The notes beneath the pieces were generated by a model. That model made no database searches and was not told the DNA's origin. It saw nothing but the letters and a program-made list of their open reading frames with translations. Both the position numbers and the translations under genes were made by a program. Positions 1-64,000 of a DNA stretch of 64,000 bases are shown piece by piece. This stretch comes from Weeksellaceae bacterium (lineage in GTDB: Bacteria; Bacteroidota; Bacteroidia; Flavobacteriales; Weeksellaceae), in contig JAIBEX010000020.1 of the NCBI GenBank assembly GCA_019459455.1, positions 62,001 through 126,000 on the forward strand, written 5' to 3'. Each line of letters starts with the position of its first letter. Position 1 is the first letter of the stretch.

Positions 1-385
1 GAATGAACATAAAACCTTTATTATTAGCGATTTTTTTTCCACTTTTTTGAAGTGGTTTCTTTGCGATAAAAACCCCCTTAGTTTGAAACCCCTTAATGCC
101 AGAAAGTTTAGATTGAAACTCTTCGACATCATCAACAGGAATATTATGATTTAAATCCTTACACTCTATGATATATACTAAGGTGGGTTTTTTAGATCTA
201 GGTAATGTTACTTCAATTGATAAGTCAAATACTATATCATCCTCCCTATCAGAAGAATAATATTTCTTCTTTTGAAATATCTGACAATTTTGCGGTATAA
301 TTCCTAATTCCCCATTTTGTAATGCGGTATTTAAAACATCATAGCATTTTTGCTCAAATATATCTCCCTTTTCTGTAGAATTCAT
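1..385 (-). CDS. PD-(D/E)XK nuclease domain protein, 3' end outside window
   Basis: An open frame begins with ATG at 385 and runs off the left edge without a stop (about 128 residues visible). The visible part has the layout of a restriction-endonuclease-like fold: a helical N-terminus, a strand with Asp54 in DLSIEV, and then the strand YIIECKD carrying Glu74-x-Lys76. These are the D and ExK of the PD-(D/E)XK active site. The ATG directly follows the TAA of the upstream gene with no base between, so it is the fourth gene of the restriction/PRTase/phosphorylase operon and probably translationally coupled. It may be an Mrr- or Vsr-like nuclease; the family cannot be fixed from this fragment. 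Confidence 0.7.
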   Translation of the reverse strand, partial: MNSTEKGDIFEQKCYDVLNTALQNGELGIIPQNCQIFQKKKYYSSDREDDIVFDLSIEVTLPRSKKPTLVYIIECKDLNHNIPVDDVEEFQSKLSGIKGFQTKGVFIAKKPLQKSGKKIANNKGFMFI

Positions 386-1597
386 TTAAATAATATCATT
401 TGCAATAATATATTCTAAAACTTTCGCACTGGTCCATGCAGCTGTTTGTTTAGCACCATCGGTCTTATCCTGTGTATTATCCATTACAGATTTAATAATC
501 ATAGGGATTGTTCTTCCCCCATTAACTATTTCGCATGCTCTAGCGATGCCATAGCTTTCCATCTCCAATCCAATCGCTTTTCTATCTACAGTCGAAATAT
601 TTTCCACAAAAAACCCCTCATTATCAATTACTGATCGAACACAGGCAATTGGCTCAAAATGTAGCTGGACCCTAATGTTATGAATTGGATCACTATCAGA
701 AATAAAAGCAATTATTTCTCTTCTATGTCTAGTGATTTCGGTAGTGAATGAGCTTGTAGTTGAGGTGGCTTCTATCTCTTTTCTAAATTCATCATCAGTA
801 ACCTTACCCTTATCTATAGTGAATACTTTTGTAGAAATAACTACATCACCCAGGTTTGTATCATCTGGCTTGCCTCCCATCACACCAGTCATTATCACAA
901 ATTTTGGATCAAATCGCACAATTAATTCTGTTGCTAAAATTGAAGCGTCAATCATACCTGTTGTTAATTGAGATGCATAGATTACTGATTTTTCTGGTTT
1001 AGATTTGAAAAATCCAAGCTCTATGAGATGTTTGTCATTTGGGATTTTTTTTATTTTTTCAATAAGTGGTAAAACTTTCTCCATTTCATCCTGCTCTAAA
1101 GCTGTAATTATAATATAATCCACTTGTAAATTGTCTTCTTGAAAATTGTCTTCACTTACTTGGCTCCCATTCTCCAGATGCTCATGTATAGTATATAAAT
1201 TTAATTCGCCATTTTCTATGCTAGATCTAACTTTGTGGTATTTCTGCAGATTCATATTGATATATTGTTCTTCTTGTTCTGAAAACTCTTTATTTACAAC
1301 ATCGGATTTTACAACTTGCAATGTGCCGTCAGATATAAACTTGGTTTCAAGAAGTGGATATTTCTCTCTAATACCGGAAGATATAAACTGTTGAATTCCC
1401 CTTATATCTGAATAAAAGATATGAACCACCAAATGAATGTAGAAATTATTATTTAGTAATCCCAGTTCATGCTCAAACGATTCCCGACTATCAATTCTTG
1501 TAATCTTTTTAAAAGAATCTTTCCCCAAATTATTAATGTTGTTAAGAAAATGTTCTTCTTCATCCCAAACTAAAAGGACCACATCTTTACTATCCAT
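386..1597 (-). CDS. Receiver-like domain fused to nucleoside phosphorylase/MTAN-like domain
   Basis: A 403-residue protein. Residues 5-90 look like a receiver-like or other small alpha/beta domain (a hydrophobic strand VVLLVWDEEE, then alternating helices and strands); this assignment is weak. Residues 158-403 match the purine nucleoside phosphorylase/MTA-SAH nucleosidase fold: strand VDYIIITALEQDE, the glycine turn GVMGG at 238-242, GLEMES at 343-348 where the nucleoside-binding Met-Glu lies, and SVMDN at 370-374 holding the catalytic-type Asp. The enzyme core therefore appears intact, suggesting cleavage of an N-glycosidic bond in a nucleoside or nucleotide signal. It overlaps the upstream gene by 8 bp and abuts the next gene. 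Similar phosphorylase domains occur as effectors or nucleotide-processing modules in bacterial conflict systems; substrate unknown. Confidence 0.8.
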   Translation of the reverse strand: MDSKDVVLLVWDEEEHFLNNINNLGKDSFKKITRIDSRESFEHELGLLNNNFYIHLVVHIFYSDIRGIQQFISSGIREKYPLLETKFISDGTLQVVKSDVVNKEFSEQEEQYINMNLQKYHKVRSSIENGELNLYTIHEHLENGSQVSEDNFQEDNLQVDYIIITALEQDEMEKVLPLIEKIKKIPNDKHLIELGFFKSKPEKSVIYASQLTTGMIDASILATELIVRFDPKFVIMTGVMGGKPDDTNLGDVVISTKVFTIDKGKVTDDEFRKEIEATSTTSSFTTEITRHRREIIAFISDSDPIHNIRVQLHFEPIACVRSVIDNEGFFVENISTVDRKAIGLEMESYGIARACEIVNGGRTIPMIIKSVMDNTQDKTDGAKQTAAWTSAKVLEYIIANDII

Positions 1598-4500
1598 GTA
1601 TATTAAATTTTAAGATTTGAATAAATTTTTGATTTTTTAATTCTACGCTGTAGTCGTATTTAAAATTAAAAAGAGAGCTCTCCGAAAGAGTATTTAGACA
1701 ATTTATTCCTTCATTGCTGGAGAATTCCTTTACAATATCCAGAAAAGAATTTTCAATCTTTACTTCCACATAATCAGTATCTGCTGAGAAAGTTAGATCG
1801 ATTGCTTTTGTATTATCTGCATAGAATTTTAAATTATTTAATATTTCCTCTAAAATAATTTTCTCAACATATTTTTGAGGAATATTTATAACGAAGTCAT
1901 TAATTACAACTGTGTTTGTATTTACATTGTTTGGCAAACTATTAAGACCAATAAATAATTTATCGCGAAATAGTTGAAACTGAGTTGTAGAGTTTCTAAA
2001 TAGATCTCGAAACTCATCACTTTCACTTCCGTATTTATCATCGATATACTCTATAAATTGAATTGCTGTATTAAAATTATCAATATCATTGCTTTTTTGT
2101 TCAATGTTGTTTACAAAATCTTCTAAAAATGAATATAGATTAATTAGAGAGGATTTTTTTCCGTCTATCTGATTGTAGTAAATCAGGTATGGGTATGGCG
2201 TGAAGAAATCCTCGTGGGATCTAAAGAATGAAATTATTGGATTAAGCAAAATGGTTTTTAAATTCCACCAGCTATCTTTTACCAAATTTAATTTTTCTTT
2301 ATCAGGGCTATTTCCTAACTTACTAGAGTCTTTGAGCTCTCGCAACGATGATATCATTATTGAAAAATTGATGCTGTACGCTTCTCTATTATCATGGTTT
2401 TTGGGCTGATCATTTTCCCAATAAACATCTTTAATTTTTTGCAGTTGAGATGGGAAATCTTGAGCTGTAGGCAAAGTATTCAGGAAGGAATAAAATCTTT
2501 TGAATTCCAATTTAGCTTTTGGCTTAATCTCTTCACTATTTATAAAATTTAATAATATTTCTTTTAAAAATAAAGAGCCTTGATTAGGCAATATATCACT
2601 TTTTGTAAGTGGGAAAAATTTCAACAATTTATACAATATATAGTTACTTGGATCCGTTTTTTTAAATGTGTGAGTTGCAAAATTTAGTAATATATCTAAT
2701 TTTTCGTTATCCAATTGTTTTAATTTGAAATGATTTGAATAAATAATAAAAAATAGATGTATTAAATCCCGCCTGTTTTTGGTCCAATCATAATATAACA
2801 TTTCTATATCCAGTTTTTTCTTCCCTTCTAAACCAAAGAATATAGAATCAATAAATTCTTCGATTTTTTCTTTAATGTCAGGCATGATATTAGAAATCCT
2901 TTCATAAATATAGGGTTCATACAAAAGGCAAATGCAAAGCAATTCAATATTCTTATATCTGTCTTTAGTTTTTTTTGTATCAGTCAAACTATATATAAAT
3001 TCATTGAAAAAAGAAAAATTTTCTCTATAAAATCTATACCCAATAACTTTTCCTATCTCATCTCGTAATAAAATGATTTCTTTTTTGGGGATCTTTCCAG
3101 TCACCCTAGCAGTGGGGAGATAGCGGTAATCTTCGTTGATATCATCCTTTGGAGTCAGTGTGCTTAAGATTAATTCAGAGATATTTCTTATACTTGAAGG
3201 TAAGTTCTGAAAGGTTAGGACTTTTTTTATCCAATTGATTTCTTCCGTAAATGGAGAGTTACCAAGGTAGAAGGTGGGGATATGCCAATGACTTGCGAAG
3301 TAAATATTGATTTCAATAGTATCACTAATTTTATCGTCATCAATTCTCATTTCCTTTATTCTCGAAAAAAACTCTCTTTTGTGGTCATTCACTCTTCCTA
3401 TCAAACTAACAACATCTATCTTTTTAGGCTTGAAATATGCTAGTTCGTTTACCATTTGAAGGATTGAATCGCCAGAACAAGAGCCATCATCAATTATAAG
3501 TATATTTTTCTTAGTTATGATTTTATCAAAAGAATCTGTAGTGTGTGGAAATTTCCATCCTTCATTTATATTAAATCTCTCTAGTTCAAATACCTTGACT
3601 GAATGATTATTTATTACCTTACTTTTAAATTTATTCCAATCAATACTCTCTATATCAGATCCCTTAGGATAAAATATATTAAGTTTGTCATCAACAGTTA
3701 TTTTATATTTAAGTGCTCCATTAAAAACAGTGCTAATCAATGATTTTGATGAATCGCTAGCAAATAAAATATTTTCTCGTCCTATTATATCTTGTAGTTT
3801 AAAGAAATAGGGATGGATAAGATTATTAAAAATTTTATAATTAATTAAAATGTCATCATCTTTTATGAAATCTAAAAACCCTCTATTATCATTTGCAAAA
3901 ATTATTGATTTTTTTAATGTAAATGCATCAGAAAATACACTAGGTAAGTTGGTGTAAGGGTTTATTCTTATGACATGCCTCAGTTCTTCTCGATCAATTT
4001 CTTGCCTGATATATTTTTTAACAGTGTATTTACTAGCAAAATGGATTTTATCCTTATAGTTCTCTAAAAAATCCTTTGAATTTTTGAAATTGTCGTCAAT
4101 AGTGTTAATTAAAACGGCTATTTTATAGAGACTACTACCTTTCTCTTTAAGAATCAGTTCGACTCTTTTAGCTAAACTCCCCCCAGAAAGCACATCACCT
4201 ACTAGAATATATTTTTTTCCAGAAATTATATCCTTATCCTTAATAACTCGGTCAAAAGTAAGATAGCTATCAAGATAGGTGCATCTATCTTTGTCAATTT
4301 TAGCTTCTTTAATTAGTAAATTTAAGATACGATGACTACTAGATGTTATTGCAATAAAATATGTATCCTCGTCAATGGTTCCAAGCTTCTTGAATAAATT
4401 AGACACGAGAACATCGCAATCTGCTTCATTGTTTAACAATTCCAGTAACTGAACAAATTCCTTTTGATAGTAGTTGCCATTACAATAATACAATCCTTCA

Positions 4501-6329
4501 GTTCTAACGCAATTATTCCTATCTAAAATATCTTTTATAAGTAAAGAATCAAGTGTTTCAGCAATATTTATATGAGATAGTAATGAATATAGATTTCTTT
4601 TGCCATCTAGATATTGAAAATTACCTAATAAATCGTGAGGTTTATTAAAGTCATCTATTGATTTTACAACTAAGTCGTTAAAGAATTCCAAAAGTTTTTT
4701 TTTGTCATCCTCATCAAAGATTCCTAACCATTCAATATCATTTTCGCCATATATTAAGGGGATAGGGTGCAGATTGTAATCTTTTACAGTACTAGATAAA
4801 TTCTTAACTTCTTCTGCAATATTATTTATAAAATTTTTGGGAGGTGGGTTAAAGATTATAATATTATTGTTGAGATTAATTTCATAATTACTTAGCAAAA
4901 AAAATAACGCAATTTTATTTAGTCTTTCATCACTACAATCGTTAAAACTTAAACAATTAATATAGATGTGTTCGGTATTGTTAGCAAGCTTATCAATTAA
5001 ATTCTGAATTAATTTATTATATATTTCACCCTTATCTACATTAGCAATTTCCCTATATATACTACTGATATTAATATATCTAATTTCAGGTATTTTATTC
5101 TTAAAATTTGGAATTTGCGGTTTTATTGAAGAATTGTCAAATGTAGATTGGCTCGCATCGAATGAAGGTAGATATATTGTAATAAATGTTCCAGGAAAAA
5201 ACTGCTTCTCACTCCCAAATGTTCTTCCAATTTTATCTTTGTTAGTAGATGAGAAATCAAAAAGTAGTTTTCCTCTATTACTCCTTATAATCATTAATCC
5301 ACCATACCTCTTAACTACTGTTAATACATCGAATAGTCCTCTAGGTATAATAACTTCATCATCATTTCCATTATAAATTTTTATAGGGTGCCTCGAAGAG
5401 TAGTATTCAAAAGAGTATTTTAGTATCTCATTGTCGTTAACATCACCATTGGGGAATTTGTCCTTGTAATCATTTACAAGTGTATTAGTTATCCCTTCTC
5501 CAAAGTCAAGAAAAGAATATTCAACTATTGGCTTGTTTAAAAAATTCCCATTTGGAAAAAAGAAATCTTTAGCACCTTGTAATTCTTCTTCGGCAAAGTT
5601 TTTTTTAGAAATAGATAGATCATCTTTTAACATGTTCTTCCTTAACGAAAGACTCATAAACGCAAATTCTTTTTGCGACTTAAATAAAGGGTTATTAACA
5701 TGATCCAAATAGTTTTCGTAGAGCTCCTTCGTGATAATATGGCTAATAGTATTGTTAAGGAATGGATGCTCACATTTACTTTTTGACAGTTCATCTGAAA
5801 CTGCAGCATTTAATTCAAATATTGGGTTTATTTGGTCATCAATTATTTTCTTATCAATATAATTTTCTATTTTTTCTAGTTGTATAAAAGGAGTTATTCG
5901 TATTCGATTATATAAATTTTGATCTGTTTTGACATTAAATCTTCCTCTTAATTCGTCAAGTAAAGTAGCATTAAATGGTATTATAGAATTTTTAAATTTA
6001 AAATATTCTTCCCATTTGTGATCGTCTGGCACAACTCTGTAAATCTTCCAATTATCCCAAAGATTGATTACATTTACTATCTTCCTTCTATATTCCGAAT
6101 CAGTGGAATAATTTAATTCACAGAATATTACTCTAAATTTTGTTTTATTAAGGTATAGATTTTTGAGAAGCGACGTAATTAACAACAATGCTTGATTTGA
6201 AATCCACTCAACATTTTCCAGGTTAAAGGTATAGTTGGCATTCCTGTCCTCTTTATAACTTAAATAAAAATCATTAATAAATTTATCAATGTGTTTCTCA
6301 CCTATTTTAGTTTCAAATTTAAATTCCAT
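1590..6329 (-). CDS. Giant STAS-GHKL-PRTase-PRTase-GHKL multidomain protein
   Basis: A 1579-residue protein I cannot assign to a named gene. Seen in order: a STAS-like segment (about 33-72, with WISNQALLL); a GHKL ATPase with N-box ITKELYENYLDH (199-210), DFGEGI giving DxGxG (275-279), a PRGLFDV...RYGG lid/G2-like region (329-344) and FPGTFITIYLP (378-388); a first phosphoribosyltransferase-like module (about 655-740, with YILVGDVLSGGSL at 707-719); a second one with the canonical PRPP-type loop ILIIDDGSCSGDSI (943-956); a long helical stretch; and a degenerate second GHKL-like module near the C-terminus (EEILNNLKFYA 1494-1504). It starts 5 bp after the restriction gene stops and overlaps the phosphorylase gene by 8 bp. 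Inference: an ATP-sensing protein that makes or handles a ribosyl-nucleotide signal. Very AT-rich. Confidence 0.75.
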   Translation of the reverse strand: MEFKFETKIGEKHIDKFINDFYLSYKEDRNANYTFNLENVEWISNQALLLITSLLKNLYLNKTKFRVIFCELNYSTDSEYRRKIVNVINLWDNWKIYRVVPDDHKWEEYFKFKNSIIPFNATLLDELRGRFNVKTDQNLYNRIRITPFIQLEKIENYIDKKIIDDQINPIFELNAAVSDELSKSKCEHPFLNNTISHIITKELYENYLDHVNNPLFKSQKEFAFMSLSLRKNMLKDDLSISKKNFAEEELQGAKDFFFPNGNFLNKPIVEYSFLDFGEGITNTLVNDYKDKFPNGDVNDNEILKYSFEYYSSRHPIKIYNGNDDEVIIPRGLFDVLTVVKRYGGLMIIRSNRGKLLFDFSSTNKDKIGRTFGSEKQFFPGTFITIYLPSFDASQSTFDNSSIKPQIPNFKNKIPEIRYINISSIYREIANVDKGEIYNKLIQNLIDKLANNTEHIYINCLSFNDCSDERLNKIALFFLLSNYEINLNNNIIIFNPPPKNFINNIAEEVKNLSSTVKDYNLHPIPLIYGENDIEWLGIFDEDDKKKLLEFFNDLVVKSIDDFNKPHDLLGNFQYLDGKRNLYSLLSHINIAETLDSLLIKDILDRNNCVRTEGLYYCNGNYYQKEFVQLLELLNNEADCDVLVSNLFKKLGTIDEDTYFIAITSSSHRILNLLIKEAKIDKDRCTYLDSYLTFDRVIKDKDIISGKKYILVGDVLSGGSLAKRVELILKEKGSSLYKIAVLINTIDDNFKNSKDFLENYKDKIHFASKYTVKKYIRQEIDREELRHVIRINPYTNLPSVFSDAFTLKKSIIFANDNRGFLDFIKDDDILINYKIFNNLIHPYFFKLQDIIGRENILFASDSSKSLISTVFNGALKYKITVDDKLNIFYPKGSDIESIDWNKFKSKVINNHSVKVFELERFNINEGWKFPHTTDSFDKIITKKNILIIDDGSCSGDSILQMVNELAYFKPKKIDVVSLIGRVNDHKREFFSRIKEMRIDDDKISDTIEINIYFASHWHIPTFYLGNSPFTEEINWIKKVLTFQNLPSSIRNISELILSTLTPKDDINEDYRYLPTARVTGKIPKKEIILLRDEIGKVIGYRFYRENFSFFNEFIYSLTDTKKTKDRYKNIELLCICLLYEPYIYERISNIMPDIKEKIEEFIDSIFFGLEGKKKLDIEMLYYDWTKNRRDLIHLFFIIYSNHFKLKQLDNEKLDILLNFATHTFKKTDPSNYILYKLLKFFPLTKSDILPNQGSLFLKEILLNFINSEEIKPKAKLEFKRFYSFLNTLPTAQDFPSQLQKIKDVYWENDQPKNHDNREAYSINFSIMISSLRELKDSSKLGNSPDKEKLNLVKDSWWNLKTILLNPIISFFRSHEDFFTPYPYLIYYNQIDGKKSSLINLYSFLEDFVNNIEQKSNDIDNFNTAIQFIEYIDDKYGSESDEFRDLFRNSTTQFQLFRDKLFIGLNSLPNNVNTNTVVINDFVINIPQKYVEKIILEEILNNLKFYADNTKAIDLTFSADTDYVEVKIENSFLDIVKEFSSNEGINCLNTLSESSLFNFKYDYSVELKNQKFIQILKFNIHG

Positions 6330-6334
6330 CTTTC

Positions 6335-9300
6335 TTATTTTGTATCCTCAACTATTTTGATCTCCTCCTCACTCAACCCATAAAGCTCATAAACCATCTG
6401 ATCTATTTCTTTATCTGTAGATTCTATTTTGGATTGAATTTCTAAGGCTTTAATTTTTTCCTGGTCAAAATATTCTGCACATTCTGCTTCTTCTGAAAGG
6501 CTGAGTTTTATTTTTTGTTTTGCTAACTCTTTTATTAATTCTGAATATGTAAGATTATACCAATCCTGAAGTTTCTTTGAAAGCGTTTCTATTTCAAACT
6601 TCCTTGTAATAGTTCTTTGAAAGTTTACTGATATTTTGTGAAAGTCTTTATTTTGAGAAACGAGCGAGTCAGATTTTTCAATCAAGATATCTTGGAAAGA
6701 CGAATTCTGAACTATTGGAATTGAAATTAATGGATTAATATCTACTTGAAATATTTCCCCTTGTAATTTTCCTTTCTTAAGCAACCAAAATTTAACAATT
6801 CGTGAATTTAAAATAGCTGTCAAGTATTTTAAGTTGATTCTATTACTTTTAATAATGTTATAGGTTCTATTTACATATGAATCAAACTCAACATAAGAAA
6901 ATGAAGGTCTCTCACACTTGCGAATTGATAGAATTTTTTCTCCTAAGAAAATATTTTCATCCCTTGTACGATGTACACCATAAGGCTTATTATCAGAGGT
7001 AATTATTTTTTGAAATTTATCTAAATGGGCTTTAATATTAGGATAAGGGATTATTTCTGTCTGATTTTTAAACTTTGACGATGTATATATAACCCACAGC
7101 TTATTTCTAGGTTCATTATAATATCTATTGATTTCTCGTGGTGTATAAAAAGGCTTTAATAGATGTTTTTCAGCATCACTGAAATTGTAAGAATCATACT
7201 CGTTTTGTGATAAGTTAAATACACCATCACCAACATTAAAATTATTCCCGAGAACAGATTGGCTTCTCGTGTTAACAAAATCCTGTCCGATATCAATTCC
7301 TGAAAATATTTCATTGGAGTTCAAATGAAAGCTACCTCTGTTCTGAATTTTATCTAAAATTTCATCACTCTTATTATCAGTAAAGGAGAAAATATTGTTT
7401 TTGAACTTTTTCTTATCAAAGACAGAGGGGTAAGTAATATATTTTTCAGAACTCTCTTTATTCAAAAAGTCTAATATATCAGAAACTGTCAAACTTTTAT
7501 CTGTTATTTTTGAAAAAGAAAAATTGTAGGACTTCTCAATCTCTTTCTTTCTCATTATATAAATCATTGTCTGAATACCAGCATCTGGAAATACTTTATA
7601 ATCACCAAAATCAATAAAGTCTATTATTTCAGCAAACTCAAATACCTTATCGCGGAAATTTGAAGCTCCATCATTTGTAATCCAGTTGTTCGGAGCAATA
7701 TATCCAATTAACCCCGTTTCATTTTTTGCAATATCCAACCCTAACCACCCAAAAAAATACCATAAATCCATTTTTCCTTGATAACATGAATGATTATGTA
7801 ATCCACAAAAAGCATTTTTATTTGTTGCTTCTTTTATATAAGGCGGATTCCCAATCACCACATCAAAACCTCCTTTGGCAAAAACCTGTGGAAACTCTTC
7901 TTTCCAATTAAAGGTTTTTCCCCCAGCAATTTCGGGATCATCAATTAAGGAATTTCCGCACTTGATATTATCATTCAGACTGTTCAGTTTCCTATTGGGT
8001 TCAGCTGTCCTAAGCCACAGGGAAAGCTTGGCAATTTCCACACTTTCTTCATTCAAATCAACCCCAAATAAATTATTCTCTAAAATACTCTCAGAGTGGT
8101 AGGTAAATGTTAGTGAAGAGCCTGTAAGCTTTGTTTCGAGTTCATCAACATAATTATGCTCTGTAATCAAGAAATTAAGTGCTTCATTCAAGAATGCCCC
8201 AGAACCACATGCAGGATCTACAATAGTAAGTTGGTGTAACCACTGCCTGTAAGTATTCAGTTTCCCAAGAAGGTTTTCTTTGGTTTTAAGCTGCCGTTTT
8301 TTATCTGTGAAGTATTCCTCTTCAATGATGCCAATATCTAATTTCTTCTCTTCACAAAGCTTTCCAACTGTATTTTCAACAATGTATTTGGTAATGTATT
8401 TCGGAGTGTAAAAGACACCATCTTTTTTCCTTTTGGTTTTGGATTTGTCAATTTCCTGACCGTCAAGCTGTGCTTTTATTTCATCAATCTCATTCAGGGA
8501 ATTTTCAAAAATATGACCCAGAATATTGACATCTACTTCACTGGCAAAATCATATTCTGAAAGTTTAGAGGCATGTTTGAATAGCAATTGATCATCAATG
8601 GCGATATGATCTAAAATTTCATCAGGTTTAAACAGACCTCCATTGTAAGCAAAGACATCATATCTTTTTCCCTTGAATCCAGTATTGAGGTATTCAAAGT
8701 ATTTTTTGAATCTTCTGTAAAGGGGAACATATTCATCCCTGTCCTGCAAATCATTCCAATCTTCTAAAATCAGTCTGACTGAATTGGGTGGAAGTAAACC
8801 TCTGTCTTCTCCAAAGAAGAGGAAAAGCAATCTGTCTAAAAGCTTCTGGGATTTTTGGAAAAGTTCCAGTGCATCATACTGAGGATTCTGGGCAGTCAGA
8901 TTTTGGAATAATTCTCTTTTAAAAACAGAATAGTCTTTATAAAGTTTTTTAGTAATAGCATCTTCCTGGCTTAATGATTCATCCTTTATTTTACCAGGAA
9001 TGTTCTGTTGAATGTTTTCATATCCCAAGCATAAATAAAGCAAATTAAACTGCTCCTGATTAAGCTCAAACAGATTGAATTCAATATGTTCAATAGCATT
9101 GTCTATGTAGAGCCTCAGCTTTTCAAAATTTGAAGTGATGACATATTTACAGTTCAACTGGTTATTCTTGTAACCAAAAGCCTGATCCTCAATTTTAGAT
9201 AAGTCTGTAGTGTTGGTTCCTTTTAATTCAATAATCCCAACAACATTATCACTGATGACAATTGCACCATCAGCTTTTTTGCTGTCTTTTACATTTTTAT

Positions 9301-9532
9301 ATTCTGTGGTAAGATTAAAGTTGGGAGTAGGATTTTTGGTGTAGCCCAAAACAGTAACAAAAAGGTCAATTAAAAATTCACCCTGATATTGCTCTTCTTT
9401 CGAACTCCTGATATTTTCCTGAATGGTTTGGTTGTGGAAATGATCACGAAATATTTCCCACTTTTTGGAAATGCTTTCATGATTTTGAGTTTTTAGGTAT
9501 TTTGAAATTACAGTTTGCTGGAAAAGAGACAT
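6335..9532 (-). CDS. Type IIG restriction-modification enzyme (Eco57I-like methylase with nuclease domain)
   Basis: A 1065-residue protein combining cleavage and methylation. The N-terminal region carries a PD-(D/E)XK nuclease signature: Asp88 in KKADGAIVI and Glu102-x-Lys104 in GIIELKGT. A helical linker follows, then an N6-adenine methyltransferase with GVFYTPKYI (372-380), SAM-binding motif I VDPACGSGAF (438-447), GVDLNEESVEIAKLSLW (490-506) and catalytic motif IV NPPY (562-565). The C-terminal 450 residues resemble the TaqI-like DNA-specificity region. No separate specificity or restriction subunit is needed. It is the first gene of the four-gene operon; the next gene starts 5 bp downstream. 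The start at 9532 is the only in-frame ATG near the N-terminus. Recognition sequence unknown. Confidence 0.9.
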   Translation of the reverse strand: MSLFQQTVISKYLKTQNHESISKKWEIFRDHFHNQTIQENIRSSKEEQYQGEFLIDLFVTVLGYTKNPTPNFNLTTEYKNVKDSKKADGAIVISDNVVGIIELKGTNTTDLSKIEDQAFGYKNNQLNCKYVITSNFEKLRLYIDNAIEHIEFNLFELNQEQFNLLYLCLGYENIQQNIPGKIKDESLSQEDAITKKLYKDYSVFKRELFQNLTAQNPQYDALELFQKSQKLLDRLLFLFFGEDRGLLPPNSVRLILEDWNDLQDRDEYVPLYRRFKKYFEYLNTGFKGKRYDVFAYNGGLFKPDEILDHIAIDDQLLFKHASKLSEYDFASEVDVNILGHIFENSLNEIDEIKAQLDGQEIDKSKTKRKKDGVFYTPKYITKYIVENTVGKLCEEKKLDIGIIEEEYFTDKKRQLKTKENLLGKLNTYRQWLHQLTIVDPACGSGAFLNEALNFLITEHNYVDELETKLTGSSLTFTYHSESILENNLFGVDLNEESVEIAKLSLWLRTAEPNRKLNSLNDNIKCGNSLIDDPEIAGGKTFNWKEEFPQVFAKGGFDVVIGNPPYIKEATNKNAFCGLHNHSCYQGKMDLWYFFGWLGLDIAKNETGLIGYIAPNNWITNDGASNFRDKVFEFAEIIDFIDFGDYKVFPDAGIQTMIYIMRKKEIEKSYNFSFSKITDKSLTVSDILDFLNKESSEKYITYPSVFDKKKFKNNIFSFTDNKSDEILDKIQNRGSFHLNSNEIFSGIDIGQDFVNTRSQSVLGNNFNVGDGVFNLSQNEYDSYNFSDAEKHLLKPFYTPREINRYYNEPRNKLWVIYTSSKFKNQTEIIPYPNIKAHLDKFQKIITSDNKPYGVHRTRDENIFLGEKILSIRKCERPSFSYVEFDSYVNRTYNIIKSNRINLKYLTAILNSRIVKFWLLKKGKLQGEIFQVDINPLISIPIVQNSSFQDILIEKSDSLVSQNKDFHKISVNFQRTITRKFEIETLSKKLQDWYNLTYSELIKELAKQKIKLSLSEEAECAEYFDQEKIKALEIQSKIESTDKEIDQMVYELYGLSEEEIKIVEDTK

Positions 9533-9547
9533 TCATCATGGTTTTAA

Positions 9548-9555
9548 CAAATATA
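9548..9555 (-). promoter_or_regulatory. Candidate -7 element of the restriction/PRTase operon
   Basis: Read on the minus strand the sequence is TATATTTG, a match to the Bacteroidota -7 consensus TAnnTTTG, about 15 nt before the ATG of the type IIG gene. A good TTTG -33 box at 19-21 nt upstream is not seen (a GTTTAC lies there), so the promoter may be weak or activator-dependent. Confidence 0.45.
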
Positions 9556-9669
9556 AGTAAAATATGTATGTAAACAGGGATCAATGCAGTATCTGTTAAA
9601 GTGTGGGTTGCTACAAAAAGTATCAGCTTTTATTTTGAGGTGTGATCTAAAATGATTCAACTTTGCATT

Positions 9670-9942
9670 ATGAAACTTATTGCAAATATTGTGGAATCAC
9701 CTGCTCCTGATGATGACTTTATCATTGTGAAATTTAGAGCAGACAAAACTTCACAACATTTCCAGGTATTTCTTGAAAATCCTTATGGGAAACGTATCAG
9801 GAAGTTTGAGGAATGGCTACTGGATATTAAGTTTAGAAGTGTAGTAATGAAGGATCTGGAGGGCAATAAGACCTATGATACACAGCTGTATTCTGAAATA
9901 GCTGTGGGAGTGTCAGAGATGATGAAGAAAAGCTACAAGTAG
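9670..9942 (+). CDS. Small hypothetical protein of the island
   Basis: A 90-residue protein if translated from the ATG at 9670, which gives the natural-looking start MKLIANIVES; an in-frame ATG six codons upstream (9652) is the alternative. It is charged, predicted soluble, with no signal peptide or membrane segment, and ends in a Lys-rich tail. I do not recognise the family. It is transcribed away from the restriction operon and converges on the next gene with one base between stop codons. Coding potential is supported by its amino-acid composition and lack of a better frame. Confidence 0.55.
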   Translation: MKLIANIVESPAPDDDFIIVKFRADKTSQHFQVFLENPYGKRIRKFEEWLLDIKFRSVVMKDLEGNKTYDTQLYSEIAVGVSEMMKKSYK

Positions 9943-9943
9943 G

Positions 9944-10300
9944 TTAAAACCTGGTTCCCCCTTTAATCAAATCATCTATTACCCCTTTTATATACAGCTC
10001 TGTGGGTTCAGGAAGGGAAGCAACCTGGTATGCATCCTTAAGGTGATTCATAATCTCCTCATCATAGAGTGCGGACAGGTACACAAAGAGCTTTCTCCTG
10101 TCTTCATCATCAAAATAATATTCATTAAAATTGAAGATAGTACCAGCAGCATCTTCCCATTTCTCCTGGAAGTAGCCATCAAATTCTATCCCTTTGTCTA
10201 TTGCTTCAGATTGGATGAGACCTATGGCATCTCTCCAGTAGGATTCCATGTCAGTAGGATCATCAATCATGTGATGTACTAAAATATCTTTTATGCTCAT
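9944..10300 (-). CDS. Hypothetical acidic protein translationally coupled to SRAP gene
   Basis: A 118-residue, acidic, predicted helical cytoplasmic protein of unknown family. Its ATG overlaps the stop codon of the upstream SRAP gene in an ATGA arrangement (10297-10300), so the two are almost certainly co-translated. No catalytic motif is evident. The pairing suggests a role connected with the SRAP protein's DNA-lesion function or with the island's own physiology, but nothing in the sequence proves this. Confidence 0.65.
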   Translation of the reverse strand: MSIKDILVHHMIDDPTDMESYWRDAIGLIQSEAIDKGIEFDGYFQEKWEDAAGTIFNFNEYYFDDEDRRKLFVYLSALYDEEIMNHLKDAYQVASLPEPTELYIKGVIDDLIKGGTRF

Positions 10301-10932
10301 GAGAATAGTGTTTGAGGTAATTTATCAGGTTCAAGGTTCACTGCAATAAGCTGTGGATCATAATTAGGGAAGGTAAATTCTTCAATGGGTTTATCATTGA
10401 GGAATCTGTCAGCCATGTTGGAATTCAGGCAAATAGGCATTCTCAGCTTGGAATTATGGATAATGGACATCAGTTCATTTGAACCTGTAGTTACCAGCCC
10501 AAAACCTATCTCCTTATTATCCCAGACATCAAAGAAGCCTGCTATATAGAACTGGTTTTCATCCTTCCAGTGCATTCTGTGCTTCACTTTTATTGGGGTC
10601 TTTTTACCTGGATTAGTAACATGCATCCAGTCATAAAAACCACTTACAGGAATTACACACCTGTTATGTTCCACAGTTCTGTAGAAGGTATGGGTTTTCT
10701 CTGCTGTCAAGTTGATCCCCTGAGCTGGTTTATCCTTAGGAATCTCTTTTTTAAGCCCCCAGGTTCCATGAGTAATCTTCCTGCCCTGATAATCCAGTAC
10801 AATAGGAATGGCAGGTCTTTCAAAGGCATTCACCTCCCTGGCAAACTGGTAGTTTCCTTCCACTATTTCAGCCCTAAGTCTGTCAGCAGCTTCCTCAATG
10901 GAGATACCTTCATTATCAACTCTGTTACACAT
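10297..10932 (-). CDS. SRAP domain protein (HMCES/YedK family abasic-site shield)
   Basis: A member of the SOS response-associated peptidase family, which cross-links to abasic sites in single-stranded DNA through an N-terminal cysteine. That Cys must be residue 2 after Met removal, so the start is placed at 10932 (MCNRV, 211 residues), not at the upstream in-frame ATG at 10950. Seen: Cys2, Asn74 in INLTAE, SGFYDW at 97-102, and His159 in IIHNSKLRMP. The position normally occupied by a catalytic Glu in GFYEW is Asp101, a conservative change. It overlaps the following hypothetical gene by 4 bp. SRAP genes are frequent on phages and islands. Confidence 0.9.
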   Translation of the reverse strand: MCNRVDNEGISIEEAADRLRAEIVEGNYQFAREVNAFERPAIPIVLDYQGRKITHGTWGLKKEIPKDKPAQGINLTAEKTHTFYRTVEHNRCVIPVSGFYDWMHVTNPGKKTPIKVKHRMHWKDENQFYIAGFFDVWDNKEIGFGLVTTGSNELMSIIHNSKLRMPICLNSNMADRFLNDKPIEEFTFPNYDPQLIAVNLEPDKLPQTLFS

Positions 10933-11032
10933 AATATTGAATTTTCTCAATCAAATATAGAAATTTCATTACACTTACTATGCCACTAAAAAACCCATGT
11001 AGTGTTTCAATACTATTGATCCTAATATACCT

Positions 11033-11131
11033 GGAAAATTTTCCAAAAAATTTTTGGCTCACCTCTATTACTCACACGCAATCCTCCCTCACCAAGTACC
11101 CCCACCTATTTCTGGAGGGGGAAATACCCCC
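11033..11131. other. Palindrome-rich intergenic block between SRAP gene and next gene
   Basis: The 318-bp gap 10933-11250 contains a perfect 12-bp palindrome GGAAAATTTTCC (11033-11044) overlapping CCAAAAAATTTTTGG (11043-11057), then runs C5 (11099-11103), G5 (11117-11121) and C5 (11127-11131). The single G5 can pair with either C5 run, giving two mutually exclusive hairpins upstream of the gene at 11251. No gene was found in this gap. Confidence 0.4.
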
Positions 11132-11250
11132 GCCACCTTTTATAAGCAAAGTTATTTTTCAGGCAGATTAAATTTTAGATGATAGCAAAATTTGGTTTGT
11201 AGAAGTTGACAGTGTGCAGAAAGGTTTTTCTAACTCAATAACTTAAAACA

Positions 11251-11601
11251 ATGGTACGAATTATCAGTTACAAAACAAGAGAAAGAGAGGATGGAACACC
11301 ATTTTATCTTTTAGTGGTTCAGGGTGGGATTGAAATGGTTAAATCCAAATCTACAGGGCAATTCTATGCTACTGCAAAGAAAGCAATGGTGTCTACCACC
11401 TTTGATGAAGATACCTGCAAAGGTTTACTTGGTTCAGAATTCCCAGGAAAGATTTCTAAGATCACCACTGAACCTTACCAGTACACCATTAAAGATACTG
11501 GGGAAGTGATCACTTTGGAACACAGATACATTTATCTTCCAGAAGGTGTAGAACCTGAAGAGGAGCAAGTTGCTGTGGAACTTGAGCAAGCATTACTCTA
11601 A
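11251..11601 (+). CDS. Hypothetical protein of mobile-element type
   Basis: A 116-residue soluble protein with predicted beta-rich N-terminal two-thirds and a Glu-rich C-terminal tail (EPEEEQVAVELEQ). No signal peptide or membrane segment. I do not recognise a named family, although proteins of this size and composition are common in Bacteroidota conjugative and integrative elements, sometimes with single-stranded-DNA-related roles; that is only a guess. The gene is followed by a hairpin terminator, so it is probably monocistronic. Confidence 0.65.
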   Translation: MVRIISYKTREREDGTPFYLLVVQGGIEMVKSKSTGQFYATAKKAMVSTTFDEDTCKGLLGSEFPGKISKITTEPYQYTIKDTGEVITLEHRYIYLPEGVEPEEEQVAVELEQALL

Positions 11602-11611
11602 AAAACAAATA

Positions 11612-11673
11612 ATCCGTCCAGAAATTAGAGCCTATATAGTAGGTTTCAGAAACTGGACGGATCTATTTTTTTT
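11612..11673 (+). terminator. Rho-independent-type terminator
   Basis: A perfect 10-bp stem ATCCGTCCAG (11612-11621) / CTGGACGGAT (11653-11662), with a nested CCTA/TAGG stem inside the 31-nt loop, is followed by an eight-T run. It lies just after the gene ending at 11601. Confidence 0.75.
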
Positions 11674-11686
11674 CTAGTTCAATAAT

Positions 11687-11735
11687 AGTGCAAGTATTGG
11701 TAGTCTTATAAATAAGGTACACGGAAACTTGCACT
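11687..11735. repeat. Inverted repeat upstream of RadC-like gene
   Basis: AGTGCAAGT (11687-11695) and ACTTGCACT (11727-11735) form a perfect 9-bp inverted repeat separated by 31 nt, followed by a short T-run and the RadC-like gene 27 bp later. It could be an operator, a leader hairpin or a second terminator. Confidence 0.5.
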
Positions 11736-11762
11736 TTTTACTTCACCTAATTTCTTTTTTTT

Positions 11763-12206
11763 ATGAAAACCAAACAGGTATCAGAAATACAAATCTCCTA
11801 TTATCCTAACATATTGGAAGATTTCAGAGTAGAGAACAGCCAAAAATCCTTTGAACTGTTCTTAAATGAGTGGGAACAAAATACCCTTGAAATGCAGGAG
11901 GAAGTAAAACTGCTTCTTCTTAACAGAAACAATAGGGTATTGGGAATATATTCCTTAGCAAAGGGTGGGCTTACAGCATGTATTGTTGATGTTAGAATAA
12001 TTCTATCTGTAGCACTGAAGTGTTTAGCTACAGGAATAATACTGGTTCATAACCATCCAAGTGGGAATTTAAAACCCAGCCAGGAAGATATTAAGATTAC
12101 CGAACAATTGAGAGATGGATGCAAGCTTCTGAATATTCAGTTACTGGATCACTTAATAATTACCAGGCAGGATTATTTTAGTTTTGCTGATGAAGGGTTG
12201 TTGTAA
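11763..12206 (+). CDS. RadC-like JAB/MPN+ domain protein
   Basis: A 147-residue protein made only of the C-terminal JAB (MPN+) metalloprotease-like domain of the RadC family; the N-terminal HhH region of chromosomal RadC is absent. Seen: an acidic residue in EEVKLLLLN, the zinc ligands in LVHNHPSGNLKPSQEDI (HxHP, Ser and Asp), and the family's ending LLDHLIIT. Such short versions are standard cargo of phages, plasmids and ICEs in Bacteroidota, where anti-restriction or DNA-processing functions have been proposed but not proven. Two stem-loops precede it. The old idea of a direct DNA-repair role for RadC is not supported here. Confidence 0.88.
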   Translation: MKTKQVSEIQISYYPNILEDFRVENSQKSFELFLNEWEQNTLEMQEEVKLLLLNRNNRVLGIYSLAKGGLTACIVDVRIILSVALKCLATGIILVHNHPSGNLKPSQEDIKITEQLRDGCKLLNIQLLDHLIITRQDYFSFADEGLL

Positions 12207-12231
12207 TCTCATTACATTAGTGCTTTATAAG

Positions 12232-12244
12232 AGTGACAAAGTGA
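12232..12244 (+). repeat. Left arm of 13-bp inverted repeat, iteron-like
   Basis: AGTGACAAAGTGA; contains two overlapping GTGA units spaced by 7 nt and matches the GTGAC(A/G)AA family seen three times in tandem at 14711-14734. Confidence 0.55.
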
Positions 12245-12357
12245 TTTTTTTCTATAGAATCACATATTGCAATTGGCTTAAATGTTAAAATTGACTCCTT
12301 ACAATCATTTGAATTATCAAATGAAGTTTTTCAGAAAATCCATTTTCAAAATTTCCA

Positions 12358-12370
12358 TCACTTTGTCACT
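12358..12370 (-). repeat. Right arm of 13-bp inverted repeat, iteron-like
   Basis: TCACTTTGTCACT, the exact reverse complement of 12232-12244. Confidence 0.55.
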
Positions 12371-12638
12371 TTTGATAAAAGACTCAGTCCTTATGCCAGC
12401 ACGAAGGAGGGTTTTAGCACCAATAATGATCTAGATGATAATAGCTACTATTGTTTAACTACATAAATATTATAGCCAAATCCACCAATATATTATTTGA
12501 TTTAGTTTGAAAAGGGGTGCTTGTGGGGATATAATTTCACAATATACTGATCTAGTTAAAACTTTTCTGCTAAAAAGGGAATTTATGAGGTTGGAGTAGG
12601 TCCAAGGTACCAGGACTTGTATATAGCCAAATAGAAAA

Positions 12639-12869
12639 TTAGGTGATTTTTATATCCACTAAATCCTTAGCATTCACTTCAAGTGCCTCAGCAATTCTGA
12701 ACAGCGTGAACACTGTGGGATTTGTTCTTCCTGATTCAATTCTTGAAATGTTGGTTGTGTCAATTACACCTTGCATTCTGCCTACAAGTTCTACTTGTGA
12801 GATTTCTTTGGATAATCTCACTTCCTTAATTCTTTTACCAACAAGTTTCAGAATTTCAGTTTTTTCCAA
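12639..12869 (-). CDS. XRE-family HTH regulator
   Basis: A 76-residue protein consisting of a single lambda-repressor-type HTH: KRIKEVRLSKEISQVEL (helices 1-2), then DTTNISRIESGRTNPTVFTL with recognition helix and the typical SRIExGxxNPT signature. No effector domain, so it presumably acts as a DNA-binding switch protein of the island. It is divergent from the GYF-domain membrane gene, and the 75-bp spacer holds a palindromic TTTGAC-AA-GTCAAA, a likely operator for autoregulation and control of the neighbour. Confidence 0.9.
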   Translation of the reverse strand: MEKTEILKLVGKRIKEVRLSKEISQVELVGRMQGVIDTTNISRIESGRTNPTVFTLFRIAEALEVNAKDLVDIKIT

Positions 12870-12870
12870 C

Positions 12871-12892
12871 TTGACATATTTGACAAGTCAAA
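12871..12892. promoter_or_regulatory. Candidate operator between XRE gene and GYF-domain gene
   Basis: TTGACATA is followed by the palindrome TTTGACAAGTCAAA (12879-12892), and a further ATGACAAG lies at about 12928. The repeated TTGACA/TGTCAA half-sites at the start of the XRE gene suggest repressor binding. Confidence 0.5.
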
Positions 12893-12944
12893 GAAACTTA
12901 ATATATTTACTGTAATTAATGCCATATATGACAAGACTTAAACG

Positions 12945-13421
12945 ATGAAAAAATATTTTATTTCTCTTGAGGGAAAACAAGATGGTCCTTTTACATTGGA
13001 GGAACTCAAAGCAAAAAATTTGTCTGATAAATACCTAGTTTGGCAAGATGGTTTTGAGGATTGGAAAAGCATATTAGCAGTTGAAGGACTCCAGGACACT
13101 GTCTTGAAATTACCTCCTTCTATTGAAGAAAATAAGAAGATTAAAGATGCCAAAGAAATCTATAAATTTACAGGTATTGTAATTATGGTGGGACTTTTCA
13201 TAATTATTTATTTGAAAGCAGGTGGCACTGATGACAAATATGATCTTTTCGAGAACTATCTAGGAAATAGGTATCCATCTACTGATACTGATAGTTTGTC
13301 AACACAAGTACGGGTATTAATTGGTGCAACCTCATTGATTATAGGTGCAGTCATTGGTCTTCTGGTTTACTTTTATGGAATGATGAGAACGTACAAGGCA
13401 GCGTACAAAAAGCAACTTTAA
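12945..13421 (+). CDS. GYF_2-domain membrane protein
   Basis: A 158-residue protein. Residues 3-45 form a GYF-like domain 2 (YFISLEGKQDGPFTLEEL, then LVWQDGFEDWKSI), a small module thought to bind peptides and common at the N-terminus of bacterial membrane proteins. Two hydrophobic segments follow, at roughly 74-91 (GIVIMVGLFIIIYLK) and 124-146 (IGATSLIIGAVIGLLVYFY), separated by a polar loop. It is divergent from the XRE regulator and probably controlled by it. Function in the island unknown; membrane-anchored two-TM proteins under XRE control sometimes act in superinfection exclusion, which is conjecture here. Confidence 0.75.
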   Translation: MKKYFISLEGKQDGPFTLEELKAKNLSDKYLVWQDGFEDWKSILAVEGLQDTVLKLPPSIEENKKIKDAKEIYKFTGIVIMVGLFIIIYLKAGGTDDKYDLFENYLGNRYPSTDTDSLSTQVRVLIGATSLIIGAVIGLLVYFYGMMRTYKAAYKKQL

Positions 13422-13472
13422 AAAAATAAGAGTAATTCGAACTAATAAAAATAAACTTTAAAACACATTTTT

Positions 13473-13871
13473 ATGAAAAAACTGATATTCTTTTTTAGCG
13501 TAATGCTATCTATGACAACAATTAAGGCCCAAGAAGGTTTCCAATATGCTGTCACTGGAAATGGGGTGGATTATTATTACAGGATTGAAAATGATATAAT
13601 GGGCATATCAAAGCAGATCTGGCTAAAATACGACAGACCATCTAAAAAAGTAAAAACCAAGTCAGGTAAATACGTAACGAAAGGAGGAGGATTTACAATG
13701 GCTTATATGGAAATTGGATGTTCTTCTAAAACTCATCAGACTAATAATATCATTAACTATGATAATAATGGTAATCCAACTGAAAGGGATGATACACCTA
13801 CTTTTTCAAAACCAATAGTCCCTGGTTCTGTTATTGAAGGCGTTTATAATGCTGTGTGTAGGAAAGAATAA
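13473..13871 (+). CDS. Secreted hypothetical protein
   Basis: A 132-residue protein with a clear Sec signal peptide (MKKLIFFFSVMLSMTTIKAQ, cleavage probable after the Ala-Gln region), followed by a beta-rich, Tyr-, Lys- and Gly-containing mature domain with two cysteines. No family recognised. It lies 51 bp after the GYF-domain gene in the same direction, so the two may be co-transcribed, and is followed by a good terminator. Confidence 0.7.
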   Translation: MKKLIFFFSVMLSMTTIKAQEGFQYAVTGNGVDYYYRIENDIMGISKQIWLKYDRPSKKVKTKSGKYVTKGGGFTMAYMEIGCSSKTHQTNNIINYDNNGNPTERDDTPTFSKPIVPGSVIEGVYNAVCRKE

Positions 13872-13895
13872 GTAATGCTTTAAAATAACTAAAAG

Positions 13896-13919
13896 CCACT
13901 CTCAACAGAGTGGTTTTTT
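13896..13919 (+). terminator. Rho-independent-type terminator
   Basis: CCACTCT (13896-13902), loop CAAC, AGAGTGG (13907-13913), then six T. It closes the XRE-divergent two-gene unit. Confidence 0.85.
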
Positions 13920-13935
13920 AATACCCAAAACTTAA

Positions 13936-14358
13936 ATGAAACACACGTTTTTACCTTTCCAGATTGGAGAGGAATATGAAAATTGGGAGTTTGATTTGGA
14001 TGTTTTAGAAACAGAAAGAGTGCCTGGATGTGATAGTTATACTTTTGCAAAAATAGTTCATTTCATAAGCCTTGCATCAACCAGAACAGAACTCTTATTT
14101 TGCCTCGATATATTGGAAATTGTAATTTTGTATTTTGAAACAGATGAACCTAAGCATTTTTTATTTGTGAAAAATTTCTTGAGTAATACTATGCTTGAGA
14201 ATACGACAGATTATATTGATTGCGAATCTTATACATACTACCTTAACAATGAAGAGATATTGAAGATTATAAATGTCACTGGTGATCCAAAATTCAAAGT
14301 AGTATATGGTAATAAGAAATTTGTCAATCTAATAAATGAAAAAGGCAGCTCTTTTTGA
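13936..14358 (+). CDS. Hypothetical protein of the island
   Basis: A 140-residue cytoplasmic protein, rich in aromatic and acidic residues, without signal peptide or catalytic motif that I recognise. The central part (CLDILEIVILYFETDE) is hydrophobic but interrupted by charges, so it is more likely a buried core than a membrane helix. The gene starts 17 bp after the preceding terminator, and its stop codon sits inside a hairpin terminator. Confidence 0.6.
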   Translation: MKHTFLPFQIGEEYENWEFDLDVLETERVPGCDSYTFAKIVHFISLASTRTELLFCLDILEIVILYFETDEPKHFLFVKNFLSNTMLENTTDYIDCESYTYYLNNEEILKIINVTGDPKFKVVYGNKKFVNLINEKGSSF

Positions 14359-14364
14359 GCTGCC
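14344..14364. terminator. Bidirectional terminator between convergent genes
   Basis: GGCAGCTC (14344-14351), loop TTTTT, GAGCTGCC (14357-14364). The 5' side is preceded by A-rich and the 3' side followed by T-rich sequence, so it can serve both converging genes; the stop codon of the plus-strand gene (14356-14358) lies in it. Confidence 0.7.
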
Positions 14365-14385
14365 ATATTTTACTCTAAAAACCAC

Positions 14386-14676
14386 CTAATCAGAATGTGT
14401 GTTAAGTATTAAAGACCTGATAAATTCCATACCTGAAGAGCTTACGAGACAGGAAGCGGAAGTCATGTAATGCTTAGAACTAAGCCCAATTACATCAATT
14501 CTTTTTTTGAAGAATCCTCTGGAAATATACTCCTCTTTTGGAAAATTATTTTCGTTTAATATCGCTTGTTCTCTTAGAAAACTGAACAGTTTATTTTGTC
14601 CAAAACCCTTAATATTTAATTTATCTGCTACTTGCTTTATTGTGAAAAAATCTTCTATTTTATGATATCCATACAT
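14386..14676 (-). CDS. KilAC/ANT-like phage antirepressor-type protein
   Basis: A 96-residue protein resembling the KilAC (ANT) DNA-binding domain found at the C-terminus of phage antirepressors: TIKQVADKLNIKGFGQNKLFSFLRE (the HTH) followed by ILNENNFPKEEYISRGFF, the family's typical second half. Here the domain stands alone. It is the last gene of the minus-strand replication module, 44 bp after the helicase gene, with the GTCACTTC repeats just upstream, and may bind them or control the island's switch. Confidence 0.7.
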   Translation of the reverse strand: MYGYHKIEDFFTIKQVADKLNIKGFGQNKLFSFLREQAILNENNFPKEEYISRGFFKKRIDVIGLSSKHYMTSASCLVSSSGMEFIRSLILNTHSD

Positions 14677-14710
14677 TGCTTTGTTTTTTAGTTAATTTTC
14701 TTTAATTATT

Positions 14711-14734
14711 GTCACTTCGTCACTTCGTCACTTC
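14711..14734. repeat. Three tandem 8-bp repeats (iteron-like)
   Basis: GTCACTTC occurs three times without gaps; read on the minus strand this is GAAGTGAC x3. It covers the last codons of the helicase gene and the spacer before the KilAC-like gene. The unit is related to the inverted repeat at 12232/12358, giving one repeat family in the island's replication region. Confidence 0.75.
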
Positions 14735-16258
14735 AGTTGCAACCGGCGTGCATTCTGAGATTGATAATATCTTTTTAGGCTTTAAGATTTCAACATAAAT
14801 TTTCCCATTGCTCTTACTGTGATTAATCTCCATACCTCTTGCCTTAGCATACCTGTCAAGCCATTTCTTGAAAGTTACAGGTGTCAACGTCCTCGATTCA
14901 TATTGATATTTAGCTCTAAAAGCTTCATATAGTTCTGTTTTGTCTTTTTTAATGGTATCAATTTCCTCTGAGAATACAAAATTACAGTCGGCAAACTCTA
15001 CAAAATCAATACTTGTCTCAGATTTCAACTTATTTTCTTTCAAATTTATGGAAGGGCAGGTAAGAATTCCGCATCTAATGTACCATTGACAGTAAATGAA
15101 CATTTGGTTAAAAAAAACGTTCCACATATCTACATCCCAATCATCAAAGAATCTACATCCAAATTCCATAATCGGCGTATTTTCCATATTGTAACAAGGA
15201 GCAATTTCAATTTCTACCCTTCTTCTTTCATCTGAGGATCCTCCAGAACCTTTAACAACATAATTGCTGGTTATAAGTAGTTTGGGGCTAAGCTCAAATG
15301 GGATTGAGTAGCTTTGTTTTCCTTTCTGCTCAACAATCAGATCTCCAGTAACCACAGAATAAAAATCTTCAAAGTTAAAATTGGGATTAACATCATCTAT
15401 TACCATTACTCTCTGTCCAATATTTACATCCTGGTAAAAAAACCTGTTGCCAGTCTTCACGATTGACTTGCCATCTTTGTGTAAGCAAGGTGTGATTTTG
15501 CTTACAGCTTTTGAGATCAAGGTTTTTCCAGTTCCACCGTTTGCTTCTCCAGCAAAGTCCAGTACCTCATCTACCAATATGATGGCTTTTGTGTTGCTGG
15601 GATCTTTATAAGATTGAATCAAATAACCTATTGCGGTGCAAAGCTGCTGATATCTGGCTTCAGTTCCTCCACTTACATTCAGTATAAATTGATTAAACAT
15701 ATTTTCAGGACACTCTTCAGGTATGTTAATATTGTGCTTAATAATTTGGTCCTCAAAAACAAAACCTTCAAAGTCTTCATAATTTATGATTTCCACCGCA
15801 TCAACTTTCACAGAAATAATACCATTAGAATAGAAGAAAAATGATTGATCTTTGGTTGCTATATTAAGTTTAACATCCATAATTCTTTCCATGGCTAAAT
15901 CAGTGGATCTTACAAGGTACTGACCTTCCAAAAATTCTTCCCACACGTCTTCTCTATGATCAATGTGCACTATTTTTTCTTTAAGGATGTGCATTAAGTC
16001 TTCGTGATCAACTCTCTTTAGAATGCTATTTCTAAGAATCTTCACCAACTCGTACCCCCCTTTGGGAAGTTTAAGTTTTCTTATTCCTTGCATCTCCAGA
16101 TACTTAAGCACTGCAGCATTTTTTATGGTTACTTTTATTCCGCTGTTAGTAGGAACGACAGTGTAAAAGTTCCATGGTGCTGATTCGTGTCTTACTTCAA
16201 GACTGGTAGATACAGTTCCAATTGTTTCGTTTTGGAAACTATTATTTTCTTCTACCAT
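14720..16258 (-). CDS. P4-type primase/SF3 helicase of the island
   Basis: A replication helicase of the phage/plasmid primase C-terminal (DUF5906-like) type. From the chosen start (512 residues) it has Walker A GEANGGTGKT (237-246), Walker B VMVIDD (284-289), motif C LLITSN (327-332) and an arginine cluster ERRRVE, i.e. the AAA+-like SF3 core; no primase active site is obvious in the N-terminal 150 residues. The open frame extends to 16339, but that part overlaps the upstream HTH gene, and ATG 16258 (MVEENNSF) leaves only a 17-bp overlap. It probably unwinds the excised island at the nearby repeats. Confidence 0.85.
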   Translation of the reverse strand: MVEENNSFQNETIGTVSTSLEVRHESAPWNFYTVVPTNSGIKVTIKNAAVLKYLEMQGIRKLKLPKGGYELVKILRNSILKRVDHEDLMHILKEKIVHIDHREDVWEEFLEGQYLVRSTDLAMERIMDVKLNIATKDQSFFFYSNGIISVKVDAVEIINYEDFEGFVFEDQIIKHNINIPEECPENMFNQFILNVSGGTEARYQQLCTAIGYLIQSYKDPSNTKAIILVDEVLDFAGEANGGTGKTLISKAVSKITPCLHKDGKSIVKTGNRFFYQDVNIGQRVMVIDDVNPNFNFEDFYSVVTGDLIVEQKGKQSYSIPFELSPKLLITSNYVVKGSGGSSDERRRVEIEIAPCYNMENTPIMEFGCRFFDDWDVDMWNVFFNQMFIYCQWYIRCGILTCPSINLKENKLKSETSIDFVEFADCNFVFSEEIDTIKKDKTELYEAFRAKYQYESRTLTPVTFKKWLDRYAKARGMEINHSKSNGKIYVEILKPKKILSISECTPVATEVTK

Positions 16259-16544
16259 TTCTGCATGCTTTAAAGTTCTCCATAAAATTTTGTGTTGTTT
16301 CTGATTTCGGTTGTTGCCTACTTTGCAGAATCCACTCATTTAGTTCACCCTTTTTGAAGTAAATTAACTTACCTGAGGGCTTGTAGTGTGGGATTTCTTT
16401 TCCACTGGTCAGCTTGTAGAGATGTGACCTGCTCATTGACAGGTAGGTTGATGCCTCATCAAAATTTAATATCTCCTTTGTTGAGAGGCTTAAGTTGCTG
16501 ATTTTCTCATCCAGCTCTTGAATTGCGAAGATTATTTCTTCCAT
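16242..16544 (-). CDS. HTH (excisionase/MerR-like) DNA-binding protein
   Basis: A 100-residue protein with a coiled N-terminus followed by a winged-HTH of the helix_turn_helix_17 (excisionase-like) type: LNFDEASTYLSMSRSHLYKLTSGKEIPHYKPSGKLIYFKKGELNEWI. Such proteins precede replication helicases in many Bacteroidota integrative elements and act as excision or copy-control factors. Its 3' end overlaps the helicase gene by 17 bp, indicating translational coupling. Confidence 0.85.
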   Translation of the reverse strand: MEEIIFAIQELDEKISNLSLSTKEILNFDEASTYLSMSRSHLYKLTSGKEIPHYKPSGKLIYFKKGELNEWILQSRQQPKSETTQNFMENFKACRNGRRK

Positions 16545-16633
16545 TTTATATTATTTTAATTATGAAGGAGGACTATCCACCCTCTACTATAAGGGAAAGA
16601 TTCGCTGTTTTTACGAGACATTCTTAAATAAAA

Positions 16634-16657
16634 AACGAGGACATATATGTCCTCGTT
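16634..16657 (-). terminator. Perfect 24-bp palindromic terminator
   Basis: AACGAGGACATA followed by its exact complement (16634-16657); on the minus strand the hairpin is followed by TTTTTTATTT. It follows the gene ending at 16695 and separates it from the HTH-helicase unit. Confidence 0.75.
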
Positions 16658-16694
16658 GTAAATCAGTGAGTTAGGGTGCTTTTGGACTTGAAAA

Positions 16695-17573
16695 TTATTG
16701 TCTATTAAGCCAATTCTTTAAAGTTTTTATTCCATTTTGCGAATATAATTGAGAGAATTTTATTTTTGAGTGATAAACAGATACATCAGAACAAACGTAT
16801 ATAGATGCTAAAGAAAATATTATGTTGATAATTTTAAAGGGCAGGTTTTTGAGGTTCTGATTGTCATCCATGAAAATTTCTGCGTCAAGTAAGAATTGAT
16901 ATAACTCCTTAATTATTTTGATGCGGAACTTTTTTTCCAGTTTTTCTACGTTAAAACCTTGATAGTGCTCAAGAATTGATTTAGTCCATTTTTTTTCACC
17001 TTCCTTATCAGAACTGAACTCTTTAATAAAAATTGAAAGTAAGTCATCAATTAGGAAAAAATTACTAATTGTTATTTTTTCATTTTGAAAATTAAACTGA
17101 ATATTTGAAAGCTTATTCGAGGCACAATAACTTCCTGTTTTATAATTTGTGAAGTACTTTTGAAGTACTTGCACAAGTTTTTCCTTTTCAGAATCCAAAG
17201 TTTTTAGATCTTTTTGAATACCCCAACTTGCTGATTCATTTTGATGGATAATGTACTCCTTTTGTAGGTTTAGGATAATAAAAGTAAGAGTTTGGAAGTG
17301 TTTACTTGCAAAATAAGTATCATCTAGTTCATTAATCAAAATTTTTAAATGAGCTTCAATTAGAAACTCGTAGCTTGGGACATCAAACCAGGTAATAATC
17401 CGCTCCATATATTCACTTCTTTCATAAGCTTCTATATAGGCGAACCTATTAGTTTTGATTTTTAGAACAATATCATTATTATTGATATCTCTGTTGAGTA
17501 ATGCTAGTGGAGTGTACAATCCGGCAGCTGAAAGATTTTGGTATAAATAGGTTTTTTTGAAAAGGATGTCCAT
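16695..17573 (-). CDS. Hypothetical protein next to the tRNA junction
   Basis: A 292-residue, Lys-, Phe- and Ile-rich, mostly helical cytoplasmic protein of unknown family. It occupies the place where the integrase of a tRNA-integrated element is usually found, but I find no Arg...HxxR...Tyr tyrosine-recombinase pattern and no serine-recombinase motif, so I do not call it an integrase. No membrane segment or signal peptide. A terminator follows it; its own promoter must lie in the 110 bp before tRNA-Arg, which include two direct repeats. Confidence 0.65.
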   Translation of the reverse strand: MDILFKKTYLYQNLSAAGLYTPLALLNRDINNNDIVLKIKTNRFAYIEAYERSEYMERIITWFDVPSYEFLIEAHLKILINELDDTYFASKHFQTLTFIILNLQKEYIIHQNESASWGIQKDLKTLDSEKEKLVQVLQKYFTNYKTGSYCASNKLSNIQFNFQNEKITISNFFLIDDLLSIFIKEFSSDKEGEKKWTKSILEHYQGFNVEKLEKKFRIKIIKELYQFLLDAEIFMDDNQNLKNLPFKIINIIFSLASIYVCSDVSVYHSKIKFSQLYSQNGIKTLKNWLNRQ

Positions 17574-17607
17574 CTACCAAAAATACACTTTTTATCAATT
17601 TAGAAAA

Positions 17608-17628
17608 ATGTGTTACCTATGTGTTACC
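17608..17628. repeat. Direct repeat ATGTGTTACC x2 near the tRNA-Arg junction
   Basis: ATGTGTTACC (17608-17617) and again (17619-17628), separated by one T. It lies 55 bp from the 3' end of tRNA-Arg, where arm-type integrase or excisionase sites would be expected. Confidence 0.45.
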
Positions 17629-17682
17629 CAGCCCAAAATAAAAAAGACCCTACATCTCTGTAAAGCCTTTGTCTAAAGGTAG

Positions 17683-17756
17683 TGAGCGCGCCAGGATTCG
17701 AACCTGGGACCGTCTGCTTAGAAGGCAGATGCTCTATCCAGCTGAGCTACGCACCC
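17683..17756 (-). tRNA. tRNA-Arg (anticodon TCT)
   Basis: A 74-nt cloverleaf: acceptor GGGTGCG/CGCGCTC with one G-T pair, anticodon stem TCTGC/GCAGA around loop CTTCTAA, T-arm CCAGG-TTCGAAT-CCTGG, no encoded CCA. It is the last gene of a Ser-Pro-Arg tRNA operon, and its 3' end faces the accessory island. Confidence 0.97.
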
Positions 17757-17803
17757 TTCGGTACTGAAAAAAAAAATTCCCGAAGGAATTTATAAAAAAA
17801 AAG

Positions 17804-17878
17804 TCGGGGCGGCAGGATTCGAACCTGCGACCTCCTGGTCCCAAACCAGGCGCGATGACCGGACTACGCTACGCCCCG
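17804..17878 (-). tRNA. tRNA-Pro (anticodon TGG)
   Basis: A 75-nt cloverleaf: acceptor CGGGGCG/CGCCCCG, anticodon stem CCTGG/CCAGG with loop TTTGGGA, T-arm GCAGG-TTCGAAT-CCTGC. No encoded CCA. Second gene in the tRNA operon. Confidence 0.97.
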
Positions 17879-17898
17879 AATAACTTTTCCAAAGGTTG

Positions 17899-17983
17899 CG
17901 GAGGGTGTGGGATTCGAACCCACGCGACCCTTGCAGGTCGACAGTTTAGCAAACTGCTCCGTTAACCACTCCGGCAACCCTCC
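17899..17983 (-). tRNA. tRNA-Ser (anticodon GCT)
   Basis: An 85-nt class II tRNA: acceptor GGAGGGT/ACCCTCC, anticodon loop TTGCTAA, long variable arm with CGACCTGC...GGGTCG, T-arm GTGGG-TTCGAAT-CCCAC. First gene of the tRNA operon. Confidence 0.97.
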
Positions 17984-18025
17984 ATTACAATATTCTGATG
18001 AACTTCTCTTCTGTAATTGCGAGTG

Positions 18026-18057
18026 CAAATATAAACAGGATTTAAGTATTAACCAAA
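18026..18057 (-). promoter_or_regulatory. Bacteroidota-type promoter of the tRNA Ser-Pro-Arg operon
   Basis: On the minus strand: -33 box TTTG (18057-18054), 20-nt spacer, -7 box TATATTTG (18033-18026), about 40 nt before tRNA-Ser. Both boxes and the spacing fit the Bacteroidota consensus. Confidence 0.8.
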
Positions 18058-18115
18058 AAAAATTACTTAAATATTTTTGTATTTTTGAAAAAATAATCAC
18101 TAAAAATATTGAACT

Positions 18116-19153
18116 ATGTCTAAGATGTTATATATCATAGGATTAAGCACCTTCCTTTTTTCTTGCGCGTCCCAGAAACCTTCAACGATACGGAAGACCT
18201 CTGCCAGAACCACCACCACAACTGCTAAAACTCCTGTAAAGCCGGGTCCTGTAACTGGCGTCCCTACTTCACGAACGGGACTGACGGTCCTTCATGGGGT
18301 GGAGTTCTATACGCAAAATATCGGCGATATCACCAAGAATGACAATACCATGAGCCATGGCTCTATTGTAATGGCAAAACCTGCAGGATATCACGTCGTG
18401 AAAACATACTTTCCGGCAGTGGCGCAGAACTTCAGACAACGATATGTCATCTTACATTATACGGCGCTAGACGAGGATAAGTCGGCCAGTGTGCTTACCC
18501 AACAGGCCGTTAGCTCGCATTATCTGGTTAACAATAAAAGGAATGACGAAATATATCAGCTGGTTGATGAAAATAAAAGAGCATACCACTCGGGTATCAG
18601 TGCCTGGCGGAAAGATAAAAACCTCAACGACACTTCAATTGGAATTGAGATTGTGAACCCAGGATTTACCACAGACGCTTCCGGCAAGAAAATTTTTGTT
18701 CCCTATGATGAGCATCAAATCAAGAAGATGGCAGCACTTCTAAAAGATATCGTGAACCGCTATCAAATTCCACCCACCAACGTCCTGGGACATTCGGATG
18801 TTGCACCGACAAGAAAGCAGGACCCGGGTCCTCTTTTTCCCTGGAAAAAATTATACGATCAGTACCAGATCGGAATGTGGTATGATGAAGCGGCTAAACA
18901 GGGCTTCATGACCCAAATGACTCCTGAAACCTTTATGATGGAACAGAGTAACTCCACCTTTATTTTTAAGGTTCAGACTTTCCTACAGCAGTTCGGGTAC
19001 GAAATCAATCCAACGGGAGCGTGGGATACGGAAAATATGAAAGTGGTGGAGGCTTTCCAGTACCGTTTCCGTCCGGAAAATTACAGCGGCGTGATGGACA
19101 TGGAGACGTGGGCCATACTGCAGGCACTGGTGCAGAAATATCCGCAGAAGTAA
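18116..19153 (+). CDS. N-acetylmuramoyl-L-alanine amidase lipoprotein (AmpD-like)
   Basis: A 345-residue lipoprotein (signal with lipobox LFSC, Cys17) that should cut the amide bond between MurNAc and the stem peptide. A Thr/Lys/Pro-rich linker (about 22-50) precedes an Amidase_2/PGRP domain (about 105-250): zinc ligands His114 in VILHYTA, His226 in VLGHSDVAPTRK and Asp236 in QDPGPLFPW, with catalytic-type Glu178 in IGIEIVN. A C-terminal peptidoglycan-binding region (about 280-340; VQTFLQQFGYEI, ETWAILQALV) follows. Probably anchored in the outer membrane and active on wall fragments. Monocistronic, closed by a terminator. Confidence 0.93.
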   Translation: MSKMLYIIGLSTFLFSCASQKPSTIRKTSARTTTTTAKTPVKPGPVTGVPTSRTGLTVLHGVEFYTQNIGDITKNDNTMSHGSIVMAKPAGYHVVKTYFPAVAQNFRQRYVILHYTALDEDKSASVLTQQAVSSHYLVNNKRNDEIYQLVDENKRAYHSGISAWRKDKNLNDTSIGIEIVNPGFTTDASGKKIFVPYDEHQIKKMAALLKDIVNRYQIPPTNVLGHSDVAPTRKQDPGPLFPWKKLYDQYQIGMWYDEAAKQGFMTQMTPETFMMEQSNSTFIFKVQTFLQQFGYEINPTGAWDTENMKVVEAFQYRFRPENYSGVMDMETWAILQALVQKYPQK

Positions 19154-19174
19154 AAGGAAAGATATCAGAACAGA

Positions 19175-19203
19175 ACGCATTTCACACGGAAATGCGTTTT
19201 TTG
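19175..19203 (+). terminator. Rho-independent-type terminator after amidase gene
   Basis: ACGCATTTC (19175-19183), 5-nt loop, GAAATGCGT (19189-19197), then a run of T. Confidence 0.85.
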
Positions 19204-19243
19204 TTTTATGAAAAAGGCTTAACTTTTCAGCAAATATATATTC

Positions 19244-20644
19244 ATGGAAAATTTCAGAAAAGAGAGTGATTTACTGGGGGAACTGAATGTACCGGCAGAT
19301 GCATATTATGGAGTGCAGACGCAGCGTGCGATAGAAAATTTTAAAATCTCGGGACAGTTGCTGTCTTCGTATCCGGAATTCATCCGGGGTTTGGCGTTTG
19401 TAAAAAAAGCGGCAGCGAAAACAAATTACGAATTAGGTCTCCTTGATGAGCAGCTATATTATAAGATTGCAGAGGTTTGTGATGAACTTCTGGCCGGGAA
19501 ACTACACGAGCAGTTCCCAATTGACATGATTCAGGGAGGAGCAGGAACCTCGGTTAACATGAATGCGAACGAGGTTATTGCCAACCGCGTCCTCGAGAAA
19601 ATGGGCAAAGGCAGGGGCGATTACCAGTTTTGTTCGCCGAACGACCACATCAACCTTTCGCAGTCCACCAATGATGCCTATCCCACCGCGATAAAGATGG
19701 CTTTACTGCAGATGAATATGAAGTTAGCGGAGAATGTGCGGAATATTGTCACCGCTTTCCGGGAAAAGGGTGCGGAATTTCACGATGTGCTTAAAATGGG
19801 CCGGACACAGCTTCAGGATGCAGTTCCAATGACATTGGGTCAGGAATTTGAGGCCTTCGCAGCGAATCTGGAGGAAGATATTGACAAACTGAACAATAAC
19901 GCGAAGCTTTTTGTTGAGGTTAATATGGGTGCCACGGCCATCGGGACAGGTTTGAACGCGCCGGTAGGTTATGCGAATCTATGTGCAAAAAACCTTGCGC
20001 AGATTACGGGCTGGCCTATTGTTTCTGCACCGGATCTGGTGGAAGCCACACCGGACACCGGATCTTACGTAATTTATTCGTCAGCTACGAAGCGCCTCGC
20101 GGTCAAACTTTCCAAGATATGCAATGATTTAAGGCTGCTTTCTTCGGGACCAAGAGCCGGATTCTTTGAAATCAACCTTCCACCCATGCAGCCGGGATCT
20201 TCCATCATGCCCGGCAAGGTAAATCCGGTGATTCCGGAGGTCGTGAACCAGGTGTGCTACAAAGTTATCGGGAATGACCTCACGGTTACCTTTGCGGCAG
20301 AAGCCGGACAGCTGCAGCTGAATGTAATGGAACCGGTACTCTCGCATGCCATCATGGAGAATATACAGTTCCTCTGCAATGCGCTGGATACCCTGCGGGA
20401 GAAATGCATTGTTGGAATCACAGCCAATAAGGAAATTTGTCTGAATATGGTAAAACACAGCATCGGAATCGTAACCGCATTAAATCCGTATATCGGCTAT
20501 AAGAATTCGACAATAATCGCTAAGGAAGCGCTCGAAACGGGAAAAAGTGTTTACAACCTTGTCCTGGAGCAGGGACTGCTGACCCGTGAGCAGCTCGATG
20601 ATATCCTGGACCCGAAGAACATGCTTCAACCCCATAAAATGTAA
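19244..20644 (+). CDS. aspA: Aspartate ammonia-lyase
   Basis: A 466-residue member of the aspartase/fumarase superfamily, converting L-aspartate to fumarate and ammonia. Seen: N-terminal [18 protein letters not shown], the [19 protein letters not shown] segment, [11 protein letters not shown], and the mobile signature loop [15 protein letters not shown] containing the catalytic Ser. Its length equals that of bacterial aspartases; fumarase C is the alternative, but the N-terminal ESDLLGE pattern favours AspA. The next gene starts 5 bp after its stop, suggesting co-transcription with a glycosyltransferase. Confidence 0.93.
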
Positions 20645-20649
20645 ACGGT

Positions 20650-21528
20650 TTGAAATTCCTGATCATCATTCCTGCACATAACGAAGATAAGAACATCCTC
20701 TTCTGCCTTGAGTCGTTAAAAAACCAATCCTACTCTGCGTATGAAGCGGTGGTGGTAAACGACGGTTCCACAGACAGAACACGGGAAGTTGTTGAAAGTT
20801 TTGTGCTTCAGAATCCAAAATTCACGGTTAAGAATCTTGAAAGTTCTGCACACGAGCCGGGAGCGAAAGTAGTGAGGACCTTTAATAAAGGCCTGGAGCA
20901 TGTTGATTTAAATAATTTTGATATCATCTGTAAATTTGATGCCGATATTGTGTTCCCCAATAACTATCTTCAGAAAGTAAATGAGGTCTATGAAAAGCGG
21001 CCGAAAGCGGGAATGGTCTCCGGTCTTGTGAGGATCAAGAAATCAGTTTTTGAAAAAAATCTGGCTTTCGATTTTAAAGATGAAAAACGGCAGTGGATTT
21101 TTGAGAACATCTCTTCCAGAAACCATGTGCGCGGACCGATAAAATCCTACAGGAAAGAATGTCTTGAAGACATGGATGGCCTGCGGCCCGTCCTCGGTTG
21201 GGACAATATTGATGTCATGCTCGCAAAGAAAAACGGATGGGAAGTAATTACGGTTAAAGATTTATGGGTGAAGCACCTGCGGCCAACCGCCTATAAATAC
21301 AGGAAGCAGAAAGCCGAGAAACTCGGGGAATATTTCTACAACATCGGTTTGAATTTGCCGCTGACGGCCATTTCCTCCGCAAAATCTTCGTTTAAAAACA
21401 GGTCATTTTCTGAGTTTTTTACGACCCTGAGGACGTTTTTAAGACAGAAAGGCGAGAAACAATTATCTAAAGAAGAAATCCGGTATATCCGGAATTTGCG
21501 GTGGAGCGATATGTTTAAAAATAAATGA
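20650..21528 (+). CDS. Family 2 glycosyltransferase (TTG start)
   Basis: A 292-residue GT-A enzyme. The nucleotide-sugar-binding core begins at residue 2 (KFLIIIPAHNED), followed by VVVNDGSTDRTREV and the DXD-like FDADIVFP. No ATG is available before this core, so the TTG at 20650, five bp after the aspA stop, must be the start. No membrane segments, so it is cytoplasmic or peripheral. Donor and acceptor are unknown; lipooligosaccharide or glycolipid synthesis is likely given the glycosyltransferase-like, flippase and methyltransferase genes nearby. Confidence 0.88.
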   Translation: MKFLIIIPAHNEDKNILFCLESLKNQSYSAYEAVVVNDGSTDRTREVVESFVLQNPKFTVKNLESSAHEPGAKVVRTFNKGLEHVDLNNFDIICKFDADIVFPNNYLQKVNEVYEKRPKAGMVSGLVRIKKSVFEKNLAFDFKDEKRQWIFENISSRNHVRGPIKSYRKECLEDMDGLRPVLGWDNIDVMLAKKNGWEVITVKDLWVKHLRPTAYKYRKQKAEKLGEYFYNIGLNLPLTAISSAKSSFKNRSFSEFFTTLRTFLRQKGEKQLSKEEIRYIRNLRWSDMFKNK

Positions 21529-21538
21529 TAAACAGGCA

Positions 21539-23161
21539 ATGAGATATATAATGGGACTCTTAACGTTGTTTTTGATGGTTACTTTTTCCGCACAAAAACC
21601 CGCCGACCTGATCATCCACAACGCTAAGATTTACACTGTCAATCAAAGTTTTGATCTGGCAGAAGCGATGGCGGTTTCCGATGGGAAAATCGTTGCGGTA
21701 GGCAAGAATTCGGAAATTCTAAAAAAATACAAATCAAAAAACATTCAAAATCTTCGCGGCAAAGCGGTGTTTCCTGGTTTTATTGATGCACACTGTCATT
21801 TCACGGGTTACGCGACCGACAAATGGAAATTCGAATTGTGGGGCACCAAATCCTGGGAAGAAATCATTCAGAGAATGACGGCTTATTCCAAAACCGCGCC
21901 CATGGAATGGCTCTACGGACGCAGTTGGGACCAGAACGACTGGCCAGTCAGGGAATTTCCTAATAAAGAAAAACTCGATCAGCTGTTTCCGGACCGCCCG
22001 GTTTACCTAAAAAGAATTGACGGTCATGCCGCTGTCGCCAACCAAAAAGCACTGGATATTGCCGGAATTACCCTCAATACCAAAGTTGAAGGTGGGGAAA
22101 TTGAAACGAAGAACGGAAAACTGACTGGAATTTTGATAGACAACGCCATGCTTTTGGTGGAAAAACATATTCCTGAAATCAGTGATAAGATGGCCATTCA
22201 GTATTTTGCGGAACTCCAGAAAGAATGTTTTTCCTACGGCCTCACCTCATTACACGATTGCGGCATTTCGGCACATACGTTTTCCCTTTTGGAGAAGGCC
22301 CAGGATCAGAAGTTGCTGAAGATGAAGATTTTCGCTCTGCTTGAGGACAAGCCTGCCACTTACGGAAAGTGGATAAGCAAGGGACGTTTTACCAATGGAA
22401 ACATCACGTTTGGAGGTTATAAAGTCTATTCAGACGGTGCCCTGGGTTCCCGCGGTGCCTGCCTGCTGCACGATTATTCAGACAAAAAAGGCTGGAAGGG
22501 ATTTCTTTTAAGCGACAGGAAGCATTTTAAGAATCTGGCAGAAAAACTTGGTAAAAGTAATCTTCAGATGTGTACGCACGCAATCGGCGATTCTGCAAAC
22601 CGCACAATTCTCCAGATTTACGGGGACGTTTTGGGTGGTAAAAATGACAGACGGTGGCGTATTGAACATGCGCAGATTGTAGATAAAGATGATTTCGATC
22701 TGTTCGGAAAACATTCCATTATTCCGTCGGTGCAGCCAACCCACGCTACTTCCGATATGTACTGGGCGGAATCCAGACTTGGACCCGAAAGGCTGAAACA
22801 TTCTTATGCCTATCAGGATTTACTGAAACAGAATGGCTGGTTGCCGTTGGGAACCGATTTTCCGGTGGAGGAAATCAACCCGATCAAAACGTTTTATGCG
22901 GCAGTAGTACGTAAGGATGCGAAATATTTTCCTTCAAACGGTTTTCAGAAGGAAAATGCACTCACCAGAGAACAGGCCCTGCGCGGAATGACCATTTGGG
23001 CGGCAAAAGCAGCGTTTCAGGATAAGGAGTTGGGAAGCCTGGAAGTAGGCAAGTCTGCGGATTTCATTATTGCGGGCCAGGACCTCATGACGGTTCCGGA
23101 AGCGGAAATCCTGAAGACCAAAGTGTTGGAAACGTACAGTAATGGAAACAAAGTCTTTTAA
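21539..23161 (+). CDS. Exported amidohydrolase family 3 protein (YtcJ-like)
   Basis: A 540-residue metal-dependent hydrolase with a Sec signal peptide (MGLLTLFLMVTFSAQ). Seen: the N-terminal beta-sandwich (ADLIIHNAKIYTVN), metal-binding GFIDAHCHFTGY, the YtcJ-type GRSWDQNDWP, HCIGDSAN-like THAIGDSANRT, RIEHAQIV and the late GTDFPVE carrying the last Asp ligand. Such enzymes hydrolyse N-acyl or cyclic amides; the substrate cannot be read from sequence. It lies 10 bp after the glycosyltransferase gene. Confidence 0.9.
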   Translation: MRYIMGLLTLFLMVTFSAQKPADLIIHNAKIYTVNQSFDLAEAMAVSDGKIVAVGKNSEILKKYKSKNIQNLRGKAVFPGFIDAHCHFTGYATDKWKFELWGTKSWEEIIQRMTAYSKTAPMEWLYGRSWDQNDWPVREFPNKEKLDQLFPDRPVYLKRIDGHAAVANQKALDIAGITLNTKVEGGEIETKNGKLTGILIDNAMLLVEKHIPEISDKMAIQYFAELQKECFSYGLTSLHDCGISAHTFSLLEKAQDQKLLKMKIFALLEDKPATYGKWISKGRFTNGNITFGGYKVYSDGALGSRGACLLHDYSDKKGWKGFLLSDRKHFKNLAEKLGKSNLQMCTHAIGDSANRTILQIYGDVLGGKNDRRWRIEHAQIVDKDDFDLFGKHSIIPSVQPTHATSDMYWAESRLGPERLKHSYAYQDLLKQNGWLPLGTDFPVEEINPIKTFYAAVVRKDAKYFPSNGFQKENALTREQALRGMTIWAAKAAFQDKELGSLEVGKSADFIIAGQDLMTVPEAEILKTKVLETYSNGNKVF

Positions 23162-23185
23162 AACCATCAACCTTTCAATGATGTA

Positions 23186-23230
23186 GCTATCTTAACCTAA
23201 ATCTTAGTCTGAACCTCAACCTTAGCCTTG
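23186..23230 (+). repeat. Degenerate short-unit repeat before a TTG start
   Basis: Imperfect repeats of AACCTNA/CTTAG type fill the 66-bp spacer (for example AACCTAAATCTTAG then AACCTCAACCTTAG). It may affect spacing or phase variation of the following gene, but could also be neutral low-complexity sequence. Confidence 0.35.
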
Positions 23231-24265
23231 AAAAAAATAGCCTACATAGAAGTTGATACCCACGCAGAGATCGCGCGGAATTTTCTGGAACTGATGAAGG
23301 GTTCCAGCGAATTTGCTGTAGATTATTACTTTTCAGAAAAAATCCTGAAACAGATCGGAAAACATCAGACCAATATTTTTGTGACGGAAAGTTCAATGCT
23401 GCTGAATCAGTTAAAAAATGAGAATTACGATCTGATCATCATAGGAACCGTGCACCGGTATTTTAACGTATTGGGGATCATTGCACGGGAATACAACACT
23501 GCCATCATTGTTCATAACCTTAAATTTACCGGGATTTCATCATTTCACCTTTTCCGGAACATCCTGAAAAAGGATTTCGCATACCGCCTGAAACTTATGC
23601 TGAAAGAGAGTTTGCTTTCCGCCTCGAAAGTTTACCAAAAAGGGAAAAACCTGCTGGTTTTGGATGAAAACCTAAGCAGTAAAAAATTAATATTCCTGCC
23701 GGTTTTTTTTAATGAATTTATTGAAAACATGCCCTCCGCAGTTTTCACGGTGGTCATTCCGGGTGCTGTTTCACAGAGGAGACGGGATTATGTGTCGGTG
23801 CTTAAGAAAATTACACACTTCAGAAATAATTTCAAAATTGTATTCTTAGGTAAAGCAACCGGAAAAGAACTGAAATGGCTTACAACGTTTGAAAAAAATA
23901 AACCGGAAAATATTTCCATTGAATATTTCACCGAAAAAGTCCCGCAACATATCTTTGATGAGTGGATGCAGCGGTCGAATGTGCTTTGGTGTCCCGTTCA
24001 GAAAAAAACAGAATTCTTCAGTAATCCGGAGATCTACGGTAAAACAAAAATGAGCGGAAACCTTGGCGATGCCATTAAATATGGAAAAATGGCCATTTTC
24101 CCTAAAGATTACGATTTGACCCGATATCCTTTCCTCGTGAATGAAAATGAGGAGGTGGAAAAGCAGCTTTTGGACCTTTCAAAAATGGAATTTAATTTTC
24201 AGGAAACGTTTTCGCGCAAAAAAATTGCTGCGGATCTGCACACTGTTTTGAATTCACTGGTGTAA
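23228..24265 (+). CDS. Glycosyltransferase-like protein (TTG start)
   Basis: A 345-residue cytoplasmic protein with two alpha/beta halves like a GT-B fold: an N-terminal half (KKIAYIEVDTHAEIARNFLEL, YDLIIIGTVHRYFNVLGII) and a C-terminal half (TVVIPGAVSQRRRDYVSVLKKI, FKIVFLGKA, VLWCPVQKKTEF) resembling the donor-binding half of family 4-like enzymes. No ATG precedes the first strand, so the TTG at 23228 is taken. Function inferred from fold resemblance and from the neighbouring flippase and sugar-related genes; specificity unknown. Confidence 0.65.
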   Translation: MKKIAYIEVDTHAEIARNFLELMKGSSEFAVDYYFSEKILKQIGKHQTNIFVTESSMLLNQLKNENYDLIIIGTVHRYFNVLGIIAREYNTAIIVHNLKFTGISSFHLFRNILKKDFAYRLKLMLKESLLSASKVYQKGKNLLVLDENLSSKKLIFLPVFFNEFIENMPSAVFTVVIPGAVSQRRRDYVSVLKKITHFRNNFKIVFLGKATGKELKWLTTFEKNKPENISIEYFTEKVPQHIFDEWMQRSNVLWCPVQKKTEFFSNPEIYGKTKMSGNLGDAIKYGKMAIFPKDYDLTRYPFLVNENEEVEKQLLDLSKMEFNFQETFSRKKIAADLHTVLNSLV

Positions 24266-24278
24266 TTCCTCAGGCTAT

Positions 24279-25763
24279 TTATTTACCAAATCTGAAAATG
24301 CTCCGTATAAATTTCCTGTTGATGTATTCTTCCACAGGGAAAATCCTGAGAAAATGATTGCCAATATAAATGAGCAACAGCACCACGGCGGGTTTGTAAA
24401 AGAGATTAATCAGGTTGTTTCCGAAATCGGGCAGCACTATGGCAACCGTAATGGCAAGGGTGGAAATGATGGATACGAATATCATCTCTATTGTTAGTGG
24501 ATGAACCTTAAATTTAAGATAATTGAAAACGATTTTCACGATGTTGTACAGCGTTAGGGAAATTGCCGTGGCCAGAGCTACCCCTACAATCCCCAGGCTG
24601 GTATGCTCCAGAAAATAATAGTTCAGTACGATGGTAAGTACCGCCAGAAAAATCATAAAGACAATGTTGTAACGGTAATATCTGGACATGGAAATGATGT
24701 TGCCGTTAAAACCTGTTGCAAGATCAAAAAGGATGGCTGATCCCAAAATCCAGATTACCGGCTCCGACTCGCGGAGCATTGTCCCGTTTTTGATGTAGCT
24801 CACGAGATAGGGAAAACCTACGAGAATGCAGGAGAAAAGCACAGCGCCCAGAAAGAAGAGGCTCAGCGAGGTTTTCTTATGGAACCGATCCAGTTCCTCC
24901 ATATCATTATCTGCAATACTTTTGTTAATTATAGGAGCTGATATGTTGAAGATCCCCAGCTGCGGAATTGAAATGAGGGAAATCATCGCAAAAAGGGTAG
25001 AGTAAATCCCCAGTTCTTCCATTCCGAGGGAATTACCGATCATGAACTTATCAATCTTGATCGCAATATAGTTTCCAATATTCCCCAAAAACCCGAAGAA
25101 ACTGTAGCTTAGGATGTCCTTCCATAGATGGTCCTTCTTAATATATCCGGTACTGAAATCGGGTTTTATTTTTTCCAGTGAATTGGCATAGAAAAAATAG
25201 CCAATCGTGGATAGCAGAAGCATCCCAAAGAAAAAACCGAAAGCAGACTGCTGCGTCATCCCCAGAAAAATAAACAGGCAGAAGGCGCCCAAGTTGGCTA
25301 ACTTCGGAAAGATGTTTTCAAAGATGTTAGGAACAACAATTCTTTTATAGTTGGAAACATACCGGTTAAATACGTGCGATATGGCGAGTAACAGTACCAG
25401 CGGAAGGATAATGTACTTTAGTTTCCACCACTCTTCTTCCTGATATTCAGGAAAAATGTAATGGAAAAAAAAGAAAAGCGCCGCAAAGACCACAAAATTG
25501 AAAACAATACCCAGCAATGAAAGGGAAAGGAGGTTCTGGTGTCTGCCATCTTTTTGTGACTGATGAAAAAACTTCACATTAGCATACGAAAGACCGAAAA
25601 CAACAATGGGTACAAAAATTTCTGCGGTAGTAAGAATATAGCTTAGCTTGCCGTAAAATGCAAAATCGTATGGAAATAAAAAGTAATTCGAGATTGCTCC
25701 CAGGATAAAACCCAGATAACCAATGACCGTATATTTGAACCCCTGTCTTGCTACTACACTCAT
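24279..25763 (-). CDS. Polysaccharide/lipid-linked oligosaccharide flippase (Wzx-like)
   Basis: A 494-residue integral membrane protein with about 12-14 hydrophobic segments in the MOP-superfamily pattern (for example FLFPYDFAFYGKLSYI, LSYSFFGFLGNIGNYIAIKIDKFMIG, IPQLGIFNISAPIINKSI). Members move undecaprenyl-linked sugars across the inner membrane for O-antigen or capsule assembly. Its ATG overlaps the stop of the FkbM methyltransferase gene (ATGA, 25760-25763), so the two are coupled. It converges on the glycosyltransferase-like gene with 13 bp between stops. Confidence 0.88.
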   Translation of the reverse strand: MSVVARQGFKYTVIGYLGFILGAISNYFLFPYDFAFYGKLSYILTTAEIFVPIVVFGLSYANVKFFHQSQKDGRHQNLLSLSLLGIVFNFVVFAALFFFFHYIFPEYQEEEWWKLKYIILPLVLLLAISHVFNRYVSNYKRIVVPNIFENIFPKLANLGAFCLFIFLGMTQQSAFGFFFGMLLLSTIGYFFYANSLEKIKPDFSTGYIKKDHLWKDILSYSFFGFLGNIGNYIAIKIDKFMIGNSLGMEELGIYSTLFAMISLISIPQLGIFNISAPIINKSIADNDMEELDRFHKKTSLSLFFLGAVLFSCILVGFPYLVSYIKNGTMLRESEPVIWILGSAILFDLATGFNGNIISMSRYYRYNIVFMIFLAVLTIVLNYYFLEHTSLGIVGVALATAISLTLYNIVKIVFNYLKFKVHPLTIEMIFVSIISTLAITVAIVLPDFGNNLINLFYKPAVVLLLIYIGNHFLRIFPVEEYINRKFIRSIFRFGK

Positions 25764-26554
25764 GATCCGGGGATAAATATAATGTTGTTAATATAGTTTT
25801 TCTTATTTTTCACATCAGCGGAGTTCTGCGCTTTTATTAGATCTTCGCTCAACGGGCACAGACGGAAACTTTGGCGGTCCAGATAGTGTGCGCCATACTT
25901 CCAGCCCTCGATTTCGGTAATCAGTCTCCAAACCGGTTCGTCATGATGCCGCTGCTCAATTTCCACCATCAGAGTCGGGCGGAATTTAAGAATCGTCTGC
26001 TTAGCGCCCTTCACGGTCCTCATTTCGTTACCTTCCACATCGATCTTGATGAAATCTATTCTCTGCAGTTTTTCCCTCTCGCTCCAGTCGTCCAGTTTCA
26101 TCACCTCTACCAACTGCGTTACTGATTTCTCCTCATCTTTTTCAAGATAGCTTGTGTTCAGGGTTCCCCGCGAGGTAATCTCCTGCCCTTTGATGATAGG
26201 TACCTTCAGTCCGGCTGTTTTATTTTCGTCGGAGAGGGCGACAGGAAGGATGTGCATTTTTGGAAAAAGCCGCTTCAGCCGCAGAAAGAGTTTTTTATTG
26301 GGTTCAAAAGCGTAGATATTTTCCCCAGGCAGTGTTTTTTCCAGTTGGTACAGATAAGCTCCGACATTTGCTCCAATTTCCAGCACAACAGCGTTTTTGT
26401 CCAGGTATTCACCGATCCAAAGCAGTTCCGGTTCTACATTCCTGTTACTGACATTTTCCGCAGTCAGGTTGTTCAGTTTCTTGAAGAATCTGGTTTTGTA
26501 AAATGCCGTATTTACAAACTGTAATTGATCAGAAATGAAGTGGTATAAGGACAT
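25760..26554 (-). CDS. FkbM-family SAM-dependent methyltransferase
   Basis: A 264-residue class I methyltransferase of the FkbM family: SAM motif I VVLEIGANVGAYLYQLE, acidic motif II IYAFEPNKKLFLRLK, and the family's IDFIKIDVEGNEMRTVKGA. It probably O-methylates a sugar or glycolipid. The open frame extends to 26665, but the ATG at 26554 (MSLYHFISDQL) is preferred: the longer version would run into the amylase promoter and has an atypical Cys-, Arg-rich N-terminus. Coupled to the flippase gene by a 4-bp overlap. Confidence 0.85.
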   Translation of the reverse strand: MSLYHFISDQLQFVNTAFYKTRFFKKLNNLTAENVSNRNVEPELLWIGEYLDKNAVVLEIGANVGAYLYQLEKTLPGENIYAFEPNKKLFLRLKRLFPKMHILPVALSDENKTAGLKVPIIKGQEITSRGTLNTSYLEKDEEKSVTQLVEVMKLDDWSEREKLQRIDFIKIDVEGNEMRTVKGAKQTILKFRPTLMVEIEQRHHDEPVWRLITEIEGWKYGAHYLDRQSFRLCPLSEDLIKAQNSADVKNKKNYINNIIFIPGS

Positions 26555-26665
26555 TTTGTGGTTATCGCAGGGAGCAAAGATAGAAAAATATGTTAATTTA
26601 ATGTTAAACCTGTCGCAAGCCCGTTGCCTGAAGGTCATTTTAAAAGGTTTGTTTATGAGAATCAT

Positions 26666-26673
26666 TAACTTTG
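26666..26673 (+). promoter_or_regulatory. -7 element of amylase gene
   Basis: TAACTTTG fits TAnnTTTG and lies 18 nt before the ATG at 26692. A TTTG lies 14 nt further upstream (too close for a standard -33 box), so only the -7 element is well supported. Confidence 0.55.
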
Positions 26674-26691
26674 AAAATCAATTATTTTACT

Positions 26692-28335
26692 ATGAAAAAG
26701 ATGTTTTTAGCCGCATGGTTTTTCGCAATACTCTCCTGCGTTCCTCTTCAGCAGGCGGGTAAGCAGCCATTTGTCTGGGAGGGAGCCAATGTGTATTTTT
26801 TGTTAACCGACCGCTTCAGCAACGGGAATCCCAACAATGATGTTAATTTTGGAAGAACTGAAAAAACGGCAGTACTGAGAGGCTTCGAAGGCGGTGATTT
26901 AAGGGGGGTAATCCAAAAAATTGATGAGGGATATTTCTCAGATTTAGGTGTGAATGCTATCTGGATGACGCCGGTTGTGGAGCAGATTCATGGCGCTACA
27001 AACGAAGGAACCGGAAATACCTACGGGTTTCACGGATACTGGACCAAGGACTGGACCGCTTTGGATCCCAATTTCGGCACGCGCGAAGACCTGAAGGAAC
27101 TCGTACAGAAAGCCCATAAAAAAGGAATCAGAATTGTGCTGGATGCCGTAATCAACCATACAGGACCAGTTACGCCCCAAGATTCGGTATTTCCTGCAGA
27201 CTGGGTTCGGACCTCACCACAGTGTACCTACGACAGCTATCGGAACACCACGGCCTGTACATTGGTGGCCAATCTGCCGGATATTTTAACTGAACATAAT
27301 GCACCTGTGCAGCTTCCAAAGATGCTTGTTGTAAAATGGAAAGCCGAAGGTCGCTATGAAGAGGAAATTAAGGAACTGGAGGCGTTTTTTATGAAAACAG
27401 GCTATCCCAGAGCACCCAAATATTATATTATGAAGTGGTTGGCGGATTATATAACCGATTTTGGCATCGATGGCTACAGGATAGATACCGTAAAACATAC
27501 CAACGAAGATGTTTGGAAAGAATTTCAAAAGGTTTCCCAGGAGGCATTCGATGAGTATAAAAGAAAGAATCCAAACCTGGTATTGGATGACAGCAGGTTT
27601 TTCACCGTGGGCGAGGTTTACGGCTATGGAATTTCGCAGAAACAGAATTATGATTTTGGTGACCGGAAAGTAAACTATTTCCAGAACGGTTTTGGCTCGC
27701 TGATCAATTTTGATTTTAAAGGCGATGCGACAAAATCTTATGAAGAAACGTTCAGTAAATATTCCCAAATCCTGAATTCGGAGATGAAAGGATACAGTGT
27801 CATGAATTACACCACCTCTCATGACGACGGTTCACCATTTGATAAAGACCGGAAGAAAACCTATGAAGCTGCTACGAAACTTTTGCTGTCGCCAGGCATT
27901 TCCCAGATCTATTATGGCGATGAGACCGCAAGGTCACTGACGATTCCGGGAGCTGAAGGCGATGCGACCTTACGCAGTAATATGAACTGGATTGATGTTG
28001 TGAACAATGTGGAAACAAAGAAACTTCTGGCCCATTACCAGAAATTGGGAAAATTCCGGGCAGCACATCCGGCAGTAGGAGCGGGCGTCCACCAAAAGAT
28101 AGCATCTTCAGGTCAGTACTGGTTTGTACGCAGCTATAAGGAAGGATCTGCGGAGGATAAAGTGGTGGTCGGTCTTGATTTGCCCAAAGGGGAAAAGAAC
28201 GTTAATGTTGAGGGCATTTTTCCTGCCGGCACGAAACTTCGGGATGCCTATTCAGGAAAAACTGCTCAGGTTTCGGACCGGAATCACGTTAGCGTTAACT
28301 CCGAGTTTACCATTGTTTTGCTCGAAAAAGAGTAA
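26692..28335 (+). CDS. GH13 alpha-amylase-family lipoprotein
   Basis: A 547-residue lipoprotein (lipobox AILSC, Cys16) with a GH13 TIM barrel: region I DAVINH (151-156), region II GYRIDTVKH with nucleophile Asp265, region III VGEVYGYG with acid/base Glu308, and region IV TTSHDDG with Asp378. It should hydrolyse or rearrange alpha-1,4-glucans at the cell surface or in the periplasm. The start is the ATG at 26692; the longer frame from a TTG at 26671 would include the -7 element. No SusC/SusD genes are next to it, so it is not an evident polysaccharide-utilisation locus. Confidence 0.93.
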   Translation: MKKMFLAAWFFAILSCVPLQQAGKQPFVWEGANVYFLLTDRFSNGNPNNDVNFGRTEKTAVLRGFEGGDLRGVIQKIDEGYFSDLGVNAIWMTPVVEQIHGATNEGTGNTYGFHGYWTKDWTALDPNFGTREDLKELVQKAHKKGIRIVLDAVINHTGPVTPQDSVFPADWVRTSPQCTYDSYRNTTACTLVANLPDILTEHNAPVQLPKMLVVKWKAEGRYEEEIKELEAFFMKTGYPRAPKYYIMKWLADYITDFGIDGYRIDTVKHTNEDVWKEFQKVSQEAFDEYKRKNPNLVLDDSRFFTVGEVYGYGISQKQNYDFGDRKVNYFQNGFGSLINFDFKGDATKSYEETFSKYSQILNSEMKGYSVMNYTTSHDDGSPFDKDRKKTYEAATKLLLSPGISQIYYGDETARSLTIPGAEGDATLRSNMNWIDVVNNVETKKLLAHYQKLGKFRAAHPAVGAGVHQKIASSGQYWFVRSYKEGSAEDKVVVGLDLPKGEKNVNVEGIFPAGTKLRDAYSGKTAQVSDRNHVSVNSEFTIVLLEKE

Positions 28336-28421
28336 AAATGTATTTCTGTCGAAGTACGTAAACCGTTTGATTCATCAGCACGATTTTAAACAGACTTCCG
28401 CCAGACCGCAGGTGTTGGGAG

Positions 28422-28452
28422 TTGCTCCCCGCCTTTTAAATCCTTATCTTTG
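28422..28452 (+). promoter_or_regulatory. Bacteroidota-type promoter of ribB
   Basis: -33 TTG (28422-28424), 20-nt spacer, -7 TATCTTTG (28445-28452), then an 18-nt gap to the ATG at 28471. The leader is too short for an FMN riboswitch, and none is seen. Confidence 0.75.
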
Positions 28453-28470
28453 CGCGAAATAAAAAGTAAA

Positions 28471-29595
28471 ATGTCCGATATAAAACTCAATACCATTCCG
28501 GAAGCCATAGAAGACCTGAAAAACGGTAAGGTAATAATTGTTGTTGATGATGAAAACCGTGAAAATGAAGGCGATTTCCTGTCCGCCGCGGAACTCACCA
28601 CGCCGGAAATCATCAATTTTATGACCATTCACGGCAGAGGGCTTATCTGCACCCCGCTTCCGGAAAAAAGGTGTGACGAACTCGGTCTAGATATTATGGT
28701 AAGCCGCAGCAGCGACCCGAAGGAAACGGCATTCACTGTCTCGGTGGACCTTTTGGGCGAAGGAGTTTCAACGGGAATCTCAGCAAGTGACAGGTCCAAA
28801 ACCATCCTTGCCCTTATGGACGAAAAGACCAAACCTGCCGACTTCATGCGTCCGGGACATATTTTCCCGCTGCGGGCAAAGAAGGGTGGAGTTCTGAAAC
28901 GGGCCGGGCATACCGAAGCAGCCATAGACCTTACCAAAATGGCCGGCCTCAAAGAAGGCGGGGTGATTTGTGAAATCATGAATGATGATGGATCCATGGC
29001 AAGGCTTCCGGAACTGATGGAACTTGCAAAAAAACTTGACCTCAAAATTGTATCCATTGAAGATCTTATCCATTATCAGCTGAAGAAGGGCGATTTGATT
29101 GAGCGGATTGAGGAAAGGAAAGTGAAAACCTACTATGGCGATTTTGATTTCTATGCCTTCAAGGAAACCAGTACGGAGCAGCTGCATTTTGCACTGACGA
29201 AAGGAAGCTGGACTGTTAATGAGCCGGTTCTTGTGCGCGTGCAGGCCTCAAATTCCTACTTTGATGTGCTCAGCAGGCTGATCTCAGGTGAAAAACCACT
29301 GCTTGAAAAAGTGACTTCCATGATCAATGAAGAAGGAAAAGGCGCACTGATCTTCATCAACAATGTTTCCAATTCCGAAAATACCCTGCGCAAACTTCAA
29401 CAGTTCATGGATTTCCAGGATGGTGCCGAAAAAAGACCCACCCTGGCTTCCAACTTCCGCGATTACGGAATTGGCACGCAAATCTTAAAAAATCTTGGCA
29501 TCAACAACTTCCGCGTCATAACCCAAAGTCCCGATTTGAAGCCTCTTGTAGGCGGCTATGATGTAGAGGTTTCTGAAATTGTGGAACTAAAATAG
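28471..29595 (+). CDS. ribB: 3,4-dihydroxy-2-butanone 4-phosphate synthase with degenerate GTP cyclohydrolase II half
   Basis: A 374-residue RibBA-shaped protein for riboflavin synthesis. The N-terminal half (about 1-203) is an intact RibB: VVDDENRENEGDF, RPGHIFPLRAKKGGVLKRAGHTEAA, and CEIMNDDGSMAR. The C-terminal half follows the RibA fold but lacks the zinc Cys cluster (normally HSECLTGD...RCDCG); the corresponding stretch reads VQASNSYFDVLSRLISG without cysteines, so GTP cyclohydrolase II activity is not expected. A true ribA must lie elsewhere. Start chosen at ATG 28471, downstream of the promoter. mazG follows after 22 bp. Confidence 0.92.
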   Translation: MSDIKLNTIPEAIEDLKNGKVIIVVDDENRENEGDFLSAAELTTPEIINFMTIHGRGLICTPLPEKRCDELGLDIMVSRSSDPKETAFTVSVDLLGEGVSTGISASDRSKTILALMDEKTKPADFMRPGHIFPLRAKKGGVLKRAGHTEAAIDLTKMAGLKEGGVICEIMNDDGSMARLPELMELAKKLDLKIVSIEDLIHYQLKKGDLIERIEERKVKTYYGDFDFYAFKETSTEQLHFALTKGSWTVNEPVLVRVQASNSYFDVLSRLISGEKPLLEKVTSMINEEGKGALIFINNVSNSENTLRKLQQFMDFQDGAEKRPTLASNFRDYGIGTQILKNLGINNFRVITQSPDLKPLVGGYDVEVSEIVELK

Positions 29596-29617
29596 GCACA
29601 TTTCCTACCACCATACC

Positions 29618-30400
29618 ATGAATTCAAAAGCAGAAAAGCTCGAAGCCTTCTCCAGACTCCTGGATATTATGGACGATTTGCGGGAAAAATGTCCCTGGGA
29701 CAAAAAGCAGACCCTCCAAACACTCCGGCACCTCACTTTGGAGGAGGTGTATGAACTGTCTGATGCTTTGTTGGAGGAAGACCTGCAGGAAATTAAGAAA
29801 GAACTTGGCGATGTATTGCTCCATTTGGTTTTTTATTCGAAAATCGGATCAGAAAAGGGGAGCTTCGACATTGCGGATGTCATTAATTCGCTTAATGAAA
29901 AACTCATCTTCCGCCATCCACACATTTACGGTGATGTGGAGGTTAAAGATGAGGAAGAAGTAAAACAAAACTGGGAGAAACTCAAGCTGAAAGAGGGCAA
30001 CAGCTCGGTTTTATCGGGCGTTTCGAAAGGGTTGCCGAGTATGGTTAAGGCCTACCGAATTCAGGATAAAGTGAAAGGGATCGGTTTTGAGTTTCACGAC
30101 GCAGAAGATGCATGGAAAAAAGTGGATGAGGAACTGGCCGAGTTCCATGCCGAAACTGACTTGGATAAAAAAGAGCAGGAATTGGGTGACCTATTTTTCT
30201 CGCTGATTAACTATGCCCGTATCTCAGGATTGAATCCGGATTCCGCTTTGGAAAGGACCAATATCAAATTTATTTCCCGCTTCCGGAAAATGGAAAGCCT
30301 GGCCATCTCCACAAATCTCAAACTTGAAGATATGAGTCTGGAGCAAATGGATGTACTTTGGGAGGAGGCAAAAACCGTAGAAAATTCAAAAACTGATTAA
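29618..30400 (+). CDS. mazG: Nucleoside triphosphate pyrophosphohydrolase MazG
   Basis: A 260-residue all-alpha NTP pyrophosphatase with two MazG repeats. Seen: CPWDKKQTLQTLRHLTLEEVYEL, metal-binding EIKKELGDVLLHLVFY, and in the second half ELAEFHAETDLDKKEQELGDLFFSL with the same ExxE...ExxD pattern. The length equals that of E. coli MazG. It cleans the nucleotide pool of (d)NTPs and non-canonical forms. Likely in one transcript with ribB. Confidence 0.93.
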   Translation: MNSKAEKLEAFSRLLDIMDDLREKCPWDKKQTLQTLRHLTLEEVYELSDALLEEDLQEIKKELGDVLLHLVFYSKIGSEKGSFDIADVINSLNEKLIFRHPHIYGDVEVKDEEEVKQNWEKLKLKEGNSSVLSGVSKGLPSMVKAYRIQDKVKGIGFEFHDAEDAWKKVDEELAEFHAETDLDKKEQELGDLFFSLINYARISGLNPDSALERTNIKFISRFRKMESLAISTNLKLEDMSLEQMDVLWEEAKTVENSKTD

Positions 30401-30450
30401 GGAATTGAGGAGGACTGCGCCCAACGTCAGCCCTCAACTTTCCGTAAAAA

Positions 30451-30936
30451 TTATTCAAAATACTGGTGATAAGTCACCATTGAATGTTCAAGATCCTCAG
30501 CCAGGCGGTCCGCTTCCGTTTTGTTATCGGTTTTCGCCAGAAGTTCAATTTTTTTCATATGATCCATAAGCCATACATGAAGCACATCGTGTGACTTACC
30601 GGTCATGGTGCAGCTCTTGATCAGTTTTTCGTTGGCTGTACTGAGATTGGAGGCTAATGTTTTAAACTCACTTTTATCCGAATCGTATGCTTCAATGAGT
30701 TTTTCCTGCTCCTGGATGTAGGGCAGCATCTCAGCATTCGTTTTCCACTTTTTGCCGTTGTCCAGTTCCAGACCTACGGTCTCGTTGGCGTGAGTTTCTG
30801 GCGCTGAATGGTCGTCAGTAGCGGTCTTTTCTTTGTAGGCTTTCGATGCTACCTGTTCTGCCACTTTTTCGTTTGATTTTTCACAAGCCGTAAAAGTTGC
30901 TAATGCCATCATCATGGGAATAATTAATTTTTTCAT
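30451..30936 (-). CDS. Small lipoprotein, function unknown
   Basis: A 161-residue protein with a lipoprotein signal (MKKLIIPMMMALATFTACEK, Cys18), a short acidic linker, and a helical domain (LPYIQEQEKLIEAYDSD, HVWLMDHMKKIELLA). No family name recognised. Its ATG overlaps the stop of the upstream four-TM protein by 4 bp (ATGA), and it is the last gene of the exporter operon, so it may be an accessory surface protein of that operon. Confidence 0.75.
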   Translation of the reverse strand: MKKLIIPMMMALATFTACEKSNEKVAEQVASKAYKEKTATDDHSAPETHANETVGLELDNGKKWKTNAEMLPYIQEQEKLIEAYDSDKSEFKTLASNLSTANEKLIKSCTMTGKSHDVLHVWLMDHMKKIELLAKTDNKTEADRLAEDLEHSMVTYHQYFE

Positions 30937-31307
30937 TTCCTGAATATTTTTTTATGGGTTAATAAAAATACTGAAGTTAGGATGATTCTGAATGCCATGG
31001 CACCAACTGTTTTTGTTTCGTATGCTCCACCGGAACTGATGTGAATGCCAAGTGCGATGTAAGCCAGGATTAGGATTATCAGCGCGATAATCAGTGGGTA
31101 TCCGGACTTGCTTTTTCCTGTGACTGCCCGGTAGGCACTCAGGAGATATAAAACAGAGGCCACCAGATTTGCCCATACCACGATGGGTACGTAATTGCCT
31201 TCCATCTCCCTTATTCCGAACCAGTCGAAGATTACGGAACTGCTCATGAACAGGGTTACCAATGCAAAAAGAGAGAGTACGGATAACCAAAGGTTTGCTT
31301 TCATCAT
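30933..31307 (-). CDS. Four-TM membrane protein, function unknown
   Basis: A 124-residue inner-membrane protein with four hydrophobic segments (WLSVLSLFALVTLFMSSSVIF, VVWANLVASVLYLLSAY, YPLIIALIILILAYIALGIH, AFRIILTSVFLLTH). It resembles small uncharacterised membrane proteins of Bacteroidota. It lies 10 bp after the last ABC permease gene and overlaps the lipoprotein gene, so it belongs to the same transcript. Confidence 0.75.
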   Translation of the reverse strand: MMKANLWLSVLSLFALVTLFMSSSVIFDWFGIREMEGNYVPIVVWANLVASVLYLLSAYRAVTGKSKSGYPLIIALIILILAYIALGIHISSGGAYETKTVGAMAFRIILTSVFLLTHKKIFRK

Positions 31308-31317
31308 ATGGTTGAAT

Positions 31318-32442
31318 TTAATTGGTTTTATGGTAGCGGAGAACTGCCCATGAAATGAAAACGATTCCCATCAGTGAGATGACCCCAAAGTGAGGGAGCA
31401 AATCCGTAAAACCACTGTTTTTTAAGATGATTAACCGCATCGCATCCACCCCGTACGTCACAGGATTGGCGTAGGCTATGTATTTTGCCCAGTCTGTCAT
31501 GCTTTCTACCGGAGTGAATAGTCCGCTCATCAGGATGAAGATCATCATAAAGAAAAACACGACAAACATGGCCTGCTGCTGCGTTTCGCTGTAAACCGAA
31601 ACCAGGAGTCCCATTCCCAAAAGCGTAATCAGATACACCGAGACGAAACTGTATAGCAGGAACAGACTTCCCTGCATTTTGATATCGTAAATAAAGATGG
31701 TGACCAGAAGGCCAATTGTAAATGCCACCATAGCCAAAATCCAGAAAGGAATAAGTTTTCCGAGGATGAAATCCCGTTTTTTAATGGGTGAAACGTTAAT
31801 TTGCTCAATCGTTCCAATTTCTTTTTCAGATACAATGTTCATTGCCGTAAGATAACCGCCGATCAGGGTGATGAGAAAGGCGAGGATACCCGGAACAAGC
31901 GCTAAACGGTAATTGTATCCTTCGTTGAACCAGAATTTCGGAACGATTTCAAATGCTGGTTCCTGGATTGCGGTCTCAAGCTCAGGAGACATCCTGATCT
32001 GAATCTGACTGTTAAAATCCTGGAGAATCTGGGCGAGGTAGGTGGCAGAAAGACCTGCCTTGGTACCGTTAATGGCGTTGATGGCAAGGAGAACTTTACC
32101 CCGGTTTTCACGCACGAGGTTTTTTTCAAAGCTGTTCGGAATTTCGATAATCAAGTCCACCTTTTCTTCCTCCACGGCAGCGTACGCTTCCGGATAGTTG
32201 GCTCCGTAATGCTGGATTTTAAAGTAACCCGATGCAGTGATCTTTCGGATCAGTTCGCGGGAATATGTGGATTTATCATGGTCCACCACCGCAATTTTTA
32301 CCTCTTTTATTTCGTAGCTGGCCGCAAGGGGCAACACCACAAGCTGTACCACCGGCATTACGAATATGACGGCCAGGATGGCTTTGGTCCTGAAGATCTG
32401 CAGGAATTCTTTCCTGATTAATATGCCGAGTGTTCTGAACAT
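31318..32442 (-). CDS. ABC-2 type permease (YbhR/YhhJ-like)
   Basis: A 374-residue permease with one N-terminal membrane segment (AILAVIFVMPVVQLVVLPLA), a large periplasmic domain (about 45-180, EVKIAVVDHDKSTYSRELIR) and five more segments with the ABC-2 motif NIVSEKEIGTIEQINVSPI. Paralogous to the next permease; together they form the heterodimeric channel of a drug- or lipid-type exporter in the YbhFSR style. 44 bp separate the two permease genes. Confidence 0.9.
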   Translation of the reverse strand: MFRTLGILIRKEFLQIFRTKAILAVIFVMPVVQLVVLPLAASYEIKEVKIAVVDHDKSTYSRELIRKITASGYFKIQHYGANYPEAYAAVEEEKVDLIIEIPNSFEKNLVRENRGKVLLAINAINGTKAGLSATYLAQILQDFNSQIQIRMSPELETAIQEPAFEIVPKFWFNEGYNYRLALVPGILAFLITLIGGYLTAMNIVSEKEIGTIEQINVSPIKKRDFILGKLIPFWILAMVAFTIGLLVTIFIYDIKMQGSLFLLYSFVSVYLITLLGMGLLVSVYSETQQQAMFVVFFFMMIFILMSGLFTPVESMTDWAKYIAYANPVTYGVDAMRLIILKNSGFTDLLPHFGVISLMGIVFISWAVLRYHKTN

Positions 32443-32486
32443 TTTATTTTAGAGAATTGATAATTTTTAACCTTTCATCTTCAATT

Positions 32487-33587
32487 TCATTCCAGTCTGA
32501 TCTTAAATTTTTTCATCGCCAGTACAAAAAGGACGACCATCATGCCAAGCAATACGAGGACGTGTTTCCAGATGACTTCCAGTCCTACTCCTTTGATCAT
32601 GATGTTTTTCACAATTTCGTAATACCATTTGGAGGGAATTAAATTGGCTACGGCCTGCAGCGGGATGGGCATATTTTCAATGGGAAACATAAAACCGCTC
32701 AGCATCACCGTGGGAAGCATGGTGCCAATGAGCGAAATCAGCATGGCACTCTGCTGTGTATCTGTTAAAATTGAGATTAAAATTCCCAGCAGCAGATTGG
32801 TGATGATGAAAATAATACTCACCGAGAACAGCAGCATCAGATTCCCTTTAATAGGAAGATCCAGTAAAGTCACGCTCAGCAGGATGATGGATATGAGTAT
32901 AAGGACCGACAGAATAAAATACGGAATTGCTTTCGCCAGAATGATGATCCAGGGTTTCATTGGTGAAACGAGCAGCACCTCCATGGTTCCGGTTTCTTTT
33001 TCCCGAACGATGGCAATGGCAGTCATCAGGACGCATAGAATGAGCAGGATTAGCGCCATTACACCCGGAACAAAATTGGGTGCGCCTTTCAGTTGCGGAT
33101 TGTACAGCATTCGGATTTCCGGCTGCACACCGGCAAGAACGGGGCTGGCTTTTTGTCCGTAAAAGTCCAGGAGAATATTGGACATGAAATTATTGATCTG
33201 ATTGGCCAGGTTGATGTCGGTTCCGTCGGTAATCAGCTGGAGTTGCGCCTTTTTTCCGGCCGACAGGTTTTCTGAAAAGCGGGCTGGTATGACCACGATC
33301 ATCCTGATTTTTCCGGCTTGGAAGGCATCTTCCGCTTCGTGGATGGCTGTTAGATTTTTGTCAACGTCAAAATACGGATTGGCATGGATTTTCGAAATAA
33401 GTTCAATTGAATTGGGGGATTTGTCCTGATCCAGAACTCCGATTCCGGTATTCTTAACTTCCGTACTCAGGGCAAAACCGAAGAGCAGAACCTGCACCAC
33501 CGGCATTCCGAAAAGGATAAGCAAAGTCCTTCTGTCACGCAGCACATGATAAAATTCTTTCCGTACAAAGGTGATGAGCTGTTTCAT
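32487..33587 (-). CDS. ABC-2 type permease (YbhS-like)
   Basis: A 366-residue permease of the same family: N-terminal segment LLILFGMPVVQVLLFGFAL, periplasmic domain starting NTGIGVLDQDKSPNSIELI, then five segments including AIVREKETGTMEVLLVSPM. It pairs with the downstream permease. Upstream it is separated from the ATPase genes by the inserted four-helix-bundle gene. Confidence 0.9.
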   Translation of the reverse strand: MKQLITFVRKEFYHVLRDRRTLLILFGMPVVQVLLFGFALSTEVKNTGIGVLDQDKSPNSIELISKIHANPYFDVDKNLTAIHEAEDAFQAGKIRMIVVIPARFSENLSAGKKAQLQLITDGTDINLANQINNFMSNILLDFYGQKASPVLAGVQPEIRMLYNPQLKGAPNFVPGVMALILLILCVLMTAIAIVREKETGTMEVLLVSPMKPWIIILAKAIPYFILSVLILISIILLSVTLLDLPIKGNLMLLFSVSIIFIITNLLLGILISILTDTQQSAMLISLIGTMLPTVMLSGFMFPIENMPIPLQAVANLIPSKWYYEIVKNIMIKGVGLEVIWKHVLVLLGMMVVLFVLAMKKFKIRLE

Positions 33588-33591
33588 TTTT

Positions 33592-34070
33592 TAGTGGAGG
33601 GTGGACGGTTGATAATTGACAGGTGATGGTTTGGGGCGGGTAGTGGCAGCTATTTTCGGCCGAGGTTCTCTTTGGTGGTCTTAACGATTTTGATGAGCAT
33701 TTTCAAAACTTCGGTACAGTCGGAATTTATTGAATTATACTCCGTCTCATTCATATATCCTCCTCTGTAGAGCAGCAGCAGCCAGTAATCGGTTTCATTT
33801 GCTTCTTTTAAGGCGATGTTCATTTTATTAAGAAAATCTGCTTTTGACTGCGCGTGTTCCGCCTCACGGATTAATGCTCCTACCGCTGTACCACTGCGCA
33901 GCAGTTGTTTGGAAAGGATGTATTCATGCTTTTCACCTGTCAGCAATTTGTACAGATTAATCAGCCTTATTGAGAAAACAATTGATTTCTCCGCCACCGT
34001 TTTATTGTCCATGATTACTATTTTTTAATTACCTTTTCATTCTCAACTTTCAACCCTCCACTCTCCATTA
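33592..34070. mobile_element. IVS-like insertion: four-helix-bundle gene with flanking inverted repeats
   Basis: The gene at 33650-34012 is bracketed by GGAGGGTGGACGGTTGA (33596-33612) and TCAACCCTCCACTCTCC (34050-34066), which are inverted repeats matching at 15 of 17 positions, with weaker pairing for a few more bases outwards. This interrupts an otherwise tight exporter operon. Inference: a mobile or relic element related to 23S rRNA intervening sequences. Confidence 0.45.
33650..34012 (-). CDS. Four-helix-bundle protein (23S rRNA IVS-type family)
   Basis: A 120-residue helical protein of the family first found in 23S rRNA intervening sequences (TIGR02436-like; also related to bAvd of diversity-generating retroelements). 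Typical features: KSIVFSIRLINLYK, LSKQLLRSGTAVGALIREAEHAQSKADFLNKMNIALKEANETDYWL. No catalytic residues. Here it sits not in rRNA but between ABC transporter genes on the same strand. Its function is unknown; the neighbouring genes do not suggest a role in export. Confidence 0.88.
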   Translation of the reverse strand: MDNKTVAEKSIVFSIRLINLYKLLTGEKHEYILSKQLLRSGTAVGALIREAEHAQSKADFLNKMNIALKEANETDYWLLLLYRGGYMNETEYNSINSDCTEVLKMLIKIVKTTKENLGRK

Positions 34071-34820
34071 TTCCGTTCTTTTCGCTCCCCGCGCCAGTTC
34101 ATAAAAAACACCATCCATATCTTTGGTAATGAACTGTTTTTTCAGATTTGAAGGGGTGTCCAGCGCTGCAATTTTACCGTCGACCATAATGGAAACGCGG
34201 TCGCAATATTCAGCTTCGTCCATATAATGTGTGGTGACGAAAACCGTGATTCCCCTTTCCGATGCGTCGTAAATCATGCTCCAGAACTGCCGCCGGGTTA
34301 GAGGATCCACTCCGCCCGTTGGCTCATCCAGAAATACAATCTGTGGGTCGTGAAAGATGGCCACCGAAAACGCCAGTTTCTGTTTCCAGCCCAAAGGGAG
34401 TTCGGAGACGAGTTTGTTTTGCTCATTCTGAAGTCCCAGTTTTTCAATAAGTTCCGCACCTTTTCTTTTCAGTTCCGGTCTTGGAATCCTGTAAATGCCG
34501 CCAAAGAATGCCAGGTTTTCTTTCACCGTCAGGTTTCCGTAAAGGGAAAATTTCTGGCTCATATATCCAATGTTTTTTTTGATGTTTTCGGCTTCTTTAT
34601 ATACATCGAAGCCCGCTACGGTTGCATGTCCCGAGGTTGGAGCTGAAAGTCCGCAGAAGATGCGCATGGCAGTGGTTTTGCCGGCACCATTGGCACCTAG
34701 GAAACCAAAGATTTCCCCTTTTTTCACCTCAAAACTGATGTGGTCCACCGCGGTGAAATCTCCAAAAAGCTTAGTGATATTTTCAGCTTTAATAGCAATA
34801 TAAGGCAGTTGCATGTTCAT
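34068..34820 (-). CDS. ABC transporter ATPase with atypical signature motif
   Basis: A 250-residue nucleotide-binding subunit: Walker A GANGAGKTT, Q-loop in GYMSQKFSLY, Walker B IVFLDEPTGGVDP and His switch TTHYMDEA. The signature LSGGQ is replaced by ELPLGWKQKL, as in one half of YbhF-type ATPases, so it may form asymmetric ATP sites with its partner. The start is put at ATG 34820, one base after the upstream ATPase gene's stop; the longer frame from 34880 would overlap that gene by about 60 bp. Confidence 0.92.
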   Translation of the reverse strand: MNMQLPYIAIKAENITKLFGDFTAVDHISFEVKKGEIFGFLGANGAGKTTAMRIFCGLSAPTSGHATVAGFDVYKEAENIKKNIGYMSQKFSLYGNLTVKENLAFFGGIYRIPRPELKRKGAELIEKLGLQNEQNKLVSELPLGWKQKLAFSVAIFHDPQIVFLDEPTGGVDPLTRRQFWSMIYDASERGITVFVTTHYMDEAEYCDRVSIMVDGKIAALDTPSNLKKQFITKDMDGVFYELARGAKRTE

Positions 34821-34821
34821 T

Positions 34822-35769
34822 TCAATGTTTCTTTCTTTCCTGTTCACGGTGGGAGAGCAACTGTATAAACCGGTCTTCAATACTGGCCCTCACAGGTTTT
34901 ATTTCAATGTTTTTAAAGCCCTGAGCTGCTAAATAGGCTGATGTATTTTCTATGGAAAAATCACTTTGCTGATCTGCCGTCAGGTGAACAGACTCACCAA
35001 AAGCATAGGCATTTTTTTTCATATCATATTCCAGCAGTGCAGTCAGCACCGCGGATGTTCGGCCGGCCTTCACTTCAAACAGCCGGTCCGGAAAAGCGAG
35101 GCTGATGTTCTCCGGCGTGTCCGTGGAAAGGATTTTTCCATCCTGCATCAGTGCAATACGGTCACACAGGGCGGCTTCATCCATATAAGGAGTGGCTACA
35201 ACCATGGTAATGCCCTGGGTTTTCAGTCGCTTGAGCATTTCCCAGAATTCTTTTCGTGAGACGGGATCTACTCCGGTGGTGGGTTCGTCCAGGAACAGCA
35301 CTTTTGGTTTGTGGATGAGGGCACAGCTCAACGCCAGTTTTTGTTTCATTCCTCCGGAAAGCTGGCCCGCTCTCCGCTTTTTGAAGGGTTCTATCTGTAC
35401 ATAGATGTCTTTGATTAAGTCATAGTTTTCCCGGATGGTGGTGTTAAAAACGCTTGCGAAAAATTCAAGGTTTTCCTCTACGGACAAATCCTGATAGAGC
35501 GAAAATTTTCCCGGCATATAACCCAGAATCTTCCGGATTTTTTTAAAATCTTTTACTACATCAAGACCTTCAATGCTTGCAGCGCCGCTGTCGGGAAGAA
35601 GAACCGTGGTCAGTATCCTGAAAATTGATGTTTTTCCGGCACCATCAGGACCTATCAGTCCGAAAATTTCACCAGGGCTGACATCGAAACTCACCTCATC
35701 TACAGCCAGGATTTTGTCCTTTCCTTTGCCGTACGTTTTGGTGAGATTGTTGACTTTGATTGATTTCAT
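34822..35769 (-). CDS. ABC transporter ATPase (canonical partner)
   Basis: A 315-residue ATPase: Walker A GPDGAGKTS (40-48), Q-loop GYMPGKFSLY, canonical signature LSGGMKQKL, Walker B VLFLDEPTTGVDP, and a C-terminal extension of about 85 residues after the His-switch-region MDEAALCDR. Together with the downstream ATPase it corresponds to the two halves that are fused in E. coli YbhF. It exports an unidentified substrate through the two permeases. Confidence 0.92.
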   Translation of the reverse strand: MKSIKVNNLTKTYGKGKDKILAVDEVSFDVSPGEIFGLIGPDGAGKTSIFRILTTVLLPDSGAASIEGLDVVKDFKKIRKILGYMPGKFSLYQDLSVEENLEFFASVFNTTIRENYDLIKDIYVQIEPFKKRRAGQLSGGMKQKLALSCALIHKPKVLFLDEPTTGVDPVSRKEFWEMLKRLKTQGITMVVATPYMDEAALCDRIALMQDGKILSTDTPENISLAFPDRLFEVKAGRTSAVLTALLEYDMKKNAYAFGESVHLTADQQSDFSIENTSAYLAAQGFKNIEIKPVRASIEDRFIQLLSHREQERKKH

Positions 35770-35802
35770 GTCACTTGATTCTTCTTACTTTTCACCTGGC
35801 TC

Positions 35803-36774
35803 TTAAAACTTCACATCGCCATACATTCCTATTTTCAGGTAGCCGTCGTTTTTCACACGGATTTTTGCGGCGTAAACCAGGTTGGCTCTTTCATTTTTGG
35901 TCTGAATGGTTTTTGGGGTAAATTCTGCTTTGGAACTGATCCAGTAAACCGTTCCGGGAAGTTCTTTTGTTTTTCCGTCGCCTGCGTCAATTAAAATCCT
36001 GACCTGCTGTCCGGGTTTAACCTGTGCGAGCTGGTCGCCGGTAAGATAGGTTTTCAAAGTCATCACGGCCATACTTGCAACTTTGAATATCGGTTTTCCC
36101 GTGGTCGCAAACTCGCCCTCGTTCGCATATTTGGTTAAAACCATGCCTGAAATCGGACTTTCAATACTGTTGTTTTTTAACTGTTCGTTAAATTGCTGCA
36201 CGCGCTTTTCAGCCGGCTTCCTTTCGCTTAAAACCGCCCTGTTCTGTAGGGAAGTGTTTTCCCGTGCCGCTGCAATTTGCTGATTTACGGTATTTAACTG
36301 GGTTTGCGCCGATGTTATTTGTCTTTGAATGACGTGCACCTGGCCATTTGCATCATCCAGTTGTTTTCGGGTCGCTGCATCAGCACGAACGAGGTTGGCG
36401 GTACGGTTGCGTTCCCGGACAGCGTTCTGAAGCTGTTCCTGCAGGAGGGCTACCTGTGCCCGCTGCGACTGATGTTGAGACTTCAAAACCTGCACTTGCG
36501 GTGCTGCAGAGCCGGTTTTCTGTTCTATGGCTTCGATGGTGGCAATTGCCTGTTCCTTTTGAAGCTCCACGCCGGCGGGATCAATGGTTCCTACTTTTTG
36601 ATTTTGGGCAAGCTGCTGACCTTCTTCCACTTTCAGTTCCAGTATGTTGCCGGTGGCTTTGGCGGTCACCATCACTTCATCAGCTTCAAAAGTTCCCGAG
36701 GCGTCGTAATCCTGATTCGGGTCATTGCAGGCAAGAACAGCAAATGCGGTGAGAAAGAAAATGTATTTTTTCAT
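35803..36774 (-). CDS. HlyD-family periplasmic adaptor lipoprotein
   Basis: A 323-residue membrane fusion protein with a lipoprotein signal (FLTAFAVLACND, Cys16). Biotinyl-lipoyl-like halves (EVMVTAKATGNILELKVEEGQ and IESPISGMVLTKYANEGEF) flank a long coiled coil (about 75-200), followed by a beta-barrel (VKPGQQVRILIDAGDGK). It links the ABC permeases to the TolC-like channel encoded by the preceding gene. Confidence 0.92.
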   Translation of the reverse strand: MKKYIFFLTAFAVLACNDPNQDYDASGTFEADEVMVTAKATGNILELKVEEGQQLAQNQKVGTIDPAGVELQKEQAIATIEAIEQKTGSAAPQVQVLKSQHQSQRAQVALLQEQLQNAVRERNRTANLVRADAATRKQLDDANGQVHVIQRQITSAQTQLNTVNQQIAAARENTSLQNRAVLSERKPAEKRVQQFNEQLKNNSIESPISGMVLTKYANEGEFATTGKPIFKVASMAVMTLKTYLTGDQLAQVKPGQQVRILIDAGDGKTKELPGTVYWISSKAEFTPKTIQTKNERANLVYAAKIRVKNDGYLKIGMYGDVKF

Positions 36775-36871
36775 TGGTTGTAGATGCTAAGGTTCAGGAA
36801 TCGGTTTTATTAATTCTCAATTTTCCACTTTCATTTTGTTTGACAGGTCCGTTGTATCTCATGCTACTAAT

Positions 36872-38122
36872 TCAATTGTTTAGTTGGGCTCTTAAGTTGT
36901 ACTGTGTAAGTAAAAACTGGATTTCGTGAATGATTTTCTGGTTTTTAGCGCGGTCCAGTTCATGAACTTCCCGCAAATAATCGTTGGTGTTGATGACCCC
37001 GTTTTCCAATTGTGCCAGGGAGGCTCTCAGGATACGTTCGCGCAGTACGATGAGTTGCGCATCTTTGTCAATCAGGTTCTGAATTTTTTCGAGTTCATTG
37101 CTGCTTTGAAGCGTTTGAAACTGTTGGTTGAACAGGAAATTCTCTTTCTGAACTTCAATTTCCTCCTGCTGGATGGTCAGTAATCCCAAATCATTCTTCT
37201 GCGTGTAATATCCGGAAATCGGAATATTCAGACGTATGCCGGCGATGTAGAACAGGTCAAATTCATTCTTCAGCATGTTGAAACCGGGCTTGCCGTAACC
37301 TCCCTGGAAAAACGCGCCGAGTTTGGGCAAATTTTTGGAATGAAGGAGCGATTTCTGAACTTCCACCGCCTGTTGCTGAAGCTGGAAAAGTTGGAGTTCG
37401 GTCCGGTTATTTTCCTTGGTAAATTCTATTTTTTTAGGTCTCTGTAAAGCGGTGTTGGCGTTCAGTTTCTTATTAATGAAAACCGAAAGCAGATCCAGAA
37501 AGTTTTTCCTAACGGTTTCCAGTTCGATTTGCTTCTGTTCAAGCAGGATAAGCTGTGCCCTCAGAACATCCATCTGACTTCGCAGGATAACTCCGTTTCT
37601 GAGTTGGGCTTCCGCTTTACTGAGGCCGTTTTGGATATCCTTTTCCGTAAGTTTTGTTTGCTGGATTTGCTCATCAGTTTGAAGGATTCCGAAATAGAGC
37701 TGATTAATCCGCTCTTCCAGCTTATCCAGCTCCACCTCAATTTTCTGTTTTTCAATCCCGGCGGTTACATCGGCTATTTTTTTCTGGTTCGCAATCATTC
37801 CGCCGTCGTAAATCGTCTGCTGAACATCGGCATACACTTTATACTGGTCTTTACTCAGGGGTTCGATGGTCATATTCGGCAGGCTGAATGGAAGGCGCGT
37901 GACCTCATTTTGGTAAGTGGCCTGTCCCACCACCTGAATTTGTGGCAACCAGGCTTTGGAAGCATTCTCCGTGTTGAACTGTCTGGTTTTCTCAATGAGA
38001 TTGTTGCGCTTTATGAGGGGGTAGTTCTGTTTTGCCATGGTGTAGGCTTCCTCTATCGTCAGGGTCTCCTGTGCGAATGAAAAGGAATACAGAAAGAGAA
38101 GCAGGATGGAAAGTGTTTTCAT
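36872..38122 (-). CDS. TolC-family outer membrane channel
   Basis: A 416-residue outer-membrane efflux protein: signal peptide MKTLSILLLFLYSFSFAQ, then two repeats of long coiled-coil helices (TLTIEEAYTMAKQNYPLIK at the start; NLPKLGAFFQGGYGKPGFN in the second half) as in the OEP fold. The ATG at 38122 gives a proper signal peptide and avoids overlap with the TetR gene; the open frame extends 27 codons further upstream. It forms the exit duct of the tripartite exporter. Confidence 0.9.
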   Translation of the reverse strand: MKTLSILLLFLYSFSFAQETLTIEEAYTMAKQNYPLIKRNNLIEKTRQFNTENASKAWLPQIQVVGQATYQNEVTRLPFSLPNMTIEPLSKDQYKVYADVQQTIYDGGMIANQKKIADVTAGIEKQKIEVELDKLEERINQLYFGILQTDEQIQQTKLTEKDIQNGLSKAEAQLRNGVILRSQMDVLRAQLILLEQKQIELETVRKNFLDLLSVFINKKLNANTALQRPKKIEFTKENNRTELQLFQLQQQAVEVQKSLLHSKNLPKLGAFFQGGYGKPGFNMLKNEFDLFYIAGIRLNIPISGYYTQKNDLGLLTIQQEEIEVQKENFLFNQQFQTLQSSNELEKIQNLIDKDAQLIVLRERILRASLAQLENGVINTNDYLREVHELDRAKNQKIIHEIQFLLTQYNLRAQLNN

Positions 38123-38138
38123 AATCGTCGGTTTTGCT

Positions 38139-38744
38139 TTACTTCGGATGGTCCAGAAGCACCTTGATCCAATGGGGGATGAGGGTTCTGCGTTCCTCCA
38201 CAAATTTTTTAAATTCTGGGTCCGTCATGATATTAAACTGACTGAAAACCGGCTTTACGACAAACGGGAATATCGTCATGCTCAAAAAATTCAGCAGAAA
38301 ATGAAAAGGGTTCAAATCGGGTTGTCTTTCTTTGATCTGTTCCATAATCACGGAATCCTTCAGGATTCCTTTTACCGGAAGTACGGAGGTGATTTCTGAC
38401 GTTTTCTTTTGAATTTCGCTGATGACAAATAAGGGCAGGTTGGGGTTTTTTGCCAGGATTTCAAAGTATTTTTCGCTTACCAGGTCTATTTTTTCCTCCA
38501 GTGTAGTATTCTTATTGTTGAAAAGCGGCAGAATCTGCCCGAAAAGCAGGACCACTTTGACTTTCATAATCTGTTCGAACAATTTTTCCTTGCTCCGGAA
38601 ATAGTAGTTCAGCAGCGCAAGGTTAATCCCGGCTTCTTCAGCTATATCGCGTGTTTTTGTCCCTGCATATCCTTTTTCTGTAAATACCTTGGATGCTGCG
38701 AGAAGTATTTTGTCTTCTGTCGATAGGTCCTGATGTTTCATCAT
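38139..38744 (-). CDS. TetR-family regulator of the exporter operon
   Basis: A 201-residue repressor: N-terminal HTH EDKILLAASKVFTEKGYAGTKTRDIAEEAGINLALLNYYFRSKEKLF, then a divergent ligand-binding domain. Start taken at the first of two adjacent ATGs (MMKHQ, 38744), as the upstream extension MTGKKI would overlap the promoter. First gene of the operon; a 16-bp inverted repeat over its promoter is the probable autoregulatory operator, which would make the whole exporter inducible. Confidence 0.9.
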   Translation of the reverse strand: MMKHQDLSTEDKILLAASKVFTEKGYAGTKTRDIAEEAGINLALLNYYFRSKEKLFEQIMKVKVVLLFGQILPLFNNKNTTLEEKIDLVSEKYFEILAKNPNLPLFVISEIQKKTSEITSVLPVKGILKDSVIMEQIKERQPDLNPFHFLLNFLSMTIFPFVVKPVFSQFNIMTDPEFKKFVEERRTLIPHWIKVLLDHPK

Positions 38745-38761
38745 TATTTTTTTTCCCGTCA

Positions 38762-38816
38762 CAAATTTAAAACTAATTATTTGATTTAAGCAAATTATTT
38801 AATCAAATGATTAATT
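38762..38816 (-). promoter_or_regulatory. Promoter and TetR-type operator of the exporter operon
   Basis: Minus-strand -33 TTTG (38794-38791), 21-nt spacer, -7 TAAATTTG (38769-38762). Overlapping it are the inverted arms AACTAATTATTTGATT (38771-38786) and AATCAAATGATTAATT (38801-38816), matching at 14 of 16 positions around a 14-nt centre. Confidence 0.65.
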
Positions 38817-38831
38817 GTATCGTAAAGAAAA

Positions 38832-38851
38832 CGCAATTCCGTAGAATTGCG
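38832..38851 (-). terminator. Terminator of the nuo operon
   Basis: CGCAATTC (38832-38839), loop of 4, GAATTGCG (38844-38851); on the minus strand followed by TTTTCTTT. It lies 27 bp after the nuoN stop codon. Confidence 0.85.
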
Positions 38852-38878
38852 CTTGGTAGTATTTTTGAATGCCTGGGT

Positions 38879-40258
38879 TTAAAGACCGAACTGCATTGCA
38901 AAAAGATCAGGGTAAACGCCGAGGGCAACAATTGCGGCGATAATGAAAACCGCCAGGATATTAAAGGTGAGGGTCACCTTTTCAGAGGTCTTGAAGCTGC
39001 TTTCCTTAAAGAAAAACATTGCAATAATGAGTCTCAGATAATAGGCGATTGAAATCGCTGAACCCAAAACGGCTACGAGAACCAGGAAGGCGGCTCCGTT
39101 CATGGCCTGTGCAAATAAAGCAAACTTACCCATAAATCCTGCAGTCAGCGGAATTCCGGCCATGGAAAGCATGGAAACAGCAGCTACGGTCGCCAAGAGC
39201 GGCTCGGATTTGGCTAATCCTTTGAATGCGCTGTAAGAGGTTTCCCTTTTCAGTTTTTCCACCCAGATTAGGCTCATCATCACTCCAACCGATGCCAGTG
39301 AATATGCAAAAAGATAGAAGGCCAGGTTATAGGTGGACAGGTTATTCAGACCAAAGAAAATCAGCGCAATATAACCAGCATGTGATACCGAAGAATAGGC
39401 AAGCATACGTTTCGCATTGTTTTGGGCCAGACCCATAACGTTAGCCAGAAAAAGGGTGATGATCAGGAATACCCCCAGTATGTTGACCCATTCATCATAC
39501 AGTCCCACAAAACCGATGGTCATGAGTCTGAAGAACGCATAGAAACCTGCAATCTTCACTACACTCATCATAAAAGCGGTGATCAGGGAAGGTGAACCCT
39601 GGTAAACATCAGGGCTCCACATGTGGAAAGGCGCCAAAGCTACTTTAAAGGCCATTGCCGCGAGCATAAGGATCATTCCCATGATGAGCATCAGGTCTTT
39701 TGGATATTCTACGGCATAGGCGTGAATTTTATAAAGGTCAAAAGTTCCTGAAGTTCCGTAAATGAGGGTAATTCCAAACAACAGGAAACCGGTGGCGAAA
39801 CAGCCCATCAGGAAGTACTTAAGGGAAGCTTCATTCGACCGCAGGTTTGTCTTGTTAGCGCCGGCCATCACATAGAGTGGAATGGACAGGATTTCTATCC
39901 CCAGGAAAAGGGTAACCAGGTTCTGATATCCAAAAAGCACCACCGCACCGCAAAGTGCAAAAAGCATCAGGGCGTAAAGCTCAGACTGGTGACTTCTGTG
40001 ATTGCTGAAAGCAAAACCGCCGATGAAGAACAAAAGCACGGTAATCACAATGGAAATCTTTGTGAATAGCGCACTGTTGGCCCCGAATTCGAACATGGTC
40101 CTATACTGGCTGAAAAACTGCGCTTCCGGCAGGTAACTTACATACAGAGCCACTAAAAGTCCTGCAATCCCGATATATCTGGCAAATTTTCCCTGGTTGA
40201 AAACACCTGAAAACAGGGCTGCAACCGCTGTGAGAAATATAATTATTAAAACACTCAT
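38879..40258 (-). CDS. nuoN: NADH-quinone oxidoreductase subunit N
   Basis: A 459-residue antiporter-like subunit of complex I with about 14 membrane segments. Seen: LGIEILSIPLYVMAG, the proton-channel segment MAFKVALAPFHMWSPDVYQGSPSL, and NAKRMLAYSSVSHAGY, all typical of NuoN/M/L. Last gene of the operon, 15 bp after nuoM; a terminator follows. Confidence 0.96.
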   Translation of the reverse strand: MSVLIIIFLTAVAALFSGVFNQGKFARYIGIAGLLVALYVSYLPEAQFFSQYRTMFEFGANSALFTKISIVITVLLFFIGGFAFSNHRSHQSELYALMLFALCGAVVLFGYQNLVTLFLGIEILSIPLYVMAGANKTNLRSNEASLKYFLMGCFATGFLLFGITLIYGTSGTFDLYKIHAYAVEYPKDLMLIMGMILMLAAMAFKVALAPFHMWSPDVYQGSPSLITAFMMSVVKIAGFYAFFRLMTIGFVGLYDEWVNILGVFLIITLFLANVMGLAQNNAKRMLAYSSVSHAGYIALIFFGLNNLSTYNLAFYLFAYSLASVGVMMSLIWVEKLKRETSYSAFKGLAKSEPLLATVAAVSMLSMAGIPLTAGFMGKFALFAQAMNGAAFLVLVAVLGSAISIAYYLRLIIAMFFFKESSFKTSEKVTLTFNILAVFIIAAIVALGVYPDLFAMQFGL

Positions 40259-40273
40259 CTCTTTAATATCAAA

Positions 40274-41767
40274 TTAACTTACCATTGATTGGTAGATAAA
40301 CTTCAACGAACTACTCACCATTTCAATAATTGGCTGCGGAAAGATCCCGAACAGGATCACCATCACTGCCAAACTTGCCATTACGGAAAACTCTACATCG
40401 CTGAGATCTTTCACACTGGAAAGTACCGCTTCATCACCTGTATTGAACATCGCCTTCCCATAGAACCGGAAAAGGTATGCCGCTGCAAGTATAATGGTGA
40501 TGCCTGCAATTACCGCTGCAAGAACACTGAAGTCGAAAACCGATTTGAGCAGTATGAATTCCCCAATGAATCCGTTGGTCAAAGGTAATCCTACCGATCC
40601 CAACAGGACCACCATGAACAGGACCGCAAATTTTGGTGCGACTCTGGCAAGACCACCCATCTGACGGATGTCCCTTGTTTTGAAACGCTTGTAAAGGATA
40701 TCGGCGCAGTAGAACAGGGCCACAACATTGATCCCGTGGGCAAATGCCTGAACCAGGGCTCCTTCGCCTCCCTCTACCGTGAAGGTTCCTCTCATTACCA
40801 GCATAGCCGAAGCAAAGATGCCCGCAACCATCAAACCGACGTGCGAGAATGAGGAGTAGGCCAGAATCCTTTTAGAATCATTTTGAATAAGGGCGATTAA
40901 AGCGCCGTGCAGGACACCGATGATTGCCAGCATGATGACGATGGCTCCGGAAATTCCCGCTATGGCTTCCGGAGTTACCGGAAGTAAGTATCTTAAGATG
41001 CCGTATATCGCCATTTTCAGCATGATACCCGACAGAAGCATGGTTCCCTGGGTGGGAGAATACGTGTAAGTATCCGGTTGCCACGTGTGGAATGGAAATA
41101 CAGGGAGTTTTACAGCAAAAGCAAAGAAAATGAACCAGAAAACCACCACCTGCTGGCTGAGGTTCAGGTCTGCATTATACATATCCGTGACCGCAAATGA
41201 TGCCGAGTAATTATAGACATAAATGAAACCGGCCAGCATGAATAGGGAGCCTACGAAGGTGTAAACAAAAAATTTCGTGGTGAATTGGAACCTCTTGTTT
41301 TCCTGACCCCAAAGTCCCGCAATAAGCCAGATTGGGATCAGCGTTACTTCCCAGAAAATATAGAACAGAAGTCCGTCCAGCGCTGTGAAAACCCCGATCA
41401 GACCAAACTGCATCAAGAGGATAAGCGCGTAAAAAGAATTTCTATAATTTACCTTTTCGTTGTAGGAAGACAAAATGATAATCGGAACAAGGATATTGGT
41501 CAGCAGCAGGAGCAGCATACTCATGCCGTCTATCCCGAAATGAATTTTGCTTTTAATGAACTGTGACCACGCGAAACTGATTTCATGCTGAAGTACACTG
41601 TCCACCGTAGGACGGCTGTCAAACCCATACAGCAGGCAGAAGGTGACCAGCATCTGTATAAGTGCAATACCAAACGCCACATGTTTTCCTGCCTTGCCTT
41701 TAAACGCGAACAGTAATCCTGAACCTACCAGAGGTAAGAGTAATAATGCTAATAAATGGTACGACAT
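40274..41767 (-). CDS. nuoM: NADH-quinone oxidoreductase subunit M
   Basis: A 497-residue antiporter-like subunit. The N-terminal marker HFGIDGMSMLLLLLTN, the channel segment FAFAVKLPVFPFHTWQPDTYT with Lys, and DSKRILAYSSFSHVG are all present. It pumps protons in the membrane arm next to NuoL and NuoN. Only 2 bp separate it from nuoL. Confidence 0.96.
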   Translation of the reverse strand: MSYHLLALLLLPLVGSGLLFAFKGKAGKHVAFGIALIQMLVTFCLLYGFDSRPTVDSVLQHEISFAWSQFIKSKIHFGIDGMSMLLLLLTNILVPIIILSSYNEKVNYRNSFYALILLMQFGLIGVFTALDGLLFYIFWEVTLIPIWLIAGLWGQENKRFQFTTKFFVYTFVGSLFMLAGFIYVYNYSASFAVTDMYNADLNLSQQVVVFWFIFFAFAVKLPVFPFHTWQPDTYTYSPTQGTMLLSGIMLKMAIYGILRYLLPVTPEAIAGISGAIVIMLAIIGVLHGALIALIQNDSKRILAYSSFSHVGLMVAGIFASAMLVMRGTFTVEGGEGALVQAFAHGINVVALFYCADILYKRFKTRDIRQMGGLARVAPKFAVLFMVVLLGSVGLPLTNGFIGEFILLKSVFDFSVLAAVIAGITIILAAAYLFRFYGKAMFNTGDEAVLSSVKDLSDVEFSVMASLAVMVILFGIFPQPIIEMVSSSLKFIYQSMVS

Positions 41768-41769
41768 TA

Positions 41770-43686
41770 TTATTGTAATAAAAAGTTAACAATCAAAATA
41801 ATTCCCACAGCCAATGACATGACCAGAACATAATTTTCTACATTTCCGTTTTGCAGCCTCTTCATGGAGTTTCCGCTGTCCTCAGCGCCTTCCCCCACAA
41901 AATCAACCACCTTGTCAAGGACATTGTTGTCGAACATTTTTCCGCCGCGTCCAAGACCTTCAACTGTTCTTACAAACAGGGCGTTGTAGAGTTCATCCAC
42001 ATATAATTTTTTTGCTGAAAGCTTTTCCCAGCCGGTATACTTATCCTCCGCAACCGGACGTTTTTTCTTAACAACATACGTACTTCGTACAAGGAACCAG
42101 ACCGCAAAGAACATGGCAACCGTAAGCGCCAGAAGAATGAGTTCTGTGCTCAGTGAAAGTCCCCTGAGATTGGCTTCGAGCTGGCTTTTAATATTGTCGG
42201 ACAGCACCGGGCTCAGCCATTCCTGCAGTTTGGAGTAATTTCCATGACCGATGATGTGCGGCAGATTGATCAAACCGCCAACCACTGATAACACCGCGAG
42301 AACCATTAAAGGGAGTGTCATATTCAGCGGGCTTTCATGCAGATGATGTTTCTGTTCTTCAGTTCCGCGGAATTCTCCGTGGAAGGTAAGATAATAGAGT
42401 CTGAACATATAGGTTGCCGTCATGGCAGCGATAAGGAAAAGGATGACCCAGAATACAGGTCCCTTAGCCCAGGCCGCTACAAGGATTTCATCCTTGGAGA
42501 TCATTCCGGAGAAAAAAGGCATCCCCGCAATCGCAAAGGTCCCGATGAGGAAGGTGATATGGGTGATTTTAATCTTGTCTTTCAGGCCGCCCATAAAGCG
42601 CATATCCTGTTCACCGCTCATGGCATGAATGACGGACCCGGAACCCAGGAAGAGCAGCGCTTTGAAGAACGCATGCGTCATGAGGTGGAACATTGCCGCA
42701 GTATAAGCGCCAACGCCCAGAGCCACAAACATAAACCCTAACTGCGAAACTGTGGAGTAGGCAAGTACCTTTTTAATATCGTTCTGTCTCATTGCATAGA
42801 ATGCAGCAACAAGTGCGGTAATCAGACCAATGAAAAGGATGCCGTCCATTACGGTGGGGGCCAGCGTATACAGGAAGTTTGAACGGACTACTAAATAGAC
42901 CCCTGCGGTTACCATGGTCGCCGCGTGGATGAGTGCTGAAACGGGAGTAGGCCCGGCCATTGCATCAGGAAGCCAAGTATAGAGCGGCACCTGGGCAGAC
43001 TTACCGACAGCACCGATAAAGAGGGCAGCACAGATGAAGATGATGACGGAACCGTCGGCTTCAAATTTCGATGCGTTCTGAGCCACGGAAAGGTAGTCCA
43101 GTGCATTGGTATGAAAAGCGATCATAAAGATTCCCATCAAAAGTCCAAGGTCACCGATACGGTTCATTATGAAAGCCTTTCTGGCGGCCTTTCCATATTC
43201 CTTGTTTTTATACCAAAAGCCGATAAGCAGGTAAGAGCAGAGTCCTACCCCTTCCCAACCGATGAACAGGATGATATAGTTGCTTCCCATAACGAGAAGT
43301 AACATCATGAAGACAAATAGATTCAGATACGCAAAGAATCGGTGAAAACCCTTGTCCGTATGCATATATCCGATGGAGTAGAGGTGAATCAGGGATCCGA
43401 TGCCGGTAATGATCATGATCATCATCAGCGATAACTGATCGATCTGGAAACTGAAATTAACCTGTATGCCGTTCACGCGGAACCATTCAAAGGCCCGTGC
43501 GATTATCGGTTGGGAGTCTTTATCAAAATTAAGGAACAGATAGACCGCAGCACAGAAAGAAGCGAAAACCGCAAGTGTTGCGATGCCTCCCACCACATTC
43601 TTGGGAAGGTGCTTTCCGAAAAGTCCATTGATTAAAAATCCGGCTAAGGGTAAAAGTATAATTGCAAAAATCAAATTTTCCATCAT
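41770..43686 (-). CDS. nuoL: NADH-quinone oxidoreductase subunit L
   Basis: A 638-residue distal antiporter-like subunit with about 16 membrane segments and the long lateral helix near the C-terminus. Seen: QIDQLSLMMIMIITGIGSLIHLYSIGYM, FIGWEGVGLCSYLLIGFWY, GKSAQVPLYTWLPDAMAGPTPVSALIHAATMV and NDIKKVLAYSTVSQLG. Two adjacent ATGs (43686, 43683) are possible starts. Confidence 0.96.
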   Translation of the reverse strand: MMENLIFAIILLPLAGFLINGLFGKHLPKNVVGGIATLAVFASFCAAVYLFLNFDKDSQPIIARAFEWFRVNGIQVNFSFQIDQLSLMMIMIITGIGSLIHLYSIGYMHTDKGFHRFFAYLNLFVFMMLLLVMGSNYIILFIGWEGVGLCSYLLIGFWYKNKEYGKAARKAFIMNRIGDLGLLMGIFMIAFHTNALDYLSVAQNASKFEADGSVIIFICAALFIGAVGKSAQVPLYTWLPDAMAGPTPVSALIHAATMVTAGVYLVVRSNFLYTLAPTVMDGILFIGLITALVAAFYAMRQNDIKKVLAYSTVSQLGFMFVALGVGAYTAAMFHLMTHAFFKALLFLGSGSVIHAMSGEQDMRFMGGLKDKIKITHITFLIGTFAIAGMPFFSGMISKDEILVAAWAKGPVFWVILFLIAAMTATYMFRLYYLTFHGEFRGTEEQKHHLHESPLNMTLPLMVLAVLSVVGGLINLPHIIGHGNYSKLQEWLSPVLSDNIKSQLEANLRGLSLSTELILLALTVAMFFAVWFLVRSTYVVKKKRPVAEDKYTGWEKLSAKKLYVDELYNALFVRTVEGLGRGGKMFDNNVLDKVVDFVGEGAEDSGNSMKRLQNGNVENYVLVMSLAVGIILIVNFLLQ

Positions 43687-43688
43687 TT

Positions 43689-44018
43689 CTATCCTCTTAA
43701 TTTGTTAAATATACTTACGTCCACCGATTTGGTATTCCGGTACATCATCGCAATGATTGCGAGACCCACCGCCACTTCAGCAGCAGCTACCACCATGATG
43801 AAAAATACGAGGATTTGCCCGTGGCCGTCGCCCATATAACTGGAGAATGCTGCCAGCAAAAGGTTAACCGAGTTCAGCATCAGTTCCACGCATCCAAGGA
43901 TGATGATGGCATTTTTCCTTAAAAGGACGCCCATAACCCCGAGGCAGAACAAAACGGTGCACAGAATTACAAAATAATTCAGCGGAACAGTCTGTATAAA
44001 AGTATTTACTTCTCCCAT
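43689..44018 (-). CDS. nuoK: NADH-quinone oxidoreductase subunit K
   Basis: A 109-residue subunit with three membrane segments, one carrying the conserved Glu in GCVELMLNSVNLLL. The start at ATG 44018 (MGEVNTFIQ) fits the family length and follows the nuoJ stop by 4 bp; the frame continues to 44060 but would then overlap nuoJ. Confidence 0.95.
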   Translation of the reverse strand: MGEVNTFIQTVPLNYFVILCTVLFCLGVMGVLLRKNAIIILGCVELMLNSVNLLLAAFSSYMGDGHGQILVFFIMVVAAAEVAVGLAIIAMMYRNTKSVDVSIFNKLRG

Positions 44019-44022
44019 AATA

Positions 44023-44520
44023 TTATAAATCTTTCTTACCGATAAGAACTGCACCCACAATACCTGCTAAGATCAGGATGGAAGCGAGTTCAAATGGCAC
44101 AACATATTCGTTAAACAAAAGCCTTCCCAGGTTTTTGGTTAGGCCTACTGAATAATCGATGCCTTCTCCGGCAACGATATTCTGTTTCACCCCACGGAAA
44201 GCGCCCAGCATGCCTACCAAAAGAATTCCTGCACTGAAAACCCCGATGAATTTGAGGGTATTCTGTTTCTTGCTCTCATCCTCTTTGTTCAGGTTCAGCA
44301 TCATCAGGATATAAAGGAAGAGTACCATGATGGCTCCTGCATAAACGATGATCTGGACAATTCCGAGGAACTGCGCATTGAGCAGGATATACATGCCGGC
44401 AATGGAGAACATGGTCACGATAAGGGAAAGGAGGGCGTACATTGGATTTCTTGCAAAAACAAAGTAACCTGCGCTGCCCACAGCTAAGAAAGCTACGAAG
44501 AAAAATAAAACCTGTTCCAT
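44023..44520 (-). CDS. nuoJ: NADH-quinone oxidoreductase subunit J
   Basis: A 165-residue membrane subunit with five segments; IIVYAGAIMVLFLYILMML is the family's conserved third helix, which takes part in the central proton axis. Its ATG shares one base with the nuoI stop codon. Confidence 0.95.
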   Translation of the reverse strand: MEQVLFFFVAFLAVGSAGYFVFARNPMYALLSLIVTMFSIAGMYILLNAQFLGIVQIIVYAGAIMVLFLYILMMLNLNKEDESKKQNTLKFIGVFSAGILLVGMLGAFRGVKQNIVAGEGIDYSVGLTKNLGRLLFNEYVVPFELASILILAGIVGAVLIGKKDL

Positions 44521-45068
44521 TATTTAACTGCCTTTTTTTGTAGTTCGGACTGCCTCTCGGTGATGTCGATTCTGTTATCTTCGTCTTCCACCAGTTTATC
44601 TTTACCGTAAATAAACGAACCTCTGTTCGTTTCCACATCAACCAAACGGTCAGTCAGGTAGATGGCGGATTTTGGACAGGCCTCTTCGCACATTCCACAG
44701 AAGATGCATCTCAGCATATTGATTTCATATACCGCTGCGTATTTTTCCTCGCGATAAAGGTCCTTCTCATCCTTTGTCCTTTCGGCCGCGGTCATGGTGA
44801 TGGCTTCTGCCGGACATGCAACGGCACAAAGTCCGCAGGCGGTACAGCGTTCGCGGCCTTCCTCGTCGCGTTTCAGTACATGGAGTCCGCGCCATACCTT
44901 GGCTCTTGGTTTCTCAACTTCCGGATAAGAAAAAACTTTGCCTTTAGGTCCTTCAATCGCATGTCGTAAAGTGATGAACATGCCCTTCGCTATTTCAGGA
45001 AGGTAAAGCTTTTCCATAAAGGTCATTTCCTTATTCGAAACAACTTTTGACCTGTTTGTAAGTTTCAT
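44520..45068 (-). CDS. nuoI: NADH-quinone oxidoreductase subunit I (ferredoxin-like)
   Basis: A 182-residue peripheral subunit with two 4Fe-4S motifs, CTACGLCAVACPAEAI and CIFCGMCEEACPKSAI, which carry electrons towards cluster N2. The N-terminal helix IAKGMFITLRHAIEG contacts the membrane arm. Confidence 0.96.
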   Translation of the reverse strand: MKLTNRSKVVSNKEMTFMEKLYLPEIAKGMFITLRHAIEGPKGKVFSYPEVEKPRAKVWRGLHVLKRDEEGRERCTACGLCAVACPAEAITMTAAERTKDEKDLYREEKYAAVYEINMLRCIFCGMCEEACPKSAIYLTDRLVDVETNRGSFIYGKDKLVEDEDNRIDITERQSELQKKAVK

Positions 45069-45113
45069 TTGACTAAATTTCTTATTTAATATTTGAAAAT
45101 TCGGATTTTCAAA

Positions 45114-46178
45114 TTAACTCATTTCAAAAAACAGAATTACCGCTCCTGTAATCACCAGATTCAACAGTGCAAGTGGAATCAGGGTTTTCCAACCCAAATG
45201 CATCAGCTGGTCGTAACGGAACCTCGGGATTGTCCACCGGATCCACATGAAGATCATGATACCGATGATTGCCTTTGCTATGATCGAAACAATACTTAAG
45301 ATTCCGGCAATGTTCTCGCCCCAGTTCTCCGTAACCCAGTTGATCCCCGGATAGTTGAACCCGCCGAAAAACAGTGTGGCAATTAGTGCGTTGGAGATAA
45401 ACATGTTCACATATTCCCCGAACATATACATTCCGAAGTTCATGGAAGAATATTCTGTCATGTAACCGTTTACAAGTTCCGATTCACACTCCGGCAAATC
45501 GAAAGGGTGACGGTTGGTCTCGGCCATTGCGGCAACAAAAAAGATAATGAAGGCCAGTGGCTGATAAAGGATGTTCCAGTTAAAACCGTCCACTGCAAAA
45601 AGCCCCCAAAGTTTGCCGCTGCCCTGGTCCATGACAATTTTGTTAAGGTCCAGACTGCCGCTCATCATAATGATGGAAAGCAGGGAGAGCCCCATGGCAA
45701 GTTCGTAGGAAATCATTTGGGAAGATGCACGTATGGCACCAATCAGCGAATATTTATTGTTGGATGCCCAACCTCCGATCATCATACCGTATACGCCAAT
45801 GGATACCATTCCGATAAGAAACAGAACGCCCACATCAATGTTCGCAACCTGTAGACTGAAGGATTCTCCGCCGATGTTGAGGGTCTTGCCCCACGGAATT
45901 ACAGCACCGGTAATCAGCGCAATGAACATCGTAATTGAAGGGCCCAGCACGAACAGGTATTTGTCCGCATTTGCAGGGATGAATCCTTCCTTGAAGAAAA
46001 GTTTACCGCCATCAGCAAGTGGTTGCAGTAGACCGAAAGGTCCTGCTCTGTTTGGTCCGATCCGGTCCTGCAGGGCTGCCGCAAGTTTACGCTCACCCCA
46101 CGTGGAATAGGCCGCAATTCCTAATGATACGGCAAATAGTGCTACAACCAGTATGATCTTAAAAGTGATTAATTCCAT
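45114..46178 (-). CDS. nuoH: NADH-quinone oxidoreductase subunit H
   Basis: A 354-residue membrane subunit with eight segments that lines the quinone chamber. Seen: ERKLAAALQDRIGPNRAGP, LQPLADGGKLFFKE, the acidic loop AMAETNRHPFDLPECESEL, and FMWIRWTIPRFRYDQLM near the C-terminus. Confidence 0.96.
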   Translation of the reverse strand: MELITFKIILVVALFAVSLGIAAYSTWGERKLAAALQDRIGPNRAGPFGLLQPLADGGKLFFKEGFIPANADKYLFVLGPSITMFIALITGAVIPWGKTLNIGGESFSLQVANIDVGVLFLIGMVSIGVYGMMIGGWASNNKYSLIGAIRASSQMISYELAMGLSLLSIIMMSGSLDLNKIVMDQGSGKLWGLFAVDGFNWNILYQPLAFIIFFVAAMAETNRHPFDLPECESELVNGYMTEYSSMNFGMYMFGEYVNMFISNALIATLFFGGFNYPGINWVTENWGENIAGILSIVSIIAKAIIGIMIFMWIRWTIPRFRYDQLMHLGWKTLIPLALLNLVITGAVILFFEMS

Positions 46179-46213
46179 AAATGAAGTTCAAAGTTTAAAG
46201 CTTTGTTCAGAGA

Positions 46214-47227
46214 TTATATTTTGTCCGTTTGCTGTTCGTCTGCAGTGCTGATCTCCTTTGCATGTGGATTATTGAGCAGGGTATGTTCGTCTTCCGCTTT
46301 CTGGTAATGGTTCAGTGAAATCACCGAGTGACGGTCGATGTGTCGTGGCCCTTCAATATTCCAGAATTTAAGTTCTTTTCTGTTAAAACGGCACTCGTTG
46401 CAGATCCACTCCTGTACTTCATCGTACTGGTTTTTTCTTGCGGTCACCCTTACAATCTCGTCGCCCTTCATCCACAATACTGCTTTTCCTGAACATTTGT
46501 CACACTTACAGGTTGCATTCATCGGTTTTGTGAACCAGACCCGGCTTGCAAAACGCGCCGTTCGGTCGGTTAGGGCGCCCACTGGGCACACATCGATCAC
46601 ATTTCCGATAAAGTCATTGTCCAGCGCTTTGTTGAGGTATGTGGAGATTTCAGCATGGTCGCCGCGGAAGAGGATGCCGTGCTCCCGTTCTTCCGTAAGC
46701 TGGTTGGCTACCAATACACATCTTGCGCATAGAATGCAGCGGTTCATGTGTAATTTAATGTATGGACCGATATCTTCCGGTTCGAAAGTTCTTCTTTCAA
46801 ATTCTGTCCTGGTTGCTTCCACACCGTGTTCGTAACCCAAGTCCTGAAGGTGGCATTCACCTGCCTGATCACAGATAGGGCAGTCCAGTGGATGGTTCAG
46901 CAAGAGAAATTCGGTTACCGCTTTTCTTCCTTCCTGTGTTTTTGCGGAAGTCAGGTTTTTCACTTCCATCCCGTCCATAACACCGGTTCTGCAGCTTGCA
47001 ACAAGCTTGGGCATTGGTCTGGGGTCTGCTTCCGAGCCTTTGGAGACTTCCACAAGGCAGGTCCTGCAGCGTCCGCCGCTGGTTTCCAGTGGTTTGTAAT
47101 AACACATCGCTGGCGGAACTGATTTCCCTCCGATCTGTCTTGCCGCTTCCAGAATGGAAGTGCCGGGTAAAACCTCGGTGGTCTTTCCGTCAATGGTTAC
47201 TTTGAATTTTTTAACTTCTTCGCTCAT
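46214..47227 (-). CDS. nuoG: Short NADH-quinone oxidoreductase subunit G (iron-sulfur part only)
   Basis: A 337-residue protein from ATG 47227 (MSEEVKKFKV). It holds only the electron-carrying part of NuoG: a 2Fe-2S ferredoxin domain (MCYYKPLETSGGRCRTCLVEV), the N5-type HPLDCPICDQAGECHLQD, a 4Fe-4S segment (CILCARCV, CPVGALT) and a final Cys-rich segment (CKCDKCSG). The molybdopterin-like half of about 500 residues found in E. coli NuoG is absent and no remnant is encoded next to it. The open frame extends to 47302, but the ferredoxin fold starts just after 47227. Confidence 0.93.
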   Translation of the reverse strand: MSEEVKKFKVTIDGKTTEVLPGTSILEAARQIGGKSVPPAMCYYKPLETSGGRCRTCLVEVSKGSEADPRPMPKLVASCRTGVMDGMEVKNLTSAKTQEGRKAVTEFLLLNHPLDCPICDQAGECHLQDLGYEHGVEATRTEFERRTFEPEDIGPYIKLHMNRCILCARCVLVANQLTEEREHGILFRGDHAEISTYLNKALDNDFIGNVIDVCPVGALTDRTARFASRVWFTKPMNATCKCDKCSGKAVLWMKGDEIVRVTARKNQYDEVQEWICNECRFNRKELKFWNIEGPRHIDRHSVISLNHYQKAEDEHTLLNNPHAKEISTADEQQTDKI

Positions 47228-47350
47228 ATCGATCAGCTTTAAGCCGTAAACATCAGGCTTCTTATTAATCCCTTTATGGGAATTTGGTTCCTCCTTATCC
47301 ATGCATAAAACAGCAAAGGTTTCGGATGTCTTTTATCTTCTTTTATCGTG

Positions 47351-48709
47351 TTATGCGTTTGCGGCCGGAGCAGGAATTGGATCTGCATAACGGGCCAAAC
47401 CATAATTCTGTGCCAGGCACAACTCAGGATTGTTCACGTGCCATTCAAACTCATCGCGGAAATGGCGAATTGCCGCCGCCACCGGCCAAGCCGCTGCATC
47501 GCCCAGCGGACAGATCGTATTTCCTTCAATTTTTCTCTGGATGTCCCAAAGCAGGTCAATGTCACTCATCGAGCCCATTCCGCTGTTGATTTTTTTCAGG
47601 ATCTTGTACATCCACGGTGTTCCTTCCCGGCATGGGGTACACTGACCGCAACTTTCATGTGCATAAAAACGGGCTAAAGTCATGGTGTGCTCCACAATGC
47701 ACTGGTCTTCATCCAAAACTTCAAAACCTCCGGAACCCATCATGGTACCGGTAGCAAAACCACCGTCTGCCAGGGATTCGTAGTTCATTAATCTGGGTTC
47801 GCCGTTTATTGTTTTCAGCAAAAGATTTGCGGGTAATACCGGCACGGAACTTCCGCCAGGGATGCAGGCTTTCAGTTTCTTGCCATTGGGTATTCCACCG
47901 CAATATTCATCGGAGTAGATGAATTCTTCCACCGTAATGGTCATGTCAATTTCATAAACACCTGGCTTGTTGATGTTTCCGCAGGCAGAAATAAGTTTGG
48001 TCCCGGTTGATTTTCCGACACCTATCTTGGCATATTCAGAACCGGTAATGTTGATGATAGGCACTACCGCCGCAATGGTTTCCACATTGTTCACCACGGT
48101 CGGGCTCTCCCAAAGTCCTTTCACGGCTGGGAACGGCGGTTTCAGACGCGGGTTACCCCGCTTGCCTTCCAGTGATTCCAGAAGTGCGGTCTCTTCACCG
48201 CAGATGTACGCACCGGCTCCCCGTTGGACATAAATTTCACAGTCGAAACCGGTTCCTAATATATCTTTACCCAAAAATCCGTTGGCTCGGGCTTCTTCAA
48301 TGGCTTCCTCAAGAATGTCGGGAATCCAGGAGTATTCACCGCGGATGTAGATGTAGCCGGTATTTGCTCCCAATGCAAAGGATGAAATAATCATCCCCTC
48401 GATTAACAGGTGTGGCAGGAATTCCATCAGATACCGGTCCTTGAAGGTTCCGGGTTCGGATTCATCTGCATTGACCACCAAATACCTTGCGACTCCTTCC
48501 GGTTTTGCCAGAAAGCTCCATTTCAAACCGGTTGGGAAGCCTGCGCCTCCACGACCGCGGAGTCCGGAGGTTTTCACCTCTTCCACAATTTCTTCGGGAG
48601 ACATTTTCAGGGCTTTTTCCACTGCTCCGTATCCACCTTGCTGGCGGTAAACATCAAAGTGACGGATTCCTTCTATATGTGCGTCCTTAAGTAAGAGTTT
48701 TTTACTCAT
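47351..48709 (-). CDS. nuoF: NADH-quinone oxidoreductase subunit F
   Basis: A 452-residue NADH- and FMN-binding subunit: GRGGAGFPTGLKW (NADH/FMN site), RGEYSWIPDILEEAI, GAGAYICGEETALLESLEG, and the 4Fe-4S motif ESCGQCTPCREG with the last Cys in GNTICPLGDA. It is the electron entry point of complex I. A 123-bp spacer separates it from nuoG. Confidence 0.96.
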   Translation of the reverse strand: MSKKLLLKDAHIEGIRHFDVYRQQGGYGAVEKALKMSPEEIVEEVKTSGLRGRGGAGFPTGLKWSFLAKPEGVARYLVVNADESEPGTFKDRYLMEFLPHLLIEGMIISSFALGANTGYIYIRGEYSWIPDILEEAIEEARANGFLGKDILGTGFDCEIYVQRGAGAYICGEETALLESLEGKRGNPRLKPPFPAVKGLWESPTVVNNVETIAAVVPIINITGSEYAKIGVGKSTGTKLISACGNINKPGVYEIDMTITVEEFIYSDEYCGGIPNGKKLKACIPGGSSVPVLPANLLLKTINGEPRLMNYESLADGGFATGTMMGSGGFEVLDEDQCIVEHTMTLARFYAHESCGQCTPCREGTPWMYKILKKINSGMGSMSDIDLLWDIQRKIEGNTICPLGDAAAWPVAAAIRHFRDEFEWHVNNPELCLAQNYGLARYADPIPAPAANA

Positions 48710-48719
48710 TCCTTTAAAA

Positions 48720-49229
48720 TTAATCTAAAATGGCCTGTCCCTGTCTGCAAAGCTCAAGGATTTCGTCCACTTTTTCAATGGTTAGGTTTTCGTGATAAAA
48801 TTTTCCCAGTTGCATCATTGGAGCGTACCCGCAGGCACCGAGACATTCCGCCGGCTTTAGGGTGAACATTCCGTCCGCAGTCGTTTCGCCGTCTTTTATG
48901 TTCAGTGTGTGTCTGATGTGATCCAGGATCTTCTCGCTTCCCTTCACCATACAGGGTCCGGTTCTGCAGACTTCCAGAACATATTTCCCGACAGGTTTCA
49001 TGTTGAACATGGTGTAGAAAGTGGCTACTTCATATACTTCAATCGGTTTGATTGCCAGCACTTCTGCCACATAATCCATTACCGGAACATCCAGCCATCC
49101 TCCAAATTCTTTCTGGGCAATATGCAGGACGGGAATTAATGCAGATTTCTGCTTTCCTTCCGGATATCTGCGCATGATCTTATGAACCTGATCTAATGTT
49201 TCAGGCTTAAAAGCTAAAGTCTCACTCAT
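48720..49229 (-). CDS. nuoE: NADH-quinone oxidoreductase subunit E
   Basis: A 169-residue thioredoxin-like 2Fe-2S subunit: ligands in EVCRTGPCMV and AECLGACGYAPMM. The N-terminal three-helix part contains YPEGKQKSALIPVLHIAQ. It works with NuoF, whose gene starts 10 bp downstream. Confidence 0.96.
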   Translation of the reverse strand: MSETLAFKPETLDQVHKIMRRYPEGKQKSALIPVLHIAQKEFGGWLDVPVMDYVAEVLAIKPIEVYEVATFYTMFNMKPVGKYVLEVCRTGPCMVKGSEKILDHIRHTLNIKDGETTADGMFTLKPAECLGACGYAPMMQLGKFYHENLTIEKVDEILELCRQGQAILD

Positions 49230-49311
49230 GGTCTGTCATCTAAAATGTACACTGTACAGAATATTATCTATATTTAATTAAAGTCCCGCTAATAGCGGTG
49301 CCTTAAAAATT

Positions 49312-50535
49312 TTACGCATCCAGTTCTCCTGCAATTACGTTCATGGAGCACATGGTTACAATGGCATCCGAAATCATCGAGCCTTTTATCATTTCGGGGT
49401 ACGCCTGGTAATAAATAAAACACGGCCTTCTGAAATGCAGTCGGTATGGCGTCCGGCCACCGTCACTTACCAGATAGAATCCGAGTTCGCCATTGCCGCC
49501 TTCCACTGCGTGATAAACTTCACCTTTCGGAACATCGGTTTCTCCCATCACAATTTTGAAATGGTAAATCAATGCTTCCATATTGTTGTAAACATCGGCT
49601 TTTTCCGGAAGGTAAAACTCCGGTACGTCCGCGTGGAAAGGTCCATCCGGAAGATTTTTATAAGCCTGCTCAATAATTTTTAAACTCTCCCAAACTTCCT
49701 GCTGGCGCACCATAAAACGGTCATAGGTATCTCCGGCCGTTCCTAAAGGAATAATGAAATCAAAATCCTGATAAGACGAATAAGGATCAGAAACACGTAC
49801 ATCGTAATCTACACCGGCAGCACGCAGGTTTGGTCCTGTAAATCCATAACTGAGGGCCCTTTCAGCTGATATTGGTCCGGCTTTGATCGTCCGGTCCATA
49901 AAGATCCTGTTTCTTTCGTTGAGTGCGCAGAATTCGCCCCATATTTTAGGGAACTTCTTAAGCCAGGTTTGAAGCAGTTCATGGAACTTAGGATTGAAAT
50001 CGCGCTCAAATCCACCGATTCTGCCCATATTGGTCGTCATCCGGGCGCCACAGATCTGCTCATACATCTCGTAGATGGCTTCCCGTTCGCGGAAAAGATA
50101 AGTTAAGCCGGTAATCGCACCCGCGTCCATGGCCGTAACTCCGTTGCAAACCATATGGTCAGCTATCCTGGCGAGTTCCATCATGATCACGCGCATATAA
50201 TCAACACGTTTTGGCACTTCACAGCCAATAAGTTTCTCTACCGTCATATGCCATCCTATGTTATTGATAGGAGAGGAACAGTAGTTCATACGGTCTGTAA
50301 GGGTGGTGATCTGTGCGAAATTCCGTCTTTCAGAGATTTTCTCAAAAGCACGGTGAATGTATCCTACCGTCTGTTCGGAGTGCACGATTCTTTCGCCATC
50401 CATGGTCAGGATGTTTTCGAAAATCCCGTGGGTCGCAGGGTGGGTAGGACCCAGGTTCAGCGTATACAGCTGCCCGTCTATATGTTCTTCAGATTCGTAC
50501 TGGTTGATTATGTTTGATAATGCGTTGTCTTTCAT
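49312..50535 (-). CDS. nuoD: NADH-quinone oxidoreductase subunit D
   Basis: A 407-residue subunit related to the large subunit of NiFe-hydrogenase; it forms the quinone site with NuoB and NuoH. Seen: LNLGPTHPATHG with the quinone-site His, GYIHRAFEKI, INNIGWHMTVEKL, and the C-terminal SDAIVTMCSMNVIAGELD. It is separate from NuoC here. Confidence 0.96.
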   Translation of the reverse strand: MKDNALSNIINQYESEEHIDGQLYTLNLGPTHPATHGIFENILTMDGERIVHSEQTVGYIHRAFEKISERRNFAQITTLTDRMNYCSSPINNIGWHMTVEKLIGCEVPKRVDYMRVIMMELARIADHMVCNGVTAMDAGAITGLTYLFREREAIYEMYEQICGARMTTNMGRIGGFERDFNPKFHELLQTWLKKFPKIWGEFCALNERNRIFMDRTIKAGPISAERALSYGFTGPNLRAAGVDYDVRVSDPYSSYQDFDFIIPLGTAGDTYDRFMVRQQEVWESLKIIEQAYKNLPDGPFHADVPEFYLPEKADVYNNMEALIYHFKIVMGETDVPKGEVYHAVEGGNGELGFYLVSDGGRTPYRLHFRRPCFIYYQAYPEMIKGSMISDAIVTMCSMNVIAGELDA

Positions 50536-50568
50536 AATATTGGGCTTTAAGCAGTAAGCATTAAGCTT

Positions 50569-51063
50569 TTATCTTCCGAACATTTTATCTTCTTTATCCA
50601 TTCTGGTACCATCCTCCAAGCGGTATTCCTTCAGCATCGGATGGTATCCGAGATCTTCCATGTTCAGAATCACCCGTAAATCCGGATGACCTTTGAATTT
50701 GATTCCGTAAAAGTCGTAGGTTTCCCTTTCCATCCAGTTGGCGCCTGCAAAAAGGTCGGTCAGCGTTTCGAATTCGGCTCCTTCTTTCTTGGTAAAAGCT
50801 TTTAACCGGAGTCTGAGACCTTCCTTCATATTATGGAGGTGATAAATGACTCCCAGTTCCTTTTCCTGATCCTCCGGAAAGTGTATGCCGCAAATGGCAG
50901 TAAGGAAAGTGAATTCCAATGTAGAATCCTTCAGGTGATGGATCACCTTTTTGATATCCTCTTTTTTTATTTCCAGGGTGAGCATTCCGTAGGGTTCTGC
51001 GCTGGTGACCACGCTGTCCGGAAATTCTCTCTTTATCGCATCTAAAACAAATTCGTTTGTCAT
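50569..51063 (-). CDS. nuoC: NADH-quinone oxidoreductase subunit C
   Basis: A 164-residue peripheral subunit; the conserved block WMERETYDFYGIKFKGHPDLRVILNMEDL is the family signature. It stabilises the hydrophilic arm next to NuoD. Confidence 0.96.
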   Translation of the reverse strand: MTNEFVLDAIKREFPDSVVTSAEPYGMLTLEIKKEDIKKVIHHLKDSTLEFTFLTAICGIHFPEDQEKELGVIYHLHNMKEGLRLRLKAFTKKEGAEFETLTDLFAGANWMERETYDFYGIKFKGHPDLRVILNMEDLGYHPMLKEYRLEDGTRMDKEDKMFGR

Positions 51064-51104
51064 ATTATTCAGGATTCAGATTCAAAGCTGTGGTATATTG
51101 AATA

Positions 51105-51662
51105 TTATTTAATTCCGTAAGATTCCAGAAGGTTTTGGTATTCCGGCATATCCCTTCTTCTTACGCTTTCGGCCTGGGCCAGTGCCTGAACCTGCATCAC
51201 TCCTTCAATAATCTGCTCCGGTCTTGGCGGGCAACCCGGCACGTATACATCCACAGGAATGATTTTGTCTATGCCCTGCAATACAGAATAGGTATCGAAG
51301 ATACCACCACTGCAGGCACAGGCTCCCACAGCCACAACCCAACGGGGTTCTGCCATCTGGGTGTAAACCTGCTGAAGGACGGGCCCCAGTTTCTTGGCAA
51401 TCGTTCCGCAAACCATGAGCATATCTGCGTGTCTCGGTGAGAAAGAATTTCTTTCCATACCGAATCTTGAGCCATCATAAGTAGGGTTAAGGAATGCCAT
51501 GTATTCGATTCCACAGCACGAAGTTGCAAAAGGCAGCGGCCAGAGTGAATGTTTTCTTGCCAAACCGACCACACTGCTGAGTTGGGTAGCAAAAAAGCCT
51601 TCGCCCTCGTACCCGGCGGGTGGCTGCGCATCCATTCTAACTACCGGTTTATTATCTGACAT
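51105..51662 (-). CDS. nuoB: NADH-quinone oxidoreductase subunit B
   Basis: A 185-residue subunit ligating cluster N2: the vicinal cysteines in ATSCCGIEYMA, then VAVGACACSGGIF and VYVPGCPPRPEQII. It passes electrons to the quinone. Confidence 0.97.
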   Translation of the reverse strand: MSDNKPVVRMDAQPPAGYEGEGFFATQLSSVVGLARKHSLWPLPFATSCCGIEYMAFLNPTYDGSRFGMERNSFSPRHADMLMVCGTIAKKLGPVLQQVYTQMAEPRWVVAVGACACSGGIFDTYSVLQGIDKIIPVDVYVPGCPPRPEQIIEGVMQVQALAQAESVRRRDMPEYQNLLESYGIK

Positions 51663-51739
51663 AATTTTTCTTTTAAAAGTTGAATTTTAATCTGTGCTCC
51701 ATGGCTTCATTTCCCGATGCCACAAACATGCAGCAATCT

Positions 51740-52111
51740 CTATCTGTCCCAGTCCAGCGCACCGCGTTTCCACACATAGACAAATGCGAGAAAGAAAACG
51801 GCAACAAACATGAGGACGGCCATGAAACCGGCAACTCCAAATTCACGGAAATTCACCGCATATGGATAAAAAAACACGATTTCGATATCGAAAAGAACAA
51901 AGAGTATGGCCGTAAGGAAATACTTTACTGAAAATGGAGTCCTGGCATTTCCTTCCACCTCAATCCCGCATTCAAAACTCTCGTTTTTCCTGGTGTTGCT
52001 TTTACTTTGTTTTGGTCCCAGAAAGTGAGTTCCAACAAGGGATAAGAGAACGAAACCAAGGCCTACAGCGGCCTGTATAATTATGGGAATGTAATTTTCA
52101 GGTAAATTCAT
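51740..52111 (-). CDS. nuoA: NADH-quinone oxidoreductase subunit A
   Basis: A 123-residue membrane subunit with three segments and the conserved ESFECGIE and FDIEIVFFYPYAV motifs. First gene of the operon. Confidence 0.96.
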   Translation of the reverse strand: MNLPENYIPIIIQAAVGLGFVLLSLVGTHFLGPKQSKSNTRKNESFECGIEVEGNARTPFSVKYFLTAILFVLFDIEIVFFYPYAVNFREFGVAGFMAVLMFVAVFFLAFVYVWKRGALDWDR

Positions 52112-52209
52112 GTAAACTAATTATTTAAATAATCTCCTAATTAACGGGTTTCACAATATATCAAGTCAGCCCGCTGTTTTTATACCGATTCCTGGTAAAC
52201 TTTAATTTG

Positions 52210-52217
52210 CAAATTTA
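52210..52217 (-). promoter_or_regulatory. Candidate -7 element of the nuo operon
   Basis: TAAATTTG on the minus strand, about 100 nt before nuoA. The -33 box is not clear (TTTCG at about the right distance). Confidence 0.45.
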
Positions 52218-52306
52218 GGCAAATAAAGGCAATAGGCGAAATTTAAACCTGAAAAATAGCTTTAAATAAAAAAGGAAACCGAATAATTTAGAACGGTTCC
52301 AAACAG

Positions 52307-52495
52307 TCATTTTTTTGAGGCCTTTTTTATTTTTCTGATTGCCACAAAAGCCACATATCCAATGTAAAGGAAGAGGAAACTGGCGAACAGGATATTGATG
52401 ATTTCATTGAGCCTTTCATCCTCCACTCGAAAGAACTGGTTGTAGAAAATGAACGCAATTATGAGCAGGGCATATACCAGAAGTTGTTTTTTCAT
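52307..52495 (-). CDS. Small two-TM membrane protein
   Basis: A 62-residue protein with two hydrophobic helices (LLVYALLIIAFIFYNQFF and IINILFASFLFLYIGYVAFV) and a Lys-rich cytoplasmic tail. No family name is known to me. It starts 7 bp after the acetyltransferase-like gene's stop, so it is probably the second gene of that transcript. Confidence 0.7.
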   Translation of the reverse strand: MKKQLLVYALLIIAFIFYNQFFRVEDERLNEIINILFASFLFLYIGYVAFVAIRKIKKASKK

Positions 52496-52502
52496 GGGGT
52501 GT

Positions 52503-53627
52503 CTATATTTCTCTGGAGTAGGTCCTTCTTCTTTTATGGTTAACCGGGTTATAATCCTGCCACAACAGTTGTATCGCTTTATTATCCTCGAGTTCCGGAT
52601 TGGTTTCCAGATATTTTACGCCCTTTTTCTTAAAGATGTCATAGATTTCTTTGAAAATAATGGAAGTGACGCCACGCTTCTGGTAGTCAGGATGGATGCC
52701 GATGAGATAGAAATTTGCTCGGTCATTCTTTTTTCCTGCCTGCAGAAGATGCCACCAGCCTGTAGGCCAGAGTTTCCCGTTTGCCTTTTGCAGCGCGGTA
52801 GAGTACGAGGGCATGGTTACGGCAAAAGCCACCAGTTTATCATGTTCATCAGCCACGCATATGATGAAATCCTTATCGAGCAGTGAAAAATATTTGTCCT
52901 TATAGCTTTTTATCTGTTCGTCCGTAATCGGGGTATATGTGGACAGCGTTCTGTAGGTCTGGTCCAGAAGTTCGAACATCGGTTCGATTAACGGGAGAAA
53001 CTCCTTTTTCGAGGTGAACTTCATCACCTTCAGCCTGTATTTTTCCTTTATCAGTTCATTAAATTTCAGGACTTTGTCCGGGAGGATCTCGGGAAAAACG
53101 ATTTCGTATTCCACCCATTCCTTTTCCTTTCTGAGTCCTAAACGCTCGAAATGACTTGCATAATACGCGTGGTTGTACATGCCGATCATGGTTGCCAGTT
53201 TGTCAAAGCCCATGGTCAGGGTACCGGCCTTGTCCAGATTCGTAAAGCCCATCGGTCCTTCAATTTTTTCAAGCTGATGTTCCTTTGCAAAATCTACCGC
53301 CTTCTGTATCAATGCTTCCGAAACCTTCACGTCATCTATGAAATCAATCCATCCAAAACGCACCTTCCTTATACCAAGTTCCTTGACTTCCTTATTGTTA
53401 ATCATCACCGCAATCCGGCCTACGATTTTACCCGCTCTATATGCGAGGTACTGTTTGGCTAGTGAATAGTGAAGTGCCGGGTTTTCCTTCAGATTCCAGA
53501 CTTCTTTCTCGCCTTTTATTAAGGGAGGTACAAAATTTTTATTATTTTTGTAAAGTACCATTGGAAACCTGATGAAATCCATCATTTCCCTTTCAGTTTT
53601 TACCTGAACAACAGTTATTTCTGACAT
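52503..53627 (-). CDS. GNAT-like N-acetyltransferase family protein
   Basis: A 374-residue protein with two GNAT-like regions: the N-terminal one (RIAVMINNKEV...RFGWIDFIDD) and a C-terminal one with YLIGIHPDYQKRGVTSIIFKEI, an acetyl-CoA-binding-type Q/R-x-x-G pattern. Relatives in Bacteroidota are sometimes mislabelled as GTP cyclohydrolases; nothing here supports that. Substrate unknown. Followed closely by the small membrane protein gene. Confidence 0.75.
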   Translation of the reverse strand: MSEITVVQVKTEREMMDFIRFPMVLYKNNKNFVPPLIKGEKEVWNLKENPALHYSLAKQYLAYRAGKIVGRIAVMINNKEVKELGIRKVRFGWIDFIDDVKVSEALIQKAVDFAKEHQLEKIEGPMGFTNLDKAGTLTMGFDKLATMIGMYNHAYYASHFERLGLRKEKEWVEYEIVFPEILPDKVLKFNELIKEKYRLKVMKFTSKKEFLPLIEPMFELLDQTYRTLSTYTPITDEQIKSYKDKYFSLLDKDFIICVADEHDKLVAFAVTMPSYSTALQKANGKLWPTGWWHLLQAGKKNDRANFYLIGIHPDYQKRGVTSIIFKEIYDIFKKKGVKYLETNPELEDNKAIQLLWQDYNPVNHKRRRTYSREI

Positions 53628-53745
53628 TTAATTGTGGCTTGATTTCTGAGAAACAAATATAACGGAAACGAATAAGATTTTGGGCATTTGGCATAGTTTT
53701 TACATCCAAGAAGGTAATTAAATTCAAAATAAAATCAACTATAAA

Positions 53746-54438
53746 ATGAGTTATTATATTATAATCGGTGCAATTTTTATTATAAGCATGATTGTGCAGA
53801 ACAGGCTTCGGTCCAAGTTTGCACACTATTCTAAGGTTCAACTTCAAAATGGGATGTCAGGAAAGGAAATCGCTGAGAAAATGCTTAGAGACAGCAATAT
53901 CAATGATGTACAGGTTATTTCCGTATCAGGACAACTTACAGATCATTATAATCCTGTGAATAAAACGATAAATTTGTCAGAAGGGGTTTATATGCAGAGA
54001 AATGCAGCAGCAGCAGCCGTTGCTGCGCACGAAACAGGTCATGCAGTTCAACATGCGGTAGGATATTCCATGTTACAGCTGAGATCTAAGATGGTACCTA
54101 TGGTGAATGTTTCATCGAGACTTCTTCAGTTTGTTCTGATGGCAGGCGTTGTTCTGATGGCAATGAGCGGGAGCAAAACCGTCCTTTTAATTGGGGTTAT
54201 ACTTTTCGCGGTAACTACGGCGTTTGCTTTCATTACGCTGCCTGTGGAATATGATGCCAGTAAAAGAGCTTTGGTATGGCTGAAAAGTTCCGGCACGTTG
54301 GCAAACAATGGCGAATACGAGGGGGCAGCGGACAGTCTTAAATGGGCAGCACGTACCTATGTGGTCGCTGCTTTAGGATCCCTTGCACAACTGATTTATT
54401 TTGCGTCCATGCTGACAGGAGGACGTAATAACAGTTAA
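53746..54438 (+). CDS. Membrane zinc metallopeptidase, YugP-like
   Basis: A 230-residue inner-membrane peptidase of the Zn_peptidase_2 family: N-terminal membrane segment (YYIIIGAIFIISMIV), zinc motif AAHETGHAVQH (HExxH at 95-99), two further membrane segments (LLQFVLMAGVVLMAM and VLLIGVILFAVTTAFAFITL), then PVEYDASKRA supplying the third ligand region. Physiological target unknown. Converges on the IMPACT gene with a 4-bp overlap of stops. Confidence 0.9.
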   Translation: MSYYIIIGAIFIISMIVQNRLRSKFAHYSKVQLQNGMSGKEIAEKMLRDSNINDVQVISVSGQLTDHYNPVNKTINLSEGVYMQRNAAAAAVAAHETGHAVQHAVGYSMLQLRSKMVPMVNVSSRLLQFVLMAGVVLMAMSGSKTVLLIGVILFAVTTAFAFITLPVEYDASKRALVWLKSSGTLANNGEYEGAADSLKWAARTYVVAALGSLAQLIYFASMLTGGRNNS

Positions 54439-55040
54439 TCTGAAAAATTAAAAGATATATGATTCATCTCGGACAATTGTTCCGAGATGCTTTCTTTTTG
54501 TGACAGTTTTACCGAGGCTTGAATTCTGCAGTTTTCGTCCGTTACAAATTCAAATATCTTTGCACCGATCCTGTTCAGTAAGGTGAAGACTGAATTTTGC
54601 TGGTTGAAACCGAATTCAAGTTCAACCATTGTCTCAAGTTCGCTGGTGATGATTTTTCCCTGAGTCAAAGTTTCCTTTGCCGAATCCTTATATGCTTTTA
54701 CAAGGCCTGAAACTCCCAATTTGGTTCCCCCGTAATAACGAACGACGACCACCAGGATATTCGTCAGTCCATGTGCGAGAAGTTGGTTGTAGATAGGCAA
54801 CCCCGCGCTTCCGGAGGGCTCACCATCATCATTGGCGCGGTAATGTTCTCCGTTGAGTCCAATCCGGAAAGCGTAGCAGTGGTGGGTCGCCTTCGGATGT
54901 TCCGACCGCAGGTGCGCCAGGTTTTTTTTCAGTTCCTCTTCGCTCTGCACAGGATATGCGTAGCCGATGAAGCGGCTGCCTTTTTCCTTCAGAAGGACAT
55001 TTTCTATCGGCTGGTCAATGGTTTGGAAATCGTATTGCAT
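54435..55040 (-). CDS. IMPACT/YigZ family protein
   Basis: A 201-residue protein of the UPF0029 (YigZ/IMPACT) family: DDGEPSGSAGLPIYNQL and VVVVRYYGGTKLGVSGLVKAY are the family hallmark, followed by a smaller ferredoxin-like domain. Possibly linked to translation control or nucleic-acid binding; unproven. It starts directly at the base after the ribD stop codon, so it is co-transcribed with ribD. Confidence 0.9.
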   Translation of the reverse strand: MQYDFQTIDQPIENVLLKEKGSRFIGYAYPVQSEEELKKNLAHLRSEHPKATHHCYAFRIGLNGEHYRANDDGEPSGSAGLPIYNQLLAHGLTNILVVVVRYYGGTKLGVSGLVKAYKDSAKETLTQGKIITSELETMVELEFGFNQQNSVFTLLNRIGAKIFEFVTDENCRIQASVKLSQKESISEQLSEMNHISFNFSD

Positions 55041-56060
55041 CTATTTCCGGAAAAATTCAATGGTGTTATCCCGGTACTGTTTTTTTTCAAGCGGTCGCTG
55101 ACTGAACTGCGGCACTTTTGTACCATTACGTAACTGCAGCTGTTCATTTTTTATGATCACCATCTCGTCCCAAAGTCCCAGATTAATGAACTGCTGCAGG
55201 GTAAAGCTTCCGCCTTCAACAATCACAGACTGGATTTGTTCCTCATACAGTTTCAGCATCAGGTTTTCAACCAGACGCATCCTGTCCACTTTAATCAGCT
55301 TTGTTTTGCCGTGATCACTTTCCCGTTGTGAGTTGAAAATCAGCGTGCGGACTTCATCATCATAAAGGCTGTAATTCAAAGGAACTTTCAAATCAAGGTC
55401 TATAAGGATCCGGATGGGGTTCTGTCCTTCAACATGCCGTACGGTTAATGACGGATTATCGTTGATTGCGGTATTGGTTCCGACCAGGATTGCATGTTCG
55501 TCAGCCCTCATCTGATGGACGAACTGGTCTGTAATGCTGTTGGAGATCCGGATGGGTTTAAAATCCTGATCAAGAAATCCATCTCCCGACTGTGCCCATT
55601 TCAGGATGATGTAGGGTCGCTTTTTTTGATGAAAGGTGAAAAACCTTTTGTTGAGTTCCCGGCATTCTTCCTCCAACGTTCCGGAAATAACTTCAATTCC
55701 CACATTTTCAATGATTTGTTTACCCTTGCCATTCACTTTATCATGACTGTCCAGAGTTCCTATGACCACTTTTTTGAAGCCGGTTTCAACAATCCTGTCT
55801 GCGCAGGGTGGCGTTCTGCCGTGGTGCGCACAGGGCTCCAGGGAAACATAAATGGTGGAATCTTTTAGCAGCTCTTTATTGTGTACAGAGCTGATTGCGT
55901 TGATTTCAGCGTGGGGAGTACCGGCTCTCTTATGATATCCCTCGCCAATAATACGGTTATTATATACAATGACGCTACCAACCATCGGATTTGGATAGGT
56001 CTTTCCCTCAGCCTTACGGGCCAGTTCGATACAGCGTTTGATGTAAGATTCGTGATTCAT
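55041..56060 (-). CDS. ribD: Bifunctional riboflavin biosynthesis deaminase/reductase
   Basis: A 339-residue RibD. The deaminase half has the zinc motifs GTPHAEINAI and SLEPCAHHGRTPPCADRI; the reductase half has RPYIILKWAQSGDGF, HAILVGTNTAINDNPSLTVR and IVEGGSFTLQQFI. It carries out the second and third steps of riboflavin synthesis, complementing ribB elsewhere in the window. Start taken at MNHESYIKRC (56060); the longer frame runs into the preceding terminator. Confidence 0.93.
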   Translation of the reverse strand: MNHESYIKRCIELARKAEGKTYPNPMVGSVIVYNNRIIGEGYHKRAGTPHAEINAISSVHNKELLKDSTIYVSLEPCAHHGRTPPCADRIVETGFKKVVIGTLDSHDKVNGKGKQIIENVGIEVISGTLEEECRELNKRFFTFHQKKRPYIILKWAQSGDGFLDQDFKPIRISNSITDQFVHQMRADEHAILVGTNTAINDNPSLTVRHVEGQNPIRILIDLDLKVPLNYSLYDDEVRTLIFNSQRESDHGKTKLIKVDRMRLVENLMLKLYEEQIQSVIVEGGSFTLQQFINLGLWDEMVIIKNEQLQLRNGTKVPQFSQRPLEKKQYRDNTIEFFRK

Positions 56061-56063
56061 GCG

Positions 56064-56092
56064 AATAAAAAACACCCAACTTGCGTTGAGCG
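56064..56092 (-). terminator. Terminator between secreted-protein gene and ribD
   Basis: On the minus strand CGCTCAAC, loop GCAA, GTTGGGTG (two G-U pairs), then TTTTTTATT. It ends the transcript of the gene at 56117-56629. Confidence 0.7.
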
Positions 56093-56116
56093 TTTTTGTT
56101 TCAGTAAAAGATGGTA

Positions 56117-56629
56117 TTAATACACTGCAGTGATATTCATTTCCGGCAGCTTTTCAAGATTCAGCATCTGGGTGAAATTCCCTCCGGAATATTCAATAAT
56201 ATAGGTTCCGGTTCCGGTTTCTGTCTTACCCATGCCAACGAAAACCTCTCTTCTTTCAGCGGCGTTCTTGTCGTTAATTAGGCGGTATTTAATAAGAAAC
56301 TTATGTTCACCGATTTCCGTTGCTTCAACTTCCTTTGCACGTTTGTTCTCCATTATTTCCTCATGCTTTTTTTTCAGGGTTTCCCGAGGGTCGCTCTCGG
56401 GCTGAAAAGTAATGGTAATGCGTTCAGTAGATTTGGATTTAGGAGCATATTCCTGGACAATTACCCGGGTTTTCGGCTCAAGTATTGATTTTGTCATTTC
56501 AAAATTCACCACTTCCTTCTGCGCATTTTCAAAGGCCATAGGGCTTGGAACTCCCAAAAGGTCTTTTTCCTGAGCAAAAACCCCTATTGTAAGGCAGATA
56601 AACGAAGTTTGTATAAGTTTCTTAAACAT
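56117..56629 (-). CDS. Secreted hypothetical protein
   Basis: A 170-residue protein with signal peptide MFKKLIQTSFICLTIGVFAQ and a beta-rich mature domain (VIVQEYAPKSKSTERITITF, HKFLIKYRLINDK, GTYIIEYSGGNF). Length and pattern resemble small periplasmic proteins of unknown function in Flavobacteriia. It lies between a DUF349 gene and ribD and is followed by a terminator. Confidence 0.75.
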   Translation of the reverse strand: MFKKLIQTSFICLTIGVFAQEKDLLGVPSPMAFENAQKEVVNFEMTKSILEPKTRVIVQEYAPKSKSTERITITFQPESDPRETLKKKHEEIMENKRAKEVEATEIGEHKFLIKYRLINDKNAAERREVFVGMGKTETGTGTYIIEYSGGNFTQMLNLEKLPEMNITAVY

Positions 56630-56651
56630 GTATTATAAAATTATTTGTTAA

Positions 56652-58775
56652 TTATTCGCCGGAAATGATATTGTGCAGACTCTGCTTCATGGTTTCCAGT
56701 TGTGTCTTTTTGTCTTCAATCATGTTGAATGTATCTTTCAATAACGGATTATCACGCGATGGATTGTGGAAGAAGCCTAAATTATTTTCAAGTTTTACAA
56801 TTTCAGCCTCCAGGTCCGCGATCTGATTCTTTATTTTCCGGGCTTTATCGGTGATTTGGTTCTCCGACAGGCCTTCTTCTTTAAGTTCGTAATCATGGAT
56901 CTTGTTGAGTTTCATTTTTTCCCTCAAGGCCTTGTTAAATTCGGTATTGATGGAAATCTTATCCCTAGGCACCTTCCCGATATTGTTCCAGGAGGTTTTG
57001 ATCTGCTCAATTTTTTCGACGCTGCCTTCTTCATCGCCTACAGAGTTCAACTCTTCCAGCAGGGCTTTTTTCTGTTTGTAGTTTTCCTTCCAGTTATCGC
57101 CTGTCACCTCATTTTTGACGCGGTAATTGTTAAAGAATACGTTACAGGCCTCCCGAAATTCATCCCACACTTTATTGGTCATACTTCTTGGTACATGGCC
57201 AATCTTTTTCCAGTCTTCCTGTAGTTTTTTGAACAGCGGAACACCGGTCTCCCAGTTTTCAGTCTCCATAAATTCCCGCGCGGTCTTTATCAGCTTCAGC
57301 TTCTCATCAAGATTTTGCTGCTGACTGTTCTTTAAACCTTTATAAAACTCATTCTTGGTATTGTTGAATGTTCTCAGGATCTGCTTAAAATCATTCCAGT
57401 TCTGGTTCGATATTTTTCTGGGTACGCTTCCAGTTTTCAAAAATTCCATCCGCAAATCTTCCACAGTTTTAATGGCATTTTGCCAATAGCTGTGATTAGG
57501 CTCCTTTTCAGGACTTATGAGTTTTTTGATCTCTCCGATGATGGAGTTCTTTTTCTCCAGGTTTGCATTCTGCTCCCCTTCAATCTGTGCAGTGAGTTCT
57601 GATCTTCTTTCGTGAATCCTGTTTGATATCTCCCTGAATTCCTGCCAGGTTTTTTCCCTGAATTCTTCCGAAACCGGCTCTGCTTCTTCCTTCCAGAGTT
57701 TGTGCAGATACTGCAGTTCATTTAGTGCTTTTTGGACCGAAGGTTCATTTTCCAACTCCTTTGCCCTTGCAATGATATGCTCTCTTTTTTCGAGATTATG
57801 GGAGTATTCCTGTTCCAGATATTCCTTGTTCATGTCCAGCATCTGATAAAACTGGTTCAGATGATGAAAGTAATTATTGTTCAGCAGTTTGAATTCGGAT
57901 TTTGCCACCTGACCTGCATTGCTCCAGGCCTCCTTAATTTCACGGATTTCCCTGAAAAAATTGGTCCCCGCTTCGGAGTGGGTGTAGAGGTTTTTAAGGC
58001 GCTCAATGATGGTCTGACGTATCGTCAGATTCTGGAAATGCTCTTCCTCCTGATGTTTGTGGAAATCCTCCTGTTTTTCGCGGTAAATATTTAGAAATCC
58101 TGATAGTTTAGTTTTGCCGGGATGTTCGTAAGTGGCATCTTCACTGCCTTCCGCATCGGCCATTTCGTGTTTTTTATCTTCAGTTTCATCATGGATGATC
58201 CTTGTAGCCTCATCACGAAGTCTGGCAAATTTTTTGAAATCGGCTCCGCCACTTTTGGAATTGATGATTTTTTCCATCTTTTCAAAGATCTGAACCAGGG
58301 TAAGGCCGGCCATATCATCTTCCAGGGCTTCATGTTCCTCATCACCCATATCAGCAGTTTCGCGGTCAATTTCAGACAGGACTTTCTCCTCCGGTATCTT
58401 TACTGATTTTTGCGTATCCAAGTCGGACTGATTTTCTAAAGGTTCATCCGGAGCACCGACAGAGGTGGGTTCTGTATCTTCGGCTTGCTCCACCAGTGGC
58501 TCTGGCTCCACCTTTGCTTCAACCACGGTCTCCTCCTCCGGAGTTACCTCTGCTGCGGCAACAGTTTCTTCCGTCATGTCAGCTTCCTGCGTTTCCTCCA
58601 CAGCCCTTTCCTTTTGGTCAGCGCTAACGTCAGTTATCTCCTCTTCCTCAGAAATTTTTTCTGATTCGGGATGGTTTTCGTTACGCAGCTCTTCGGCAGT
58701 ATCTTTAAGCTGAGCGCCCTCTGCAGGTTTCAGTTCTTCGTTTTCGGATTGTGGTTGTTCCGGTGTCATAGCCAA
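56652..58775 (-). CDS. DUF349-repeat protein
   Basis: A 707-residue cytoplasmic protein. The first 150 residues are a low-complexity Glu-, Pro- and Ala-rich acidic region; the rest is several DUF349 repeats of about 70 residues, recognisable by W-K-x-GxVPR units (DWKKIGHVPRSMTNKVWDEFR, SWNNIGKVPRDK, WQEFREISNRIHERR). Coiled-coil rich, conserved in Bacteroidota, function unknown; RNA or ribosome binding has been proposed for distant relatives. Confidence 0.85.
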   Translation of the reverse strand: MAMTPEQPQSENEELKPAEGAQLKDTAEELRNENHPESEKISEEEEITDVSADQKERAVEETQEADMTEETVAAAEVTPEEETVVEAKVEPEPLVEQAEDTEPTSVGAPDEPLENQSDLDTQKSVKIPEEKVLSEIDRETADMGDEEHEALEDDMAGLTLVQIFEKMEKIINSKSGGADFKKFARLRDEATRIIHDETEDKKHEMADAEGSEDATYEHPGKTKLSGFLNIYREKQEDFHKHQEEEHFQNLTIRQTIIERLKNLYTHSEAGTNFFREIREIKEAWSNAGQVAKSEFKLLNNNYFHHLNQFYQMLDMNKEYLEQEYSHNLEKREHIIARAKELENEPSVQKALNELQYLHKLWKEEAEPVSEEFREKTWQEFREISNRIHERRSELTAQIEGEQNANLEKKNSIIGEIKKLISPEKEPNHSYWQNAIKTVEDLRMEFLKTGSVPRKISNQNWNDFKQILRTFNNTKNEFYKGLKNSQQQNLDEKLKLIKTAREFMETENWETGVPLFKKLQEDWKKIGHVPRSMTNKVWDEFREACNVFFNNYRVKNEVTGDNWKENYKQKKALLEELNSVGDEEGSVEKIEQIKTSWNNIGKVPRDKISINTEFNKALREKMKLNKIHDYELKEEGLSENQITDKARKIKNQIADLEAEIVKLENNLGFFHNPSRDNPLLKDTFNMIEDKKTQLETMKQSLHNIISGE

Positions 58776-58922
58776 TCTTTTTAAGATTAAATTTCAGAGT
58801 AGGCTGGTAAATCAATACCGCCCGTTATTACGCAATAAATATAAACAAAATTTCCTTCAAACCTAAGAATTAGGCTTAAAAAACTTAGGATACCACTCCA
58901 ATGACCGTAATTTTAAAAAAAA

Positions 58923-59651
58923 CTAAGTGTTCCAGATTTCCCAGGCCTTTTCTGCCTGCTGTTCCAGCATAAAAAGACCATTGGTTGTCCTTGCACCTTG
59001 CGCAGCAGCATTTTTAAGGAATTTCGTTTCGTTTGGATTGTAAATAAGGTCAATGACGAGGTGGATGGCGGTCAGTCCTTCAAACGGAAAAGGTACACAT
59101 TCATTCACATTCGGGAAGGTCCCCACCGGCGTACATTGCACAATGATGGTATTTCTCGAGACCGCATCGGGTGTTAAATTCTCAAACGTAAGATCACCGT
59201 TCCGGAAAACCGTTTCGTAGGGTATCTCCATTTTTTCAAAAACGTACTGTACCGCTTTGGAGGCGCCACCATTTCCAAGAATAAGTGCCGATTTGTGGTG
59301 GTTTTTTTTGAAGAGTTTAAAGCTTTTTTCAAAACCGGCCGCATCGGTATTGTACCCCGTTTTCCTCCCGTTCCGGATCAAAACAGTGTTCACGGCACCT
59401 ATTTTTGCAGCCTCTTCGCTTAACTCGTCAAGATAGGGGATTATTTTTTCTTTATAGGGAATGGTGACATTAAGCCCCTTCAGGTTTTGTTTTTTGAACA
59501 CTTCCAGCACTTTTTCGATTTCATCAAGCTCAAAAAGTTCATAGGAATGGTCTTTCAACATCAACCGGTGAAATTTGTCCCCAAAATATTTTTTTGAAAA
59601 CGAATAGGAGATATTTTTTCCAATCAGGCCGAATTTTTTTTCCTCGTTCAT
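58923..59651 (-). CDS. aroE: Shikimate dehydrogenase
   Basis: A 242-residue NADPH-dependent enzyme reducing 3-dehydroshikimate, fourth step of aromatic synthesis. Seen: FGLIGKNISYSFSKKYF (shikimate site Ser-x-Ser), LNVTIPYKEKI with catalytic Lys, GAVNTVLI, YNTDAAGF and the nucleotide-binding ILGNGGASKAVQYV. Somewhat short, as is usual for Bacteroidota AroE. A TATTTTTG element lies 4 nt before the ATG. Confidence 0.93.
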   Translation of the reverse strand: MNEEKKFGLIGKNISYSFSKKYFGDKFHRLMLKDHSYELFELDEIEKVLEVFKKQNLKGLNVTIPYKEKIIPYLDELSEEAAKIGAVNTVLIRNGRKTGYNTDAAGFEKSFKLFKKNHHKSALILGNGGASKAVQYVFEKMEIPYETVFRNGDLTFENLTPDAVSRNTIIVQCTPVGTFPNVNECVPFPFEGLTAIHLVIDLIYNPNETKFLKNAAAQGARTTNGLFMLEQQAEKAWEIWNT

Positions 59652-59655
59652 CCCT

Positions 59656-59663
59656 CAAAAATA
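59656..59663 (-). promoter_or_regulatory. -7-like element immediately before aroE
   Basis: TATTTTTG on the minus strand ends 4 nt before the ATG. If active, the transcript would be leaderless. No -33 box is evident. Confidence 0.35.
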
Positions 59664-59670
59664 CAAAAAA

Positions 59671-59690
59671 GGCCGAAGTGAATTACGGCC
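59671..59690 (-). terminator. Terminator after endonuclease I gene
   Basis: GGCCG (59671-59675) and CGGCC (59686-59690) with A- and T-runs outside: AAAAAGGCCG...CGGCCTTTT. It can act in both directions but faces the minus-strand endonuclease gene. Confidence 0.7.
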
Positions 59691-59718
59691 TTTTCAATGA
59701 TATTTGTTATGCGTTTTC

Positions 59719-61494
59719 CTATTTTACAAGGAATTTCGTGGTCTTATGATCAAGCTTTAAAATGTACATTCCTTTAGAGATGTTTTGCAGCTGAATTTTA
59801 TCTGATGCTTTGAAAGGGTGTTCCACCGTTTGGATCAATCTGCCTTCCATCGTGTAAATTTCGGCTTTCGCGATTGTTTTCAAATCATTTCCACTTACAT
59901 AAAGTGCACCGTTAATCACCGGATTTGGATAAACTGTGAATGGTCTGTTTGCAGAGACATCCTGTGTTCCAAGGGTATAACACGTCCAGGTCAAATCATC
60001 AAAAGCAACCCGGTTCGTAGTTAGGCTGTTGTCTGTAAGACTGATTACAGCAGGTCCTGTGATGTTTAGATTATCCACCGTCGTGGTTATAGAAGTGTCG
60101 GGTATACCGCTGTAAGGAATGGTACCCACAACAGTTCCGTTTACCCTTAGGTTAAAGCTGCCTGCGGTACCTCCAAATTTAAGTTGGGTGGTCACCGTAA
60201 TGCTTTTTACACCTCCCGACACGGCAGAAGATGTCAACGAACCGTTCCTGATGGTGATGGCCCGGCCGTTTACGCCTTGGTCTGTTCTTGCATCGGTGGC
60301 CGTCCATGTAATGCTGTTGGTAGTCCAGGTTCTTGTCGCGTATGTATTGGAGTTGGCCGGGATATTTTCAAAATTCTCTGTTCCGCAACTTCCTCCGGGC
60401 GTCCCTGCAAGTGTGGTCGCAGTAATGGTATTACTTGCAGGAGAACTGTTTCCAGCCAGGTCTTTAGCGACCACGTAAAAACTGTAGGTTGTAGCCGGCG
60501 CCAGTCCCGTTATGGTTGCGGATGTGCCTGTAACGGTGCTGTGATATACAGCGTTTACATAAATGTCGTACGCAACAACAGCGATATTGTCAGTCGCAGC
60601 GGTCCATGTTAACGGAACAGAACTGGTGGTAGCGGTCCCTGTGCTTAAATTGGTTGCTGCAGTAGGTGGCGTGGAATCGGCTGTTCCCCAAATCTCATTG
60701 GCCCATTGTGGATTGTCGATAAATGGGTTTCTGTTGCCCTGGAAGGTATATGATGCATTGTTTCTTGTAATTTCAGCGGCAGAAACCGGATCCTGCGCAT
60801 TCCACAAAAGAAGTTGCTGCTGTTGCCAACTCTGCAATCCGGGATATGGTGAGCTCCCTAACATGTCGCCGGAACTGAAAGTGCTGAGCTGACCCTCATA
60901 TCTGGTGACAAAATAAAAAATCATGCGCGCAACATCTCCCTTAAACTCATTGATTGGTTCAAACACGGTTCCAAAGTATCCCGGAGATATGGAGGTGCCC
61001 AGTTTGGAGCCATTCAGGGAGGTAAAAGTGGATGTACCCACCATTCCGAACGGATAATTACTTCTCATCCCGTTTACTTTTCCATCGGTGGCCCGCACCG
61101 TATGAATGTCATTTTTCATCGGGCTTGCTTCGCTAAAAAGGCTTTGCGGGACAATATGTTCGCGGTTGTAGCAGTCTCCTTCATTGCTGTAATTACCGCA
61201 TTGGTCCGTAATCGGAGTGAAGGTGTAAGGATCAGGTCCCAAAGGGTTTTCTGAGTAGATATCCAGTATCGTTGCGTCATTCTCATAGTGGTAGTCGCGG
61301 TCGGTGGTCAGATAACCCGTCCACAGTCCAGTATAGCCCTGGTCAGAATGGCCCGCGGTGATGATCTGGCTGAGCTGGGTCTTAAGCGCCTGCCCGGTGA
61401 GTCCGGTGGCAGAAGTGTAGTATCCCGCAGGCGGCTGGGCGGAAATCATACCGAAGAAAAGACTCAGTATGAATATGATAGATGTTTTTTTCAT
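59719..61494 (-). CDS. Secreted endonuclease I with FN3 and type IX secretion tail
   Basis: A 591-residue extracellular nuclease. Signal peptide (MKKTSIIFILSLFFGMISAQ), endonuclease I domain of the His-Me finger type (about 20-270) with CYNREHIVPQSLFSE holding the catalytic His, a fibronectin type III domain (about 275-360, TPPTAATNLSTGTATT), a beta-sandwich with GTENFENIPANS, and a C-terminal sorting domain (PFTVYPNPVINGALYVSG ... LKLDHKTTKFLVK) for type IX secretion. The start 61494 gives the signal peptide; the frame extends 13 codons upstream. Probably digests external DNA for nutrients or defence. Confidence 0.93.
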   Translation of the reverse strand: MKKTSIIFILSLFFGMISAQPPAGYYTSATGLTGQALKTQLSQIITAGHSDQGYTGLWTGYLTTDRDYHYENDATILDIYSENPLGPDPYTFTPITDQCGNYSNEGDCYNREHIVPQSLFSEASPMKNDIHTVRATDGKVNGMRSNYPFGMVGTSTFTSLNGSKLGTSISPGYFGTVFEPINEFKGDVARMIFYFVTRYEGQLSTFSSGDMLGSSPYPGLQSWQQQQLLLWNAQDPVSAAEITRNNASYTFQGNRNPFIDNPQWANEIWGTADSTPPTAATNLSTGTATTSSVPLTWTAATDNIAVVAYDIYVNAVYHSTVTGTSATITGLAPATTYSFYVVAKDLAGNSSPASNTITATTLAGTPGGSCGTENFENIPANSNTYATRTWTTNSITWTATDARTDQGVNGRAITIRNGSLTSSAVSGGVKSITVTTQLKFGGTAGSFNLRVNGTVVGTIPYSGIPDTSITTTVDNLNITGPAVISLTDNSLTTNRVAFDDLTWTCYTLGTQDVSANRPFTVYPNPVINGALYVSGNDLKTIAKAEIYTMEGRLIQTVEHPFKASDKIQLQNISKGMYILKLDHKTTKFLVK

Positions 61495-61552
61495 AATAAA
61501 ATTAACTGTTAAAATAAGGGTGTAAAAGTACAAAAAAAATAAGAATGCCGAC

Positions 61553-62764
61553 TTAACTATTGGTGATATACTGCCTGTTGATTTTAGAAAAAATCCAGGA
61601 AATCAGAATCCCGAAAGCAGCCGCGGTTGCAGCCACTATGAGGTAGTTCATGGGCAAGATACGCACAGGGAAGGCAAGGTCTATGGCGGCATTAGCCTTG
61701 AAAAAACCGGTCTGCAGCTGGATGAAGCAGATTACTGTGCCCAATATAAGGCCTACTGCAATGCCGGTAATCACAATTAAAATACCGGTATAGAAATAGG
61801 TTTTCCTGAGTTCGCTGATGGGCAAACCAAGTGAGAGCAGTGACCGTGCCTGCTGTTTCTTGTCCAGTTGCAGAATGATAATTGCCCCTGCAAGGTTGAA
61901 AGTCGTAATAAAAATCACCAGGACAAAGATGAAATAGATGAAAAGTTTTTCGATGTTAATCATCTTCCAGAAAGCGGCGTTTTCCTCCTTCTTTGTGGTA
62001 ATTAGATACTCTTTACCGACTGCTGCAAGTAATTGATCCCTTACCGCGTCTGCATTTTCACTGTTCTTCAGTTTTATCAGGATTTGGTAGGCGGCCGTGT
62101 CGGGAAGATCCAGCAGTTGCTGTGCCAGTGCGATCGGCGCAATGATGTAGCTGTTGAGTTGGTCGTTTCCGGAGAAGACGCCGGTAACGTAAATATCTTT
62201 TTTGTTGAAGATGTCCTCTTCTTTATTGATGAGTCCCTTACCTGCGCGGGGCATAAATATGGTGGCGAAATCTGCCTGGCTTCCCACGGGAATGGACAGC
62301 CGGTTGCCCAACTGGTTTTCCATCACCACTTCATTGGGATATTTAAAATCGGGGTAGGTCCCGTAAAAGATATTCTTGTTTACCGGATTAACCGAAATAT
62401 AAGCAGAATCCACTCCGCGCAGAAAGGCAATGTCGCCTTTGCCGGCGTAATCAATGTATACTTTCTCTTCAATCGCTTTGGAAAATCCGGCAATTTCTCC
62501 ATTTTTTGAAAGGCCCTGCTGCAGTTTTCCGATATCTTTCAGCACTTTTCCCTCCCTGCTTTTTATGGTAAGGTCTGCGTGAAGGTTTGAGATGAGGTCG
62601 CGGTTAAGGTCTTCAAGGCCGGAAAACACGGAGATGATGATGAACATGGCTGCCACAGCCACCATCATGGCGATTGCCGCCAGCCAGGTGATAAAGGTAA
62701 CCGCCGTACTGCCTTTCTTTGCAATAAGGTACCTTTTGGCTATGTAAAAAGCAGTATCAGCCAC
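61553..62764 (-). CDS. LolC/LolE-type ABC permease
   Basis: A 403-residue permease of the FtsX/LolCE family: first membrane segment FITWLAAIAMMVAVAAMFIIISVFSG, a large periplasmic domain (about 50-260, MacB_PCD-like), then three segments near the C-terminus (IYFIFVLVIFITTFNLAGAIIIL, GILIVITGIAVGLILGTVICF, YLIVAATAAAFGILISWIF). Expected to extract lipoproteins from the inner membrane with a LolD ATPase encoded elsewhere. It lies 8 bp after rbfA. Confidence 0.9.
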   Translation of the reverse strand: MADTAFYIAKRYLIAKKGSTAVTFITWLAAIAMMVAVAAMFIIISVFSGLEDLNRDLISNLHADLTIKSREGKVLKDIGKLQQGLSKNGEIAGFSKAIEEKVYIDYAGKGDIAFLRGVDSAYISVNPVNKNIFYGTYPDFKYPNEVVMENQLGNRLSIPVGSQADFATIFMPRAGKGLINKEEDIFNKKDIYVTGVFSGNDQLNSYIIAPIALAQQLLDLPDTAAYQILIKLKNSENADAVRDQLLAAVGKEYLITTKKEENAAFWKMINIEKLFIYFIFVLVIFITTFNLAGAIIILQLDKKQQARSLLSLGLPISELRKTYFYTGILIVITGIAVGLILGTVICFIQLQTGFFKANAAIDLAFPVRILPMNYLIVAATAAAFGILISWIFSKINRQYITNS

Positions 62765-62772
62765 AGATTTTC

Positions 62773-63135
62773 TTACAGTGTTGGATTGTCGCCTTCGCCG
62801 CGGAGTTCCTTTTCTATTTTCTCAACATCGTCCAGCGTGGTGTCCAGATAGAAGTTCAGTTCCGGGATCACGCGGACCTGCTTGCCCATTTTCTGACCGA
62901 TGAAATTCCTGTACTGGGATTTGTTCGTATCGATTTCCTTCATGATGGGGGTGCGGTATTCTTGGGGGAAAATGCTTAAATAAATCTTGGCGATGCTCAG
63001 ATCCGGGGTTACCTTAACATCCGAAACACTAACCAGAAAAGTCTGTTTGCTTTCTGAAGACTGCTTGCGGAACAGTTCCGCAAAATCCTCCTGAATGATC
63101 TGGGCTACTTTTCTCTGTCTGTTACTTTCGTTCAT
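62773..63135 (-). CDS. rbfA: Ribosome-binding factor A
   Basis: A 120-residue KH-like protein needed for 30S maturation: RQRKVAQIIQEDFAELF at the N-terminus, VSDVKVTPDLSIAKIYLSIF in the middle and ELNFYLDTTLDDVEKIE at the end are family features. First gene of a unit with the LolC/E permease. A TAAATTTG element ends 4 nt before the ATG. Confidence 0.94.
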   Translation of the reverse strand: MNESNRQRKVAQIIQEDFAELFRKQSSESKQTFLVSVSDVKVTPDLSIAKIYLSIFPQEYRTPIMKEIDTNKSQYRNFIGQKMGKQVRVIPELNFYLDTTLDDVEKIEKELRGEGDNPTL

Positions 63136-63139
63136 GGCG

Positions 63140-63147
63140 CAAATTTA
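63140..63147 (-). promoter_or_regulatory. -7-like element immediately before rbfA
   Basis: TAAATTTG on the minus strand ends 4 nt before the ATG, the same distance as at aroE. No clear -33 box. Confidence 0.4.
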
Positions 63148-63195
63148 CTATTTTTGTTTCAATTATTGGGGAGTGTCCTTTTTCTTCCGTGCGAA

Positions 63196-63279
63196 GCGGC
63201 CGGGGCTTAAAAAGGCCGGTCTCCGTGCAGTCGCTTTTTTTTCGGCGGCGGTGGCTATGCTGCAGCCGCCGAAAAAAAA
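63196..63279. repeat. GC-rich nested hairpins, candidate interspersed repeat
   Basis: A 15-bp perfect stem TTTTTTTTCGGCGGC (63235-63249) / GCCGCCGAAAAAAAA (63265-63279), preceded by a second hairpin with CGGCC (around 63197) and GGCCG (around 63214). The composition is unlike the flanking genes. It lies between divergent genes, where a terminator has no obvious purpose, so it may be an interspersed (REP/BIME-like) element or an attenuator of the epimerase gene. The open frame extending through it is not considered coding. Confidence 0.5.
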
Positions 63280-63335
63280 GAGCTCCAACAATGCACTCCG
63301 CCCTCACGCAGGCGAGTCATCAAAACAAAGCAAGC

Positions 63336-63740
63336 ATGAAAATAGAACATTTGGGTATCGCCGTAAAATCTCTGGAAACAAGTGACCGTTTATTTGCCCG
63401 CCTCCTGGGTAAAGATTGCTATAAGCAGGAATCCGTGGAAAGGGAAGGGGTTACAACCTCATTCTACGACATTGGCGAAAGTAAGATCGAACTGCTTGAG
63501 GCCACAAATCCGGAAAGTCCGATCGCGAAATTCCTGGACAAGAAAGGAGAGGGCATTCACCATATCGCATTTGGAGTGGAAGATATCAATGCAGAGATTG
63601 AACGTTTAAAAAAAGAAGGGTTCATCTTTATTTCAGAGGAACCCAAAGACGGCGCCGACAATAAACTCGTGGTTTTTCTTCATCCGAAGTCTACAAACGG
63701 AGTTCTGGTGGAATTATGTCAGGAAAAACCCGAAAAATAA
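63336..63740 (+). CDS. mce: Methylmalonyl-CoA epimerase
   Basis: A 134-residue VOC-fold enzyme that interconverts the two epimers of methylmalonyl-CoA. Seen: KIEHLGIAVKSL with the first metal His, IELLEATNPESPIAKFL, GEGIHHIAFGVEDI with the second His, and the C-terminal VLVELCQ with the Glu ligand. Start at ATG 63336; the frame extending upstream to 63189 runs through a GC-rich hairpin. Confidence 0.92.
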   Translation: MKIEHLGIAVKSLETSDRLFARLLGKDCYKQESVEREGVTTSFYDIGESKIELLEATNPESPIAKFLDKKGEGIHHIAFGVEDINAEIERLKKEGFIFISEEPKDGADNKLVVFLHPKSTNGVLVELCQEKPEK

Positions 63741-63741
63741 T

Positions 63742-63772
63742 TTTGAAAACCGCCAAAAAAATGTTATTTTTG
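63742..63772 (+). promoter_or_regulatory. Bacteroidota-type promoter of tRNA-Met
   Basis: -33 TTTG (63742-63745), 19-nt spacer, -7 TATTTTTG (63765-63772), 39 nt before the tRNA. A consensus-level match in both boxes and spacing. Confidence 0.8.
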
Positions 63773-63811
63773 CACACCCAACTGAAATTCTTATTTTTAC
63801 CATAAAAATTT

Positions 63812-63885
63812 GGCCTTGTAACTCAGCTGGTTAGAGTAGCTGACTCATAATCAGCAAGTCCTTGGTTCGAGCCCAAGCTGGGCCA
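63812..63885 (+). tRNA. tRNA-Met (anticodon CAT)
   Basis: A 74-nt cloverleaf: acceptor GGCCTTG/CTGGGCC with a T-T mismatch, anticodon stem GCTGA/TCAGC, loop CTCATAA, T-arm CTTGG-TTCGAGC-CCAAG, no CCA. The acceptor pairs G1-C72, so it is not initiator; elongator Met is more likely than the lysidine-modified Ile isoacceptor. Confidence 0.93.
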
Positions 63886-63895
63886 CTCTAAAAAT

Positions 63896-63934
63896 CAACC
63901 ACTTACAGAAATGTAGGTGGTTGTTTTATTTTTG
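63896..63934 (+). terminator. Terminator after tRNA-Met
   Basis: CAACCACTTAC (63896-63906) pairs with GTAGGTGGTTG (63913-63923), including one G-U pair, followed by TTTTATTTTTG. Confidence 0.85.
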
Positions 63935-64000
63935 ACTGAAACATTCGTGAACATTTATGCAGAAATTCTACGCTACTCCGGAAAAATTGGGAAGTAAGTT

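Follow-up and report, generated by a model that had tools for sequence, protein, structure and literature searches.

A small element made of an intervening-sequence-protein gene and inverted heptad arrays comes and goes between bacterial operon genes

Genes of the 23S rRNA-intervening-sequence-protein (IVP) family, mostly enclosed by inverted arrays of short tandem repeats, form small elements whose presence between ordinary operon genes comes and goes; this class of element is widespread in bacteria and little described. We studied one such element, about 480 nt long, in a 64,000-nucleotide stretch of a Weeksellaceae bacterium contig (JAIBEX010000020.1, positions 62,001 to 126,000; hereafter the window), and compared it with copies in its own and other genomes. 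A sequence-only reading of the locus had proposed a small mobile unit carrying a hairpin; overall, we confirm its observation and support its interpretation in part.

The window IVP gene (33650..34012, minus strand) encodes a 120-residue, full-length member of the PF05635/TIGR02436 four-helix-bundle family. Residues 5-107 match PF05635 (23S_rRNA_IVP) in Pfam with an E-value of 2.3e-27 (95.7 bits against a cut-off of 33.8), and the protein matches TIGR02436 (four helix bundle protein) with an E-value of 1.4e-30 (105.7 against a cut-off of 24), confirming the family that had been read from the letters. Solved structures related to it are 2rld and 2gsc, and comparison with two Kaistella homologues (L135, L136) gives pN of 0.10-0.11 and pS of 0.76-0.86, with dS saturated. 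The surrounding exporter operon contains TetR, OEP and HlyD genes, two ATPases and two permeases. Upstream of the IVP gene, all on the minus strand, lie genes for a HlyD-type membrane fusion protein (35803..36774; PF13437), ABC ATPase 1 (34822..35769; PF00005, E 5.3e-28) and ABC ATPase 2 (34068..34880; PF00005, ABC_tran, E 7.2e-29); downstream on the same strand lie ABC-2 permease 1 (32487..33587; PF12698, ABC2_membrane_3, E 9.3e-55) and ABC-2 permease 2 (31318..32442; PF12698, E 3.8e-51). The Pfam matches bear out the placement originally given between ABC ATPase and permease genes, and this copy, with ABC transporter genes on both sides, is located outside 23S rRNA.

Each arm of the element is an array of heptads, a feature absent from the earlier reading. 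In operon sense, the 5' arm (34028..34069, minus strand) consists of the heptads AATGGAG AGTGGAG GGTTGAA AGTTGAG at 34069-34042 and a degenerate extension to 34028. The 3' arm (33593..33627, minus strand) reads, on the plus strand, AGTGGAG GGTGGAC GGTTGAT AATTGAC at 33593-33620 and then AGGTGAT. The two arms are inward-pointing inverted arrays of four heptads each, with the unit RRTKGAN. The repeat fits both intergenic gaps as had been described: the ATPase stop codon (34070-34068) runs into the first heptad of the 5' arm, and the permease ATG lies 5 nt beyond the end of the 3' arm. In operon sense, the junction reads GAATAA-TGGAGAGTGGAGGGTTGAAAGTTGAG...ATG[IVP]TAG...TCAATTATCAACCGTCCACCCTCCACT-AAAAAATGAAAC. 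The inverted repeat, first put at 15/17, is real: its arm alignment score of 15.5 exceeds the highest value, 12.0, reached when the letters of the flanks were shuffled 60 times (L003). Its length was understated, since it spans 35 nt at 77% (33593-33627 with 34028-34062). Flank shuffles, cross-copy controls and a 417-kb scan rule out a chance origin for it.

The same architecture recurs in other copies of the family. PF05635 is present in at least 40 of 59 genomes, the window's own included. Sixty stretches were taken around the PF05635 matches listed; 94 loci gave 107 domain hits, and 101 copies from the window genome and related genomes were kept after four scoring below 60, one with too short a flank and one duplicate had been dropped. 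Subsets served for periodicity, folding and gap statistics (84 copies scoring at least 12.5), site clustering (103), the arm-protein comparison (83) and an IVP tree (96). For 84 of the 101 copies the inverted arms outscored the 95th percentile of cross-copy pairs, and for 57 the 99th, while 17 fell short of the lower cut; own arms had a median score of 17 against 9 for cross-copy arms, and the direct-orientation control exceeded the 99th percentile in 10 of 101. Of the 84 copies, 46 had 7 as their best arm period and 26 had 8. The IVP gene was co-directional with both neighbours in 92 of 101 copies (46 of 54 at one copy per site), the 5' arm lay a median of 1 nt from the upstream stop (IQR -5 to 6), and the next ATG followed the 3' arm at a median of 13 nt (IQR 5 to 27.5). 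Base composition of the arms is skewed, the 5' arm having 6.7% C and 23.5% G (2.9% and 26.6% in the window lineage) and the 3' arm being poor in G, so that self-pairing within one arm is hindered, which may be what the skew serves.

The genes identified beside IVPs are housekeeping genes. Pfam confirmed the neighbours at five sites and SufB; confirmed sites include the fad site (3HCDH/ECH, thiolase and acyl-CoA dehydrogenase, in that order), carA-carB, a sugar-nucleotide dehydratase-nucleotidyl transferase pair and Cpn10-Cpn60 (groES-groEL). At the carAB site (site 2; L001, L020, L026, L028, L056, L060.1) the 5' arm begins 34-45 nt before the carA stop in six of seven copies, so that CarA terminates in amino acids encoded by the repeat, and in L020 the opening codons of the IVP frame take in the carA stop. 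In the fad operons of G002, G001, G008, G029 and G021 (L058, L061, L012, L075, L017/L113) the thiolase gene is flanked by two different IVP elements, whose arm words differ in all four operons read for both pairs (L058, L061, L075, L017/L113). Heptad arms, scored by eye with no shuffled control, were also present in all six plasmid IVPs examined among 26 records (four cyanobacterial, one Treponema, one Bernardetia); of two IVP-bearing phage contigs, the one examined showed no arms beyond chance. On a Planktothrix plasmid (L220, 2501-2860) a heptad-armed IVP gene has drmD (DISARM) on one side and pglX of BREX type on the other, possibly another false "defence gene" by association. On an Anabaena cylindrica plasmid (L217, 2498-2845) an antisense IVP gene with A-rich heptad arms lies between cas2 and cas1, and placements of this type may explain why PMC10910872 reports 23S IVP as associated with CRISPR adaptation modules.

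Occupancy of these junctions turns over. The sequence-only reading had proposed a search for empty sites in relatives, and the exporter junction indeed lacks an IVP in all eight readable relatives (L036-L039, L041-L044), a ninth (L040) having no ATPase in view. By eye, empty exporter junctions in L038, L039, L043 and L044 hold gene-less palindromes or other heptads; the ATPase-permease gap of L039 (G014) holds a CGTCATTGCGA...GCAATGACG palindromic repeat, indicating that this gap draws several kinds of short palindromes. The junction between ATPase 2 and the permease is filled at ten loci (Kaistella L135 and L136; L138, L140, L142, L144, L155, L171, L173, L199), and in L156 an IVP gene lies before the permease, with another gene between it and the ATPase. 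In Parapedobacter defluvii (L197:3001-3354) the IVP gene is antisense in this junction, and the array on its ATPase side (about 3355-3490) has expanded to roughly 20 near-identical AATTGAT heptads. An alternative site, the junction before ATPase 1, is occupied at six loci (L137, L141, L146, L149, L165, L167).

On a tree of the exporter permease, occupancy of the junction (state A) needs 8 changes in both row sets that we used, and supported branches force 7 of them in the 27-row tree (L197 omitted, L156 filled, L040 empty) or 6 in the 28-row tree (L197 and L156 filled, L040 uncounted). State A clusters no more than shuffled labels, and two empty sites, G026 and G028, are among the rows closest to the window. 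The rows were sampled non-randomly, filled ones via IVP similarity and empty ones via permease similarity, and gains and losses are indistinguishable from these tests alone. At carA-carB, 20 loci with carB in view comprise nine with an IVP-sized insert (374-638 nt), eight with at most 63 nt and three others. On the IVP tree, copies from one site group together more than chance would give (21 changes against a shuffled mean of 44.1), and several insertions are old and common to multiple genera; unrelated IVP lineages share each of sites 2, 3 and 4, and one lineage can occupy several sites. Site clustering together with unrelated lineages per site suggests that copies are inherited for long periods and also seem to reach favoured junctions repeatedly. 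Filled and empty exporter junctions, which are short and diverged, show by eye no clear target duplication. Empty sites, site sharing and the permease-tree changes uphold the earlier proposal that a small unit of gene and arms inserts in protein operons. The contrary outcome named at the time, a gene fixed at this place in all relatives with unconserved repeats, is not what we find: occupancy of the site is patchy, and conservation extends to the architecture of the repeats though not to the sequence of the arms.

We compared arms and proteins across copies, and by this sequence-level measure the arm words track the lineage of the IVP protein and not the site. For pairs from different genomes and sites, proteins below 50% identity have an arm similarity of 0.21-0.23, rising to 0.29 at 50-60% and 0.49 at 60% or more (n=26, a class that includes some same-site pairs because two "different site" copies, L027 near a contig end and L064, are probably at sites 2 and 1). 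In a Mantel test of arms against protein, 0 of 2000 permutations were as high as the observed value; r itself is only 0.18 by alignment or 0.12 by 4-mers, since arms begin to resemble each other only once the proteins exceed about 50-60% identity. Pairs of unrelated IVPs at one site do not rise above the baseline (0.22, n=33). That the arms derive from the site is ruled out, since same-site copies of unrelated IVPs carry unrelated words. The "same inverted repeats" that had been expected in other copies are accordingly not a general feature, arm words varying by IVP lineage. The gene and its arms keep company from site to site and from one phylum to another.

The lineage of the window IVP is represented here by 80 loci, of which 78 were analysed (two lie near contig ends), 71 were scoreable and 56 were used for position N; its records come from Bacteroidota, Proteobacteria, Acidobacteria, Calditrichota, Lentisphaeria, Opitutales, Desulfobacterales and Oscillospiraceae. 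All 71 scoreable loci have period-7 arms, with RRTKGA pointing inward in 59, outward in 2 and absent from 10, where other words stand. In this cross-phylum set, whose copies share one word, the own score exceeds the 95th percentile of cross pairs in only 30 of 78 (medians of 22.5 for own arms and 12.5 for cross pairs), and only 49 of 78 copies are co-directional with both neighbours. Heptad positions A, T, G and A are each more than 90% one letter across phyla, partly by construction because the phase was set by that core; the four conserved positions would suit a recognition site. The free position N is equal at a frequency of 0.78 between own arms and 0.47 between different elements (56 elements), indicating that the two arms evolve together, via pairing selection or arm-to-arm conversion. 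For the protein, dN/dS estimates of 0.05-0.34 in eight of nine computable pairs (14 tried; the ninth gave 0.57 on few changes) show purifying selection at the level of inferred substitutions.

Within the window's own 2.59-Mb genome, three consecutive RRTKGAN units occur four times, always within the window element (5'-arm matches include contig 96043-96062 and 96050-96069), and the reversed control pattern occurs once. In 417 kb (the window and 353 kb more) we found 14 inverted repeats above threshold, against 4 in first-order random sequence; only three have period-7 arms, and these flank the three IVP genes present there. Generic heptad hairpins are ruled out for this genome, where such hairpins occur only at IVPs; other genomes have gene-less arrays. 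Among its five PF05635 matches, four are IVPs with arms whose words differ: CAAGANN (carAB), a AGACGGATAGA type, RRTKGAN (window) and a GAANTAC type. L005 (C20:215574) encodes a truncated IVP of 81 aa with weak arms (score 11.5), lies by eye beside a NosD-like gene and, downstream, an ABC ATPase gene, and is apparently a decaying copy. Three consecutive CAAGANN units, counted in 59 genomes, had matches in 16, the own genome included; two of its four matches lie in the carAB element and the other two are unplaced, a count that does not support exclusivity to the IVP.

Heptad arrays without the gene are common elsewhere. Three consecutive RRTKGAN units occur in 63 of 149 genomes of the class, the own genome included, often far above the reversed control, which is likewise elevated in the richest genomes. 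Among array loci sampled from other genomes at one per genome, only 2 of 25 had an IVP gene within 1.5 kb. At the genome level, a window-type IVP is present in 23 of 32 genomes with arrays (absent in 9), whereas only 7 of 40 array-less genomes have one (Fisher 3.8e-6, ignoring relatedness and genome size); the 32 were drawn from 62 other array-bearing genomes and nearly all have at least 4 matches, and the 40 were drawn from 86 array-less ones. Any PF05635 member is found in 16 of 16 array-rich genomes, a count with no matched control. L255 and L257 are heptad hairpins without a gene, the latter beginning right at a stop codon. Gene-less arrays may be derivatives served in trans, a reading that these observations fit. 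RRTKGAN-type arrays also lie inside ORFs (L254:1500-1528, L254:2033-2061, L260:1500-1528) that appear by eye to be restriction-helicase-like and methyltransferase-like; they add in-frame peptides such as NSQLSTVNYQL and resemble in-frame palindromic insertions.

We next consider RNA pairing. In the predicted fold of the window junction RNA, the arms pair and the ORF is looped out in both the MFE and centroid structures (z -2.37; 1 of 100 shuffles as good), and shuffling the 3' arm of this copy leaves 0.71 still paired against 0.86. Across elements, at least half of the 5' arm was paired with the 3' arm in 65 of 84, compared with 6 of 84 after shuffling of the 3' arm. Folding showed no preference for the sense strand (antisense pairs in 68 of 84, sense in 65), and arm mismatches in the 84 elements carried no sense-strand G:U wobble signature (81 against 101, p 0.16). 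Without G:U bias and with equal antisense pairing, selection for RNA pairing is not demonstrated and DNA-level explanations remain; arm-to-arm conversion could keep the arms alike.

We think it probable, if well short of certain, that these elements are IVS-like mobile units, each a gene with arrays of a lineage-specific 7-nt word, that sit at operon stop-start junctions with arms that fold the IVP frame out. Insertion would be mostly co-directional at such junctions, and the arms would pair in the polycistronic mRNA and loop out the IVP frame. Loop-out would bring the upstream stop and downstream start close again, making an insertion nearly harmless by the same logic as the stem of an rRNA IVS, perhaps with RNase III cleavage. 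The IVP would be translated from the mRNA of its host operon, and this would account for the co-directional majority of copies. The protein probably recognises its own heptads, and binding to its own arrays may help to copy, protect or move the element. The mode of transposition, the processing of the RNA and the binding of heptads are what we infer here, whereas turnover and gene-arm linkage were read from the copies themselves.

An alternative that we consider unlikely is that the IVP is a beneficial operon gene, an RNA-binding regulator whose arms form an operator tuning the downstream gene, with patchiness due to loss. Purifying selection on the protein would agree with this, as would the recurrence of one IVP lineage in the exporter operon across Bacteroidota at two junctions, the sites common to several genera and the site-clustered IVP tree (21 changes against 44.1). 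However, the neighbours are functionally unrelated between sites (carAB, groESL, fad, suf, sugar-nucleotide genes), unrelated lineages with unrelated words occur at one site, L197 is antisense in the same exporter junction, and a single lineage spans phyla. The arms might instead be by-products without a role, produced by polymerase slippage and template switching at quasi-palindromes, with the IVP gene inserting into existing hairpins. The gene-less hairpins L255 and L257, the arrays inside ORFs (L254, L260) and arm mismatches without an RNA-wobble signature all point that way, as do the heptad tracts of Beggiatoaceae, cyanobacteria and Xanthomonas, in whose published descriptions (the passages on these tracts in PMC4679880 and PMC4692102) the IVP gene goes unmentioned. 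We nevertheless hold this account to be distinctly improbable, given that words track protein lineage and not site, that the own-genome word occurs only at the IVP with all three period-7 hairpins in 417 kb holding an IVP, and that four of seven heptad positions are more than 90% one letter (partly by construction).

The element could also move as RNA, with the IVP, like its relative Avd, guiding the hairpin RNA after its excision to a reverse transcriptase encoded elsewhere and acting in trans; we give this only a slim chance. It draws on the Avd-IVP kinship discussed in PMC10053308, on the 92 of 101 copies that are co-directional with transcription, and on the strand asymmetry of the arms (the C-poor, G-rich 5' arm at 6.7% C and 23.5% G, or 2.9% and 26.6% in the window lineage). 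Yet co-directionality is also expected from selection for host-operon expression, and reversed copies exist (L197, L217). Returning to the IVS-like mobile unit, a joint reading that we advance tentatively, at rather less than even chances, is that IVPs form a cross-phylum superfamily of operon elements, each lineage reading its own heptad. The rRNA IVSs would then be members settled in rRNA, many tracts of cyanobacteria, Beggiatoaceae, Bacteroidota and Xanthomonas would be gene-less, non-autonomous derivatives, and the arms would make insertions near-neutral. For the IVP copies at groESL, carAB, suf and beside DISARM, a reading as pathway components should not be made without a test.

Heptanucleotide tandem repeats of cyanobacteria are known as STRRs. 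Published heptads include TAACTGA in Beggiatoaceae, GGGAATC in Xanthomonas and GGGGA(C/T)T in Nostoc, and Xanthomonas has about 70 convergent inverted heptad pairs per genome, close to a neighbouring ORF (PMC4679880, PMC4692102). Like the present arrays, these repeats lie in intergenic regions, but the passages describing them do so without an IVP gene, whereas here all six examined plasmid IVPs are heptad-armed by eye. For the spread of TAACTGA, PMC4679880 states in its discussion of that repeat that "no mechanism is evident", and the elements described here are a possible vehicle. Operon copies of the IVP gene have been sighted independently, their arms uncommented in the passages concerned: in UCYN-A4 contigs an IVP adjoins genes for an ATP-binding protein and HlyD (PMC11637426), and another copy lies between guanylate kinase and nicotinate-nucleotide adenylyltransferase genes (PMC5524665). 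One IVP gene has altered expression in biofilm (PMC5787105). Searches of the openly licensed PMC literature brought up no description of heptad-armed IVP genes within protein operons, though such searches may miss one.

Among other known systems, Avd of diversity-generating retroelements belongs to a homologous fold family, and PF05635 was the most common Pfam family in a survey of those retroelements (PMC10053308). The present elements also resemble MITEs and REP-type elements in being short and intergenic with inverted-repeat ends, and in having gene-less versions; empty sites and multiple insertion sites, by which DNA transposons and MITEs are recognised, are both found. Unlike those elements, they carry a conserved gene, their ends are lineage-varying tandem heptads in place of a fixed terminal sequence, and they come without an identified transposase partner.

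The closest comparison is with the IVSs of rRNA, which were described in 1990 and whose S23p protein has a role given as still unknown in the account of PMC4990558. A Xanthomonas relative of the IVP is reported as a pentamer (PMC4990558, PMC10053308). With the present elements, the question of that role becomes two direct ones, whether an IVP binds its own word and whether the arms pair in operon mRNA. The kinship with rRNA IVSs claimed by the sequence-only reading holds at the level of the protein family and extends, by the published Coxiella burnetii case, to the terminal stem and tandem heptamers. The Coxiella IVS is 428 nt long; its S23p ORF occupies the loop of a 28 bp terminal stem and is closely preceded by tandem heptamers (GACAGAT), and IVS distribution is sporadic (PMC4990558). 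The heptamer comparison is taken from that paper; our own analysis covers the copies in protein operons. Both kinds of element hold an IVP/S23p gene inside a terminal inverted-repeat stem, a mark by which rRNA IVSs are recognised and which the window element shows; tandem heptamers beside the ORF, reported for the one Coxiella IVS and not a general mark, are present in the window element as well. The Coxiella IVS differs in lying in helix 45 of 23S rRNA, from which RNase III cuts it out (PMC4990558), whereas the present copies lie between protein genes and carry heptad arrays on both sides.
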